A DNA stretch of 41,519 bases from Actinomycetes bacterium. GTDB lineage: Bacteria > Actinomycetota > Acidimicrobiia > Acidimicrobiales > Ilumatobacteraceae. The stretch lies in the NCBI GenBank assembly GCA_025358125.1, contig JANYKS010000001.1, positions 1 to 41,519 on the forward strand. The letters run 5' to 3'. The notes below the pieces were generated by a model, which was given only the letters and a program-made list of their open reading frames with translations, searched no databases and was not told the DNA's origin. Shown piece by piece: positions 1 to 41,519 of the stretch (positions are counted from its first letter, which is position 1; every line of letters starts with the position of its first letter). Both the position numbers and the translations under genes were made by a program.

Positions 1-605
1 CGTTCCGCAAGCTCTTCCACAACACCCCCACGGGGGCCATCGTCACCACCGAGTACGGCGGCGGTCAGGGACGCAAGCACGACGAGAAGCGGCCCAAGGC
101 CGACCGTGTGCATGGTCGCCATGTGCTCAATCGGTACGACGACGGCATGGAGAAGTGCATCGGCTGCGAGCTGTGCGCCGGCGTGTGTCCGGCCCGTTGC
201 ATCTATGTGCGCGGGGCCGACAATCCCGAAGATGATCCGGTGTCGCCCGGCGAGCGGTACGGCTTCATCTACGAGATCAACTACCTGCGGTGCATCCATT
301 GCGACCTGTGCGTCGAGGCGTGCCCGACGGAGGCGATCACCGAGACAAAACTGTTCGAGTTCAGCTTCACCAATCGCGAGGACGCGATCTATACCAAGAA
401 CGAGTTGCTCGTCGGCGACGACGGCCAGCCGCAGCACCTGCCGTGGGAGGACTGGCGCCCGGGCGAGGACGCGCACACGAGTGGATGGATGCGGGCAACG
501 TCGCCGAGCGGCGACGCCGGCTTCGAGGGCATTCCGGGGTGGAGCGGTGAGCTCGGCTATGGCGTGCGTCAATCAGAGCCGGCGCAGCCGGCGCGGGACG
601 AATAG
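1..605 (+). CDS. nuoI: NADH-quinone oxidoreductase subunit I (NuoI), 5' end outside window
   Basis: This is the 8Fe ferredoxin-like subunit of complex I. It carries clusters N6a and N6b, which pass electrons from the peripheral arm towards NuoB. The frame is open from base 3, so the start lies upstream of the window. Two CxxCxxCxxxCP motifs are visible, at about 156-192 ([12 protein letters not shown]) and 291-324 ([12 protein letters not shown]), with the expected spacing of about 35 residues. The C-terminal tail after the second motif is long and hydrophilic, about 90 residues. It ends two bases before nuoJ and is the first visible gene of a nuoI-J-K-L-M-N run. The family assignment is secure; the missing start is only a window effect. 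Confidence 0.95.
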
Positions 606-607
606 CG

Positions 608-1186
608 ATGCAGTTGTTCGTTTTCATCTGCGGAGCTGCGATGATCCTCCTCGGTGCTGTCGGAGTCATCGTGCGCTCGCATCCCGTGCATGCCGCGCTC
701 AGCCTGGTCCTGACCCTGTTCGGTGTCGCCGTGCTCTTCGTCGCCCAGGACGCTCACTTCCTCGCGGCGGTTCAGGTCATCGTCTACGGCGGCGCGATCG
801 TCGTGCTGTTCCTGTTCGTGATCATGCTGCTCGGCGTCGACCGAGCCGAATCGCTGCGCATCGATCCGGTCAAGGTGCAACGCCCGCTCGCCGCGATCGT
901 CGGCCTCGGCCTCGTCGGCCTGATCGGTGGCGCAATCGTGCAGTCGCGCAGCACGTTGCGCCCGCGCGGCGACGGGATCGCGACGGCCACCCAGGCCCGA
1001 CACGACTCGAACATCAAGCAACTCGCCAACGATCTGTTCAGCAATCACGTCTTCGCGTTCGAGATCACGTCGGTGCTGCTCGTCATCGCCGTAGTCGGTA
1101 CGGTCCTGCTCGCCCGTCGGCCCGGTCGGAGCGGTGCGAGCGATGCGCCGCAGGCCTCGACCGGCACGAAAGCCGGCACGACGTGA
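608..1186 (+). CDS. nuoJ: NADH-quinone oxidoreductase subunit J (NuoJ)
   Basis: This 192-residue integral membrane subunit of the complex I proton-pumping arm has about five hydrophobic segments. The segment [20 protein letters not shown] matches the conserved NuoJ TM3 region, which contains the pi-bulge helix involved in coupling. The ATG at 608 follows the nuoI stop by two bases, so translation is probably coupled. The C-terminus is a polar tail rich in Arg, Gly and Ser. Its last stop base overlaps the ATG of nuoK. A paralogue, nuoJ2, lies at 19222-19740. Confidence 0.95.
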
Positions 1187-1503
1187 TGTTCGCCCAGATC
1201 ACACCGACCCCGACGTGGTACCTGCTGCTCGCCGCAGTGCTGTTCGCGACAGGTGCCGTCGGGGTGCTCGTTCGTCGCAATCCGCTCGTGATGTTCATGT
1301 GCATCGAGCTGATGCTCAACGCCGTCAACCTCAGCTTCGTGGCGATGGCCAAGGCGCTCGGCGACATCGGCGGACAGACAACCGTCTTCTTCGTGCTCGT
1401 CGTTGCCGCAGCCGAGGTGGTTGTCGGTCTCGGCATCATCGTTTCCATCTTGCGCAAGCGGCCGAACGCCAATGCCGACGATCTCGCTGAGTTGAAGGGC
1501 TGA
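1186..1503 (+). CDS. nuoK: NADH-quinone oxidoreductase subunit K (NuoK)
   Basis: This 105-residue subunit has three membrane helices and belongs to the MrpC/NuoK family, which links the NuoH/J region to the antiporter-like subunits. The start is the ATG at 1186, which overlaps the nuoJ stop as TGATG. The same frame stays open far upstream, but those codons are not part of the gene. The conserved stretch [13 protein letters not shown] carries the family glutamate in TM2, and a second membrane glutamate lies in the [12 protein letters not shown] stretch. Length and topology match the family. Confidence 0.95.
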
Positions 1504-1510
1504 CCCCGCC

Positions 1511-3421
1511 GTGCTCGATGCTGTTTGGCTCATCCCTGCCCTCCCGCTCGCGGGGTTCCTGATCATCCTGGTCTTCGGTCGCCGCCTCGGTGAGCCCAAG
1601 GCCGGCTATCTCGCGACACTGATGACTGCTTCGGCGTTCGTCGTCGGCGTCGGCGTGCTCGTCAAGTTGCTGTCGTTGCCGGAAGCGGAACGACACCATG
1701 TCCGCCGGCTGTTCACGTGGTTGCCGGTCGGCGCACTCAAGGTCGATCTGTCGTTTCTCGTCGACCCGCTGTCGATCACGATGGTGCTGTTCGTCACCGG
1801 CGTCGGCTCGCTGATCCATCTCTACGCGATCGGGTACATGCACGGTGATCCCAAGTTCTCGAAGTTCTTCATCTATCTGAACCTGTTCGTGTTCAGCATG
1901 CTGATGCTCGTGCTCGGCGAGAACTTGCTCGTCACGTTCCTCGGCTGGGAAGGCGTCGGCACGTGCTCGTATTTCCTGGTCAGCTTCTGGCAAACGCGGG
2001 GTTCGGCTGCGGCGGCCGGTAAAAAGGCGTTCGTCACCAACCGCGTCGGTGACTTCGGCTTCATGATCGCGATGTTCTTCTGCTTCAACTACATCGGTTC
2101 GCTCAGCTACAGCAGCATCAATGGCGCCGCTCAGGGCAAGACGATCGCCCAAGTCAGTGCGACGGCGATCGTGCTGATGTTGTTCGTCGGCGCCTGCGGC
2201 AAGAGTGCCCAACTGCCGCTCTACCTGTGGCTGCCGGACGCGATGGAGGGCCCGACGCCGGTGTCAGCGCTGATCCACGCCGCAACGATGGTGACAAGTG
2301 GTGTGTTCTTGATGACCCGGATCAGCCCTCTGATCGCCTACGCGACACCGTGGGCGTCGACCCTGATTGCGATCATCGGTGTGGCCACCGCGCTGTTCGC
2401 GGCAACCGTCGCCGTTGCCCAGAACGACATCAAGAAGGTGCTCGCGTACTCCACCGTCAGCCAACTCGGCTACATGTTCCTCGCGATCGGCTCCCATGCC
2501 TACGTCGCCGCGATCTTCCACATGGTGACCCACGCTTTCTTCAAGGCGCTGCTTTTCCTCGGGGCGGGCTCGGTCATCCATGGGATGAGCGACGAGCAGG
2601 ACATGCGCTACATGGGTGCGCTGCGCAAGCTGATGCCCATCACTGCAATGACGTTCATCGTCGGGTGGCTGGCGATCGCCGGGGTGCCGCCGTTCTCCGG
2701 CTTCTGGTCAAAGGACGAGATCCTGCTCAACGCGTTCGACAAGAGCCCGATCCTGTGGGCGCTCGGTCTCGTCACCGCTCTGCTCACCGCGTACTACATG
2801 ACCCGTCAAGTGATCATGGTGTTCTATGGCAAGGCCCGCTGGCACGATCACGCCGCTGAGCAGGGCGCGGCCGGCGATCTGCACCCGCACGAGAGCCCTG
2901 GCACGATGCTGTTGCCACTCGTCGTGCTGGCCGGGCTGGCGCTGGTCGGCGGGGTTCTCAACCTTCCGTTCAACCACACGACCGAGCGACTCGCGCGCTG
3001 GCTCGAACCTGTCGTCGCGTCGGGTGAACGCACGATCGCGCCCGCCAGCGCGGACATCAAGTGGGTCCTCGCCGGCATCGCCACCGCCGGTGCGCTGATC
3101 GGCATCGGGCTCGCCTATCTGGTGTACTCGCGCAAACGGATCACAGCCGTCGAGCCGGCTCTGCTCGCGAATGCCTGGTACTACGACAAGGGCGTCTCGA
3201 AGTTCATGGGTGGGCCCGGGCGTGAGAGCTTCGACGGCGTCGTCTGGTTCGACAGCCACGTCGTAGATGGCGCTGTCAACGGAGCCGGCAAGCTCGTGCA
3301 GGGTGTCGCAGGGGTGATCCGCAAGGGCCAGAGCGGCCTCGTGCGTACGTACGCCGGGCTGATCGGCATCGGTGTCGTCGTGTTGCTCGCGTGGTTCTTC
3401 TTGCGGGGGGTGATCCAGTGA
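1511..3421 (+). CDS. nuoL: NADH-quinone oxidoreductase subunit L (NuoL)
   Basis: This 636-residue antiporter-like subunit is the most distal proton channel of complex I. It also carries the long lateral helix near its C-terminus. The GTG at 1511 lies seven bases after nuoK. Visible family marks are GWEGVGTCSYFLVSFW with the TM5 glutamate, GKSAQLPLYLWLPDAMEGPTPVSA with the TM7 lysine, and NDIKKVLAYSTVSQLGYM. The C-terminal amphipathic region, about residues 510-600, contains a charged stretch before a last membrane helix. Its stop overlaps the GTG of nuoM. It is shorter than NuoL2 (756 residues), which has a His-rich insertion that is absent here. Confidence 0.95.
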   Translation: MLDAVWLIPALPLAGFLIILVFGRRLGEPKAGYLATLMTASAFVVGVGVLVKLLSLPEAERHHVRRLFTWLPVGALKVDLSFLVDPLSITMVLFVTGVGSLIHLYAIGYMHGDPKFSKFFIYLNLFVFSMLMLVLGENLLVTFLGWEGVGTCSYFLVSFWQTRGSAAAAGKKAFVTNRVGDFGFMIAMFFCFNYIGSLSYSSINGAAQGKTIAQVSATAIVLMLFVGACGKSAQLPLYLWLPDAMEGPTPVSALIHAATMVTSGVFLMTRISPLIAYATPWASTLIAIIGVATALFAATVAVAQNDIKKVLAYSTVSQLGYMFLAIGSHAYVAAIFHMVTHAFFKALLFLGAGSVIHGMSDEQDMRYMGALRKLMPITAMTFIVGWLAIAGVPPFSGFWSKDEILLNAFDKSPILWALGLVTALLTAYYMTRQVIMVFYGKARWHDHAAEQGAAGDLHPHESPGTMLLPLVVLAGLALVGGVLNLPFNHTTERLARWLEPVVASGERTIAPASADIKWVLAGIATAGALIGIGLAYLVYSRKRITAVEPALLANAWYYDKGVSKFMGGPGRESFDGVVWFDSHVVDGAVNGAGKLVQGVAGVIRKGQSGLVRTYAGLIGIGVVVLLAWFFLRGVIQ

Positions 3422-4962
3422 TTGCCGCATCGGAACTCGCAGCAGGGCATTTCCCGATCCTGACCGCGATCGTCGTCGTGCCCGCAGTCGGTGCGCTCGC
3501 GGTCGCGCTGATGTCGAAGCGCCGCCCCGAGTTCGTCAAGCTCACGGCGATCCTTGTCAGCGTCTTCACCGCTGCGCTCAGCGTGTGGATGCTCGCGTCG
3601 TTCAAGTCCGGCGAGGCCGACTTCCAGTTCGTCAGCAAGCACGAATGGATCAAGACGTGGGGTATCAGTTGGCACCTCGGAGTCGACGGGATCTCGCTGT
3701 TCCTCGTCGTGATCACCGGCATCTTGTTCCCGCTGTGCATCGTCGGTGTCGATCCGCAGCACGACGAAAAGCCGTACCTCGCGTGGCTGCTGCTGCTCGA
3801 GGCCGGCGTGATGGGCAGCTTTCTCAGCCTCGATCTGTTCCTGTTCTTCATCAGCTTCGAGATCGTGCTCGTCCCGATGTACTTCCTCATCGGCGGGTGG
3901 GGCCATGAGAATCGGGTGTACGCGGCGACGAAGTTCTTCATCTTCACGATGTTCGGTTCGGCGTTCATGCTCGTCGGCATCATCGCAACGGTGTTCATCG
4001 CGCGCGGCAGCGTCGGGCACATCACGTTCGACCTCGTAGAACTCGCGACCAAGGCCAACTTCGCTTCCTCCACCGCCCGATGGTTGTTCTTCGCGTTCGC
4101 AATCGCGTTTGCGGTGAAGGTGCCGATGTTCCCGCTGCACACGTGGTTGCCGGACGCACACACCCAGGCGCCGACCGCCGGCTCGGTGGTGCTGGCAGCT
4201 GTGATGCTGAAACTCGGCACCTACGGGTTCTTACGGTTCGGTCTCTATCTGTTCCCATCGGCTGCTCGCCACAGTCGGGCGATCTTCCTCACGCTCGCGG
4301 TCGTCGGCATTCTCTACGGCGCGATCGCGGCCACGATGCAAAAGGATCTCAAACGGCTCGTCGCCTATTCGTCAGTGGCCCACCTCGGCTTCATCGTGTT
4401 GGGCACATTCGCGTTCACCTCGCAGGCCTTGACCGGCAGCGTGTTGCAGATGATCAACCACGCTGTGTCGACGGGTGCGTTGTTCCTTCTCGTCGGGATG
4501 ATCTACGAGCGCCGCCACACGCGCGAGATCGCGAAGCTGAAGGGTCTCCAAAAGGTTGCGCCTGTTTTCGCCGGGGTGTTCATGATCGTGATGCTCTCCT
4601 CGATCGGTGTGCCCGGACTGAACGGTTTCGTCGGCGAGTTCCTGATCCTGATCGGATCGTTCGTCACCGCCCGGTGGTGGACCGTCGTCGCCACTTCCGG
4701 TGTCATTTTGGCGGCCGTGTATCTGCTCTGGGCGTACCAACGTGTCTTCCACGGTGAACCCGATGAGGACAACAGAACCTTTGCCGAACTGCGCTCGAAG
4801 GAGGGCATGGTGCTGCTGCCGTTCGTTGTGGCCATCGTGTTCTGCGGCATCTATCCCAAGCCCTTGATCGATCGAATCCAACCGAGCGTGAAAGCGCTCA
4901 TCACGCATGGCGGCTACTACGACCCGCAACCGGTCGTCAACAAAGTCGGGGAGCAGCCGTGA
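3418..4962 (+). CDS. nuoM: NADH-quinone oxidoreductase subunit M (NuoM)
   Basis: This 514-residue antiporter-like proton channel of complex I has about 14 membrane helices. The start chosen is the GTG at 3418, which overlaps the nuoL stop as GTGA. The frame is open nine codons further upstream, but that would run inside nuoL. Family marks include FISFEIVLVPMYFLIGGWG (TM5 glutamate), KVPMFPLHTWLPDAHTQAP (TM7 lysine and the HTWLPDAH motif), and KDLKRLVAYSSVAHLGF. The stop overlaps the GTG of nuoN. The paralogue at 22342-23946 is longer in its C-terminal loop. Confidence 0.95.
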   Translation: MIAASELAAGHFPILTAIVVVPAVGALAVALMSKRRPEFVKLTAILVSVFTAALSVWMLASFKSGEADFQFVSKHEWIKTWGISWHLGVDGISLFLVVITGILFPLCIVGVDPQHDEKPYLAWLLLLEAGVMGSFLSLDLFLFFISFEIVLVPMYFLIGGWGHENRVYAATKFFIFTMFGSAFMLVGIIATVFIARGSVGHITFDLVELATKANFASSTARWLFFAFAIAFAVKVPMFPLHTWLPDAHTQAPTAGSVVLAAVMLKLGTYGFLRFGLYLFPSAARHSRAIFLTLAVVGILYGAIAATMQKDLKRLVAYSSVAHLGFIVLGTFAFTSQALTGSVLQMINHAVSTGALFLLVGMIYERRHTREIAKLKGLQKVAPVFAGVFMIVMLSSIGVPGLNGFVGEFLILIGSFVTARWWTVVATSGVILAAVYLLWAYQRVFHGEPDEDNRTFAELRSKEGMVLLPFVVAIVFCGIYPKPLIDRIQPSVKALITHGGYYDPQPVVNKVGEQP

Positions 4963-6476
4963 TCGCCGCTGATCCAACATTCATCGCGCCGTCCATCGAC
5001 TGGAGCGCGCTCACGCCGTTGCTGGTGTTGCTCGGCGGTGGCCTCGTGCTGCTCGTCGGCGCGGCGCTCACACCGCCGTGGCCCAAACGCGCGTACGCGT
5101 GGTCCACCGTCGCGATCGGCATCGCTGCGTTGGTGATGACGTTCATCGAGTGGCACCGAATCAGCCGCTCGGGTCCCAAGTTCCTCATCGGCGGCGCACT
5201 GTCCTTCGATGCGTTCTCGATGTTTGCAACGATCACCATCTGCGTCGGCGTCATTCTCACCTCGCTGATCACCGAGGACTACCTCCGTCGTGAGGGTATG
5301 GACGGTCCGGAGGTCTACGGCCTCTATCTCATGGCGGCCATCGGTGGCGTCGTGATGGCGATGGCGAACGACTTCATCGTGTTGTTCCTCGGCCTCGAGA
5401 CGCTGTCCATCGCGCTGTACGTGTTGGCCGCGAGCCACCGCAAGCGGATCGAGAGCCAGGAGAGCGGCCTCAAGTACTTCGTGCTCGGTGGCTTCTCCTC
5501 GGCCTTCTTCCTGTACGGCATCGCACTGATCTACGGCGGTACCGGCTCGACGAACTTCACCAAGATCATCGCCTCGTTCGATAGTGTGGCCGCCCATCGC
5601 AAGGATGCGCTGATCCTGGTCGGGATCGGGCTGTTGCTGGTCGGACTCGGGTTCAAGGTGTCGGCCGCACCGTTCCACTTCTGGTCGCCCGACGTCTACG
5701 AAGGTGCGCCAACGCCCGTCACCGCATTCTTGGCCTCGGTCGGCAAGGCAGCAGCGTTCGCTGCGATGCTGCGAGTCCTGGTCGTCGCCCTCCCGAACTG
5801 GAAAGACGACTGGCAGCCCGTCATTTGGACCATCGCGGTCGTCAGCCTTGCGGTCGGCGCGATCTCGGCGGTCGTCCAGACAAACGTCAAGCGGATGCTG
5901 GCGTACTCTTCGATCAACCACGCCGGCTTCATCCTGCTCGGCGTGGAAGCAGCCGGTCACGCTGGCGGCTCCACCGGTCGGGGGATGCCGGCAGCGATGC
6001 TGTATCTGCTGCTCTACTCGGTGCTGACGATCGGTTCGTTCGGCGTGGTGACGCTGGTCAGTCGCACCGGCGACGGGGCGACCGACCTCAATTCGTTCAG
6101 GGGCCTGGCCAGGCAGAAGCCGGCAATCGCACTCGCGTTCACGGTGTTCCTCCTCGCTCAGGCAGGTGTGCCGCTGACGTCGGGGTTCATCGCCAAGTTC
6201 GGCGTCGTCCAAGCCGGCGTCGAACAGCGCAGCTACGCGCTCGCCATCATTGCAATGGTCACAGCGGTGGTCAGCGCGTTCCTTTATCTGCGGATCATGG
6301 TCAGCGTGTGGCTCGAGGATCCCGCGGCTGGCGACACCGGGCGCGAGCCGGTGACCGTGCCGTTCTCCGCGGCCGTCGCGATCACGCTGTGCGTCGGGTT
6401 CACACTGCTCGTCGGATTCTTCCCCGGTTGGCTGATCGACGCCAGCGACAAAGTCGTCCAGATCGCCGGCCGCTGA
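4959..6476 (+). CDS. nuoN: NADH-quinone oxidoreductase subunit N (NuoN)
   Basis: This 505-residue third antiporter-like subunit of complex I sits next to NuoK in the membrane arm. The GTG at 4959 overlaps the nuoM stop as GTGA. Family marks are FLGLETLSIALYVLAA (TM5 glutamate), FKVSAAPFHFWSPDVYEGAPTP (split here by the conserved lysine), and TNVKRMLAYSSINHAGFILLG. It is the last gene of this operon. The next gene converges on it, with only 12 bases between the two stops. Confidence 0.95.
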   Translation: MIAADPTFIAPSIDWSALTPLLVLLGGGLVLLVGAALTPPWPKRAYAWSTVAIGIAALVMTFIEWHRISRSGPKFLIGGALSFDAFSMFATITICVGVILTSLITEDYLRREGMDGPEVYGLYLMAAIGGVVMAMANDFIVLFLGLETLSIALYVLAASHRKRIESQESGLKYFVLGGFSSAFFLYGIALIYGGTGSTNFTKIIASFDSVAAHRKDALILVGIGLLLVGLGFKVSAAPFHFWSPDVYEGAPTPVTAFLASVGKAAAFAAMLRVLVVALPNWKDDWQPVIWTIAVVSLAVGAISAVVQTNVKRMLAYSSINHAGFILLGVEAAGHAGGSTGRGMPAAMLYLLLYSVLTIGSFGVVTLVSRTGDGATDLNSFRGLARQKPAIALAFTVFLLAQAGVPLTSGFIAKFGVVQAGVEQRSYALAIIAMVTAVVSAFLYLRIMVSVWLEDPAAGDTGREPVTVPFSAAVAITLCVGFTLLVGFFPGWLIDASDKVVQIAGR

Positions 6477-6492
6477 CGCGTCACGCGTTCAG
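6473..6492. terminator. Weak hairpin between convergent nuoN and PuuD-like gene
   Basis: CTGACGCG and CGCGTTCAG can pair across a TCA loop with one bulged base. The hairpin includes the end of nuoN and reaches the stop of the convergent hydrolase gene. No T-run follows on either strand, so bidirectional termination is possible but weakly supported. Confidence 0.25.
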
Positions 6493-7202
6493 CCGCGGCC
6501 GGTAGCAGCCTGGCGGACGAGTTCGTCGAACACGTTCTGCTGTTCGGTGTCGGACTCGGCGTTGTCCTCCGGGTGCCATTGCGTTCCGACGACCCACGTC
6601 GCGCCGTCGAGTTCGACTGCTTCGAGCATCCCGTCGGACGTCTCGCCGACGATCCGCAGACCGGCGCCGAGCTGGTCGATGGCCTGATGATGAACGTGAT
6701 GGCAGTTCGCCGGCCGATCGCTGCCGAACGCCTTGGCGAGACGGCATCCCGCAACGAGTTTCACGGGCAAGTAGCTCATCCAGTGGGTCTCGTCATCGAT
6801 GTCTTGGCGCAACGTGCCACCGCACGCCACGTTCAGCACCTGCAGCCCACGGCACAGGGCGAGTACCGGAAGGTCACGCTCGATCGCAGCCATCATCACC
6901 GCCAGCTCGACCTCGTCGTGTTCCGGTACGATCCCGTACAGCTGTCGGGCCGATGCCTTCTGTCCGTACCGGCGCGGGTCGATGTCGCCGCCGCCGTGGA
7001 ACAGCACCCCGTCGATGCGGTCCAACAGTTCCCCGAGCCGGTCATCAGCGAGTAGCGACGGGATCGGCGGCATCGTCAGCGGGATTCCGCCGGCACGCTC
7101 GATTCCCCTCGAATATCGCTGGCCGGAGGCGAACGCCTCGCCGCGAACGTTCTTGGCCTCCGGGCTCAGACGCCCGACGATGATGATGATCGGAGCACTC
7201 AC
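6489..7202 (-). CDS. Gamma-glutamyl-gamma-aminobutyrate hydrolase-like class I amidotransferase (peptidase C26, PuuD-like)
   Basis: This is a 237-residue cytoplasmic hydrolase. Family members cleave the gamma-glutamyl bond of gamma-glutamyl-GABA or related amides in polyamine breakdown. The sequence shows FHGGGDIDPRRYG at residues 68-80, the nucleophile elbow ALCRGLQVLN with Cys117, and GTQWHPED with His210 and Glu212. Together these make a complete class I triad. The frame runs 84 codons further upstream, but that part is low in family likeness. I chose the GTG at 7202, which begins VSAPIIIIVGRLS and sits six bases behind a CAGAAT -10-like box. The neighbours (a second amidotransferase, an APC permease and a dimethylglycine-type oxidoreductase) suggest amine catabolism. 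The exact substrate is not shown by the sequence. Confidence 0.85.
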   Translation of the reverse strand: MSAPIIIIVGRLSPEAKNVRGEAFASGQRYSRGIERAGGIPLTMPPIPSLLADDRLGELLDRIDGVLFHGGGDIDPRRYGQKASARQLYGIVPEHDEVELAVMMAAIERDLPVLALCRGLQVLNVACGGTLRQDIDDETHWMSYLPVKLVAGCRLAKAFGSDRPANCHHVHHQAIDQLGAGLRIVGETSDGMLEAVELDGATWVVGTQWHPEDNAESDTEQQNVFDELVRQAATGRG

Positions 7203-7214
7203 GGAGCCATTCTG
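7203..7214 (-). promoter_or_regulatory. Leaderless-type -10 box for the PuuD-like gene
   Basis: On the minus strand CAGAAT (7209-7214) is followed by six bases (GGCTCC) and then the GTG start. The A at position 2 and T at position 6 of the hexamer fit TANNNT apart from the first base. The layout equals that of several other genes in the window. There is no Shine-Dalgarno sequence. Confidence 0.35.
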
Positions 7215-7456
7215 CCCGCTGCGGGGCACCGCCCGTCGCCACCTCGCACCCTGCGGATTCCGTGGTGGCCAGCTTTGGTGGCCTGCAAGGCGCGATGAAA
7301 TGTGCTCGAAGCACGAGCGGATGGGGCTTCGCGCGTTTCGACCGTATGTCACCCACGGTGAACGTGAACTGGTGGAGATCCACCACGATCCGCCGCTGAA
7401 CTCGCTGACCGCCGGCGACTGATCCGCTGACCACGCCGTCTGGTCCTGGTTCATGT

Positions 7457-7487
7457 GAGGGAATATCGATACGTCGAGGTAATTCCT
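7457..7487. promoter_or_regulatory. Imperfect palindrome, possible operator
   Basis: GAGGGAAT at the left and ATTCCTC at the right form inverted arms with one bulged base. They flank an inner TCGA-TACG-TCGA element. The site lies in the divergent intergenic region about 100 bases upstream of the plus-strand amidotransferase. A dimeric regulator site is possible, but no regulator gene is nearby. Confidence 0.25.
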
Positions 7488-7570
7488 CGCTGAAATCGAT
7501 GGAGCTTGACAGAGCCGATTGCTGATCCGGCGAACGTGATCAAGATCTCGGCTCGGTCCATCGCGTGGCC

Positions 7571-7582
7571 TACGGTACTCGG
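7571..7582 (+). promoter_or_regulatory. Leaderless-type -10 box for the GuaA-like amidotransferase
   Basis: TACGGT is followed by six bases (ACTCGG) and then the GTG at 7583. With a transcription start 6-7 bases below the -10 box, the mRNA would begin at the start codon. This spacing is why the GTG at 7583 is preferred over the in-frame GTG at 7565. Confidence 0.5.
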
Positions 7583-8257
7583 GTGCGCGCCTTGCTGTTG
7601 GCCAATTCCGATGAGTGCGATGCGGGCTTCAGCGGGGAACGGTTCCGTCATCACGGTTATTCATTCATCGAGTGCCACCGCGACCGGCCGCGCGATTGGG
7701 TGCCGCTCGATGGCATCGATCTCGTGATGCTGATGGGATCAGAGTGGTCGGTCTACTGGTCGCATGTCGCCGAGGAGGTTGCCGCCGAGCTCGCGCTCGT
7801 TCGCGACGCGCACCGTCGTCGGATCCCGATCTACGGGATCTGCTACGGCGCGCAGGCGATCGCGGTTGCCTTGGGTGGAACAGTCGAGCGTGCTCGCGAG
7901 CCGGAGATCGGCTGGTACGACAACATCGTCAGCGACATCCCGGAGGTGATCCCTCCCGGACCGTGGATGCAATGGCACTCGGACTGCATCTCCGTTCCGC
8001 CCGGTGCCGAGGAACTCGCTCGCTCGCCGATCGCCACGCAGGCCTACCGCCTGGACCGCACATTCGCGACCCAGTTCCATCCGGAAGTCAACGAGGCGAT
8101 GGTCACCCGCTGGGCGATGAGCGGTGGCGAGGAACTCGCGCTGAAGGGATCATCGACGGAGGAGTTGCGGGCCGAGACGTCGCGCCACGTCGTGCGAAGC
8201 CGGCCGAATGCCGAGCATTTGGTCGATTGGTACGTGGAGCGTGTCGCCGGGAGTTGA
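7583..8257 (+). CDS. Class I glutamine amidotransferase, GMP-synthase-GATase-like
   Basis: This 224-residue cytoplasmic protein has a single GATase1 fold. It shows YGICYGAQAIAVALGG with the nucleophile Cys87, and ATQFHPEV with His166 and Glu168, so the Cys-His-Glu triad is complete. It lacks the ATP-pyrophosphatase domain of GuaA. Free-standing proteins of this type hydrolyse glutamine or gamma-glutamyl amides, and the partner or substrate is unknown. The start is the GTG at 7583, because an in-frame GTG at 7565 would lie upstream of the -10-like box. It is divergent from the PuuD-like gene and precedes an APC permease, which hints at uptake and release of amines from glutamyl conjugates. Confidence 0.8.
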   Translation: MRALLLANSDECDAGFSGERFRHHGYSFIECHRDRPRDWVPLDGIDLVMLMGSEWSVYWSHVAEEVAAELALVRDAHRRRIPIYGICYGAQAIAVALGGTVERAREPEIGWYDNIVSDIPEVIPPGPWMQWHSDCISVPPGAEELARSPIATQAYRLDRTFATQFHPEVNEAMVTRWAMSGGEELALKGSSTEELRAETSRHVVRSRPNAEHLVDWYVERVAGS

Positions 8258-8270
8258 TCAAGCGCGCGCC

Positions 8271-8304
8271 TTGGTCACAGAGAGTGTCGGACACCTGCTA
8301 TACC
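8271..8304 (+). promoter_or_regulatory. Candidate extended -10 promoter for the APC permease
   Basis: TGCTATACC at 8296-8304 is an extended -10 element (TGn plus TATACC). A poor -35-like TTGGTC lies at 8271-8276 with a long 22-base spacer. The predicted transcript would have a leader of about 45 bases containing a GAGGGGAAA ribosome binding site at 8341-8349. Confidence 0.4.
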
Positions 8305-8354
8305 ATGCGCTGGGCCACAGCTCGGGGGAGCAGCGGCAGCGAGGGGAAACAACC

Positions 8355-10031
8355 ATGACCGACATCATCGACAGTGACAGGGACAGGGACGGCGAGCGGG
8401 ACAGCGACAGGGACGACCTCCATTCGCTCGGCTACGCGCAGGAATTGAGACGGGGGCTCGGCGGGTTCAGCAACTTCGCGATCAGCTTCTCGATCATCTC
8501 GATTCTGGCCGGGGGCATGACGAGCTATTGGTTGGGAATGGTCACCGGTGGCCCGCGGGTCATCATGATCGGCTGGGTCGTTGTCGGGTTCTTCGCCCTC
8601 CTCGTCGGGATGGCGATGGGCGAGATCTGCTCCGCCTATCCGACGGCCGGCGGCTTGTACTACTGGTCGGCCAAACTGGCCCGCAAGAACGGTCCGCGCT
8701 GGGCCTGGTTCACGGGATGGTTCAACCTGCTCGGCCAGATCGGCGTCATCGCCAGCGTCGACTACGCGCTCTCGATCTTCATCGGCTATTTCGTGCGGAT
8801 GTTCGACGATACGTTCCAGCTGACGTCGTGGACGATCTTCTTCATCTATCTCGGAGTGCTCGCAGCCCACGGTCTGCTGAACACGTTTGGTGTACAGCTC
8901 GTGAGGATCCTCGGCGACGTGAGCGTGTGGTGGCACGTCGTCGGTGTCGGGATCATCTTCGCGATCTTGATGTTCTCGAGCAAGCCGGGCCAGCGCGGTC
9001 TCAGCCACCTGTTCGACTCGGCGCCTCCCGGTCTCACCGGCTGGACCGGCGGAACCTTCGTCACCATCTACCTGTTTGCGCTCGGGTTGCTGTTGGCCCA
9101 GTACACCATCACCGGCTTCGATGCATCGGCCCACGTCAGCGAAGAGACGGTCGGCGCCCGCACCGAAGCACCGAAGGCCATCGTGCGGGCAATCTATGTG
9201 TCGGCCATCGCTGGGTTGTTGCTCAACCTCGCGATGAACAAGGTGCTGCCGAAGGATCCCGCCGCATACAGCGCTGTTGCCTTCGGAGGACCAGGGGAAA
9301 ACTTCCTCGTCAACGCAGCACCGCGTCTGTTGTCCTCGGCCGTCGGGGATGCCACGGCCAAGTTCCTCGTCTTGATCTGCATCGTCGCCCAGTTCTTCTG
9401 CGGCATGGCGTCTGTCACGGCCAACAGCCGGATGATCTACGCCTTCAGTCGTGATGGTGCGCTCCCAGGATCGAAGCTGTGGCACAAGATCAATCCCAAG
9501 ACGCGCACGCCCACGAACTCGATCTGGCTCGGCGTCGTGCTGTCGGCAATCGTCGGTGCGTTGTCGCTGTACCAGAAGAGCGGCTACTCGACCGCGTTCT
9601 TCGCGATGACCGGTATTTGCGTGATCGGTCTCTACATCGCATACGCGATCCCGATCTATCTCCGCCTGACGAACCCCGAGTTCAAGACGGGACCGTGGCA
9701 CCTGAAGGGTTACCACAAGCTCGTCGGCTGGACTTCGTTGATCTGGATCGCATTCATCACGATCCTGTTCTTCGCACCACTGTTCTGGCCGTTCTGGCGG
9801 TTCTGGGGCAAGGACAACGCGATCCTCAACGCTGACGGAACGACAGCCGGGTTCAAACAGAACAACGTCAACTTCACCGCCCCACTGATCATCAGCGCCG
9901 CATTGTTGTTCTGGCTCTACTGGGCGATGTCCGGCCGGAAGTGGTTCAAGGGCCCCAAGGTCATGGGCACTCCCGAAGAACTGCGCGCGATCGAGCGCGA
10001 ACTCGATGCGCTGGAGCACGGCAACCTGTAG
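8355..10031 (+). CDS. APC-superfamily amino acid/amine permease
   Basis: This 558-residue inner-membrane transporter has about 12 hydrophobic segments. It starts at the ATG at 8355, which follows GAGGGGAAAC at a good distance. The frame is open 49 codons upstream, but that part overlaps the promoter. After a hydrophilic N-terminus with repeated Asp-Arg (DSDRDRDGERDSDRDD), the segment LRRGLGGFSNFAISFSIISI begins TM1 in the style of the amino acid/choline transporter branch of the APC superfamily. EICSAYPTAGGLYYWSAKLA matches TM3 and its loop. Substrate is likely an amino acid, GABA, polyamine or choline, driven by an ion gradient. The neighbours favour an amine. It is followed by a perfect TTCG hairpin terminator. 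Confidence 0.85.
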   Translation: MTDIIDSDRDRDGERDSDRDDLHSLGYAQELRRGLGGFSNFAISFSIISILAGGMTSYWLGMVTGGPRVIMIGWVVVGFFALLVGMAMGEICSAYPTAGGLYYWSAKLARKNGPRWAWFTGWFNLLGQIGVIASVDYALSIFIGYFVRMFDDTFQLTSWTIFFIYLGVLAAHGLLNTFGVQLVRILGDVSVWWHVVGVGIIFAILMFSSKPGQRGLSHLFDSAPPGLTGWTGGTFVTIYLFALGLLLAQYTITGFDASAHVSEETVGARTEAPKAIVRAIYVSAIAGLLLNLAMNKVLPKDPAAYSAVAFGGPGENFLVNAAPRLLSSAVGDATAKFLVLICIVAQFFCGMASVTANSRMIYAFSRDGALPGSKLWHKINPKTRTPTNSIWLGVVLSAIVGALSLYQKSGYSTAFFAMTGICVIGLYIAYAIPIYLRLTNPEFKTGPWHLKGYHKLVGWTSLIWIAFITILFFAPLFWPFWRFWGKDNAILNADGTTAGFKQNNVNFTAPLIISAALLFWLYWAMSGRKWFKGPKVMGTPEELRAIERELDALEHGNL

Positions 10032-10039
10032 ACGTCTGG

Positions 10040-10063
10040 CAGCCGGCTCTTCGGAGCCGGCTG
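10040..10063 (+). terminator. Perfect 10-bp TTCG-loop terminator hairpin after the permease
   Basis: CAGCCGGCTC and GAGCCGGCTG pair completely around a TTCG tetraloop, nine bases after the permease stop. Only a weak T-containing tail (TTCAGATT) follows, as is common in GC-rich bacteria. Confidence 0.75.
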
Positions 10064-10227
10064 TTCAGATTGGGCGAGCTGCGCTTGTGGGTGGTTTGGG
10101 GTGGGTTGGTAGTTTGTCGGTCGCTGACTCACTGCCCGCCCACAACCGCGCCAGCGCTGATATCGCACGGGCAGAGGGCTGAAAACCGGGGGGACGGCGA
10201 CCACGCTGTGGCGTGCGCCAGCGTCCC

Positions 10228-10246
10228 GCGCGGTCGTCAACCGCGC
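10228..10246 (-). terminator. Hairpin containing the stop codon of the FAD/GcvT gene
   Basis: On the minus strand GCGCGGT and ACCGCGC form a perfect 7-bp stem. The TGACG loop contains the TGA stop of the oxidoreductase. It could end transcription or protect the 3' end. No T-run follows. Confidence 0.35.
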
Positions 10247-12672
10247 AGTCGGGCTCCGCGGGGGTCATAGAGCGGATCGTCGCGGACTTCGGCCGCAACA
10301 CTGATGCCGAACACCTCGACCGCCACCCGGGTTCCGGGCTGACCGGTTGCTCGTGGCAGCCAAGCGTACGCAATCGACAGGCCGAGGGAGTATCCGAGAC
10401 CCCCGCTCGAGACCCTCCCGACGATCTCGCCGAGTTGGCCATCGCTGCCGACGAGCGATACCGGTTCGTTGCCGAGCGCCACCGAGAGCGGGTCGTCGAG
10501 GACGAGGCAGCACAATCGTTGCTCGCCACCATCGGGGTCGGGCAGCGCCGACTTGCCGAGGAAGTCCTTGTCGGTACGGACCGCAAAACCCAAGCCGGCC
10601 GAGTATGGATCGGTCTCGCTGGTGATGTCGCTGCCCCAGGCGCGATAACCCTTCTCCAATCGCATCGAGTCGATCGCGCGGTAGCCGCACGGCACAAGAC
10701 CGTGCGGTCGGCCGGCGCCGACCAGCGTGTCCCACAGCTTGAGGCCGAACTCGGCCGATGGGTACAGCTCCCAACCGAACTCGCCGACGTAGGTGACGCG
10801 CAGCGCCCAGCACGGCACGGCGCCGACCGTGACGTGACGAGCCTGCATGTATCCGAACGACAGATCGTCAGTGCACACCGCGGCGAGGATGTCGCGGGCG
10901 CGCGGGCCCCACAAGCCGAAGCACGCCATCGAACCGGTGACATCGCGAACGGCCACATCAACCGGCGCGTGCGATGCGATCCACGACAGGTCGTGGCGCC
11001 CGACTGCCGTGCCGGTCACGATCAGGAACCGGTCGGCGGCGAGGCGGGTGACCGTGAAGTCGCACTCGATCCCGCCTTTGCTGTTCAGCATCTGGGTGTA
11101 GGTGATCGACCCCGGCTTCTTGGCGACGTTGTTCGTACACATCGTCTGGAGGAACGCTTCGGCCCCCGCACCAGTGACCTCGATCTTGGCGAACGACGAT
11201 TCGTCGAAGAGCCCAGCGGCCGCGCGGCACGCAAGGTGTTCGGTGACGATCGCGGTCGACCAGTGCTGGCCGGCCCAGCCTCGCGGTCGCGAGCCCTCGT
11301 GGGTCGGGTCCTCGTTCGAGTTGTAGTAGTTGACACGTTCCCAGCCGCTCTTCTCGCCGAATGCCGCGTCGAGCTCGACATGGCGGGAATACGCCGGCGG
11401 CAGCCGAAGCGGGCGGCCGGCTTGGCGTTCGTGGTTCGGGTAGACGATGTCGTAGTAGGTGCTGTAGACCTCGTGGGTGCGGGCGAGGCTGAAGCTGCGC
11501 GACCGGTACTGGTCGCCGAACCGGCGAATGTCCATCTTCCACAGGTCCATCGGTGGCTCACCGCCTGCGATCCACTCCGCGATGACCTTGCCGTTGCCGC
11601 CGGCACCGGCGATGCCGTGGGCGCAGAAGCCGGCCGCGACGAAGAACCCGCCGACGTGGCTCTCACCGAGGATGAACTCCCCGTCGGGCGTGAACGCCTC
11701 TGGGCCGTTGATCAACTGGTGGACATCGGCGTCCTCCATGCACGGCACAAGCGTCTGCGCCGATTCGCTGAGCGGGAGGAAGCGGTCCCAATCCGGCGTC
11801 AGGAGGGTGTTGTTGAATGTCGGAGGGATGTGCCCATCGAGGCACCACGGATCAGGGTTGCGCTCGTAACCGCCAACGATCATCCCGCCAACTTCCTCGC
11901 GGAAGTAGACGAGTCGATCTGGGTCGCGCATCGTTGGCAGGTCGGATGGAACGGTGACCTTGGGACGGGTGATCGCGTACTGATGCGCCATCGCAACAAG
12001 CGGCACGTTGACGCCGACCATCTGCCCGATCTCGTAGGCGTACATGCCGCCCGCGTTGACGACCACGTCGCACGTGATCGTGCCCTTGTCGGTCTCGACG
12101 TGCGTCACGCGCTTGCGGCCGTCGTTGTCGTCGACACCGATCGACAGGACTCTCGTCATCGTCGCGATCTCGGCGCCCCGGCTGCGAGCACCTGCCGCGA
12201 GCGCCATCGTGAGATCGCTGGGATTGAGCCAGCCATCGGTCGGCAGCTACACTGCGCCGAGCACATCGGCCGGATCGAACAGCCCGTGGAAGCGCTCGAG
12301 CGCCTCGTCGGTGCTGATCAGATCGAGCGGCAGGCCGAAGGTCTTGGCCCAGCCGGCCTGACGGCTCAGCTCTTCGAGGCGCTCGGGCGTCGAGGCGAGA
12401 CGGAGCGAACCGACTTCGTGCCAGCCGACGTCGTGTCCGGTCTCCTCGGCGAGGTGGCGGTAGAGCTCTGCGCCGTACATCATCATCTTCGTCAGTGTGA
12501 CGCTGCTGCGCAGTTGACCGACGAGACCGGCCGAATGGAACGTCGATCCGCTCGTCAGTTGATCTCGATCGACGAGCACGATGTCGTTCCAGCCGAGGAG
12601 TGTGAGGTGATAGGCGATGCTCGCTCCGCCGACCCCGCCACCGATGATGACTGCTCTCGCGTGATCTCTCAT
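10237..12672 (-). pseudogene. Dimethylglycine/sarcosine dehydrogenase-type FAD oxidoreductase with GcvT domain, interrupted by one in-frame TAG
   Basis: Read as one frame, this is an 811-codon gene of normal family length. Such enzymes oxidise N-methyl groups of dimethylglycine, sarcosine or related compounds and pass the one-carbon unit to folate. The N-terminus has the dinucleotide motif VIIGGGVGGASIAYHL, then STFHSAGLVGQLRSS with the histidine at residue 46 that carries covalent FAD in this family. The C-terminal third is a GcvT-type fold, ending with MRLEKGYRAWGSDITSE and SAGLGFAVRTDKDFLGK. Codon 142 is TAG (12247-12249), where the frame would read AV-stop-LPTDGWLNPSDLTMALAAG. Both sides remain in the same frame. 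The pieces are 12247-12672 (141 residues) and 10237-12207 (656 residues from the first ATG). It could be a recent pseudogene, a readthrough gene or a sequencing error. A TAGGTT box lies nine bases upstream of the ATG. Confidence 0.85.
12247..12249 (-). other. In-frame amber codon (codon 142)
   Basis: The minus strand reads GTG TAG CTG, where the family keeps a residue just before LPTDGW. A tyrosine codon TAC is one base away (G for C). No insertion or deletion is needed and the reading frame is intact on both sides. Confidence 0.9.
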
Positions 12673-12687
12673 AGCGGCACGAACCTA
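12673..12687 (-). promoter_or_regulatory. Near-leaderless -10 box for the FAD/GcvT gene
   Basis: TAGGTT at 12682-12687 on the minus strand is followed by nine bases and the ATG. The same hexamer stands before the GNAT gene at 40983-40988. It suggests the interrupted gene still has its own promoter. Confidence 0.4.
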
Positions 12688-12766
12688 GCGGGCAAAGAGC
12701 TGGGACCCGGTCACGGGCGGCGAGAGCGCCGATGACGGTCTGCGCCGCTGTGAATATCGTCGGCCG

Positions 12767-13687
12767 CTACTCGTTGTCCACGAACAACGGATTGCGCCGC
12801 GCGTCCGAGAGCCATTGACGAAAGTCGGGTGAACTGGCGAGGCGCTCACAATTGCGCAGCCGCTCGTCGGCGTAGGTCACGAAGTCGGTGTCGAGCGTGC
12901 TGATGGCCTGCTGGACGACGGCCCACATTCCCTCGCGGAACTCGCTCATCACCTTCATCAACTGCAGACGGGCCCAGCGCGAGTGCGTGACGCCACCGAA
13001 GTACAGCGTCAGCAGCTGTTCGTCGGCGTCCTTGGTCAGATTGCAGTTCACGCTGAGGTTGGCGAGGTCGAAGAACACGTCGTTCATCCCGGCGTACTCA
13101 TAGTCGAGCAGCCACACCCGATCCTGCGAGAACAGCACGTTGCCCGGGAGGAGATCGTTGTGGCACGGGATGGCCGGCGTCGGTGAAATGGCGAAAGCAG
13201 CCTCGATGTGGCGGCTCTCCTGATGCAGCCGCTCGTATGCCGGAGGCGGGATCGCTCCGTGACTGCTCGCGTCGCGTGCATGCCACTCGACGACCCGATG
13301 GATCGGGAAGTTACCGCCGAGCGGCCCGCTCTCATGGAGCAGCTTCAGCAGCAGCACGACGTCGTCCAGTCGTTCGATGAACGCAGCGTCCTCGAGGTGA
13401 TGCCCGGGTACCAGCAGGGTGATCTGGGTGCCGATCCCGGGGAGCTCGCCGAGCACCGGCGGTCCGATGCCCAGTTCGGCCGCGCGGCGAGACGCCTCGG
13501 ACTCGCAGCGGCGATCGATGCCCAGCAGTTCGGTCCGCTCGCCGGGCACGCGGACGACATATTCGTGGCCGCCGACGGTGACGACGTAGTTGCGATTCGT
13601 GATGCCACCGGTGAGCGGCCGGATGCTCAGCAGTTCGTTCGCCCAGGCAGGCACCCGCCGAACGACGGCTTCAATATCCTCGCCCAT
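12767..13687 (-). CDS. Choline/ethanolamine kinase-family phosphotransferase
   Basis: This 306-residue soluble protein has the aminoglycoside/choline kinase fold. Early residues LTGGITNRNYVV (25-36) form the nucleotide loop region typical of choline kinases. CHNDLLPGNVLF has the catalytic HND at 176-178, and LLDYEYAGMNDVFFDLAN at 193-210 has the metal-binding aspartate. The DYEYAG wording is closer to choline/ethanolamine kinases than to antibiotic kinases. The likely reaction is ATP-dependent phosphorylation of choline or a similar alcohol. The start is the ATG at 13687; upstream in-frame codons overlap the divergent gene. It lies 94 bases upstream of the FAD/GcvT gene on the same strand, consistent with choline-derived amine use. 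Confidence 0.85.
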   Translation of the reverse strand: MGEDIEAVVRRVPAWANELLSIRPLTGGITNRNYVVTVGGHEYVVRVPGERTELLGIDRRCESEASRRAAELGIGPPVLGELPGIGTQITLLVPGHHLEDAAFIERLDDVVLLLKLLHESGPLGGNFPIHRVVEWHARDASSHGAIPPPAYERLHQESRHIEAAFAISPTPAIPCHNDLLPGNVLFSQDRVWLLDYEYAGMNDVFFDLANLSVNCNLTKDADEQLLTLYFGGVTHSRWARLQLMKVMSEFREGMWAVVQQAISTLDTDFVTYADERLRNCERLASSPDFRQWLSDARRNPLFVDNE

Positions 13688-13711
13688 CCGGAAAGGCTTA
13701 ACACACTCGAC

Positions 13712-13723
13712 TACCTTGACGGT
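13712..13723 (+). promoter_or_regulatory. Leaderless-type -10 box for the histidine phosphatase
   Basis: TACCTT is followed by six bases (GACGGT) and the GTG at 13724. This is the same spacing as at 7571 and 38287. No Shine-Dalgarno sequence precedes the GTG. Confidence 0.5.
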
Positions 13724-14308
13724 GTGAAGCTGATCTTGGTCCGTCACGGTGCGACGGAGTGGAGCAGCAACGGTCGTCACACGGGAACGACGGATTTGGC
13801 GCTGACCGCGCAGGGTCGCGTTCAGGCCAGGGACGCGCGGCCCAAAGTCACGGCCCGGATCGGCGCCGACCAACCGAGCGCGAACTGGTCGAGTCCGCTC
13901 CAGCGGGCGCGCACGACGGCCGAGATCGTGGTCGGCGACGGCGCGTTCGCGCTCGACGACCGGTTGCGTGAATTCGACTACGGCGACTACGAAGGCCTGA
14001 CGACCACCGAGATCAGACAGCGTGCGCCGGGGTGGACCGTCTGGGACGGGTGCCCCTCGGGCGAGACCGTCGCCGACGTTGCCGGTCGGGTCGATTCGTT
14101 CCTCGCGGATCTACGCGCCCACGGCGCGCCGGTGTCGGTGTTGTTCGCGCACGGCCATCTGTTGCGGATCCTTGCCGCGCGGGCGATCGAGCAGCTGGGA
14201 GCCTTCGGCAAGCACCTCGCCCTCGACACGGCGTCGGTCAGCGAGGTCATGGATCAACGCGACGGCCCCGCGATCACGCTCTGGAACGACGTCAGCCACT
14301 GCCGATGA
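13724..14308 (+). CDS. Histidine phosphatase family protein (phosphoglycerate-mutase-like)
   Basis: This 194-residue protein begins VKLILVRHGATEWSSNGRHTG. The RHG motif has catalytic His8, followed by the substrate-binding arginines; SSPLQRARTTAEI and LREFDYGDYEGLTTTEI are also typical. The second histidine is in VLFAHGHLLRILAAR. Members dephosphorylate sugar phosphates, nucleotides or cobalamin precursors, and the substrate here is unknown. I chose the GTG at 13724 because it begins the fold and follows the -10-like box. The frame is open far upstream, antisense to the kinase gene. Its stop overlaps the ATG of arfB as ATGA, so the two are translated together. Confidence 0.85.
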   Translation: MKLILVRHGATEWSSNGRHTGTTDLALTAQGRVQARDARPKVTARIGADQPSANWSSPLQRARTTAEIVVGDGAFALDDRLREFDYGDYEGLTTTEIRQRAPGWTVWDGCPSGETVADVAGRVDSFLADLRAHGAPVSVLFAHGHLLRILAARAIEQLGAFGKHLALDTASVSEVMDQRDGPAITLWNDVSHCR

Positions 14309-14721
14309 ACGAGGATGATCCGGTCACACCAGCAGGCTGGCGGCTCGATCCGGCCGCGTTCTCGTGGCGTTTCTCGCGCAGTTCCGGCCCCGGCGGCCAG
14401 CATGTCAACACCACCGACTCCAAGGCCGAGCTGATCTGCGATCTCAGCCAGGCCGGTCTCCCCGACACCGTGGCCGAGCGGGTGGTCGCCAAGCTCGGCC
14501 AGGACGTTCGCGTCGTCGCCTCGAACGAGCGCTCTCAGCGCCGCAACCGGGCGGAGGCACTCGCGCGCCTCGCGGCGATGATCGACGATGCGGCCAAGGT
14601 TCCCAAGCGGCGCCGGCCGACCCGCCCCAGCCACGGAGCCGTCCAACGGCGGATCACGTCGAAGAAACACCTGTCGGCCCGCAAGGCCGATCGCCGCTGG
14701 ACGCCAGAGGATCAGCCCTGA
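14305..14721 (+). CDS. arfB: Alternative ribosome-rescue factor / peptidyl-tRNA hydrolase ArfB
   Basis: This 138-residue protein has the release-factor GGQ motif in SSGPGGQHVNTTDSKAEL (GGQ at 30-32). It also has a basic C-terminal tail (PKRRRPTRPSHGAVQRR, KKHLSARKADRR) that in ArfB enters the empty mRNA channel of stalled ribosomes. It hydrolyses peptidyl-tRNA on non-stop ribosomes. It lacks the stop-codon-reading domain of RF1/RF2, so it is not a release factor fragment. Its ATG overlaps the phosphatase stop. It ends 63 bases before nuoA. Confidence 0.92.
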   Translation: MNEDDPVTPAGWRLDPAAFSWRFSRSSGPGGQHVNTTDSKAELICDLSQAGLPDTVAERVVAKLGQDVRVVASNERSQRRNRAEALARLAAMIDDAAKVPKRRRPTRPSHGAVQRRITSKKHLSARKADRRWTPEDQP

Positions 14722-14745
14722 CAGGAGGCTCGTCGTCGTCAGAGT

Positions 14746-14776
14746 TTGTGAGCAGATTCGCACTCCGTAGTAGCTT
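14746..14776 (+). promoter_or_regulatory. Candidate promoter of the second nuo operon
   Basis: TTGTGA (14746-14751) and TAGCTT (14771-14776) are separated by 19 bases. The -10 box ends eight bases before the nuoA ATG at 14785, giving a leader of only about 0-2 bases. All eleven nuo genes downstream are tightly packed, so this is the only clear promoter for them. Confidence 0.5.
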
Positions 14777-14784
14777 CTAGAGCG

Positions 14785-15150
14785 ATGTCCGACTTCCTCC
14801 GGAGTTACCTCACTGTCGTCTGGTTCGGCGCGGCTGCACTGCTGCTTGCCGGTCTGCTGCTGGCCGTCTCCGCGGCGATCCGACCGAACAAACCGAACTA
14901 CGAAAAGTTGCTCACGTACGAGAGTGGTGTCGATGCCGTCGGTCACGGCTGGTCGCAGAGCCAAATTCGTTATTACGTTTTCGCGCTGTTGTTCGTCGTG
15001 TTCGATGTGGAGGCAGTGTTCATCTTCCCGTGGGCGACCGAACTCGAGCGCTATGGCGCGTTCGGTCTGTCCGAGATGGGCATCTTCGTGTTCGTGCTGC
15101 TCCTCGGCTTGGTGTACGCATGGCGCAAAGGCGTCCTGCGATGGGTCTAG
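14785..15150 (+). CDS. nuoA: NADH-quinone oxidoreductase subunit A (NuoA), second operon
   Basis: This 121-residue subunit has three membrane helices and lies next to NuoH, NuoJ and the quinone site of complex I. The loop KLLTYESGVDAVGHGWSQSQIRYYVFALLFVVFDVEAVFIFPWA contains the family ESG motif and the FDVEAVF helix. It starts at the ATG at 14785, directly behind a -10 box, and opens an operon of eleven nuo genes. The end of the gene overlaps a 19-codon mini-frame leading into nuoB. Confidence 0.95.
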   Translation: MSDFLRSYLTVVWFGAAALLLAGLLLAVSAAIRPNKPNYEKLLTYESGVDAVGHGWSQSQIRYYVFALLFVVFDVEAVFIFPWATELERYGAFGLSEMGIFVFVLLLGLVYAWRKGVLRWV

Positions 15151-15200
15151 ACCGCGCATTGCCGATGATGAAAGCGATGTTTCCAGATGGGTCTTGTTGA
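15141..15200 (+). other. 19-codon mini-ORF bridging nuoA and nuoB
   Basis: An ATG at 15141, ten bases before the end of nuoA, opens a frame of 19 codons ([19 protein letters not shown]). It ends at a TGA at 15198-15200, inside the start of nuoB. Its first residues echo NuoB's own start ([10 protein letters not shown]). It could carry ribosomes across the 36-base gap, or be the relic of a shifted nuoB start. Confidence 0.3.
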
Positions 15201-15810
15201 CCGCGGGCGGCTCCCGAAGCCGCTCACCCAGCTCTTCAACATGGGCCGCTCCTACAGCCTGTGGGTCTACCAGTGGGGCCTCGCGTGCTGCGCGATCGAG
15301 ATGGGCGCCGCATTCGGCTCGCCTCGCTACGACGTGATGCGCCTCGGCGTCATCCCGCTGCCGGCGAGTCCGCGCCAGGCCGACCTGGTCGTGATCTCCG
15401 GCACCGTCACCGACAAGATGGCGCCAGCCATCAAACGCCTGTACGAACAGATGCCAGAGCCAAAATACGTCATCAGTATGGGTTCTTGTGCGAACTGTGG
15501 CGGCCCGTACTGGGACAGCTACTCGGTCACCAAGGGCGTCGATCAGATCATCCCGGTCGACATCTATGTACCCGGCTGCCCGCCTCGCCCGGAGGCACTG
15601 CTGGAAGGCATCGTGCTCTTGCAGCAGCGAATCAAGAACGAAGACATGGGCGCCCGCTGGCGCGGCGAGGGCTACAAACCGTTGGTCAAGGAACTGGCCT
15701 CCGCCAAGACGGGCAAGAACGCAAAGAACGCAAGGCCGGCCAAGAACGCGGAGAACTCCGAGGACGCCGAGAACGCCAAGGGTCAGGGTCAGCCAATTGT
15801 CGTCGGCTGA
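15187..15810 (+). CDS. nuoB: NADH-quinone oxidoreductase subunit B (NuoB), second operon
   Basis: This 207-residue subunit carries the last Fe-S cluster N2, which donates electrons to quinone. The cluster ligands are visible as Cys34-Cys35 in [10 protein letters not shown], Cys101 in [11 protein letters not shown] and Cys131 in PGCPPRP. The ATG at 15187 is the first possible start, because a TGA lies in frame at 15166-15168. The last 35 or so residues are an unusual low-complexity tail of Lys, Asn, Ala and Glu ([21 protein letters not shown]) beyond the normal end of the family. Compared with typical NuoB the N-terminus is short. nuoC overlaps its end. Confidence 0.95.
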
Positions 15811-16498
15811 TACTCCCGTCGCCGCCCTTGCGGGTGATGCCCTCCGCGAGCGCGCCGTCGATCAGCTGCGCTCGGCACTCGGTGACGCGCTCATCGACAG
15901 TCTCGTCAAGCCGGGCGACGACGTCTGGGTGCGGGTGCGCACCGATGCCTGGCGTGCCGCAGGTCTCGCCCTGCGAGACACCGTCGGTCTCGACTACTTC
16001 TGCTTCCTGTCGGCGATCGACTGGATGCCGTCGCCGTACGGGCGCGGCGAGGATGATCCGACCCAGCCCCCGGCCGAGCGCAGCACCGAGATCAAGCAGG
16101 GCTACACCGGTGGCGAAACACGCTTCCAGGTCTTCGCCAGGGTGTGCAGCACGACCCTGCATTTCGGCGTCAACATCAAGGCCGACCTCGGCGACGATCT
16201 GATGGTGCAGAGCTGGATCCCGTGCTACACCGGGGCCAACTGGCACGAGCGTGAGGCCCACGAGATGTTCGGCATCAACTTCGCCGGTCACCCGGATCTG
16301 CGCAACATGTATCTGCCGACCGGCTTCGAGGGCCACCCGATGCGCAAGGATTTCCCGCTACTGGCGAGGATGGTGAAGCCGTGGCCCGGCATCGTCGACG
16401 TCGAACCATTGCCCGGTGAGCCGGACCCGATGCCCGGCGACACTGCCGAGACCGAGCCTGCCGAAATCGACTCAGCCGGAGAGAGTGGTGGATCATGA
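15797..16498 (+). CDS. nuoC: NADH-quinone oxidoreductase subunit C (NuoC), second operon
   Basis: This 233-residue, 30-kDa-type peripheral subunit bridges NuoB and NuoD. The signature [27 protein letters not shown] at the centre is diagnostic. No ATG or GTG stands near the start of homology. The best choice is the TTG at 15797, which overlaps nuoB by 14 bases and is preceded by AAGGGTCAGGG. The start is therefore less certain than the gene. It is not fused to NuoD, unlike the enterobacterial NuoCD. The acidic tail after residue 200 is rich in Pro, Glu and Asp. Its stop overlaps the nuoD ATG as ATGA. Confidence 0.9.
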
Positions 16499-17676
16499 GC
16501 GTCGAAACCATGCTCGGCGATCGCCAGAAGCTGGCCTACATCGCGGCCCAGGCTGCCGACGCCAGGCTCAACGTGGAACTCGAAACCGAGGGCATGACCC
16601 TCAACATCGGGCCACAGCACCCAGCCACCCACGGCACGCTCCGGATCATCTGCCGCCTCGACGGTGAGCAGGTCATCTGGGCCGAGCCATCGGCCGGCTA
16701 CATGCACCGCGGCTACGAGAAGCTGACAGAGGTGCGCACCTTCCCCCAGGTGACCACACTCGTCAACCGGATCGACTGGCTCGGCAGCTTCGCCAACGAG
16801 GTGCCGTTCATCCTCGCCGCCGAGAAGTTGATGGGCGTCGAGGCGCCACCGCGCGCTCAGCACATTCGCACCATCTTGTTCGAGCTCAGCCGGATCGCCA
16901 ACGTGTCGCTGTTCCTTGGCGATCTCGGCGTCCAGATGGGCGCGATCACTCCAGTCTTCATGGCTTTCCGCGATCGCGAGTACGTGCTCAACCTGATCGA
17001 AGGCGCAACCGGCGGCCGGTTCCATCCCAACTTCGACCGCATCGGCGGGTTGTTCAACGATCTGCCAAAGGGCTGGATCGACGAGACCAGGGCGACGATG
17101 AAGAAGCTGCGCAACTTCTGCGACGAGATGGACGCCCTGCTGTTCGGCAACGAGATCTTTCAGACCAGGACTCGCGGTATCGGTGTCATCCCGAGCGAGA
17201 TCGCGGTCCAGTACGGGCTGTCCGGGCCGAACCTTCGCGCCAGCGGAGTCGACTACGACCTCCGTCGCGATCAGCGCCTCCCGTTGGCGTGGGACAAGGT
17301 CGATTTCAAGGTATGGACCCATCCCGATGGCGACAGTTTCGCCCGTTGCTGGATCCGGCTCCAAGAGACGCGCGAATCCACGCTCATCGTCGACCAACTG
17401 CTCGACACGATTCCAGCCGGCCCGATCATGGCCAAGGTGCCGCGCATCATCAAGGTGCCCGAGGGCGAAGCCTGGGTCAGCACCGAGAATCCGCTCGGCG
17501 AGATGGGCTACTACGTCATCAGCAAGGGTGACCTCGGTCCGTTCAGGGTCAAGATCCGCTCGGCCAGCTTCAACAACATCTCGATCGTGCCGTGGTTGCT
17601 GCGCGGCGTTTACGTGCCGGACGTGATCACGATCCTCGCCTCGCTGTACTTCATCCTCGGAGACATTGATCGCTGA
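16495..17676 (+). CDS. nuoD: NADH-quinone oxidoreductase subunit D (NuoD), second operon
   Basis: This 393-residue, 49-kDa-type subunit forms the quinone pocket with Nuo[16 protein letters not shown] at about residues 36-50 is the family start motif, with the quinone-site histidine. [12 protein letters not shown] (69-80) holds Arg72 in the HRG motif, and the C-terminus ends in DIDR as usual. About 35 residues precede the homologous core. The HRG arginine is of interest because a MidA/NDUFAF7-type methyltransferase, whose mitochondrial homologue methylates an arginine of NDUFS2, is encoded at the end of this operon. Confidence 0.96.
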
Positions 17677-18722
17677 TGCTGGCAATCACCATTCCCTACT
17701 GGGGCCAGTCGTTGCTCCGGGTGCTCGGTGGCATCGTCGCGGTCCTGCTGCCGGCCGGCACCATCGTTTACCTGTTCCTGTTCAAGATGATGAGCTTCAT
17801 GCAGAGCCGGCTCGGGCCGATGGAAGCCGGCCCGTACGGTTCGCTGCAGCTGGTCGCCGAAGTCGGCAAGTGGCTCCAAAAAGAAGACATCATGCCCGAG
17901 CGGGCGGATCACCGGATCTTCAAGATGGCGCCGCTGATAGTGCTCACCAGTACGTTCCTGCTCATCGCGGTGGTGCCGTTCGGACCCGATGCGTGGTTCA
18001 CCAACTTCGACGTCGGCGTATTCTACATGCTGGCGGTCAGCTCGGTCAGCGTTCTCGGCATACTCATCGCGGGCTGGGCCAGCGCCAACAAGTACTCGCT
18101 GCTGGGCGGCCTGCGCGCCGCCGGGCAGTTGATCGCGTACGAACTGCCGATGGTGCTCGCAGTCATCGGCGTGGTGATCCAGGCCGGCACGATGAACCTG
18201 CAGCAGATCGTCTTCGCCCAGAACGCCGGCGAGATGTTCGGCTGGAACGGCCTCGGCAACCCGTACATCCTCACCCAATTCGTCGGGTTCTGTGTGTTCA
18301 TGGTCGCGGTGCAGGCCGAGCTGACCCAGGCGCCGTTCGACATGCCGATCGCCGAGTCCGAACTCGTGTCCGGCTACATGACCGAGTACTCGGGTTTTCG
18401 CTTCCTCATCTTCTTCATCGCCGAGTTCGCGACGGCCGGCGTGTTCGCCCTCGTCGCGTCGGTGTTGTTCCTCGGCGGGTGGGGTGTACCGTTCAGCTGG
18501 TTCGGTTGGAAGAGCATCGACGGGGTCGCCAACTGGATGAACGTCGTCGGGCCGATCATCATGTTCTCGAAGATGATGCTGCTCGTGTTCCTCATCATGT
18601 GGGTGCGCTTCACCTACCCACGATTCCGCGAAGATCAGCTGCAGCGTTTCGCATGGAAGGTGCTCATCCCTGTTTCGCTCGCCAACATCATGGTCACCGC
18701 AATCCTGAAGGTGGTGTTCTGA
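17676..18722 (+). CDS. nuoH: NADH-quinone oxidoreductase subunit H (NuoH), second operon
   Basis: This 348-residue membrane subunit forms the base of the quinone tunnel and the E-channel. Eight helices are expected. Family marks are [21 protein letters not shown] near the N-terminus, [12 protein letters not shown], and [22 protein letters not shown] with conserved acidic residues. The ATG at 17676 overlaps the nuoD stop as TGATG, and its own stop overlaps the nuoI ATG in the same way. No NuoG gene lies between nuoD and nuoH, where nuoE-F-G stand in 14-gene operons. Confidence 0.96.
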
Positions 18723-19222
18723 TGGCACTCAAGCCGAAGGTTCCGGGCCTGGTCAAGGGTCTTGGCGTCACGCTGAACACGATGCTGACCACGATCACCA
18801 AGGGTGCCAACACCGTGCAGTACCCGCACGAGAAGGAAGCGCCGCCGATCCGTGCCCGCGGGGTCATCGCGCTGCGCGAGGACAACTGCACGTCGTGCAT
18901 GCTGTGCGTGCGCAGCTGCCCCGACTGGTGCATCTACATCGAGGCTCACAAGGAACTCGCTCCGCCGCGCCGTGCCGGTGGAGCGCCGCGCAAAGTCAAC
19001 AGGCTCGAACGGTTCGACATCGACTACGCGTTGTGCATGTACTGCGGCATCTGTGTCGAGGTGTGCCCGTTCGACGCGCTGTTCTGGAGCCCGGAGTACG
19101 AATACAGCGAGCCCAAGATCGCGGATCTGCTGCACGACAAGACCAAGCTCGGCGAGTGGATGGAAACGGTCCCGGAAGCGCCAGAGCTGGAAGCCGGCGC
19201 AGACAACAAGGGCAAGAAGTAA
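18722..19222 (+). CDS. nuoI: NADH-quinone oxidoreductase subunit I (NuoI), second operon
   Basis: This 166-residue subunit holds two [4Fe-4S] clusters. Ligand sets are Cys56/59/62/66 ([12 protein letters not shown]) and Cys105/108/111/115 ([12 protein letters not shown]). The frame is open far upstream inside nuoH, but the ATG at 18722, overlapping the nuoH stop, is the natural start. The sequence differs clearly from the NuoI at the window start, so the two operons are old duplicates or of separate origin. The stop overlaps nuoJ as TAATG. Confidence 0.96.
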
Positions 19223-19740
19223 TGCTCGCAGCGCAAGTGCTCGTGGCCCAGAACATCGCGTTCGGGCTGATCGCGGCGATGATGATCGTCGGCGCGATCC
19301 GAGTCGTGTCGAGCAACAACGTGGTCCACGCAGCCCTGTGGCTGGTGCTCGTGCTGGCGGGCGCGGCTGCGCAGTACTTGCTCGTCTACGCCGAATTCGT
19401 CGCGGTCACCCAGGTGCTCGTCTATGTCGGCGCGGTGATGGTGCTGTTCTTGTTCGGTGTCATGCTGACGAGGGCGCGGATCGGCAAGGAGAACGACCTC
19501 AACAACAACAACTGGGCTGTCGGCATCCCCGTCGCCGTTGTTCTGTTCGCGGCCATGTCGCTCGCGCTGATCACCGGATACAGGGCTGACAAGCTGCCTG
19601 GCCCGTCGGCGGCGGTGAAGGTCGACACCCGGTTGATCAGCGACTCGATCTTCGGCCCGTACCTGCTGCCGTTCTGGGCACTGTCGTTCGTCCTGCTCGT
19701 CGCCGTGATCGGCGCCATCGTCCTCGCTCGGAAGGATTAG
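19222..19740 (+). CDS. nuoJ: NADH-quinone oxidoreductase subunit J (NuoJ), second operon
   Basis: This 172-residue membrane subunit has about five helices. [20 protein letters not shown] is the conserved TM3 region. A loop with four asparagines ([13 protein letters not shown]) follows TM3. The ATG at 19222 overlaps the nuoI stop. The gene is read in the same direction as its neighbours, four bases before nuoK. It is more compact than NuoJ1 at 608-1186. Confidence 0.95.
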
Positions 19741-19744
19741 CGCG

Positions 19745-20053
19745 ATGCTGATCAACCAATTCCTCCTCCTCGGTGCGGTGCTGTTCTGCATCGGCGTCTA
19801 CGGAGTCATCGCCCGCAAGAACGCGGTGATGGTGCTGATGAGCATCGAGCTGATCCTCAACGCAGTGAACCTCAACTTGCTCGCCTTCGCCATGAACATG
19901 AACGGCGAAGGCAGTGCCGACGGTCATGTCTTCGCGCTCTACGTCCTCGCGATTGCCGCCGCCGAGGTCGGTGTCGGTCTCGGCCTGGTGCTGCTGATCT
20001 ACCGCAACAAGCGCAGCATCTCGCTCGACGAACTCTCTGAGATGAAGGGCTGA
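19745..20053 (+). CDS. nuoK: NADH-quinone oxidoreductase subunit K (NuoK), second operon
   Basis: This 102-residue, three-helix subunit contains [18 protein letters not shown], with the family TM2 glutamate, and [19 protein letters not shown], with the TM3 glutamate. Length and order are normal. The ATG at 19745 follows the nuoJ stop by four bases, and the stop lies three bases before the nuoL GTG. The C-terminal ELSEMKG is almost the same as the end of NuoK1 (ELKG), which supports common descent of the two membrane arms. Confidence 0.95.
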
Positions 20054-20056
20054 GCC

Positions 20057-22327
20057 GTGCTCGCTGCTGAAACCGGGTGGTTCCTCGAACACGCCTACCT
20101 CATCCCGGTCGTCCCGGCGGTCGCATTCGCGCTGATCATCTTCTTCGGCAAGCGGATGCCGATGAAGGGCAGCGAGATCGGGGTCGCGTCGATGGTCACA
20201 TCGCTGGTACTCGCCGCCGGTACCGCCTATCAGTGGATCGAACGGGTCGACTTCTTCTCGCCGGCCGGAGACAACGCGTCGGCGCTCGGCGGCTTCGGGC
20301 GCGCGTTCCGGCTCAATGCCGAGGGCGCAACCTTCGTCCAACCCGTGATCAACAAGATCGTGTGGTGGCAGAGCGGCGGGATGGAGTTCGGGCTCGGTCA
20401 ACACATCGACGGCCTGGCCGTGATGGCGCTGCTGCTCGTCGCGTTGATCTCAACCCTCGTCCAGATCTACTCGCTCGAATACCTCCGTGGCGACCGCCGC
20501 TACACCCACTTCTTCGCTGCGCTGACGTTGTTCAGTGCCGGAATGTTGGCGATGGTGCTGGCCGAGAACATGGTGCAGCTGATCCTCGGCTGGGAGATCA
20601 TGGGCCTCTGCTCGTTCATGCTGATCGGGCACTGGTGGGAGGACGCGGCGAACAGCCGCTCAGCGCTCAAGGCGTTCTTCACCGTCCGCGTCGGCGACAT
20701 CGGACTGCTGGTCGGAACGGGGGTCGTCTTCTTCGCGGCCAGCGCGTACGCGACCAGGCACGGCTCGAACGGTTTCAGCATCCAGTCGATCAACGAGTGG
20801 GCACTGAGCGGCACCGGCTCGCACACGGTCCTGCTGTGGGGTTCGGTTGCGCTGTTCATTGCTGCCATCGGCAAGAGCGCTCAGTTCCCGCTACACACGT
20901 GGTTGCCCGACGCGATGGCCGGTCCGACACCCGTCAGTTCTCTGCTGCACTCGAGCACGATGGTGGTGGCCGGCGTGTTCTTGGTCGCCCGCCTGTATCC
21001 GCTGTTCCACACCGGCCTCGACATCAACGTCGCCGGTCAGCACTTCAACCTCATCGCAGTCATCGGTGGGATCACGATCATCATCGCGGCCGCGTTGGCA
21101 TTCGTTCAGAACGACATCAAGAAGGTGTTGGCATACAGCACGGTCAGCCAGCTCGGCTACATGATGATGGGCCTCGGCGTCGGCGCTTGGACGCCGGCGA
21201 TGTTTCACCTCTTCACCCACGCCTTCTTCAAATGCTGCCTCTTCTTGTGCGCCGGTTCGGTCAGCCACAGCGGCAGTCATCACAGCTTCGACATGAAGAA
21301 GGACATGGGTGGACTCGCCCGCAAGATGCCGATCACGACCACGTGCTGGATCCTCTCGACCGCTGCGCTGTGTGGAGTGCCCTATTTCAGCGGCTTCTTC
21401 TCCAAGGACGAGATCATCGACAACGCCAGGAACAACAACTACCAGGTGTTCTTCGTCGTCGGCCTGGTCGGCGCGTTCATGACCACCGCGTACATGACGA
21501 GGGCCACGTACCTCATCTTCTTCGGCAAGGCACGCGGCGCGGCGGCCGGCGGGCACGCCGAAACCCTCGCCACCGCCGATGCGCATGACTCGCACGCCCG
21601 CGTTCCGGCGATGGCCAACGCCGCCAGCGATTCGCACGACGCGCACGACGCGCACGACGCCCACGCCGGTCCACACGAGTCGCCGGTGCTGATCACCGGA
21701 CCGCTCGTCGTCCTCGCATCGCTCGCTGTCGTCGCCGGCTACATCAACGCGCCGGTCTGGCCGTTCCACACCGAGCGGTTCGCCGAATGGGTGGCGAACA
21801 GCAGCGGTGTTGCCTTCCCAATCCTCGACCATGCGCAATTCGAGTGGGTCAACGCGGTGCCGTCGATCATGCTCGTGCTCGGCGGGTTCGTGGTGAGCCT
21901 GTTCGTATGCCGCAGCATCTACGGCGAGGCGAGGTCACCGCTGCGCGGCATCACCACGCGGGTGGCCCCACTGCGGTGGGTCCATACGTTCCTCGTGAAC
22001 AAGTACTACCTCGACGCGCTCTATGAGAACGTCATCGTGCGCGGTCTCGTCGGTCCGATCGCGAACGGTGCGTACTGGGTCAACCAGAACGTGCTCGACC
22101 GCATCGTCAATCAGGCCGGCATCGGCGCCCGCAAGACCGGTGGATGGGTCTACCGCAACATCGACCAGCGTGTGGTCGACGGCGCAGTCAACGGATCAGG
22201 CGCAGTGACGCGTGGCTCGGGTACCGCATTGCGGCCGGTCCAGTCCGGCAAGGTCAACCAATACGGGGCACTGCTCTTCGGAGCTGCCGCCATCGGCGCC
22301 CTCGTTCTCGTCATCGTCAATACCTGA
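20057..22327 (+). CDS. nuoL: NADH-quinone oxidoreductase subunit L (NuoL), second operon, with His-rich loop
   Basis: This 756-residue antiporter-like subunit is about 120 residues longer than NuoL1. Family marks include LGWEIMGLCSFMLIGHWW (TM5 glutamate), GKSAQFPLHTWLPDAMAGPTPVS (TM7 lysine) and NDIKKVLAYSTVSQLGYMMMG. Part of the extra length is a hydrophilic insertion at about residues 498-545, between the helices near the distal end. It is rich in His and Asp and includes a run of His-Asp-Ala triplets (His527, 530, 533, 536). A second part is at the N-terminus, about residues 55-110. The GTG at 20057 lies three bases after nuoK. The loop could bind metal, which is not shown for the family. 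Confidence 0.95.
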   Translation: MLAAETGWFLEHAYLIPVVPAVAFALIIFFGKRMPMKGSEIGVASMVTSLVLAAGTAYQWIERVDFFSPAGDNASALGGFGRAFRLNAEGATFVQPVINKIVWWQSGGMEFGLGQHIDGLAVMALLLVALISTLVQIYSLEYLRGDRRYTHFFAALTLFSAGMLAMVLAENMVQLILGWEIMGLCSFMLIGHWWEDAANSRSALKAFFTVRVGDIGLLVGTGVVFFAASAYATRHGSNGFSIQSINEWALSGTGSHTVLLWGSVALFIAAIGKSAQFPLHTWLPDAMAGPTPVSSLLHSSTMVVAGVFLVARLYPLFHTGLDINVAGQHFNLIAVIGGITIIIAAALAFVQNDIKKVLAYSTVSQLGYMMMGLGVGAWTPAMFHLFTHAFFKCCLFLCAGSVSHSGSHHSFDMKKDMGGLARKMPITTTCWILSTAALCGVPYFSGFFSKDEIIDNARNNNYQVFFVVGLVGAFMTTAYMTRATYLIFFGKARGAAAGGHAETLATADAHDSHARVPAMANAASDSHDAHDAHDAHAGPHESPVLITGPLVVLASLAVVAGYINAPVWPFHTERFAEWVANSSGVAFPILDHAQFEWVNAVPSIMLVLGGFVVSLFVCRSIYGEARSPLRGITTRVAPLRWVHTFLVNKYYLDALYENVIVRGLVGPIANGAYWVNQNVLDRIVNQAGIGARKTGGWVYRNIDQRVVDGAVNGSGAVTRGSGTALRPVQSGKVNQYGALLFGAAAIGALVLVIVNT
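21635..21664 (+). repeat. 9-bp tandem repeat coding His-Asp-Ala in nuoL2
   Basis: The unit CACGACGCG is repeated three times with one variant, and a fourth CAC follows. It encodes the His-Asp-Ala run in the NuoL2 loop. Slippage could change its length between strains. Confidence 0.7.
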
Positions 22328-22341
22328 GGAGCCTCACGGCA

Positions 22342-23946
22342 ATGGATGTACTCCGTAACAACAACGCGCTGCTCACGATCGGCACCTTCTTGCCGCTCGC
22401 CGGCGTGCTCGTCATGATGTTCATCCCCAGCGGGAAAGAGCTCCTGCACAAGCAGATCGCGCTCTTGACGGCGCTGGCGACGGTGGCCGTTGGTGTCTAC
22501 ACGGTCGCCAAGTTCGACTTCGGGAACGCTGGGAAACTCCAGTTCTATGCCGACACGTCGTGGATCAAGGTCATCCACAGCAACTACACCATCGGCCTTG
22601 ACGGGATCAGCCTGCCGCTGTACATGCTCAGCTCTGTGATCACGCTGGTGGTGATGGTCTACTCGTGGGACCACATCCCTTCCCCTGGCAACGCCAAGGC
22701 ATTCCTGATCCTGATGCTCGTTCTCCAAACGAGCATGGCGGGCACGTTCGTCGCCCAAGACCTGATCTTGTTCTTCGTGTTCTTCGAGCTCGTGCTGTTG
22801 CCGATGTACTTCATGATCGGCGTGTGGGGTGGCGAGCAGCGCCAGTACGCCTCGCTCAAGTTCTTCCTCTACACGATGTTCGGATCGGCATTGATGCTCG
22901 TCGCATTCCTCGCGCTGTACTGGCAGGTCTCCAAGAACGGGCTGTCCGGTCAAGCAAGCTTCAGCATCCCGTATCTGGCAGCACACGGCGGCGTCCTCGG
23001 CAAGACGGTCCAGATCTGGTTGTTCGCCGGGATGTTCGTCGGCTTCGCGGTCAAGGTGCCGATGTTCCCGTTCCACACCTGGCTGCCCGACGCCCACACC
23101 CAGGCCCCGACGCAGGGCTCGGTCATTCTTGCCGCAGTCATGCTGAAGCTCGGCACGTACGGGTTCGTGCGGATCGCGATCCCGATTCTGCCGGCAGCTG
23201 CCAAGGCGTGGGCCCCGTGGATCGGCGGCCTTGCCGTGATCGGCATCATCTACGGCGCACTCGGCTGCCTGGCGCAGACCGACATGAAACGACTGATCGC
23301 GTTCAGCTCGGTGGCCCACATGGGTTTCGTGATGCTCGGCATCTCCACGCTCACAACGCTCGGCCTCAACGCGGCGATGTTCGGCATGGTCGCCCACGGC
23401 CTGATCACCGGCATGTTGTTCTTCGTCGCCGGCTCGATCAAGGACCGCTATCACACGCTCGAGATCAAGCGCCTCGGCGGGATCCTGAAGCAGATGCCGA
23501 GGATGGGCTGGATCCTCGGATTCTGCGCGATGGCATCGCTCGGCCTGCCGGGTCTCGCCGGCTTCTGGGGTGAGTTCCCGGTGATCGTGTCGGCGTACCA
23601 ACCGTTCACGAATACGAACGTCTTCCGGGTCTACATGGTCGTCGCCGCTGTCGGCACGGTGCTCGCCGCCGGGTATCTGCTGTGGTTGTTCCAGCGTGTT
23701 GCCTTCGGTGAGCCACCCGAAGAGTTCAGTGGCCACGCGCCCGCCCACTCCGTCGGCGCCGCTGCCAACGACACGTTGCACGGTGACGAAATCCATCACG
23801 ACATCCATGACGTGAAGCTCACCGAATGGCTTGCCTGGTCCCCGCTGCTGCTCGGCATCGTGGTTCTGGGCATCTATCCGCAACTGTTGTTCAAGGTCAT
23901 CGATCCAGCGGTCCAGGTCGCGCTCAAGGCCTACGGGAAGGGCTGA
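22342..23946 (+). CDS. nuoM: NADH-quinone oxidoreductase subunit M (NuoM), second operon
   Basis: This 534-residue antiporter-like subunit starts at the ATG at 22342, behind TGAGGAG at 22325-22331, one of the few clear ribosome binding sites in the operon. The frame is open upstream inside nuoL. Marks include FFVFFELVLLPMYFMIGVWGG (TM5 glutamate), KVPMFPFHTWLPDAHTQAPTQGS (TM7 lysine) and TDMKRLIAFSSVAHMGF. Near the C-terminus a loop of about 45 residues holds many His (HAPAHSV, LHGDEIHHDIHDVK), similar in character to the loop in NuoL2. Confidence 0.95.
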   Translation: MDVLRNNNALLTIGTFLPLAGVLVMMFIPSGKELLHKQIALLTALATVAVGVYTVAKFDFGNAGKLQFYADTSWIKVIHSNYTIGLDGISLPLYMLSSVITLVVMVYSWDHIPSPGNAKAFLILMLVLQTSMAGTFVAQDLILFFVFFELVLLPMYFMIGVWGGEQRQYASLKFFLYTMFGSALMLVAFLALYWQVSKNGLSGQASFSIPYLAAHGGVLGKTVQIWLFAGMFVGFAVKVPMFPFHTWLPDAHTQAPTQGSVILAAVMLKLGTYGFVRIAIPILPAAAKAWAPWIGGLAVIGIIYGALGCLAQTDMKRLIAFSSVAHMGFVMLGISTLTTLGLNAAMFGMVAHGLITGMLFFVAGSIKDRYHTLEIKRLGGILKQMPRMGWILGFCAMASLGLPGLAGFWGEFPVIVSAYQPFTNTNVFRVYMVVAAVGTVLAAGYLLWLFQRVAFGEPPEEFSGHAPAHSVGAAANDTLHGDEIHHDIHDVKLTEWLAWSPLLLGIVVLGIYPQLLFKVIDPAVQVALKAYGKG

Positions 23947-23949
23947 CCG

Positions 23950-25473
23950 GTGCTTTCTTGGCTGCTGGGCGCTGCGAGCGGCTTCGCGCGCCCGAAGATC
24001 GATTACCACGCGCTCGCGCCCGAGATCATCCTCTCGGTCGGCATCTGTGTGGTGCTGATCGTCGATCTGTTCATCAGCGAGAGCAAGAAGTGGCTCACCG
24101 CGACCATTGCCGGTGTCGTCCTGATCGCCTCGGTCATCCCCATCGTGACCCTCGCTGTGATCGGTGACAACACCCGCTCGCTGTTCGACGGCCGGTACGT
24201 GGTCGATGAGTTCAGCCTGATCATGAAGGCGATGTTCCTCATCATCGGCTATGTCGTGGTGCTGCTCTCCACCAACGAGATCGAGGAGGGTGGCTACTAC
24301 CAGGGCGAGTACTACGTGCTGCTGCTCAGTGGCGTGCTCGGCATGGTGATGATGACGAGCGCCCGCGACCTCGTCAGCGTGTTCGTCGCGTTCGAGTTCC
24401 TCTCGATTCCGACGTACATGCTCGCCGCATGGCGCAAGCGCGACACCAAGAGCAACGAAGCCGGTGTGAAGTACTTCCTCCTCGGCGCGTTCGCGAGCGC
24501 GCTGATGCTCTACGGGATGAGCCTGCTGTACGGCGTCGCCCACAGCACCAAGCTCAGCGACATCGGCGCCGCGATCACCGTCAAGGGCAAACTCAGCGGC
24601 GTCGAGGCGCTGGCGATCGTGTTCATCGTGGCCGCCTTCGGATTCAAGGTCAGCGCTGTTCCGTTCCACAGTTGGGCGCCCGACACCTATCAGGGCGCGC
24701 CGACGCCGGTGACGGCCTTTCTCTCCGTCGGCTCCAAGGCCGGTGGATTCGTGGCATTGGTCAGCATGGTGTACCTCGCGTTCCCGCTCGCGAAGGACAT
24801 CTGGCAGCCGCTCATGTTCGTGCTGGCCACGCTGACGATGACGGTCGGCAACGTGATGGCGCTGAAGCAGACCAACATCGTGCGGATGCTCGCGTACTCC
24901 TCGATCAGCCAGGGTGGATTCATCCTGATGCCGTTCGTCGTGGCCGGCACCAAGGCGTCGGAAACGTCGCTGAAGACCATTGTCGCCTACCTGCTGGTCT
25001 ACGCGACCACGAACCTCGGTGCGTTCGCCGTCGTCATCGCGGTCACCCGCAAGACCCGCAGCGGGGAGATCAGTGCGCTGGGTGGGATGCTGACCTACGC
25101 TCCGGGTCTCACCGCGCTGATGACGTTGTTCTTCGCCTCGCTGGCCGGCATCCCGCCCTTCGGTGGCTGGTTCGCGAAGGTCAGCGCGTTTCGCGCGGTC
25201 CTCGAAGCGGGCACCGGATACGGCTACGCGATCGCAGTCATCGGCGCCGTCAACACTGTCATCGCGTTCGGCTACTACGGAAACATCATGCGTGAGATGT
25301 GGATGAAGCCTGCGCCCGATGGCGACAACTCGAGGGTCGAGGTGCCGCCATCGATCATCGCTGCGCTCGGCATCACGGGCGCCGGCACGCTTCTGCTCGG
25401 CATCTTGCCCCACCTCGTGTTGCGCTTCGGTGATCTGAACGACCTCGTCCACACCGGTGCCCTCGGCAAATGA
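23950..25473 (+). CDS. nuoN: NADH-quinone oxidoreductase subunit N (NuoN), second operon
   Basis: This 507-residue antiporter-like subunit starts at the GTG at 23950, three bases after nuoM. It shows VAFEFLSIPTYMLAAWRKRD (TM5 glutamate), FKVSAVPFHSWAPDTYQGAP (TM7 lysine) and TNIVRMLAYSSISQGGFILM. It is the last nuo gene of this operon. Its final 17 bases overlap the start of a MidA/NDUFAF7-type methyltransferase, so that gene is translated as part of the same unit. Confidence 0.95.
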   Translation: MLSWLLGAASGFARPKIDYHALAPEIILSVGICVVLIVDLFISESKKWLTATIAGVVLIASVIPIVTLAVIGDNTRSLFDGRYVVDEFSLIMKAMFLIIGYVVVLLSTNEIEEGGYYQGEYYVLLLSGVLGMVMMTSARDLVSVFVAFEFLSIPTYMLAAWRKRDTKSNEAGVKYFLLGAFASALMLYGMSLLYGVAHSTKLSDIGAAITVKGKLSGVEALAIVFIVAAFGFKVSAVPFHSWAPDTYQGAPTPVTAFLSVGSKAGGFVALVSMVYLAFPLAKDIWQPLMFVLATLTMTVGNVMALKQTNIVRMLAYSSISQGGFILMPFVVAGTKASETSLKTIVAYLLVYATTNLGAFAVVIAVTRKTRSGEISALGGMLTYAPGLTALMTLFFASLAGIPPFGGWFAKVSAFRAVLEAGTGYGYAIAVIGAVNTVIAFGYYGNIMREMWMKPAPDGDNSRVEVPPSIIAALGITGAGTLLLGILPHLVLRFGDLNDLVHTGALGK

Positions 25474-26512
25474 GGAGATCCGCGGGGCGATAGCCGACGC
25501 GGACATCGGGGGTGGCCACCGGGCGATCCCGTTCGAGCGCTTCATGCAGCTCGCGCTGTACGGCAAGGGTGGGTTCTACACGGTCGGCGGATCAGCCGGC
25601 CGGCGAGGCGATTTCATCACGAGCCCCGAGGTCGGGCCATTGTTCGGCGCAGTCCTCGCGCGCGCGATCGATGCCTGCTGGCACGAACTTGGTGAGCCCG
25701 GCGTCTTCACCGTGGTCGACGCCGGTTCGGGTCCCGGAACGCTGGCGAGGTCGATTCGGGCTGCAAACCCGGCGTGTCTCGCAGCGCTCGAGTTCGTCGC
25801 GGTCGAAGTGTCGGCTCAACAGCGCGAACGTCACCCCGACTGGTTGGCATCGCGCCCGACGATGCCAACGGTGCCGTTCACCGGGATGATCATCGCCAAC
25901 GAGCTGCTCGACAACCTCGCATTTCGACTGTTCGTCAACGATGGGGGTTGGCGCGAGGCTCACGTGTTGGCAGCCGCCGATGGGTCGTTCGCCGAGACGC
26001 TGCGCGCTGCCCCGGATCTCGAAGCACTCGGGTTGCCGTCGGGCGCGCCCCACGGTGCTCGGATCCCGGTGCAGCGATGTGCCGGGGAGTGGGCCAGGGC
26101 GAGCTTGGATCTGCTCCAGCGGGGCCGCCTCGTGCTGATCGACTATGCCTCGGCGACGACGGCGGAACTTGCGGCCCGGCCATGGCGCGAATGGCTCCGC
26201 ACGTATCGCGGACACGATCGTGGCGAGCACTATCTACGCAATCCCGGCTCGCAGGACATCACCAATGAGGTCGCGCTGGATCAGCTGTTCGCCGTCTGCG
26301 GCGAACCAGCGAGCGTGCGCACCCAGGCTCAGTTCCTCGGGCGGTGGGGAATCGACGAACTCGTCGCCGAAGGCCGGCGAGCATGGGCGCAGGGGGCGCC
26401 AAGACCGACCGTGGAGGCGCTCACGATGCGCAGCCGCGTCCGCGAGGCCGAGGCGCTCTGCGACCCGGCTGGGCTGGGCTCATTCTCGGTCGTCGAGTTC
26501 GCGAAGGGGTAA
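25457..26512 (+). CDS. SAM-dependent methyltransferase of the MidA/NDUFAF7 family, likely complex I assembly factor
   Basis: This 351-residue cytoplasmic protein has the family marks GDFITSPEVGPLFG (51-64), the SAM-binding loop VVDAGSGPG (86-94) and IIANELLDNLAFRLF, the usual ANE(F/L)(F/L)D motif. In mitochondria NDUFAF7 dimethylates an arginine of NDUFS2 (the NuoD homologue) and is needed for complex I assembly. Bacterial members are mostly unstudied. Here the GTG at 25457 overlaps nuoN by 17 bases, which ties it directly to the second complex I. The gene ends seven bases from the convergent transporter gene. The protein family is well supported; its target in this organism is inferred. Confidence 0.88.
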   Translation: MPSANEEIRGAIADADIGGGHRAIPFERFMQLALYGKGGFYTVGGSAGRRGDFITSPEVGPLFGAVLARAIDACWHELGEPGVFTVVDAGSGPGTLARSIRAANPACLAALEFVAVEVSAQQRERHPDWLASRPTMPTVPFTGMIIANELLDNLAFRLFVNDGGWREAHVLAAADGSFAETLRAAPDLEALGLPSGAPHGARIPVQRCAGEWARASLDLLQRGRLVLIDYASATTAELAARPWREWLRTYRGHDRGEHYLRNPGSQDITNEVALDQLFAVCGEPASVRTQAQFLGRWGIDELVAEGRRAWAQGAPRPTVEALTMRSRVREAEALCDPAGLGSFSVVEFAKG

Positions 26513-26519
26513 CCGCGGC

Positions 26520-27467
26520 TCACACGTCGAAATCCAGTTCCAGTGGCTCCCGCGGCACGGTGTGGCGACGATGGCGACGGGCAGGCTCTGGGCGGCTCGT
26601 CAGGATCGCGCCGATGATGACGATGCCCATCCCGACGACGGCGGCTGCGTGAAGCTTGTCGTCGCGGAATGTGATGCCGAGGAAGGTGCCGACGATCGGT
26701 GTGAAGAAGATGCCGATCATGCCCCGCACCGGCCCGGCGCGGTGGAGCAGCACGCCGTAGAAGGCAAACGCCATTCCTGTGCCGACGGCGCCGAGAGCGA
26801 ACAACGCGCCGAACGCCGACCAGGTGAAGTGGCTGGTCCGGATGCCGTTGATACCGAGCGGGATGGACCAGCCGACCGCAGCGATCTCGACCCACAGCAT
26901 CGTCGGCAGCGCGCCGTACTTGGCCTGCACCGGCCGGGCCACGTTGACCGCGATCGCGTAGCACACGAGCGCGATCAACAAGAGCACGATCCCCTTCGGA
27001 TCGGCGCCATGGCCGCCGCCGATCGAGGCAAGGGAGATGATGGCGATGCCGACGCCGCCCACGAGCACGGCGACGATCCTCGGCCAGCTCGGCCTGGCCC
27101 TGGTGAAGATCGCGGTGACGAGCGCGGTCATGATCGGGAGGCCGCCATTAAGCATGCCGGTGACCGAGGTGTTCACGGTCTGCTCCGCGATCGGATAGAG
27201 CAGGAATGGCACCGCCATCCAACACAGGCCGAGAAACGCGAACCGTGACCAGTCGCTGCGGTCGATCCGGCGCCTGGCCCGGCGCAGGACGGCGAGCGCG
27301 GCGGCGCCGAACAGGCATCGGGCGAGCGGCACCACGGTCGTGCTGACGTGATCGATCGCGATCGCGATCCAGAGGAACGAACTCCCCCAGATCAGCGAGA
27401 TCAGCACCGACATGCTCCACTCCGGCGGTCCGAAGTGCTGATCGGACTCATCGATGACGGAGCGCAC
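26520..27467 (-). CDS. EamA/DMT-family transporter
   Basis: This 315-residue membrane protein has about ten helices in two EamA repeats. The first begins at WSMSVLISLIWGSSFLWIAIAI, and the second at about KGIVLLLIALVCYAIAVNVARP. Members export amino acids or metabolites, and the substrate cannot be told from sequence. The frame is open to 27569, but I chose the GTG at 27467 because it stands six bases behind a CATACT -10-like box. A short Arg/His-rich tail follows the last helix. It converges on the MidA gene and is divergent from the iron group. Confidence 0.85.
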   Translation of the reverse strand: MRSVIDESDQHFGPPEWSMSVLISLIWGSSFLWIAIAIDHVSTTVVPLARCLFGAAALAVLRRARRRIDRSDWSRFAFLGLCWMAVPFLLYPIAEQTVNTSVTGMLNGGLPIMTALVTAIFTRARPSWPRIVAVLVGGVGIAIISLASIGGGHGADPKGIVLLLIALVCYAIAVNVARPVQAKYGALPTMLWVEIAAVGWSIPLGINGIRTSHFTWSAFGALFALGAVGTGMAFAFYGVLLHRAGPVRGMIGIFFTPIVGTFLGITFRDDKLHAAAVVGMGIVIIGAILTSRPEPARRHRRHTVPREPLELDFDV

Positions 27468-27479
27468 GAGTGGAGTATG
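27468..27479 (-). promoter_or_regulatory. Leaderless-type -10 box for the EamA gene
   Basis: CATACT at 27474-27479 (minus strand) is one base from TATACT. It is followed by six bases (CCACTC) and the GTG. Confidence 0.4.
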
Positions 27480-27544
27480 GCCGAGCGGCGCCGGAGCCGT
27501 TGGCCATTTTCGGTCGACCAATGTGGAGCTCTCCGCACGACCTG

Positions 27545-27563
27545 CTATGTTAGGCATACCTAA
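27545..27563. promoter_or_regulatory. IdeR/DtxR-type iron box
   Basis: CTATGTTAGGCATACCTAA matches the DtxR/IdeR consensus TTAGGTTAGSCTAACCTAA at 15 of 19 positions by my count. Its core TTAGG-CATA-CCTAA is an inverted repeat. It overlaps an extended -10 element (TGCTATGTT, 27543-27551), so iron-loaded repressor would block RNA polymerase. It lies about 25 bases upstream of the lipoprotein that precedes the FTR1 iron permease. Confidence 0.7.
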
Positions 27564-27587
27564 TATCAATTGGAAGGAACGGTGCCC

Positions 27588-28049
27588 ATGCAGAGGTCAC
27601 GCCTCATCATCACCGCCTTGACCCTCGTTGGCGCACTCGGGCTGTCCGCGTGCGGGTCCGACGCGCCGAAGTCGACTGCGACGATCGTTTCCGAGACGAC
27701 GACTGCCACTGCCACCGGTGCTGCGACGGGCGGATCGTTGACGCCGGAGGAGATCGTGGTCGACGACGCAACCGTGACGGCTGGCTTTACCAAGCTGGCG
27801 AGCACGATCGCTGTTGCGATCGCCGCAATCGGCACGCCCGACGCGAAGGCCAAGCTGGCTGTGATCGAAGACGACTGGCGCGGCTTCGAGGGAGCCGTCC
27901 GCAAGAAGGACCCGACGATCTATCTCTCCATCGAGGACCAACTCACGCCGTTGCAGCGCCAGATCGCAGCGGGCGACACGGCGACGGCGACCGCGACGGC
28001 AACCACGCTGGAGGCGATCTTCAGCCAGTACGTGGCCAAGTACCCGTGA
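27588..28049 (+). CDS. Small lipoprotein, likely accessory to the FTR1 iron permease
   Basis: This 153-residue protein has a signal peptide and lipobox (LGLSACGS, Cys at about residue 22), so it is anchored to the outer face of the membrane. After a Thr/Ala-rich linker comes a small helical domain. It contains VIEDDWRGFEGAVRKKDPTIYLSIEDQLTPLQ, which looks like the helical EfeO/imelysin-type or FTR1 N-terminal domains, with several acidic residues that could bind iron. The likeness is by eye only. The ATG at 27588 follows GGAAGGAAC; a GTG at 27582 is possible. The gene lies directly behind the iron box, and its stop overlaps the FTR1 ATG as TGATG. Confidence 0.75.
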   Translation: MQRSRLIITALTLVGALGLSACGSDAPKSTATIVSETTTATATGAATGGSLTPEEIVVDDATVTAGFTKLASTIAVAIAAIGTPDAKAKLAVIEDDWRGFEGAVRKKDPTIYLSIEDQLTPLQRQIAAGDTATATATATTLEAIFSQYVAKYP

Positions 28050-29305
28050 TGCGTCGCCTGCTCGTGCTGATCGTCGGCGCCCTCGCAGCGTTGGCGTTGC
28101 TGTCGGTCATCCCGGCTGCTCCGGCCGCTGCTGGAACGAGTCGTGACGGCGCGATCGAGCAGGTCCAAAGGGTCCGGATCAGCATCGATCTGACGCTGAC
28201 GTTGATCAAGCAGGGGCGCAGTGCCGAGGCCTTCGATGCCGCTGCCAACGGCTACCTCAAACACTTCGAACTTGTCGAGGTGCCACTACGGATCATCGAC
28301 AATGCGCTCACGATCGACGCGGAGGGTCGGTTCGCCGACATTCGTCAACTCATCCGCGATCGCGCACCGATCGACGTCATCCGCGACAGGCTGGTCGAGT
28401 TGCGCGGCGTGCTCGATTCGATCGAACGCAAACTGACGGCAACCGGCGCCGCGGCGCCTGCGCTGATCTTCGGGCAGAGCTTCCTCATCATCTTCCGCGA
28501 GGGATTCGAGGTCGTGCTGCTCGTCAGCATCCTGCTCGGCTACCTCGAGGCGGCGCGATCCACAGCGCTCATCAAGCCGATTCTGATCGGAATCGGCTTG
28601 GCAGGTGTTGCGACGGTGCTGACCGTCGTGCTGTTGCGGTTGTTGTTCCAATCGCTGCCGTTCTCGATCGAGGTGCTCGAGGGCATCACCGCGATGGTTG
28701 CCGTCGTGATGTTGTTCTACGTGTCGTTCTGGCTCGTGGCACGGATGGAGCACAAACGGTGGATGGAGTTCGTGCGGGCCCGGTTGTGGAGCGCGGTCTC
28801 ACTCGGCTCCACCGCGTCGCTGGTGCTCGTCGGTTTCACCGCCGTGTACCGCGAGGGCTTCGAGACCGCACTGTTCTACCAGGCGTTGTGGTCCTTCGGA
28901 TCCGGACTCGGCAGCTGGGTTCTCGCCGGGCTGGCGGCCGGCTTGGTCGCGCTGACGGGTGTTGCCGTCGTCATCTTCCGGCTCGGGCGTCGTGTGCCGG
29001 TCAAACGGTTCATGAGCATCGCCGTCACGTGCGTGATGATCACGTCGGTCACGTTCCTGGGTAACGCGGTCCACGCCCTGCAGGCAGGCGATCTCGTCGC
29101 ATACCACCGCCTCGACAACTGGCCGCGGCTACCGATCTTTTTGTCCCAGGCCACCGGTTACTGGCCGACGTTGCAGAGCGTTGCCGCCCAGATCGGGCTG
29201 TCGTCGATCTACATCCTCGGCGCCGTGTACATGTTGGCGATCAAGCCGCGCCGTGATCGCCGCGCCGCAAAGCCGTCCTCGCCCAGCTCACTCGTGCCGG
29301 CCTGA
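28049..29305 (+). CDS. FTR1/EfeU-type high-affinity iron permease
   Basis: This 418-residue protein has a signal peptide (residues 1-28) and an exported helical domain of about 105 residues. A permease part of about seven helices follows. The two hallmark REGFE motifs are at 150-154 (FREGFEVVLL) and 268-272 (YREGFETALF), where the acidic residues move Fe(III) or Fe(II) through the membrane. The ATG at 28049 overlaps the lipoprotein stop. An extended N-terminal extracytoplasmic domain is common in bacterial FTR1 proteins. No EfeB-type peroxidase is nearby. Control by the iron box at 27545 is likely. Confidence 0.92.
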   Translation: MRRLLVLIVGALAALALLSVIPAAPAAAGTSRDGAIEQVQRVRISIDLTLTLIKQGRSAEAFDAAANGYLKHFELVEVPLRIIDNALTIDAEGRFADIRQLIRDRAPIDVIRDRLVELRGVLDSIERKLTATGAAAPALIFGQSFLIIFREGFEVVLLVSILLGYLEAARSTALIKPILIGIGLAGVATVLTVVLLRLLFQSLPFSIEVLEGITAMVAVVMLFYVSFWLVARMEHKRWMEFVRARLWSAVSLGSTASLVLVGFTAVYREGFETALFYQALWSFGSGLGSWVLAGLAAGLVALTGVAVVIFRLGRRVPVKRFMSIAVTCVMITSVTFLGNAVHALQAGDLVAYHRLDNWPRLPIFLSQATGYWPTLQSVAAQIGLSSIYILGAVYMLAIKPRRDRRAAKPSSPSSLVPA

Positions 29306-29329
29306 AACCCGCCTGGTAGCTGAGTCTTC

Positions 29330-31363
29330 GTGGGATTTCGGGTCGGCGTCGATGTCGGTGGGACATTCACCAAGGCCGTCGCGATCGACAGCGCAACAGG
29401 CATGCTCGTCGCGCGATCGGTCGTGGCGACCACCCACACCGCTGACGCGGGGGTGGCAGCGGGTGTCGTCGAATGCGTCGCAGCCGTGGCCAAGGAGGTG
29501 GGCGCCGATCAGATCGAGTTGGTCACCCATTCGACGACCCAGGCTGTGAACGCCCTCCTCGAGGGCGACGTGGCGCGAGTCGGCGTGTTCGGTCTCGGCA
29601 GGAAGCCCGATCTCGTCAAGGTCAAACGGCGCACGTCGCTGGCCGGTGTCGAGTTGTCGCAGGGTAAGGCGTTGCAGGCCTCACCGGTGTTCCTCGACGT
29701 CACCGACGGTCTCGACGAGGATCTCCTGCGCGCCGAGCTGAAGCGGGTCATCGCTGATGGCATCGGGGCCGTCTCGGTGGCGGAGGCCTTCTCTCCCGAC
29801 GACGACCGTAACGAGCAGACCGTCGTGCGGATCGCGCGCGAGGCGGGATTGCCGGCCTGCGCAAGCAACGAGCTGTCGGGTCTCTACGGGCTCGAGCTGC
29901 GCGCCGTGACGGCTGCGGTCAACGCGTCGATCCTGCCGATTGCGGTCCGAACGGCCGGTTACGTCGAGCAGGGTGTCCGCGACGCCGACATCGCGGCCCA
30001 CGTGATGGTCATGCGCGGTGACGGCGGCGCAACCGATCTCAACGGGTTTCGCGAGGCGCCCGTACGAACGCTGTACTCAGGTCCGGCAGCATCGGTTGCC
30101 GGGGCGCTTCGCTCCGGAGCGATCACCGATGGCGTGATCGTCGAGGTCGGTGGCACCTCGACCAACGTGGCCGCGGTCCGCGACGGTCGCCCCCTGATGT
30201 CCTACGTCACCGTCGCATCGCACACCACAGCGCTCCGCGCGGTCGATGTCCGCGTGGTCGGTGTCGCCGGCGGCTCGATGCTGCGGGTCCGCAAGCGGCG
30301 GGTCCACGCCGTCGGGCCCCGCAGCGCGCACATCGCGGGTCTGCTGTACGCATGCTTTACGGATCCGGGTCTGCTCGACAGCGCGTCGGTGGAGATCATC
30401 GCGCCACGTGCCGGCGACGCCGCCGATCACCTCGTCCTGCGCTTGGCCGACGGCTCGAGAGCTGCGATCACCGTGACGTGCGCTGCAAACGCGCTCGGCA
30501 TCGCGCTGCCCGGCGATCACGCCTGGACGCCTACGTCTCGGCAGGCGGCGACGATCGCTCTCGACATCGCTGCACGGTACTGCGGGCTCGATGGTGTGGA
30601 AGTCGCCAAGCGGATCATGACCGCTGCCAGCGACGCCGTCTGCGAACTGGTCCACGCGCTCGTGTCGTCGCAAAAGCTGCGCTCGCCGACGATCGTCGCG
30701 GTCGGCGGTGCGGCCGGCGCCCTCGGCCGCCATGTTGGCGAACGGATGGGTTTGACGTGCACCGTTCCAGACGACGCTGAGATCATCTCCTCGATCGGTG
30801 ACGCGCTGTCGATGGTGCGCGCCGAACGCGAGCGCACCGTGAGCGTGCTCACCGCCGAGGTCGTGCGCCAACTCTGCGACGACGCCGAAAACGAGGCGCT
30901 CGCAGCCGGCGCAGCGCCCGGCACCGTGGAGGTTCGCGTCGAGGAGATGCCAGAGCGCGGCACCGTACGCGCGATCGCCACCGGCACGGTCGGGTTGCGC
31001 ACCGGAGCGCTCCCGGGGCAGATCCTCGTCACCGCCGATCAGCTGGCGCACCTCCACGACGCGGAGGTGCGCCAGGCCGGCGCGTTCTGGCTCGTCGCCA
31101 GACGTGGCCTGATCGCGATCTTCGACCGCTTCGGTGATCCTGTCGCGACGGTGAAAGGCGAGCGTTCCAGTGTCGGTGAGCTCGACGCGACGGTCGAGAG
31201 GCTGACCCGTTACCGCGGACCGGTAACCCTGCGCCCGACGATCTGGTTGATCAGCGCTGGTCGCATCGCCGAGCTCGCCAGCGGCGACATGATCGACGCC
31301 GCGACGGCCCTGCATGATCCGGATGACCCGTCCGAAGTTCTCGTTGTCGGAAGGAAGACCTGA
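29330..31363 (+). CDS. Hydantoinase/oxoprolinase family protein (HyuA-like), without a HyuB partner
   Basis: This 677-residue cytoplasmic protein has the ASKHA-type ATP-binding start FRVGVDVGGTFTKAVAID and the family stretches MVMRGDGGATDLNGFREAP, TLYSGPAASVAGA and VEVGGTSTNVAAVRDGRP. Members hydrolyse hydantoins, 5-oxoproline or related cyclic amides with ATP, or act as acetophenone or acetone carboxylase subunits. They usually pair with a HyuB-type subunit, which is absent here. The GTG at 29330 lies 24 bases after FTR1 and lacks a ribosome binding site. A weak TAGCTG box is seven bases upstream of the GTG. The C-terminal 200 residues are less like the family. The substrate is unknown. Confidence 0.8.
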   Translation: MGFRVGVDVGGTFTKAVAIDSATGMLVARSVVATTHTADAGVAAGVVECVAAVAKEVGADQIELVTHSTTQAVNALLEGDVARVGVFGLGRKPDLVKVKRRTSLAGVELSQGKALQASPVFLDVTDGLDEDLLRAELKRVIADGIGAVSVAEAFSPDDDRNEQTVVRIAREAGLPACASNELSGLYGLELRAVTAAVNASILPIAVRTAGYVEQGVRDADIAAHVMVMRGDGGATDLNGFREAPVRTLYSGPAASVAGALRSGAITDGVIVEVGGTSTNVAAVRDGRPLMSYVTVASHTTALRAVDVRVVGVAGGSMLRVRKRRVHAVGPRSAHIAGLLYACFTDPGLLDSASVEIIAPRAGDAADHLVLRLADGSRAAITVTCAANALGIALPGDHAWTPTSRQAATIALDIAARYCGLDGVEVAKRIMTAASDAVCELVHALVSSQKLRSPTIVAVGGAAGALGRHVGERMGLTCTVPDDAEIISSIGDALSMVRAERERTVSVLTAEVVRQLCDDAENEALAAGAAPGTVEVRVEEMPERGTVRAIATGTVGLRTGALPGQILVTADQLAHLHDAEVRQAGAFWLVARRGLIAIFDRFGDPVATVKGERSSVGELDATVERLTRYRGPVTLRPTIWLISAGRIAELASGDMIDAATALHDPDDPSEVLVVGRKT

Positions 31364-31364
31364 C

Positions 31365-31865
31365 ATGGCCCTCTACGTACCGCTGTCGCGCCGCCGCCGG
31401 AACGCCGCGTTGGTGGCGATCGCCACCCTGCTGGCCGGTCTGATCGTCGGGGCGATCGTCGGCCGATCGAGCGCCGTCACGGCATCCGAGAGTGCAGCCG
31501 CCGCACGATCGAAGGGGGACACCATTGCGACACGGATCGAAGCACTCACGATCGAGTACGAGCAGGCCGTTGCCGGCACCGGCGACACGATCGAGGGTGG
31601 TGTCCTCGACGCGCTCGACGGCATCGACAGGGACCTCGCCAAGCTGATCACCGAGGCACCGTGGCTCGGCGACGATCAGGCACAGTTGGCCCGTTCGGCC
31701 ACCACCGCGGTGCGGGCGGGCGCTGCGGCCGAGATCGACCCGGCCCAATTCGCCAATGTCGCCGCCAGTGCGGCCAAGCAGATCCGGGAGACCTTCGGCG
31801 TCAACGCGTATCCCTCGCTACTAGAGTCGGGTGGGCCGATCACAGGGGGTTCCCGGAATGACTGA
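31365..31865 (+). CDS. Small single-pass membrane protein of unknown function
   Basis: I do not recognise this 166-residue protein. It begins with a short basic stretch ([11 protein letters not shown]) and one membrane helix at about residues 12-32. An exported, mostly helical, acidic domain follows ([22 protein letters not shown] and [16 protein letters not shown]). The ATG at 31365 is preceded by GGAAGGAAG at a good distance. Its end overlaps the acetyl-CoA synthetase ATG by eight bases. Its place in the iron group and helical makeup would fit an accessory role for FTR1, but nothing proves it. Confidence 0.65.
31822..31850 (+). promoter_or_regulatory. Candidate promoter and ribosome binding site for acs
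   Basis: TAGAGT at 31822-31827, inside the end of the previous gene, could act as a -10 box. AGGGGG at about 31844-31849 lies at ribosome-binding distance from the ATG at 31858. This would let acs be made apart from the iron group. Confidence 0.3.
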
Positions 31866-33810
31866 CGCTCACGCAATCGATGCTCTCGGGTGGGAGAAGC
31901 GAGCGTTCCCGCCACCAGCGGAGTTCAAGAAGAATGCGCTCGTCACCGGCTCGTTCATGTACGACGACGCCAACGAGGACTTTCACGGGTTCTGGGCGCG
32001 TCAGGCGGCCGATCTGCTGACGTGGTCGCAGGATTGGCACACGATCTGCGAGTGGAACCTCCCTGATGCGAAGTGGTTCGTCGGCGGCACGCTGAACGTG
32101 AGCTACAACTGCCTCGATCGTCATGTGCTGGCCGGCAAAGGCGACAAGGTCGCGTTCCACTTCGAGGGCGAACCGGGCGACACCCGCACCGTCACCTATG
32201 CCGAACTGCTCGACGAGACGCAGCGGTTGGCGAATGTGCTCAAGAATCTCGGAGTCGTCAAGGGCGATCGAGTCAACATCTATCTGCCGATGATTCCCGA
32301 AGCCGCTGTCGCGATGCTGGCGTGTGCGCGTATCGGCGCTGCCCACAGTGTCGTGTTCGGTGGCTTCAGCGCCCAGTCGCTCTCGGATCGCATCAACGAT
32401 GCCGAGGCGAAGGTGCTGATCACTGCGGATGGCGGCTGGCGGCGCGGTGAGGTGTTCGCGTTGAAAGCCACCGCAGATGACGCCCTGGAATCCGCGCCAA
32501 CGATCACCGACGTCGTCGTGGTGCGCCGCGGCGGCAACGACGTGACGATGCAGGACGGCCGCGATCATTGGTATCACGAGCTGATGGCATCGGCCGACCC
32601 CGTGTGTGCGGCCGAACCAATGGACTCCGAGCAGCTGCTGTTCCTGCTCTACACCAGCGGAACCACCGGCCAGCCGAAGGGCATCATGCACACCACCGGC
32701 GGCTACCTGACCCACGTCGCGTTCACCCACAAATATGTTTTCGATCTGCGCGCTGACACCGATGTCTTCTGGTGCACGGCTGACGTCGGCTGGATCACCG
32801 GTCACAGCTACACCGTCTACGGTCCGCTCGCCAACGGCGCGACGCAGGTGATGTACGAGGGCGTGCCGAACTATCCGGCCAACGACCGGTTGTGGGCGAT
32901 CATCGAGAAGTACGGCGTGACCACCTTCTACACTGCGCCGACCGCGATTCGTACGTTCATGAAGTGGGGCCTGGAGGAACCAGCCAAGCACGATCTCTCG
33001 TCGCTGCGCCTACTCGGTTCTGTCGGCGAGCCGATCAACCCCGAGGCATGGATGTGGTACCGGGAACACATCGGCGGCGGCAGGTGCCCTGTCGTCGACA
33101 CGTGGTGGCAGACCGAGACCGGCGGGATCATGATCAGCCCATTGCCCGGTGCAACCACCACCAAGCCCGGATCTGCCACGTTCCCGCTGCCCGGCATCTT
33201 TGCCGAAGTCGTCGACGAAGAAGGCCTCCCCGTCCCTCACGGTGGCGCCGGTTATCTCACCCTCGTCCGGCCGTGGCCAGGGATGCTGCGTGGAATTTGG
33301 GGCGACCCGGAGCGGTATCGGGACACCTATTGGAGCCGGTACCCCGACCGCTACTTCGCCGGTGACGGCGCGAAGTTGGACGACGACGGCTTCCTCTGGC
33401 TGCTCGGCCGCGTTGACGACGTGATGAACGTCAGCGGCCATCGCATATCGACCATCGAGGTGGAGTCGGCGCTCGTCTCGCACCCTTGTGTCGCCGAGGC
33501 GGCAGTGGTCGCTGCCAGCGATGCAATGACGGGTCAGGCGATCATTGCCTACGTCACGCTGCGCGAGGGGCTCGACGTCGACGAGAAGGCGCTGCGAGAT
33601 CATGTCGCGGTCGAAATCGGCGCCATCGCCAAACCGAAGACGATCTACTTCACGCCTGATCTGCCCAAGACGCGCAGTGGCAAGATCATGCGTCGGCTCC
33701 TGCGCGACGTCGCGGAGGGCCGTCACCTCGGTGACACGAGCACACTTGCCGATGCCAGCGTCGTCAACGAGTTGCAACGCCGAGCTGTCGAGGAACCGTC
33801 GCACGATTGA
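31858..33810 (+). CDS. acs: Acetate--CoA ligase (acetyl-CoA synthetase)
   Basis: This 650-residue cytoplasmic enzyme activates acetate to acetyl-AMP and then acetyl-CoA, using ATP. It has the P-loop [11 protein letters not shown] starting at residue 265, [15 protein letters not shown] with the family Trp-containing acetate pocket, and a C-terminal [11 protein letters not shown] with Lys609, the lysine that acetylation switches off in Acs. Length is normal. The ATG at 31858 is preferred over a GTG at 31831 because AGGGGG stands before it. It overlaps the small membrane protein by eight bases. Confidence 0.95.
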
Positions 33811-33878
33811 TAATTCCTTAACTGATCGGTGTTGTGTGCCGATACCCCTTTGTGGCCTCAGAATTCAACGGCGGGAAA

Positions 33879-35858
33879 ATGGCGGGCGCGGTCGAGGTTC
33901 ATCCGCGCGCGGAGCCCGTCCCGGTGCCCGACGCCGACGATCTGCGAACTCGGATGCGTCTGCGGCTGGCGATGAACCAGTCGGCGGCAGCGCGCGGTGC
34001 GACGAGTCCGGCCGGCGTTGAATCGTCGACAACGGGGGCGACCCAGGCTGGTCACTCCGACGTCAGCCAGATGGTGTGGAATTCGGTGATGGAGTCGTTG
34101 TCGACGAGTACCGCGCTCTTCCAACTGGCCAACGCCGAGCCACGACAGCCAGAGCCGCCGCCCGTCGCCCATCCGAGCCCCCCTCCGGTCTTCGTCCCTC
34201 AGCCGCTCTACGCGGAACCGTCTACTTCGTCGCTGTCCGACCAGCAAGCGATCGCCGGCCTGTTCGCGCCTGGCGCCCGGCCCCAGTTCGCAGGGTTGCC
34301 GGCGCCCGCGGGCCCGCCAATTGCACGAGCGTTCGATGATCTCGGAGTCATGACCCCGCAACCGGTCTTGGTCGCGGGGCCCGGCCCGACGACTGCAGCG
34401 AACGGGCTACCGGCGATGATCGTGCCCGCGATGCCGGTGATCGCGCCACCGGTCAGGTCCGCGCCTGCGCCGCGCCCGAATCACATGCGTGCCGGTGAGG
34501 GCCTGCCAACACTGACGCCGCGTGCCACGACCAAGAAAAAGAAGCGTCGCCCGTTCCGGGTCTTGTTCTCGTTGCTGTTGGTCCTGGCGTTGCTCGCCGG
34601 AGCCGGGTACGCCGGGTGGTACGTCTTCCTCAAGAGCAAGGTGACCTGGGCCGGCGATGTGAAGCCGCTGGCGACCTTCGTCGAAAAGACCGTTCACCGC
34701 ACGTTCATCTCGAACATCGCTGTCGTCACCCTGTCGGCGCCCGAGTACGAGGTCAAGCTCGGGATCGAGGTCCTCGCCAGGACCTACGCCGGCGCCGACG
34801 GCAGTCTGAGCGCGCTGAACGCCGTCGGCATCGTCAACGGCGTGCCGGAGCCGAGCGTGATCGGGCACCTCGTCGCAACGACCGTCACGTCGTTCTACCA
34901 CCCGAGCGACAAGACCATCTATCGCGTGCTTGGTTCGACCGCGGTGTACGAAGTGTCGATGCTCAAGGCGTTGACCGTCGCGCTCGCGGATCAAAGTGTG
35001 CAATGGTCGAAACAGTGGCCGACACTGAACGACTCGCAGCGCGTCGGCTACAGCGCGCTGATCGATGGGGTGGGCGAGCGGGTTGTGCTCGCCAGGTTCA
35101 AGACCAAGCCCGATCTCGATGGCGCCGGCTTGTCGGCCAAGGACTACCCGGTCTATCTCTCCTCCGTGATCGGCTCGGTCGAGATCGGCGGCAGTCGATT
35201 CCCGACCGCCCCCGAGACCGACTTGATGAAGGATCTCGCCGCGCCACCAAACGATGCCGCGGTGTTCGACCTGGCGAGAACGACCCCCAAGAGCCCGGTC
35301 GTCGTGCCGCCGGTCTCGAGCGGCGGCGAAAAGCCCCGCGAACTCGGCATGCAGTTCTGGTTCGAGACGATGTTGCCCGTGCTGGGAGCCGATGGGGCCA
35401 GGGCCGCGGCGCTGCTCTGGGACGGGGACAGCTCGGTCACCGCGGTCGTCAACGGCCAAGCGTGTCTGAGATCCAACATCGTCGCCGCCAGCCCCGAGGC
35501 GCAGGCCGCGCTCGCCACGGCGCTCGGGCAATGGGGCGGGAAACGTCCCGCGTCCAGCATTGCAGCGGTCACGAGCGAGCCGGCGAACGTCGTCGCGGTC
35601 TTCGTCTGTGCGCCGGCCGAGGCGACGCAGGAACCGGCGCCGGCAGACGGTGGAGCCCAGCTCTACTCGGCCGCTCGCAAGGAGCGGGTCTTCGCCGACC
35701 AGCTCATCCTCCTCGGGCTCCCGGCGACGGCCAGTTCACGGTCATGCGCGGTCACGGCGTTCCGCGGCGGCAGCGCTGCGAACTTCCAGGACGGCTCGAC
35801 CGACCCGGAGGTCATCACAGCGATGAACGACGTGATTTCGTTCTGCAAAGGCGCCTGA
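33879..35858 (+). CDS. Membrane-anchored protein with degenerate metallopeptidase-like exported domain (paralogue A)
   Basis: This 659-residue protein has about 220 cytoplasmic residues rich in Pro and Ala, a basic stop (TKKKKRRPFR), and one membrane helix at about 228-250. An exported domain of about 400 residues follows. That domain follows the pattern of actinobacterial HExxH metallopeptidase-like proteins: SAPEYEVKLG, then SFYHPSDKTIYRVLG (usually FYDPxxxxLxVRG), then KALTVALADQ where family members read HELTHALxDQ, then ALIDGVGERV (usually ALVEGDA) and APPNDAAVFDLA (usually PPTSTEQVLHP). The zinc ligands are absent (363-367 read KALTV). A GTG at 33834 is an alternative start. It lies 73 bases before paralogue B. 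Function is unknown. Confidence 0.7.
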   Translation: MAGAVEVHPRAEPVPVPDADDLRTRMRLRLAMNQSAAARGATSPAGVESSTTGATQAGHSDVSQMVWNSVMESLSTSTALFQLANAEPRQPEPPPVAHPSPPPVFVPQPLYAEPSTSSLSDQQAIAGLFAPGARPQFAGLPAPAGPPIARAFDDLGVMTPQPVLVAGPGPTTAANGLPAMIVPAMPVIAPPVRSAPAPRPNHMRAGEGLPTLTPRATTKKKKRRPFRVLFSLLLVLALLAGAGYAGWYVFLKSKVTWAGDVKPLATFVEKTVHRTFISNIAVVTLSAPEYEVKLGIEVLARTYAGADGSLSALNAVGIVNGVPEPSVIGHLVATTVTSFYHPSDKTIYRVLGSTAVYEVSMLKALTVALADQSVQWSKQWPTLNDSQRVGYSALIDGVGERVVLARFKTKPDLDGAGLSAKDYPVYLSSVIGSVEIGGSRFPTAPETDLMKDLAAPPNDAAVFDLARTTPKSPVVVPPVSSGGEKPRELGMQFWFETMLPVLGADGARAAALLWDGDSSVTAVVNGQACLRSNIVAASPEAQAALATALGQWGGKRPASSIAAVTSEPANVVAVFVCAPAEATQEPAPADGGAQLYSAARKERVFADQLILLGLPATASSRSCAVTAFRGGSAANFQDGSTDPEVITAMNDVISFCKGA

Positions 35859-35930
35859 ACTGCCCGAACGTGGCGTTGTCCAATTGTCGCCGGCATTCAA
35901 GTCGCCAGCACTCCGTGCCGAAAGATCAGC

Positions 35931-37787
35931 ATGAGCGATTTACCCGAGAAGGGTGTCGAGCGCGGCGAGTCTCCAGTGGCTGGGGACGCTCCCGCCGGCC
36001 AACAGCACCTCGATCGTCGCGCCCCGTTCGACTTCTCGCTCAAGGTCAGCGTCCCTTTGGTGCGCACGACGGTCGTGCCGTCCGGCGCACCAGCTCCGGT
36101 TTCTCTCGGCGTGATCGCACCGGCGGCGACGCCGGTACCTGCGGTATCTTCTGACGTGATCGCACCGACGGCGACGCCGGTACCTGCGGTATCTCCTGAC
36201 GTGATCGCACCGACGGCGACGCCGGTACCTGCGATATCTCCTGCCGTGGCGTTGCCGGTCGCTGCGCCGGTTCCCCTGACTCCGACATTGCCGACCCCAC
36301 CGGCTGCTACGACGGTCACGACCTCGACCCCAGGCGTGTCGAAGTCGCTCGCGAGGACGACCGAGGTCAAGGTCAACGTCAAGGCCAGGGCCGAGCCCAA
36401 GCCACCGAAGCGGCGAACGGGCGTGCTGCTGCTGATCATGTTGGTGTTGATGCTCGCCCTCTCGGCCGCGGCTACCTATGTGGTCGCGACGCGCGGCAAG
36501 GGCTCCGCCGCCTCGAACAAATGGGCACCATCGGTCCAACCCCTGCAGAAGTTCGTCGAGGCAACGATGCGCCACCCGTTCACCAAGGTGGTTCCCGTCG
36601 TGTCGTTGTCGCGAGCCGAATACGAGGCCAAGCTCGGCAATTTCGCGCTTCAACGAGTGCCCCAGGACGCGAAAGGCGCCTACAGCGGTTTGCGTTCGCT
36701 CGGGCTCCTCGACCAGGCGCCCAAGGCGAGCGACGCCGGAGCGTTCGTGGCCGCGACCCGCACGGCCTTCTACGACCCGCAGACAGCGAACGTCTATCAG
36801 ATCGAGGGCGAATCCGGTACGTACCACGACGGCAACGTGATGGCCGCGCTCGCCGTCGCTCTGATCGATCAGTACAAGTCGTGGTCGACCCGTATCGCCA
36901 AGTTGTCACCGGCGCAACGATTGGGATATTTGTCGTTGATCGAGGGCGGTGGACAGTACGTCGTGCTCGCCAAGTCAGAGGCCGACAAGGATTTCGCGGC
37001 GACATACAGCGACGAATACAACAAGCGGCTCGGTTCCCGCTCCGGCCTGGGGCTCGCGTTCACGCCGTGGCTGGTCGGGGTGTTCGACCTCCCGATCGCG
37101 AACGGTGTCGGTATGGTCACGCGAGCGGCCGCCGGCGATCCGATCGATGCGGTCGAGGTGCCGACGAGCGACGCGGCGGTACTCGACGCATCGCGAGGCA
37201 TTCCCGCGTCGGCGGGCGCGACGACACCGGAGCCGTCGACGTTGGGCATGTATGCCTGGTACAGCATCCTGGCTGCGGCCATCGGCCCGGACAAGGCGTT
37301 CGTACTTACTTCGGGATGGACCGGCGATTCGCTCCAATACGTCGACAACAAAGGCGTCGGCTGCATCCGGGCATCGGTCGTGGCCAAGGACCCGGCGAGC
37401 CACGCGGCGCTGCTCGCCGGGCTTCAGGAGTGGGCAGCAACCCGACCGGAATCGGCCACCACCGCCGTGAACGGGGTCGCAACGGTGACGACGGTGACGG
37501 CCTGCGACCCGAGCGGGTCGGCTCTGGCCGCGACGGCTCAGACAGTCGGTAACGAGTTCGAGTTCCGGGTCGTGAAGGAGCAGATCCTGCTCAAACAGCT
37601 CAGTGTCCTCGGCATGGGCCTCGTCGCTCCGGCCGTCGTTTGCGCGATCAACTCGTACCGCACGGATGGCCTCAATGGTTGGGAGACCGATCAGGCATCG
37701 TTCGGATCGAAGTCGTTCGGAGCGATCTCCGATGCACAGCGGAACAGCCTCCAGAACCTCGCGGTGGTCTGCGGCCAGGCATCCTGA
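35931..37787 (+). CDS. Membrane-anchored protein with degenerate metallopeptidase-like exported domain (paralogue B)
   Basis: This 618-residue paralogue of the preceding protein has a Pro/Val/Thr-rich cytoplasmic part with three 15-residue repeats, one membrane helix at about 165-186, and an exported domain. Matching blocks are PLQKFVEATMRHPFTKVVPV, SRAEYEAKLG, AFYDPQTANVYQIEG, AALAVALIDQ (305-314, in place of HELTHALxDQ), SLIEGGGQYVVLA and VPTSDAAVLDASRG. The FYDP and LIEG blocks are closer to active family members than in paralogue A, but the HExxH site is lost here too. The C-terminal half has GCIRASVVAKDPASHAALLAGL, like the CVR-type end of the family. The ATG at 35931 is preferred. The gene converges on yajQ. 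Confidence 0.7.
   Translation: MSDLPEKGVERGESPVAGDAPAGQQHLDRRAPFDFSLKVSVPLVRTTVVPSGAPAPVSLGVIAPAATPVPAVSSDVIAPTATPVPAVSPDVIAPTATPVPAISPAVALPVAAPVPLTPTLPTPPAATTVTTSTPGVSKSLARTTEVKVNVKARAEPKPPKRRTGVLLLIMLVLMLALSAAATYVVATRGKGSAASNKWAPSVQPLQKFVEATMRHPFTKVVPVVSLSRAEYEAKLGNFALQRVPQDAKGAYSGLRSLGLLDQAPKASDAGAFVAATRTAFYDPQTANVYQIEGESGTYHDGNVMAALAVALIDQYKSWSTRIAKLSPAQRLGYLSLIEGGGQYVVLAKSEADKDFAATYSDEYNKRLGSRSGLGLAFTPWLVGVFDLPIANGVGMVTRAAAGDPIDAVEVPTSDAAVLDASRGIPASAGATTPEPSTLGMYAWYSILAAAIGPDKAFVLTSGWTGDSLQYVDNKGVGCIRASVVAKDPASHAALLAGLQEWAATRPESATTAVNGVATVTTVTACDPSGSALAATAQTVGNEFEFRVVKEQILLKQLSVLGMGLVAPAVVCAINSYRTDGLNGWETDQASFGSKSFGAISDAQRNSLQNLAVVCGQAS
36111..36245 (+). repeat. Three 45-bp tandem repeats in paralogue B
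   Basis: Units at 36111-36155, 36156-36200 and 36201-36245 encode VIAPAATPVPAVSSD, VIAPTATPVPAVSPD and VIAPTATPVPAISPA. Only a few bases differ between units. They lie in the cytoplasmic linker before the membrane helix and probably expand or contract by slippage or recombination. Confidence 0.9.
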
Positions 37788-37802
37788 GGGGTCAGTCCCT
37801 CA
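37785..37802. terminator. Hairpin across convergent stops of paralogue B and yajQ
   Basis: TGAGGG and CCCTCA pair around a six-base loop. The left arm includes the stop of paralogue B and the stem-loop spans the stop of yajQ. The four-base gap leaves room for little else, so it may act in both directions. No T-run is present. Confidence 0.35.
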
Positions 37803-38280
37803 TGTTGTTGAACTGCAATGGGATCTCGAGATCGAGTCCCTTGAGCAGTGTCATCACGGCCTGGAGATCGTCGCGCTTCTTGGCGGTGACACGCACGGAT
37901 TCACCCTGGGTTTGGCTGCTGACACCCTTGGGACCCTTGTCCTTGATCGTCCGGTTGATCTCGCGCGCTTTGTCGCCGGAGATGCCGACCTTAATGGTCA
38001 CCACCTGGCGAACGGTATTCTGGGTGGCCTCCTCGACCTTGCCGTATTCGACGCCCTTGAGCGAGATGCTGCGCTTGACCAACTTCTCCTCGACGACGAG
38101 CCGCAGTGCGGCGAGACGGTCCTCGCTGACCGTGCGCAGGGTGAGGATGAGGTCGTTGTGCTCGATCGAGGAGTCGGTATTCTTGAAGTCGAAGCGATTG
38201 TTGATCTCGCGCTGAGCCTGATCGATGGCGTTGCGGACCTCTTGGCGATCGACTTCGGAAACGATGTCAAAACTTGGCAT
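37792..38280 (-). CDS. YajQ family nucleotide-binding protein
   Basis: This 162-residue cytoplasmic protein covers the whole YajQ/DUF520 family. It begins MPSFDIVSEVDRQEVRNAIDQA and has FDFKNTDSSIEHNDLILTL, SISLKGVEYG and VRVTAKKRDDLQAVM, with a terminal LQFNNMRD. Members bind cyclic di-GMP in some proteobacteria and RNA or nucleotides in others; the role in actinobacteria is unknown. The ATG at 38280 sits six bases behind a TACTCT box on the minus strand. Confidence 0.95.
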   Translation of the reverse strand: MPSFDIVSEVDRQEVRNAIDQAQREINNRFDFKNTDSSIEHNDLILTLRTVSEDRLAALRLVVEEKLVKRSISLKGVEYGKVEEATQNTVRQVVTIKVGISGDKAREINRTIKDKGPKGVSSQTQGESVRVTAKKRDDLQAVMTLLKGLDLEIPLQFNNMRD

Positions 38281-38292
38281 GTGGCAAGAGTA
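38281..38292 (-). promoter_or_regulatory. Leaderless-type -10 box for yajQ
   Basis: TACTCT (38287-38292, minus strand) is followed by TGCCAC and the ATG. Spacing of six bases is the same as for the amidotransferase at 7583 and the phosphatase at 13724. Confidence 0.5.
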
Positions 38293-38363
38293 GCGATTGC
38301 AATTCGCAGGTGCGTGCCGCCTGGTAGGGCGCTACGCTGCGAAAGCTCTTGCGAGAGCAGGTG

Positions 38364-38448
38364 GGGTCGGTACCCAAGCGGCCAAAGGGAGCAGACTGTA
38401 AATCTGCCGGCTCAGCCTTCGAAGGTTCGAATCCTTCCCGGCCCACCA
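38364..38448 (+). tRNA. tRNA-Tyr (anticodon GTA), CCA encoded
   Basis: The acceptor arms are GGGTCGG and CCGGCCC with one G-T pair. The anticodon arm is GCAGA-CTGTAAA-TCTGC with GTA. A long variable arm (class II tRNA) follows, then the T arm GAAGG-TTCGAAT-CCTTC. Discriminator A and an encoded CCA end the gene. An upstream TACGCT at 38333-38338 could be its -10 box. Confidence 0.96.
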
Positions 38449-38457
38449 TCACTGTGG

Positions 38458-38500
38458 CGGCCTCGCCTCGGCTTCGTCGGGGTGAGGCCGTTGCCGTTTT
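38458..38500 (+). terminator. Terminator after tRNA-Tyr
   Basis: CGGCCTCGCC (38458-38467) pairs with GGTGAGGCCG (38481-38490) over ten pairs including one G-T, and TTGCCGTTTT follows. This is the most classical factor-independent terminator in the window. Confidence 0.75.
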
Positions 38501-38507
38501 CGGCTCG

Positions 38508-38521
38508 TAGCCTCAACGTTC
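38508..38521 (+). promoter_or_regulatory. Near-leaderless -10 box for the ABC-F gene
   Basis: TAGCCT (38508-38513) is followed by eight bases and the GTG at 38522. This matches the TAGnnT-8 layout before nuoA. Confidence 0.4.
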
Positions 38522-40351
38522 GTGATCCTCATCGATGCTCAGGGCCTGGCGGCATCGCGGCCGAACCGTCCGCTGTTCGCTGACGTGTCGATCACGCTCA
38601 GCGATGGCGATCGGGTCGGTGTCGTCGGCCTCAACGGCAGCGGTAAGAGCACCCTGCTGAGAATGATCAGCGGTGACCTCGAGCCCGATGTCGGTGTCGT
38701 TCGCCGCGGCCGCGGGGCACGAGTCGGTATGCTCGCCCAGCTGCCGGTGCTGCCATCTGGAACGGTGCGCGACGCAGTCGGTGAGGGTTGGCGGGGCGAG
38801 GCGATGCTGGACCGCCTCGGCATGTCGCCGCTGCTGGACTCACCGACCGATCAGCTCTCCGGCGGACAGCGCAAACGCGTCGCCCTCGCGGCGTTGCTGG
38901 TCCGGGACTGGGAAGCATTGATTCTCGACGAACCGACGAACCACCTCGACCTCGATGCGATTGCGTACCTCGAGGAGTGGTTGGCGAACTACGTGGGCGG
39001 CTTGCTGCTCGTTACCCATGACCGCCACGTGCTCGACCGGGTCACGACCAAGGTGCTCGAAATCGACCGTGGCCGTGGCTATCTCCATCAGCCGGCTGGG
39101 TGGCACGAGGGCTCGGGGTACGCGGCATATCTCGCCGCGCGGATCGAGCGAGAGGAGCAGGCGGCGACGGCCGAGCAGGCCCGCCGCAACCTCGCCCGCC
39201 ACGAACTCGCGTGGCTGCGCCGCGGGGCGCCCGCCCGCTCGACCAAGCCAAAGGCGCGGGTCGACACGGCGAGGGCGATCGTCGATCAGCGCCCGCAGGC
39301 AGCTGCCCGTAGCGGCGAGCTCGGTCTGTCGCTCGGCACTCGGCGACTCGGCTCGAAGGGCATCGAACTCCACGGCGTCGGGTTCGCATGGCCCGACGGC
39401 GCCCCCGTGCTGGCGCCGTTCGACCATGTCCTCGAACCGGGCGATCGGTTGGGGATCGTCGGGCCAAACGGCGCCGGCAAGAGCACCCTGCTCGACCTCA
39501 TTGCCGGGCGACTCGAACCGACCCTCGGCCGCGTCGTTCGGGGACGGACGGTCCAGGCGGGCTACTACGACCAGCTCGGACGGGACCTCGACGTCACCGA
39601 GCGGGTGCGAGATGCCGTTGCCGGGGACAAGGGTGCCCCGTCGATCGAGGACATCGGTCTGATGCGTCGGTTCTGGTTCGACGGCGACGCCCAGTTCGCA
39701 CCGATCTCGACCCTGTCGGGCGGCGAGCGGCGGAGATTGCAACTCCTCTTGACCTTGATCGAGCAACCCAATGTGTTGCTGCTCGACGAGCCGACCAACG
39801 ACCTGGATCTCGACACGTTGCGCGCCCTGGAGGAGTTCCTCGACGATTGGCCGGGCATCGTGGTCGTGGTCAGCCACGACCGGGTGTTCCTCGATCGCAC
39901 GGTCACCGAGGTGCTGGCCCTCGATGGGGCAGGGCGAGCACGCGTCGTTCGCGGCGGCGTCGCCGGCTGGCTCGCCGAGCGGGCGGCGAACTCCGGGCCG
40001 AACATTCGCACCGGTACCGTGGATGTGGCCGGGCAACGGCGTCCGGTCGGCTTGCGCTCCGCATCGCAACCGCCGACGGGCACGCCTGGCCGGGGCGCGA
40101 TACCCCAGACCTCATCGTCCAAGAGCCCGAGCACGATGCGCCGCCAACTCGGTGCAGCCGAGCGCGATCTGGAGCGGACCACCCAGGCCCGCGACATCGT
40201 CGCCGACGACCTTGCGGCCGCTGGCGGCGATCACGCCCTCCTCGCCCGGCTCAGCGAGTCGTTGGCGCGAGCACAGGCCGCTGTCGACGCAGCCGAGCAT
40301 CGTTGGTTCGTCCTGGCCGCCGAGGCCGAGACACTCGGTCTCGTGGTCTGA
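38522..40351 (+). CDS. ABC-F family ATPase (translation/ribosome-associated, Uup/EttA-like)
   Basis: This 609-residue soluble protein has two ABC domains and no membrane segment. Domain 1 has GLNGSGKST, LSGGQRKRVALA and LILDEPTNHLDLD. An Arg/Ala-rich linker follows, the place of the P-site tRNA interaction motif. Domain 2 has GPNGAGKST, LSGGERRRLQLL and LLLDEPTNDLDLDT. The C-terminus (about 500-609) is a Pro/Ser linker and a helical pair like the Uup coiled coil. ABC-F proteins act on the ribosome, easing stalls or giving antibiotic resistance. Which type this is cannot be said. The GTG start at 38522 begins ILIDAQGLAASRPNRPLF, the usual family start. Confidence 0.9.
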   Translation: MILIDAQGLAASRPNRPLFADVSITLSDGDRVGVVGLNGSGKSTLLRMISGDLEPDVGVVRRGRGARVGMLAQLPVLPSGTVRDAVGEGWRGEAMLDRLGMSPLLDSPTDQLSGGQRKRVALAALLVRDWEALILDEPTNHLDLDAIAYLEEWLANYVGGLLLVTHDRHVLDRVTTKVLEIDRGRGYLHQPAGWHEGSGYAAYLAARIEREEQAATAEQARRNLARHELAWLRRGAPARSTKPKARVDTARAIVDQRPQAAARSGELGLSLGTRRLGSKGIELHGVGFAWPDGAPVLAPFDHVLEPGDRLGIVGPNGAGKSTLLDLIAGRLEPTLGRVVRGRTVQAGYYDQLGRDLDVTERVRDAVAGDKGAPSIEDIGLMRRFWFDGDAQFAPISTLSGGERRRLQLLLTLIEQPNVLLLDEPTNDLDLDTLRALEEFLDDWPGIVVVVSHDRVFLDRTVTEVLALDGAGRARVVRGGVAGWLAERAANSGPNIRTGTVDVAGQRRPVGLRSASQPPTGTPGRGAIPQTSSSKSPSTMRRQLGAAERDLERTTQARDIVADDLAAAGGDHALLARLSESLARAQAAVDAAEHRWFVLAAEAETLGLVV

Positions 40352-40392
40352 GGCCGGTCTCGAGGTTTGATGCGCGGCGTCAGCGGCAGGGC

Positions 40393-40445
40393 GACGGCGG
40401 TTCCGGCCCGCCGTTGTGGGCCGCGACGGCGAAGCCGGCCCGCCG
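40393..40445. repeat. Imperfect 21-bp direct repeat, GC-rich, between convergent genes
   Basis: Copies at 40393-40413 and 40425-40445 differ at three bases. Each can fold into a short GC hairpin (GGCGG with CCGCC-type arms). They lie between the end of the ABC-F gene and the end of the GNAT gene, so a termination role is possible. Confidence 0.45.
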
Positions 40446-40473
40446 CCGGCGAATCCAAGTGATTCGGGCCGCT

Positions 40474-40974
40474 TCAGATCGGCAGCAGCGCCTGCATGAT
40501 CGCGACGTCGAGCCATCTGTTGAACTTGCGCCCGACCTCGCGTTCGATGCCGACGAGCTGAAAGCCGCACGAGGCGTGCAGGGCACGGCTGGCCTCGCTG
40601 GTGGCAGCAATGCGAGCAAAGACGGCGTGGAAACCCGAGATCCTGGCAACATTGAGGAGTTCGCCGACGATCAGCTTGCCGATGCCGCGCCCCTGATGGT
40701 CGCTGCGCACGTAGACCGAGTCCTCGACGCTGGTGCGGTAGGCGGCCCGTTCCTTGTAGGGCGAGAGCGAGCCGAATCCGACAACGACATCTTCGTGCAC
40801 CGCGACGAGCGCCGCGAACGCGCCAGACCGGGCCGCAATCCACAGCCGTTGATCGCCGATCGAGCGCGGCACGAGGTCGAATGTGGCGGTCGTGTGCATC
40901 ACCTCGTGGTTGTAGATGCTACGTATTGCCTCGGCATCGGGGCCGGCCGCCAGTCGGATCGAAGGAGCAGCCAC
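40474..40974 (-). CDS. GNAT-family N-acetyltransferase (phosphinothricin/methionine-sulfoximine acetyltransferase-like)
   Basis: This protein of about 166 residues begins VAAPSIRLAAGPDAEAIRSIYNHEV. TATFDLVPRS lies near residue 30, as in the phosphinothricin acetyltransferase branch. The acetyl-CoA loop is VYVRSDHQGRGIGKLIVGELL, with the Q/RxxGxG/A pattern. The C-terminal half has ALHASCGFQLVGIEREVGRKFNRWLDVAIMQ. The product acetylates an amine such as a glutamate analogue; the real substrate is unknown. The frame is open to 41082. I chose the GTG at 40974 because it starts the fold and stands eight bases behind a TAGGTT box. Confidence 0.85.
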   Translation of the reverse strand: MAAPSIRLAAGPDAEAIRSIYNHEVMHTTATFDLVPRSIGDQRLWIAARSGAFAALVAVHEDVVVGFGSLSPYKERAAYRTSVEDSVYVRSDHQGRGIGKLIVGELLNVARISGFHAVFARIAATSEASRALHASCGFQLVGIEREVGRKFNRWLDVAIMQALLPI

Positions 40975-40988
40975 AGCCAGCGAACCTA
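40975..40988 (-). promoter_or_regulatory. Near-leaderless -10 box for the GNAT gene
   Basis: TAGGTT (40983-40988, minus strand) is followed by eight bases (CGCTGGCT) and the GTG at 40974. Confidence 0.45.
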
Positions 40989-41106
40989 TCTGGGTTTGGG
41001 GCGCGAGGGATTCGGGCAACGATTCGGGCTGGTGACGACCGCCTGAATCCACCACTCGCGCAGCCAAATCGGGCACAATCACGTGGTCGTCAGACCGTGG
41101 AGGCGA

Positions 41107-41112
41107 TAGGAT
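41107..41112 (+). promoter_or_regulatory. Candidate -10 box upstream of tRNA-Thr
   Basis: TAGGAT lies 33 bases before the tRNA-Thr 5' end. No convincing -35 box is seen. Confidence 0.3.
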
Positions 41113-41145
41113 CGCTCTCCGTCTGCGCGGTACTGCCGCGCACCC

Positions 41146-41218
41146 GCCCTCTTAGCTCAGTAGGTAGAGCAACGCCATGGTAAGGCGTAGGTCGTCGGTT
41201 CGACTCCGACAGAGGGCT
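41146..41218 (+). tRNA. tRNA-Thr (anticodon GGT)
   Basis: The acceptor arms GCCCTCT and AGAGGGC pair fully. The anticodon arm is ACGCC-ATGGTAA-GGCGT with GGT at 41179-41181, and the T arm is GTCGG-TTCGACT-CCGAC. Discriminator T follows and CCA is not encoded. Confidence 0.96.
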
Positions 41219-41268
41219 CGACCAGTCCGTCTTGGTTCACCCTGGTGAAGCGAGCCGAGCAAAGCCCT

Positions 41269-41342
41269 GGCGGCGTAGCTCAGTTGGTTAGAGCATCCGG
41301 CTCATAATCGGAAGGTCATCGGTTCGATCCCGATCGCCGCTA
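41269..41342 (+). tRNA. tRNA-Met (anticodon CAT), elongator type
   Basis: Acceptor arms GGCGGCG and CGCCGCT pair with one G-T at the end. The anticodon arm TCCGG-CTCATAA-TCGGA has CAT at 41303-41305, and the T arm is ATCGG-TTCGATC-CCGAT. It lacks the three G-C pairs of the initiator anticodon stem. A CAT anticodon can also belong to lysidine-modified tRNA-Ile2, but the position before tuf favours elongator Met. CCA is not encoded. Confidence 0.9.
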
Positions 41343-41379
41343 CGACAAAATACACCACCGAAAAAGGAGACAGGCTCCA

Positions 41380-41519
41380 ATGAGCAAGGCCAAGTTTGAG
41401 CGTACGAAGCCGCATGTGAATATTGGGACGATGGGTCATATCGATCATGGTAAGACGACGTTGACTGCGGCGATTTCGAAGACGTTGGCGGGTAAGGGGT
41501 TGGCGACGTATACGCCGTT
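41380..41519 (+). CDS. tuf: Elongation factor Tu, 3' end outside window
   Basis: The first 46 codons are present. They read [20 protein letters not shown] and then the G1 motif [22 protein letters not shown], with Ile in place of the more common Val. EF-Tu carries aminoacyl-tRNA to the ribosome using GTP. A strong ribosome binding site (AAAAAGGAGA, 41361-41370) precedes the ATG at 41380, unlike most genes here. Codon use differs sharply from the neighbours: third positions are mostly G and T, with very few C. Confidence 0.97.

Follow-up and report, generated by a model that had tools for sequence, protein, structure and literature searches.

A tandem pair of zinc-dead HExxH-peptidase-like membrane proteins behind WhiG-class promoter motifs, predicted to act as non-catalytic receptors or scaffolds

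The window, i.e. the whole analysed stretch of 41,519 nucleotides, carries two adjacent genes, A and B, in a slot that neighbourhood comparison delimits by acsA (acetyl-CoA synthetase type; 31831..33810, + strand) on the left and yajQ (DUF520; 37792..38280, − strand) on the right, with tRNA-Tyr (38364-38448) beyond yajQ. A (33852..35858, + strand) and B (35931..37787, + strand) encode dead HExxH-peptidase-like membrane proteins of 668 and 618 aa. The longest ORF of A spans 33834..35858 (+ strand), opens with a GTG and contains an internal ATG at 33879. Since homologues have the same start and the same upstream motif, GTG 33852 is most likely the start of A, and the start at 33879 adopted in the preliminary description appears nine codons too late. 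A and B are tandem paralogues (33% identity over 389 aa, E 1e-53). The common layout previously ascribed to them, a Pro-rich tail, a single helix and an outer domain of some 400 residues, is found in full: the tails contain 16% Pro in A and 18% in B, hydropathy gives one hydrophobic helix per protein, preceded by a K/R cluster, and the outer domains span about 400-420 residues. All their features lie on the + strand. In A, these are the W motif of the tail, QMVWNSVMESL (34068..34100), the predicted transmembrane helix (34560..34628), which comes after KKKKRRPFR, and the outer pseudo-peptidase domain (34644..35855). The corresponding features of B are the F motif APFDFSLK (36021..36044), the predicted helix (36420..36485) and the outer domain (36519..37784), whose AlphaFold2 model has a pLDDT of 88.8 and a pTM of 0.90.

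Profile comparison with hhalign related the A/B lineage to intact HExxH members with a probability of 99.9% (E 3e-36, 404 columns); this E value, together with the alignment and the residue counts, rules out a chance likeness to HExxH proteins. The best solved match of the B model is 3cmn, a putative HExxH-bearing hydrolase of Chloroflexus aurantiacus; it is also best for the model of an intact relative, and zinc peptidases come next. Foldseek against the PDB returned nothing with E < 0.001, designed proteins ranking highest, and a Pfam search matched neither A nor B to any family. In NCBIfam, the one family matched was NF038145 (Hvo_1808 family surface protein), which B hit with 15-16 bits (E 0.011), below the curated cut-off of 200 bits; A matched nothing there. 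Within the mixed alignment, 11 of 32 members match NF038145 at E ≤ 0.1 (best 1.3e-42), and DUF6782 of Pfam is matched by five of the 32 (best 5.6e-8). By full-length profile similarity, A and B are homologues within the HExxH-peptidase-like family; the gluzincin fold is a candidate class for their outer domains. The fold, the block order, the Cys pair and ALxDQ are common to A, B and the HExxH-intact relatives (NF038145 and, weakly, DUF6782). These relatives have HELTHALQDQ-like sites and EGDA-like third ligands, whereas A and B do not keep HExxH.

Indeed, HELTHALQDQ of the intact relatives aligns to KALTVALADQ in A (34965-34994, + strand) and to AALAVALIDQ in B (36843-36872, + strand), and the third-ligand Glu is retained in B and replaced by Asp in A. 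Both readings were already given in the preliminary description, as were the blocks FYDPQT and LIEGG of B, all of which are present; the corresponding blocks of A are FYHPSD and LIDGV. The loss extends to related genomes: among 50 copies examined from the acsA-yajQ slot (slot copies), none retains both zinc His, and the catalytic Glu has become Ala in 47. On the other hand, HExxH is kept in 12 of 17 non-slot copies, and 12 of 12 are intact within the HExxH group; one further locus (L023, genome G060, another family) was counted as neither intact nor dead, since its frame begins inside the site and HExxH is not visible. The Gln of ALxDQ and two Cys are retained in 50/50 slot copies and the Tyr of FYD in 48/50. 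The two Cys are likely structural, because they are also present in all 17 non-slot copies. No replacement metal-type residue is common to the slot copies at the three site positions checked, and the combination of HExxH with a downstream Glu, by which an active enzyme would be recognized, is found in neither A, B nor the slot copies. Homology, block order and the ruined zinc site support the initial interpretation of inactive HExxH-peptidase relatives, and the dead-peptidase status of A and B is solid.

Nine genera, all from a single taxonomic family, carry the dead lineage between acsA and yajQ. For 39 of the 50 copies the examined stretch includes both border genes, and for the remaining 11 it includes one. 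In a tree built without the zinc columns, a branch with an SH-aLRT of 100 separates the 50 slot copies from all others. The dead lineage is one clade at a fixed locus, where no HExxH-intact relative was seen. The slot copies examined are open reading frames. Within the genus of the window, the slot gene has been duplicated in tandem. B was not seen in genomes G003-G005. An assembly gap is ruled out as the cause in G003, where about 30 bases separate A from yajQ, and in G004, where the interval is about 2 kb long and contains other ORFs without a profile match; by eye, the latter are ECF-sigma-, SnoaL- and GNAT-like. Second copies occur in g11 genomes and are dead in the five of five looked at. 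Beside the slot copies, 16 acsA-yajQ intervals (four of the same family, 12 of other families) are without a profile match; the slot is empty in G009, G016, G029 and G030. Of the 221 genomes of the taxonomic family, 156 have no profile match at all. These empty slots and the 156 genomes indicate that much of the family can do without the gene.

Strong purifying selection acts on the outer domains, as shown by a dN/dS of 0.06-0.13 in five close pairs; the tails evolve fast (0.18-0.58 in close pairs). In G002, G006 and G008, A lacks the W motif, and in single copies the W and F motifs are each present in 17 of 35. A strict partition of the motifs, W only in A and F only in B, is weakened, since LRxRMRLRL of A occupies the place of FDFxLRL in single copies and is possibly an altered form of it.

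Both genes are preceded by sigma-28/WhiG-class promoter motifs on the + strand. That of A (33817..33845) consists of a -35 element CTTAA (33817-33821), 16 bases and a -10 element GCCGATAC (33838-33845); that of B (35896..35924) consists of TTCAA (35896-35900), 16 bases and GCCGAAAG (35917-35924). Such a motif lies directly upstream of the start codon in 39 of the 50 slot copies, including A and B of the window, against a shuffle expectation of 0.13, all being consensus matches in related copies that are not independent. Five of the 39 are g20 copies whose start is unsure, because an in-frame ATG lies further upstream, and A of G008 was scored on its longer locus. Three of the 11 copies without a match are cut by contig ends, and the motif precedes none of the 17 non-slot copies. 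Across nine genus genomes, 74 matches to the promoter pattern followed by a start codon compare with five to the reversed pattern, some of the 74 matches falling within coding sequence, such as a repeated match in an smc-like gene. A WhiG/FliA-type sigma factor scores above the curated cut-off in all nine. A and B each have a flagellar-class promoter motif at the gene start, as in the WhiG/sigma-28 regulon; this assignment is solid, and WhiG is the factor predicted to use the motif.

WhiG-class sigma factors are linked to sporulation in Streptomyces. The WhiG-RsiG-c-di-GMP switch of Rubrobacter and Streptomyces works on a similar promoter class, with a consensus of -35 TAAA and -10 GCCGATAA (PMC8325347); the -35 of the slot genes is CTCAA, CTTAA or TTCAA versus TAAA of the Rubrobacter consensus. 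In Rubrobacter, WhiG is held by RsiG with c-di-GMP, and type IV pilus genes account for three of the 12 mapped WhiG promoters; peptidases go unmentioned in the main text of that study (PMC8325347). RsiG carries E(X)3S(X)2R(X)3Q(X)3D motifs, its twin-motif form occurring in three of four Acidimicrobiales species (PMC8325347); none was found in the five stretches scanned of the window's own genome. Several other genes behind the motif are candidates for co-regulation. Prepilin-like genes follow it in three genus genomes, N_methyl scoring above cut-off in one and below in two, and in the window's own genome such a gene clusters with T2SSF and T2SSE proteins. Roadblock/LC7-like genes follow it in six genus genomes, one of these six genes having been checked with Pfam, and a gene for a 29-aa membrane peptide is among the candidates. 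Cell-wall hydrolase genes (M15, M23) are also found behind the motif and could equally belong to a programme of wall remodelling or to one for pili.

Taken together, the dead zinc site and the WhiG-class motif lead us to predict, with a probability of roughly 55%, that A and B are non-catalytic transmembrane receptors or scaffolds at the surface, co-made with type IV pili. We infer the membrane orientation, the co-expression with pili, the ligand and the partners as follows. Once free, WhiG would start transcription of A and of B at separate promoters, leaving a short leader or none. The Pro-rich tail would lie inside, with the dead peptidase domain and a C-terminal alpha/beta domain outside the membrane. 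The old peptide cleft, having lost cutting, would serve to bind a ligand, either a peptide or a component of the cell wall or pilus, and the tail motifs (W in A, F in B) would dock cytosolic partners. Tentatively, A and B could even form a heteromeric receptor in a WhiG/c-di-GMP programme, in which the outside cleft is a non-cutting ligand site, the docking motifs of the single ancestral tail are divided between them and the pair couples surface contact to the type IV pilus or wall machinery. A similar layout, with a dead metallopeptidase domain outside, one helix and a tail inside, is known from ADAM11/22/23. Of these animal proteins, ADAM22 is a ligand receptor scaffolded by PSD-95 (PMC11266112); the peptidase families are unrelated and the kingdoms different.

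Other readings have to be weighed against this receptor or scaffold role. A and B might be cell-wall or envelope-stress sensors, whose dead domain binds peptidoglycan stem peptides or an envelope peptide and whose tails signal inward, pili being merely co-regulated; we consider this less likely, since Pfam finds no sensor or anti-sigma domain in the tails and likeness to RseB is at background level, and absent for B. Regulation of active peptidases is a common pseudo-peptidase role (PMC11266112), and G007 has A, B and an intact copy, as would suit mixed complexes with an active peptidase of the same family. However, an intact relative occurs in only one of nine genus genomes, the second copies examined in g11 are themselves dead (5/5), G009 and G030 combine an intact copy with an empty slot, and no active paralogue was found as a partner in the window's own genome, which is 93% complete. 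Such regulation is therefore improbable.

Strong constraint on the outer domain and the near-invariant Gln of ALxDQ and Tyr of FYD could also be expected if A and B were still enzymes, using another metal site or other chemistry in the old cleft. The exchange of Glu for Ala in nearly all copies, the want of a common new metal-type residue at the positions checked and the probably structural nature of the Cys leave this a slim chance. Decay of an old peptidase gene would account for the missing zinc site and the quickly changing tails, but it is contradicted strongly by the low dN/dS of the outer domain, and also by the open frames, the frequent promoter motif and the retention of a single clade across nine genera, so that its probability is negligible.

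Among the open PMC papers matched on Acidimicrobiia, pseudopeptidases, WhiG and type IV pili, none describes an A/B-type pair; those checked for Hvo_1808 made no mention of it, and none concerned an Acidimicrobiia pseudopeptidase. The A/B clade is a clear-cut natural example of how a metallopeptidase has become a non-enzyme: one clade at one fixed locus, with intact cousins elsewhere, a near-uniform change of Glu to Ala and strong constraint. Its promoter sequence links the clade to the sigma-factor class of pili in Rubrobacter and of sporulation in Streptomyces, and the candidate co-regulated set of prepilin-like, Roadblock/LC7, wall hydrolase and 29-aa membrane peptide genes could be tested jointly with it.

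Both open reading frames of the preliminary description, with their layout and sequence blocks, are present on the forward strand, A at 33852-35858 and B at 35931-37787. The start of A was revised: it is most likely the GTG at 33852 and not position 33879, since the former is common to the homologues. The two proteins are 33% identical across 389 residues (E 1e-53), and neither gave a Pfam or NCBIfam match above the cut-off. When the outer domain of B was searched against about 5.8 billion clustered proteins, 16 were found (7998 candidates scored), one being B itself or a near copy, and none of the 16 carried a precomputed Pfam domain. A family match was present in 22 of 61 genomes, a set made up of 60 relatives and the window's own; these 22 belong to the window's genus, to other genera of its family, with single copies, and to other families of the order.

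The proposed relation to HExxH peptidase-like proteins was borne out by a comparison of outer-domain profiles built from 15 dead members, with the zinc site lost, and 7 intact ones (404 columns, probability 99.9%, E 3e-36). In the alignment, KALTVALADQ of A and AALAVALIDQ of B fall on HELTHALQDQ. HExxH is kept in 6 of the 7 copies from other families of the order in the 61-genome set, the seventh (L023) being a partial frame that begins inside the zinc site, and G030, a genome of the window's family, has an intact copy.

The dead gene is flanked by acsA and yajQ, and after yajQ come tRNA-Tyr and further conserved genes. The dead profile matched in 65 of 221 genomes of the family, sometimes via intact or second copies. 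Fifty copies in this slot, drawn from nine genera (44 genomes) and including the window's A and B, were examined; 39 of them have both borders on the same stretch and 11 have one. The slot holds no gene in G016, G029, G030 and G009, where the borders are 3-104 bases apart, and 16 further acsA-yajQ intervals (4 from the same family, 12 from other families) gave no profile match. Upstream of acsA, the window carries genes for an FTR1 permease, a hydantoinase-like protein and a 183-aa membrane protein (27650-31865), a block found elsewhere only in G003 and G004 among 14 loci compared.

Loss of HExxH extends to the homologues in the slot: none of the 50 slot copies has both histidines, the first alone being retained in one copy and the second alone in another. 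The catalytic Glu position is occupied by Ala (47), Ser (2) or Glu (1) and the third-ligand position by Glu (14), Asp (21) or other residues (15), while the Gln of ALxDQ and two Cys are found in all 50. Slot copy L102 (genome G239) reads DALAHALLDQ, with one zinc histidine left, and could be an intermediate in the loss of the site. HExxH is present in 12 of 17 non-slot copies, the 5 dead ones all coming from genus g11. A sample of 297 genomes gave 72 with a match (7 in the family, 65 outside it), and all 25 copies additionally fetched from those 65 have HExxH. In a tree computed without the zinc columns, a branch with SH-aLRT 100 separates the 50 slot copies from the rest; two changes of state are needed, the second in g11. 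The g11 copies outside the slot (L092, L093, L096, L114, L115; site VQLTIALDEQ or VYLTQAVADQ, for example) make up a second, separate dead lineage of the same family, an independent loss.

A-type and B-type copies each form one clade, as do A and B jointly (100/99 in every case). The same pair recurs in G000, G001, G002, G006, G007 and G008; G003-G005 show A only, and the nesting of their A inside the A clade implies that they have lost B. A profile of intact members found no intact copy in the window's own genome and one in 1 of the 9 genomes of its genus, G007. This relative (L091, 5858-7198, HELTHALDDQ) lies about 1.7 kb from the gene for the 29-aa membrane peptide described below.

Five close pairs give a dN/dS of 0.06-0.13 for the outer domain and 0.18-0.58 for the tail; in four distant pairs, which are partly saturated, the values are 0.19-0.37 and 0.21-0.50. 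Constraint is greatest on the dead domain and, judged by these ratios, A, B and their relatives are functional genes. Two motifs recur in the tails, W ([LM]SW[DE]SVV or VWNSV) and F (FDFxLKL or FQFDLGG), expressions composed after inspection of the sequences. W and F occur in 5/9 and 0/9 A tails (shuffled expectation 0.07 and 0.38), 0/6 and 6/6 B tails (0.01 and 0.38), and 17/35 each of single-copy tails (0.15 and 0.78), all lower bounds because 5 rows had a wrongly placed or undetected helix and some tails are truncated. This distribution suggests that ancestral docking motifs were divided between the duplicates, and LRxRMRLRL in A may be an altered F motif.

Just ahead of the start codon, A, B and related genes share CTCAA, CTTAA or TTCAA and then, some 16 bases further on, GCCGATA or a similar sequence. 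This resembles the flagellar/WhiG consensus given in PMC8325347 (-35 TAAA, -10 GCCGATAA). Counted with the start codon 7-13 bases past GCCGA, the motif is present in 39 of 50 slot copies, related sequences that are not independent, against 0.13 expected from two-base-block shuffles, and in 0 of 17 non-slot copies (0.06 expected). A FliA/WhiG sigma factor scores above the curated cut-off in all 9 genus genomes. Followed by a start codon, the pattern was counted 74 times in these nine, versus 5 for the reversed pattern; with a stricter pattern, ten genomes from other genera gave 35 occurrences versus 1.

For the nine genus genomes, the genes behind the motif come from a subset of the 74 occurrences; several of the 74 resemble chance matches or fall within coding sequence. 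Roadblock/LC7-like genes follow it in 6 of 9 genus genomes (L170, L187, L191, L192, L216, L219) and in G157 (L221), with PF03259 in the two proteins run, one from the genus and that of G157. In Myxococcus, the Roadblock/LC7-type protein MglB steers pilus polarity. Prepilin-like genes follow the motif in G000, G001, G003 and G157, with N_methyl above the cut-off in G001 and G157 and under it in G000 and G003. In the window's own genome, a cluster of T2SSF, T2SSE, DUF429 and prepilin-like genes (L208, 583-5952) has a WhiG-class motif at 4772, before the prepilins. Also behind the motif are M23 proteins, PG-binding/M15 proteins and, directly, a predicted 29-aa membrane peptide in six genus genomes (L207, 193; L200, 554; L203, 182; L196, 1501; L215, 195; L217, 163).

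The best reading is that A and B, as a pair, serve as membrane receptors or scaffolds without catalytic activity in a WhiG programme; by layout, their closest functional analogue would be the pseudo-peptidases ADAM11/22/23. For both proteins we infer WhiG dependence, c-di-GMP control, a ligand and partners. What the WhiG programme contains in these bacteria suggests a link with type IV pili and with remodelling of the wall.
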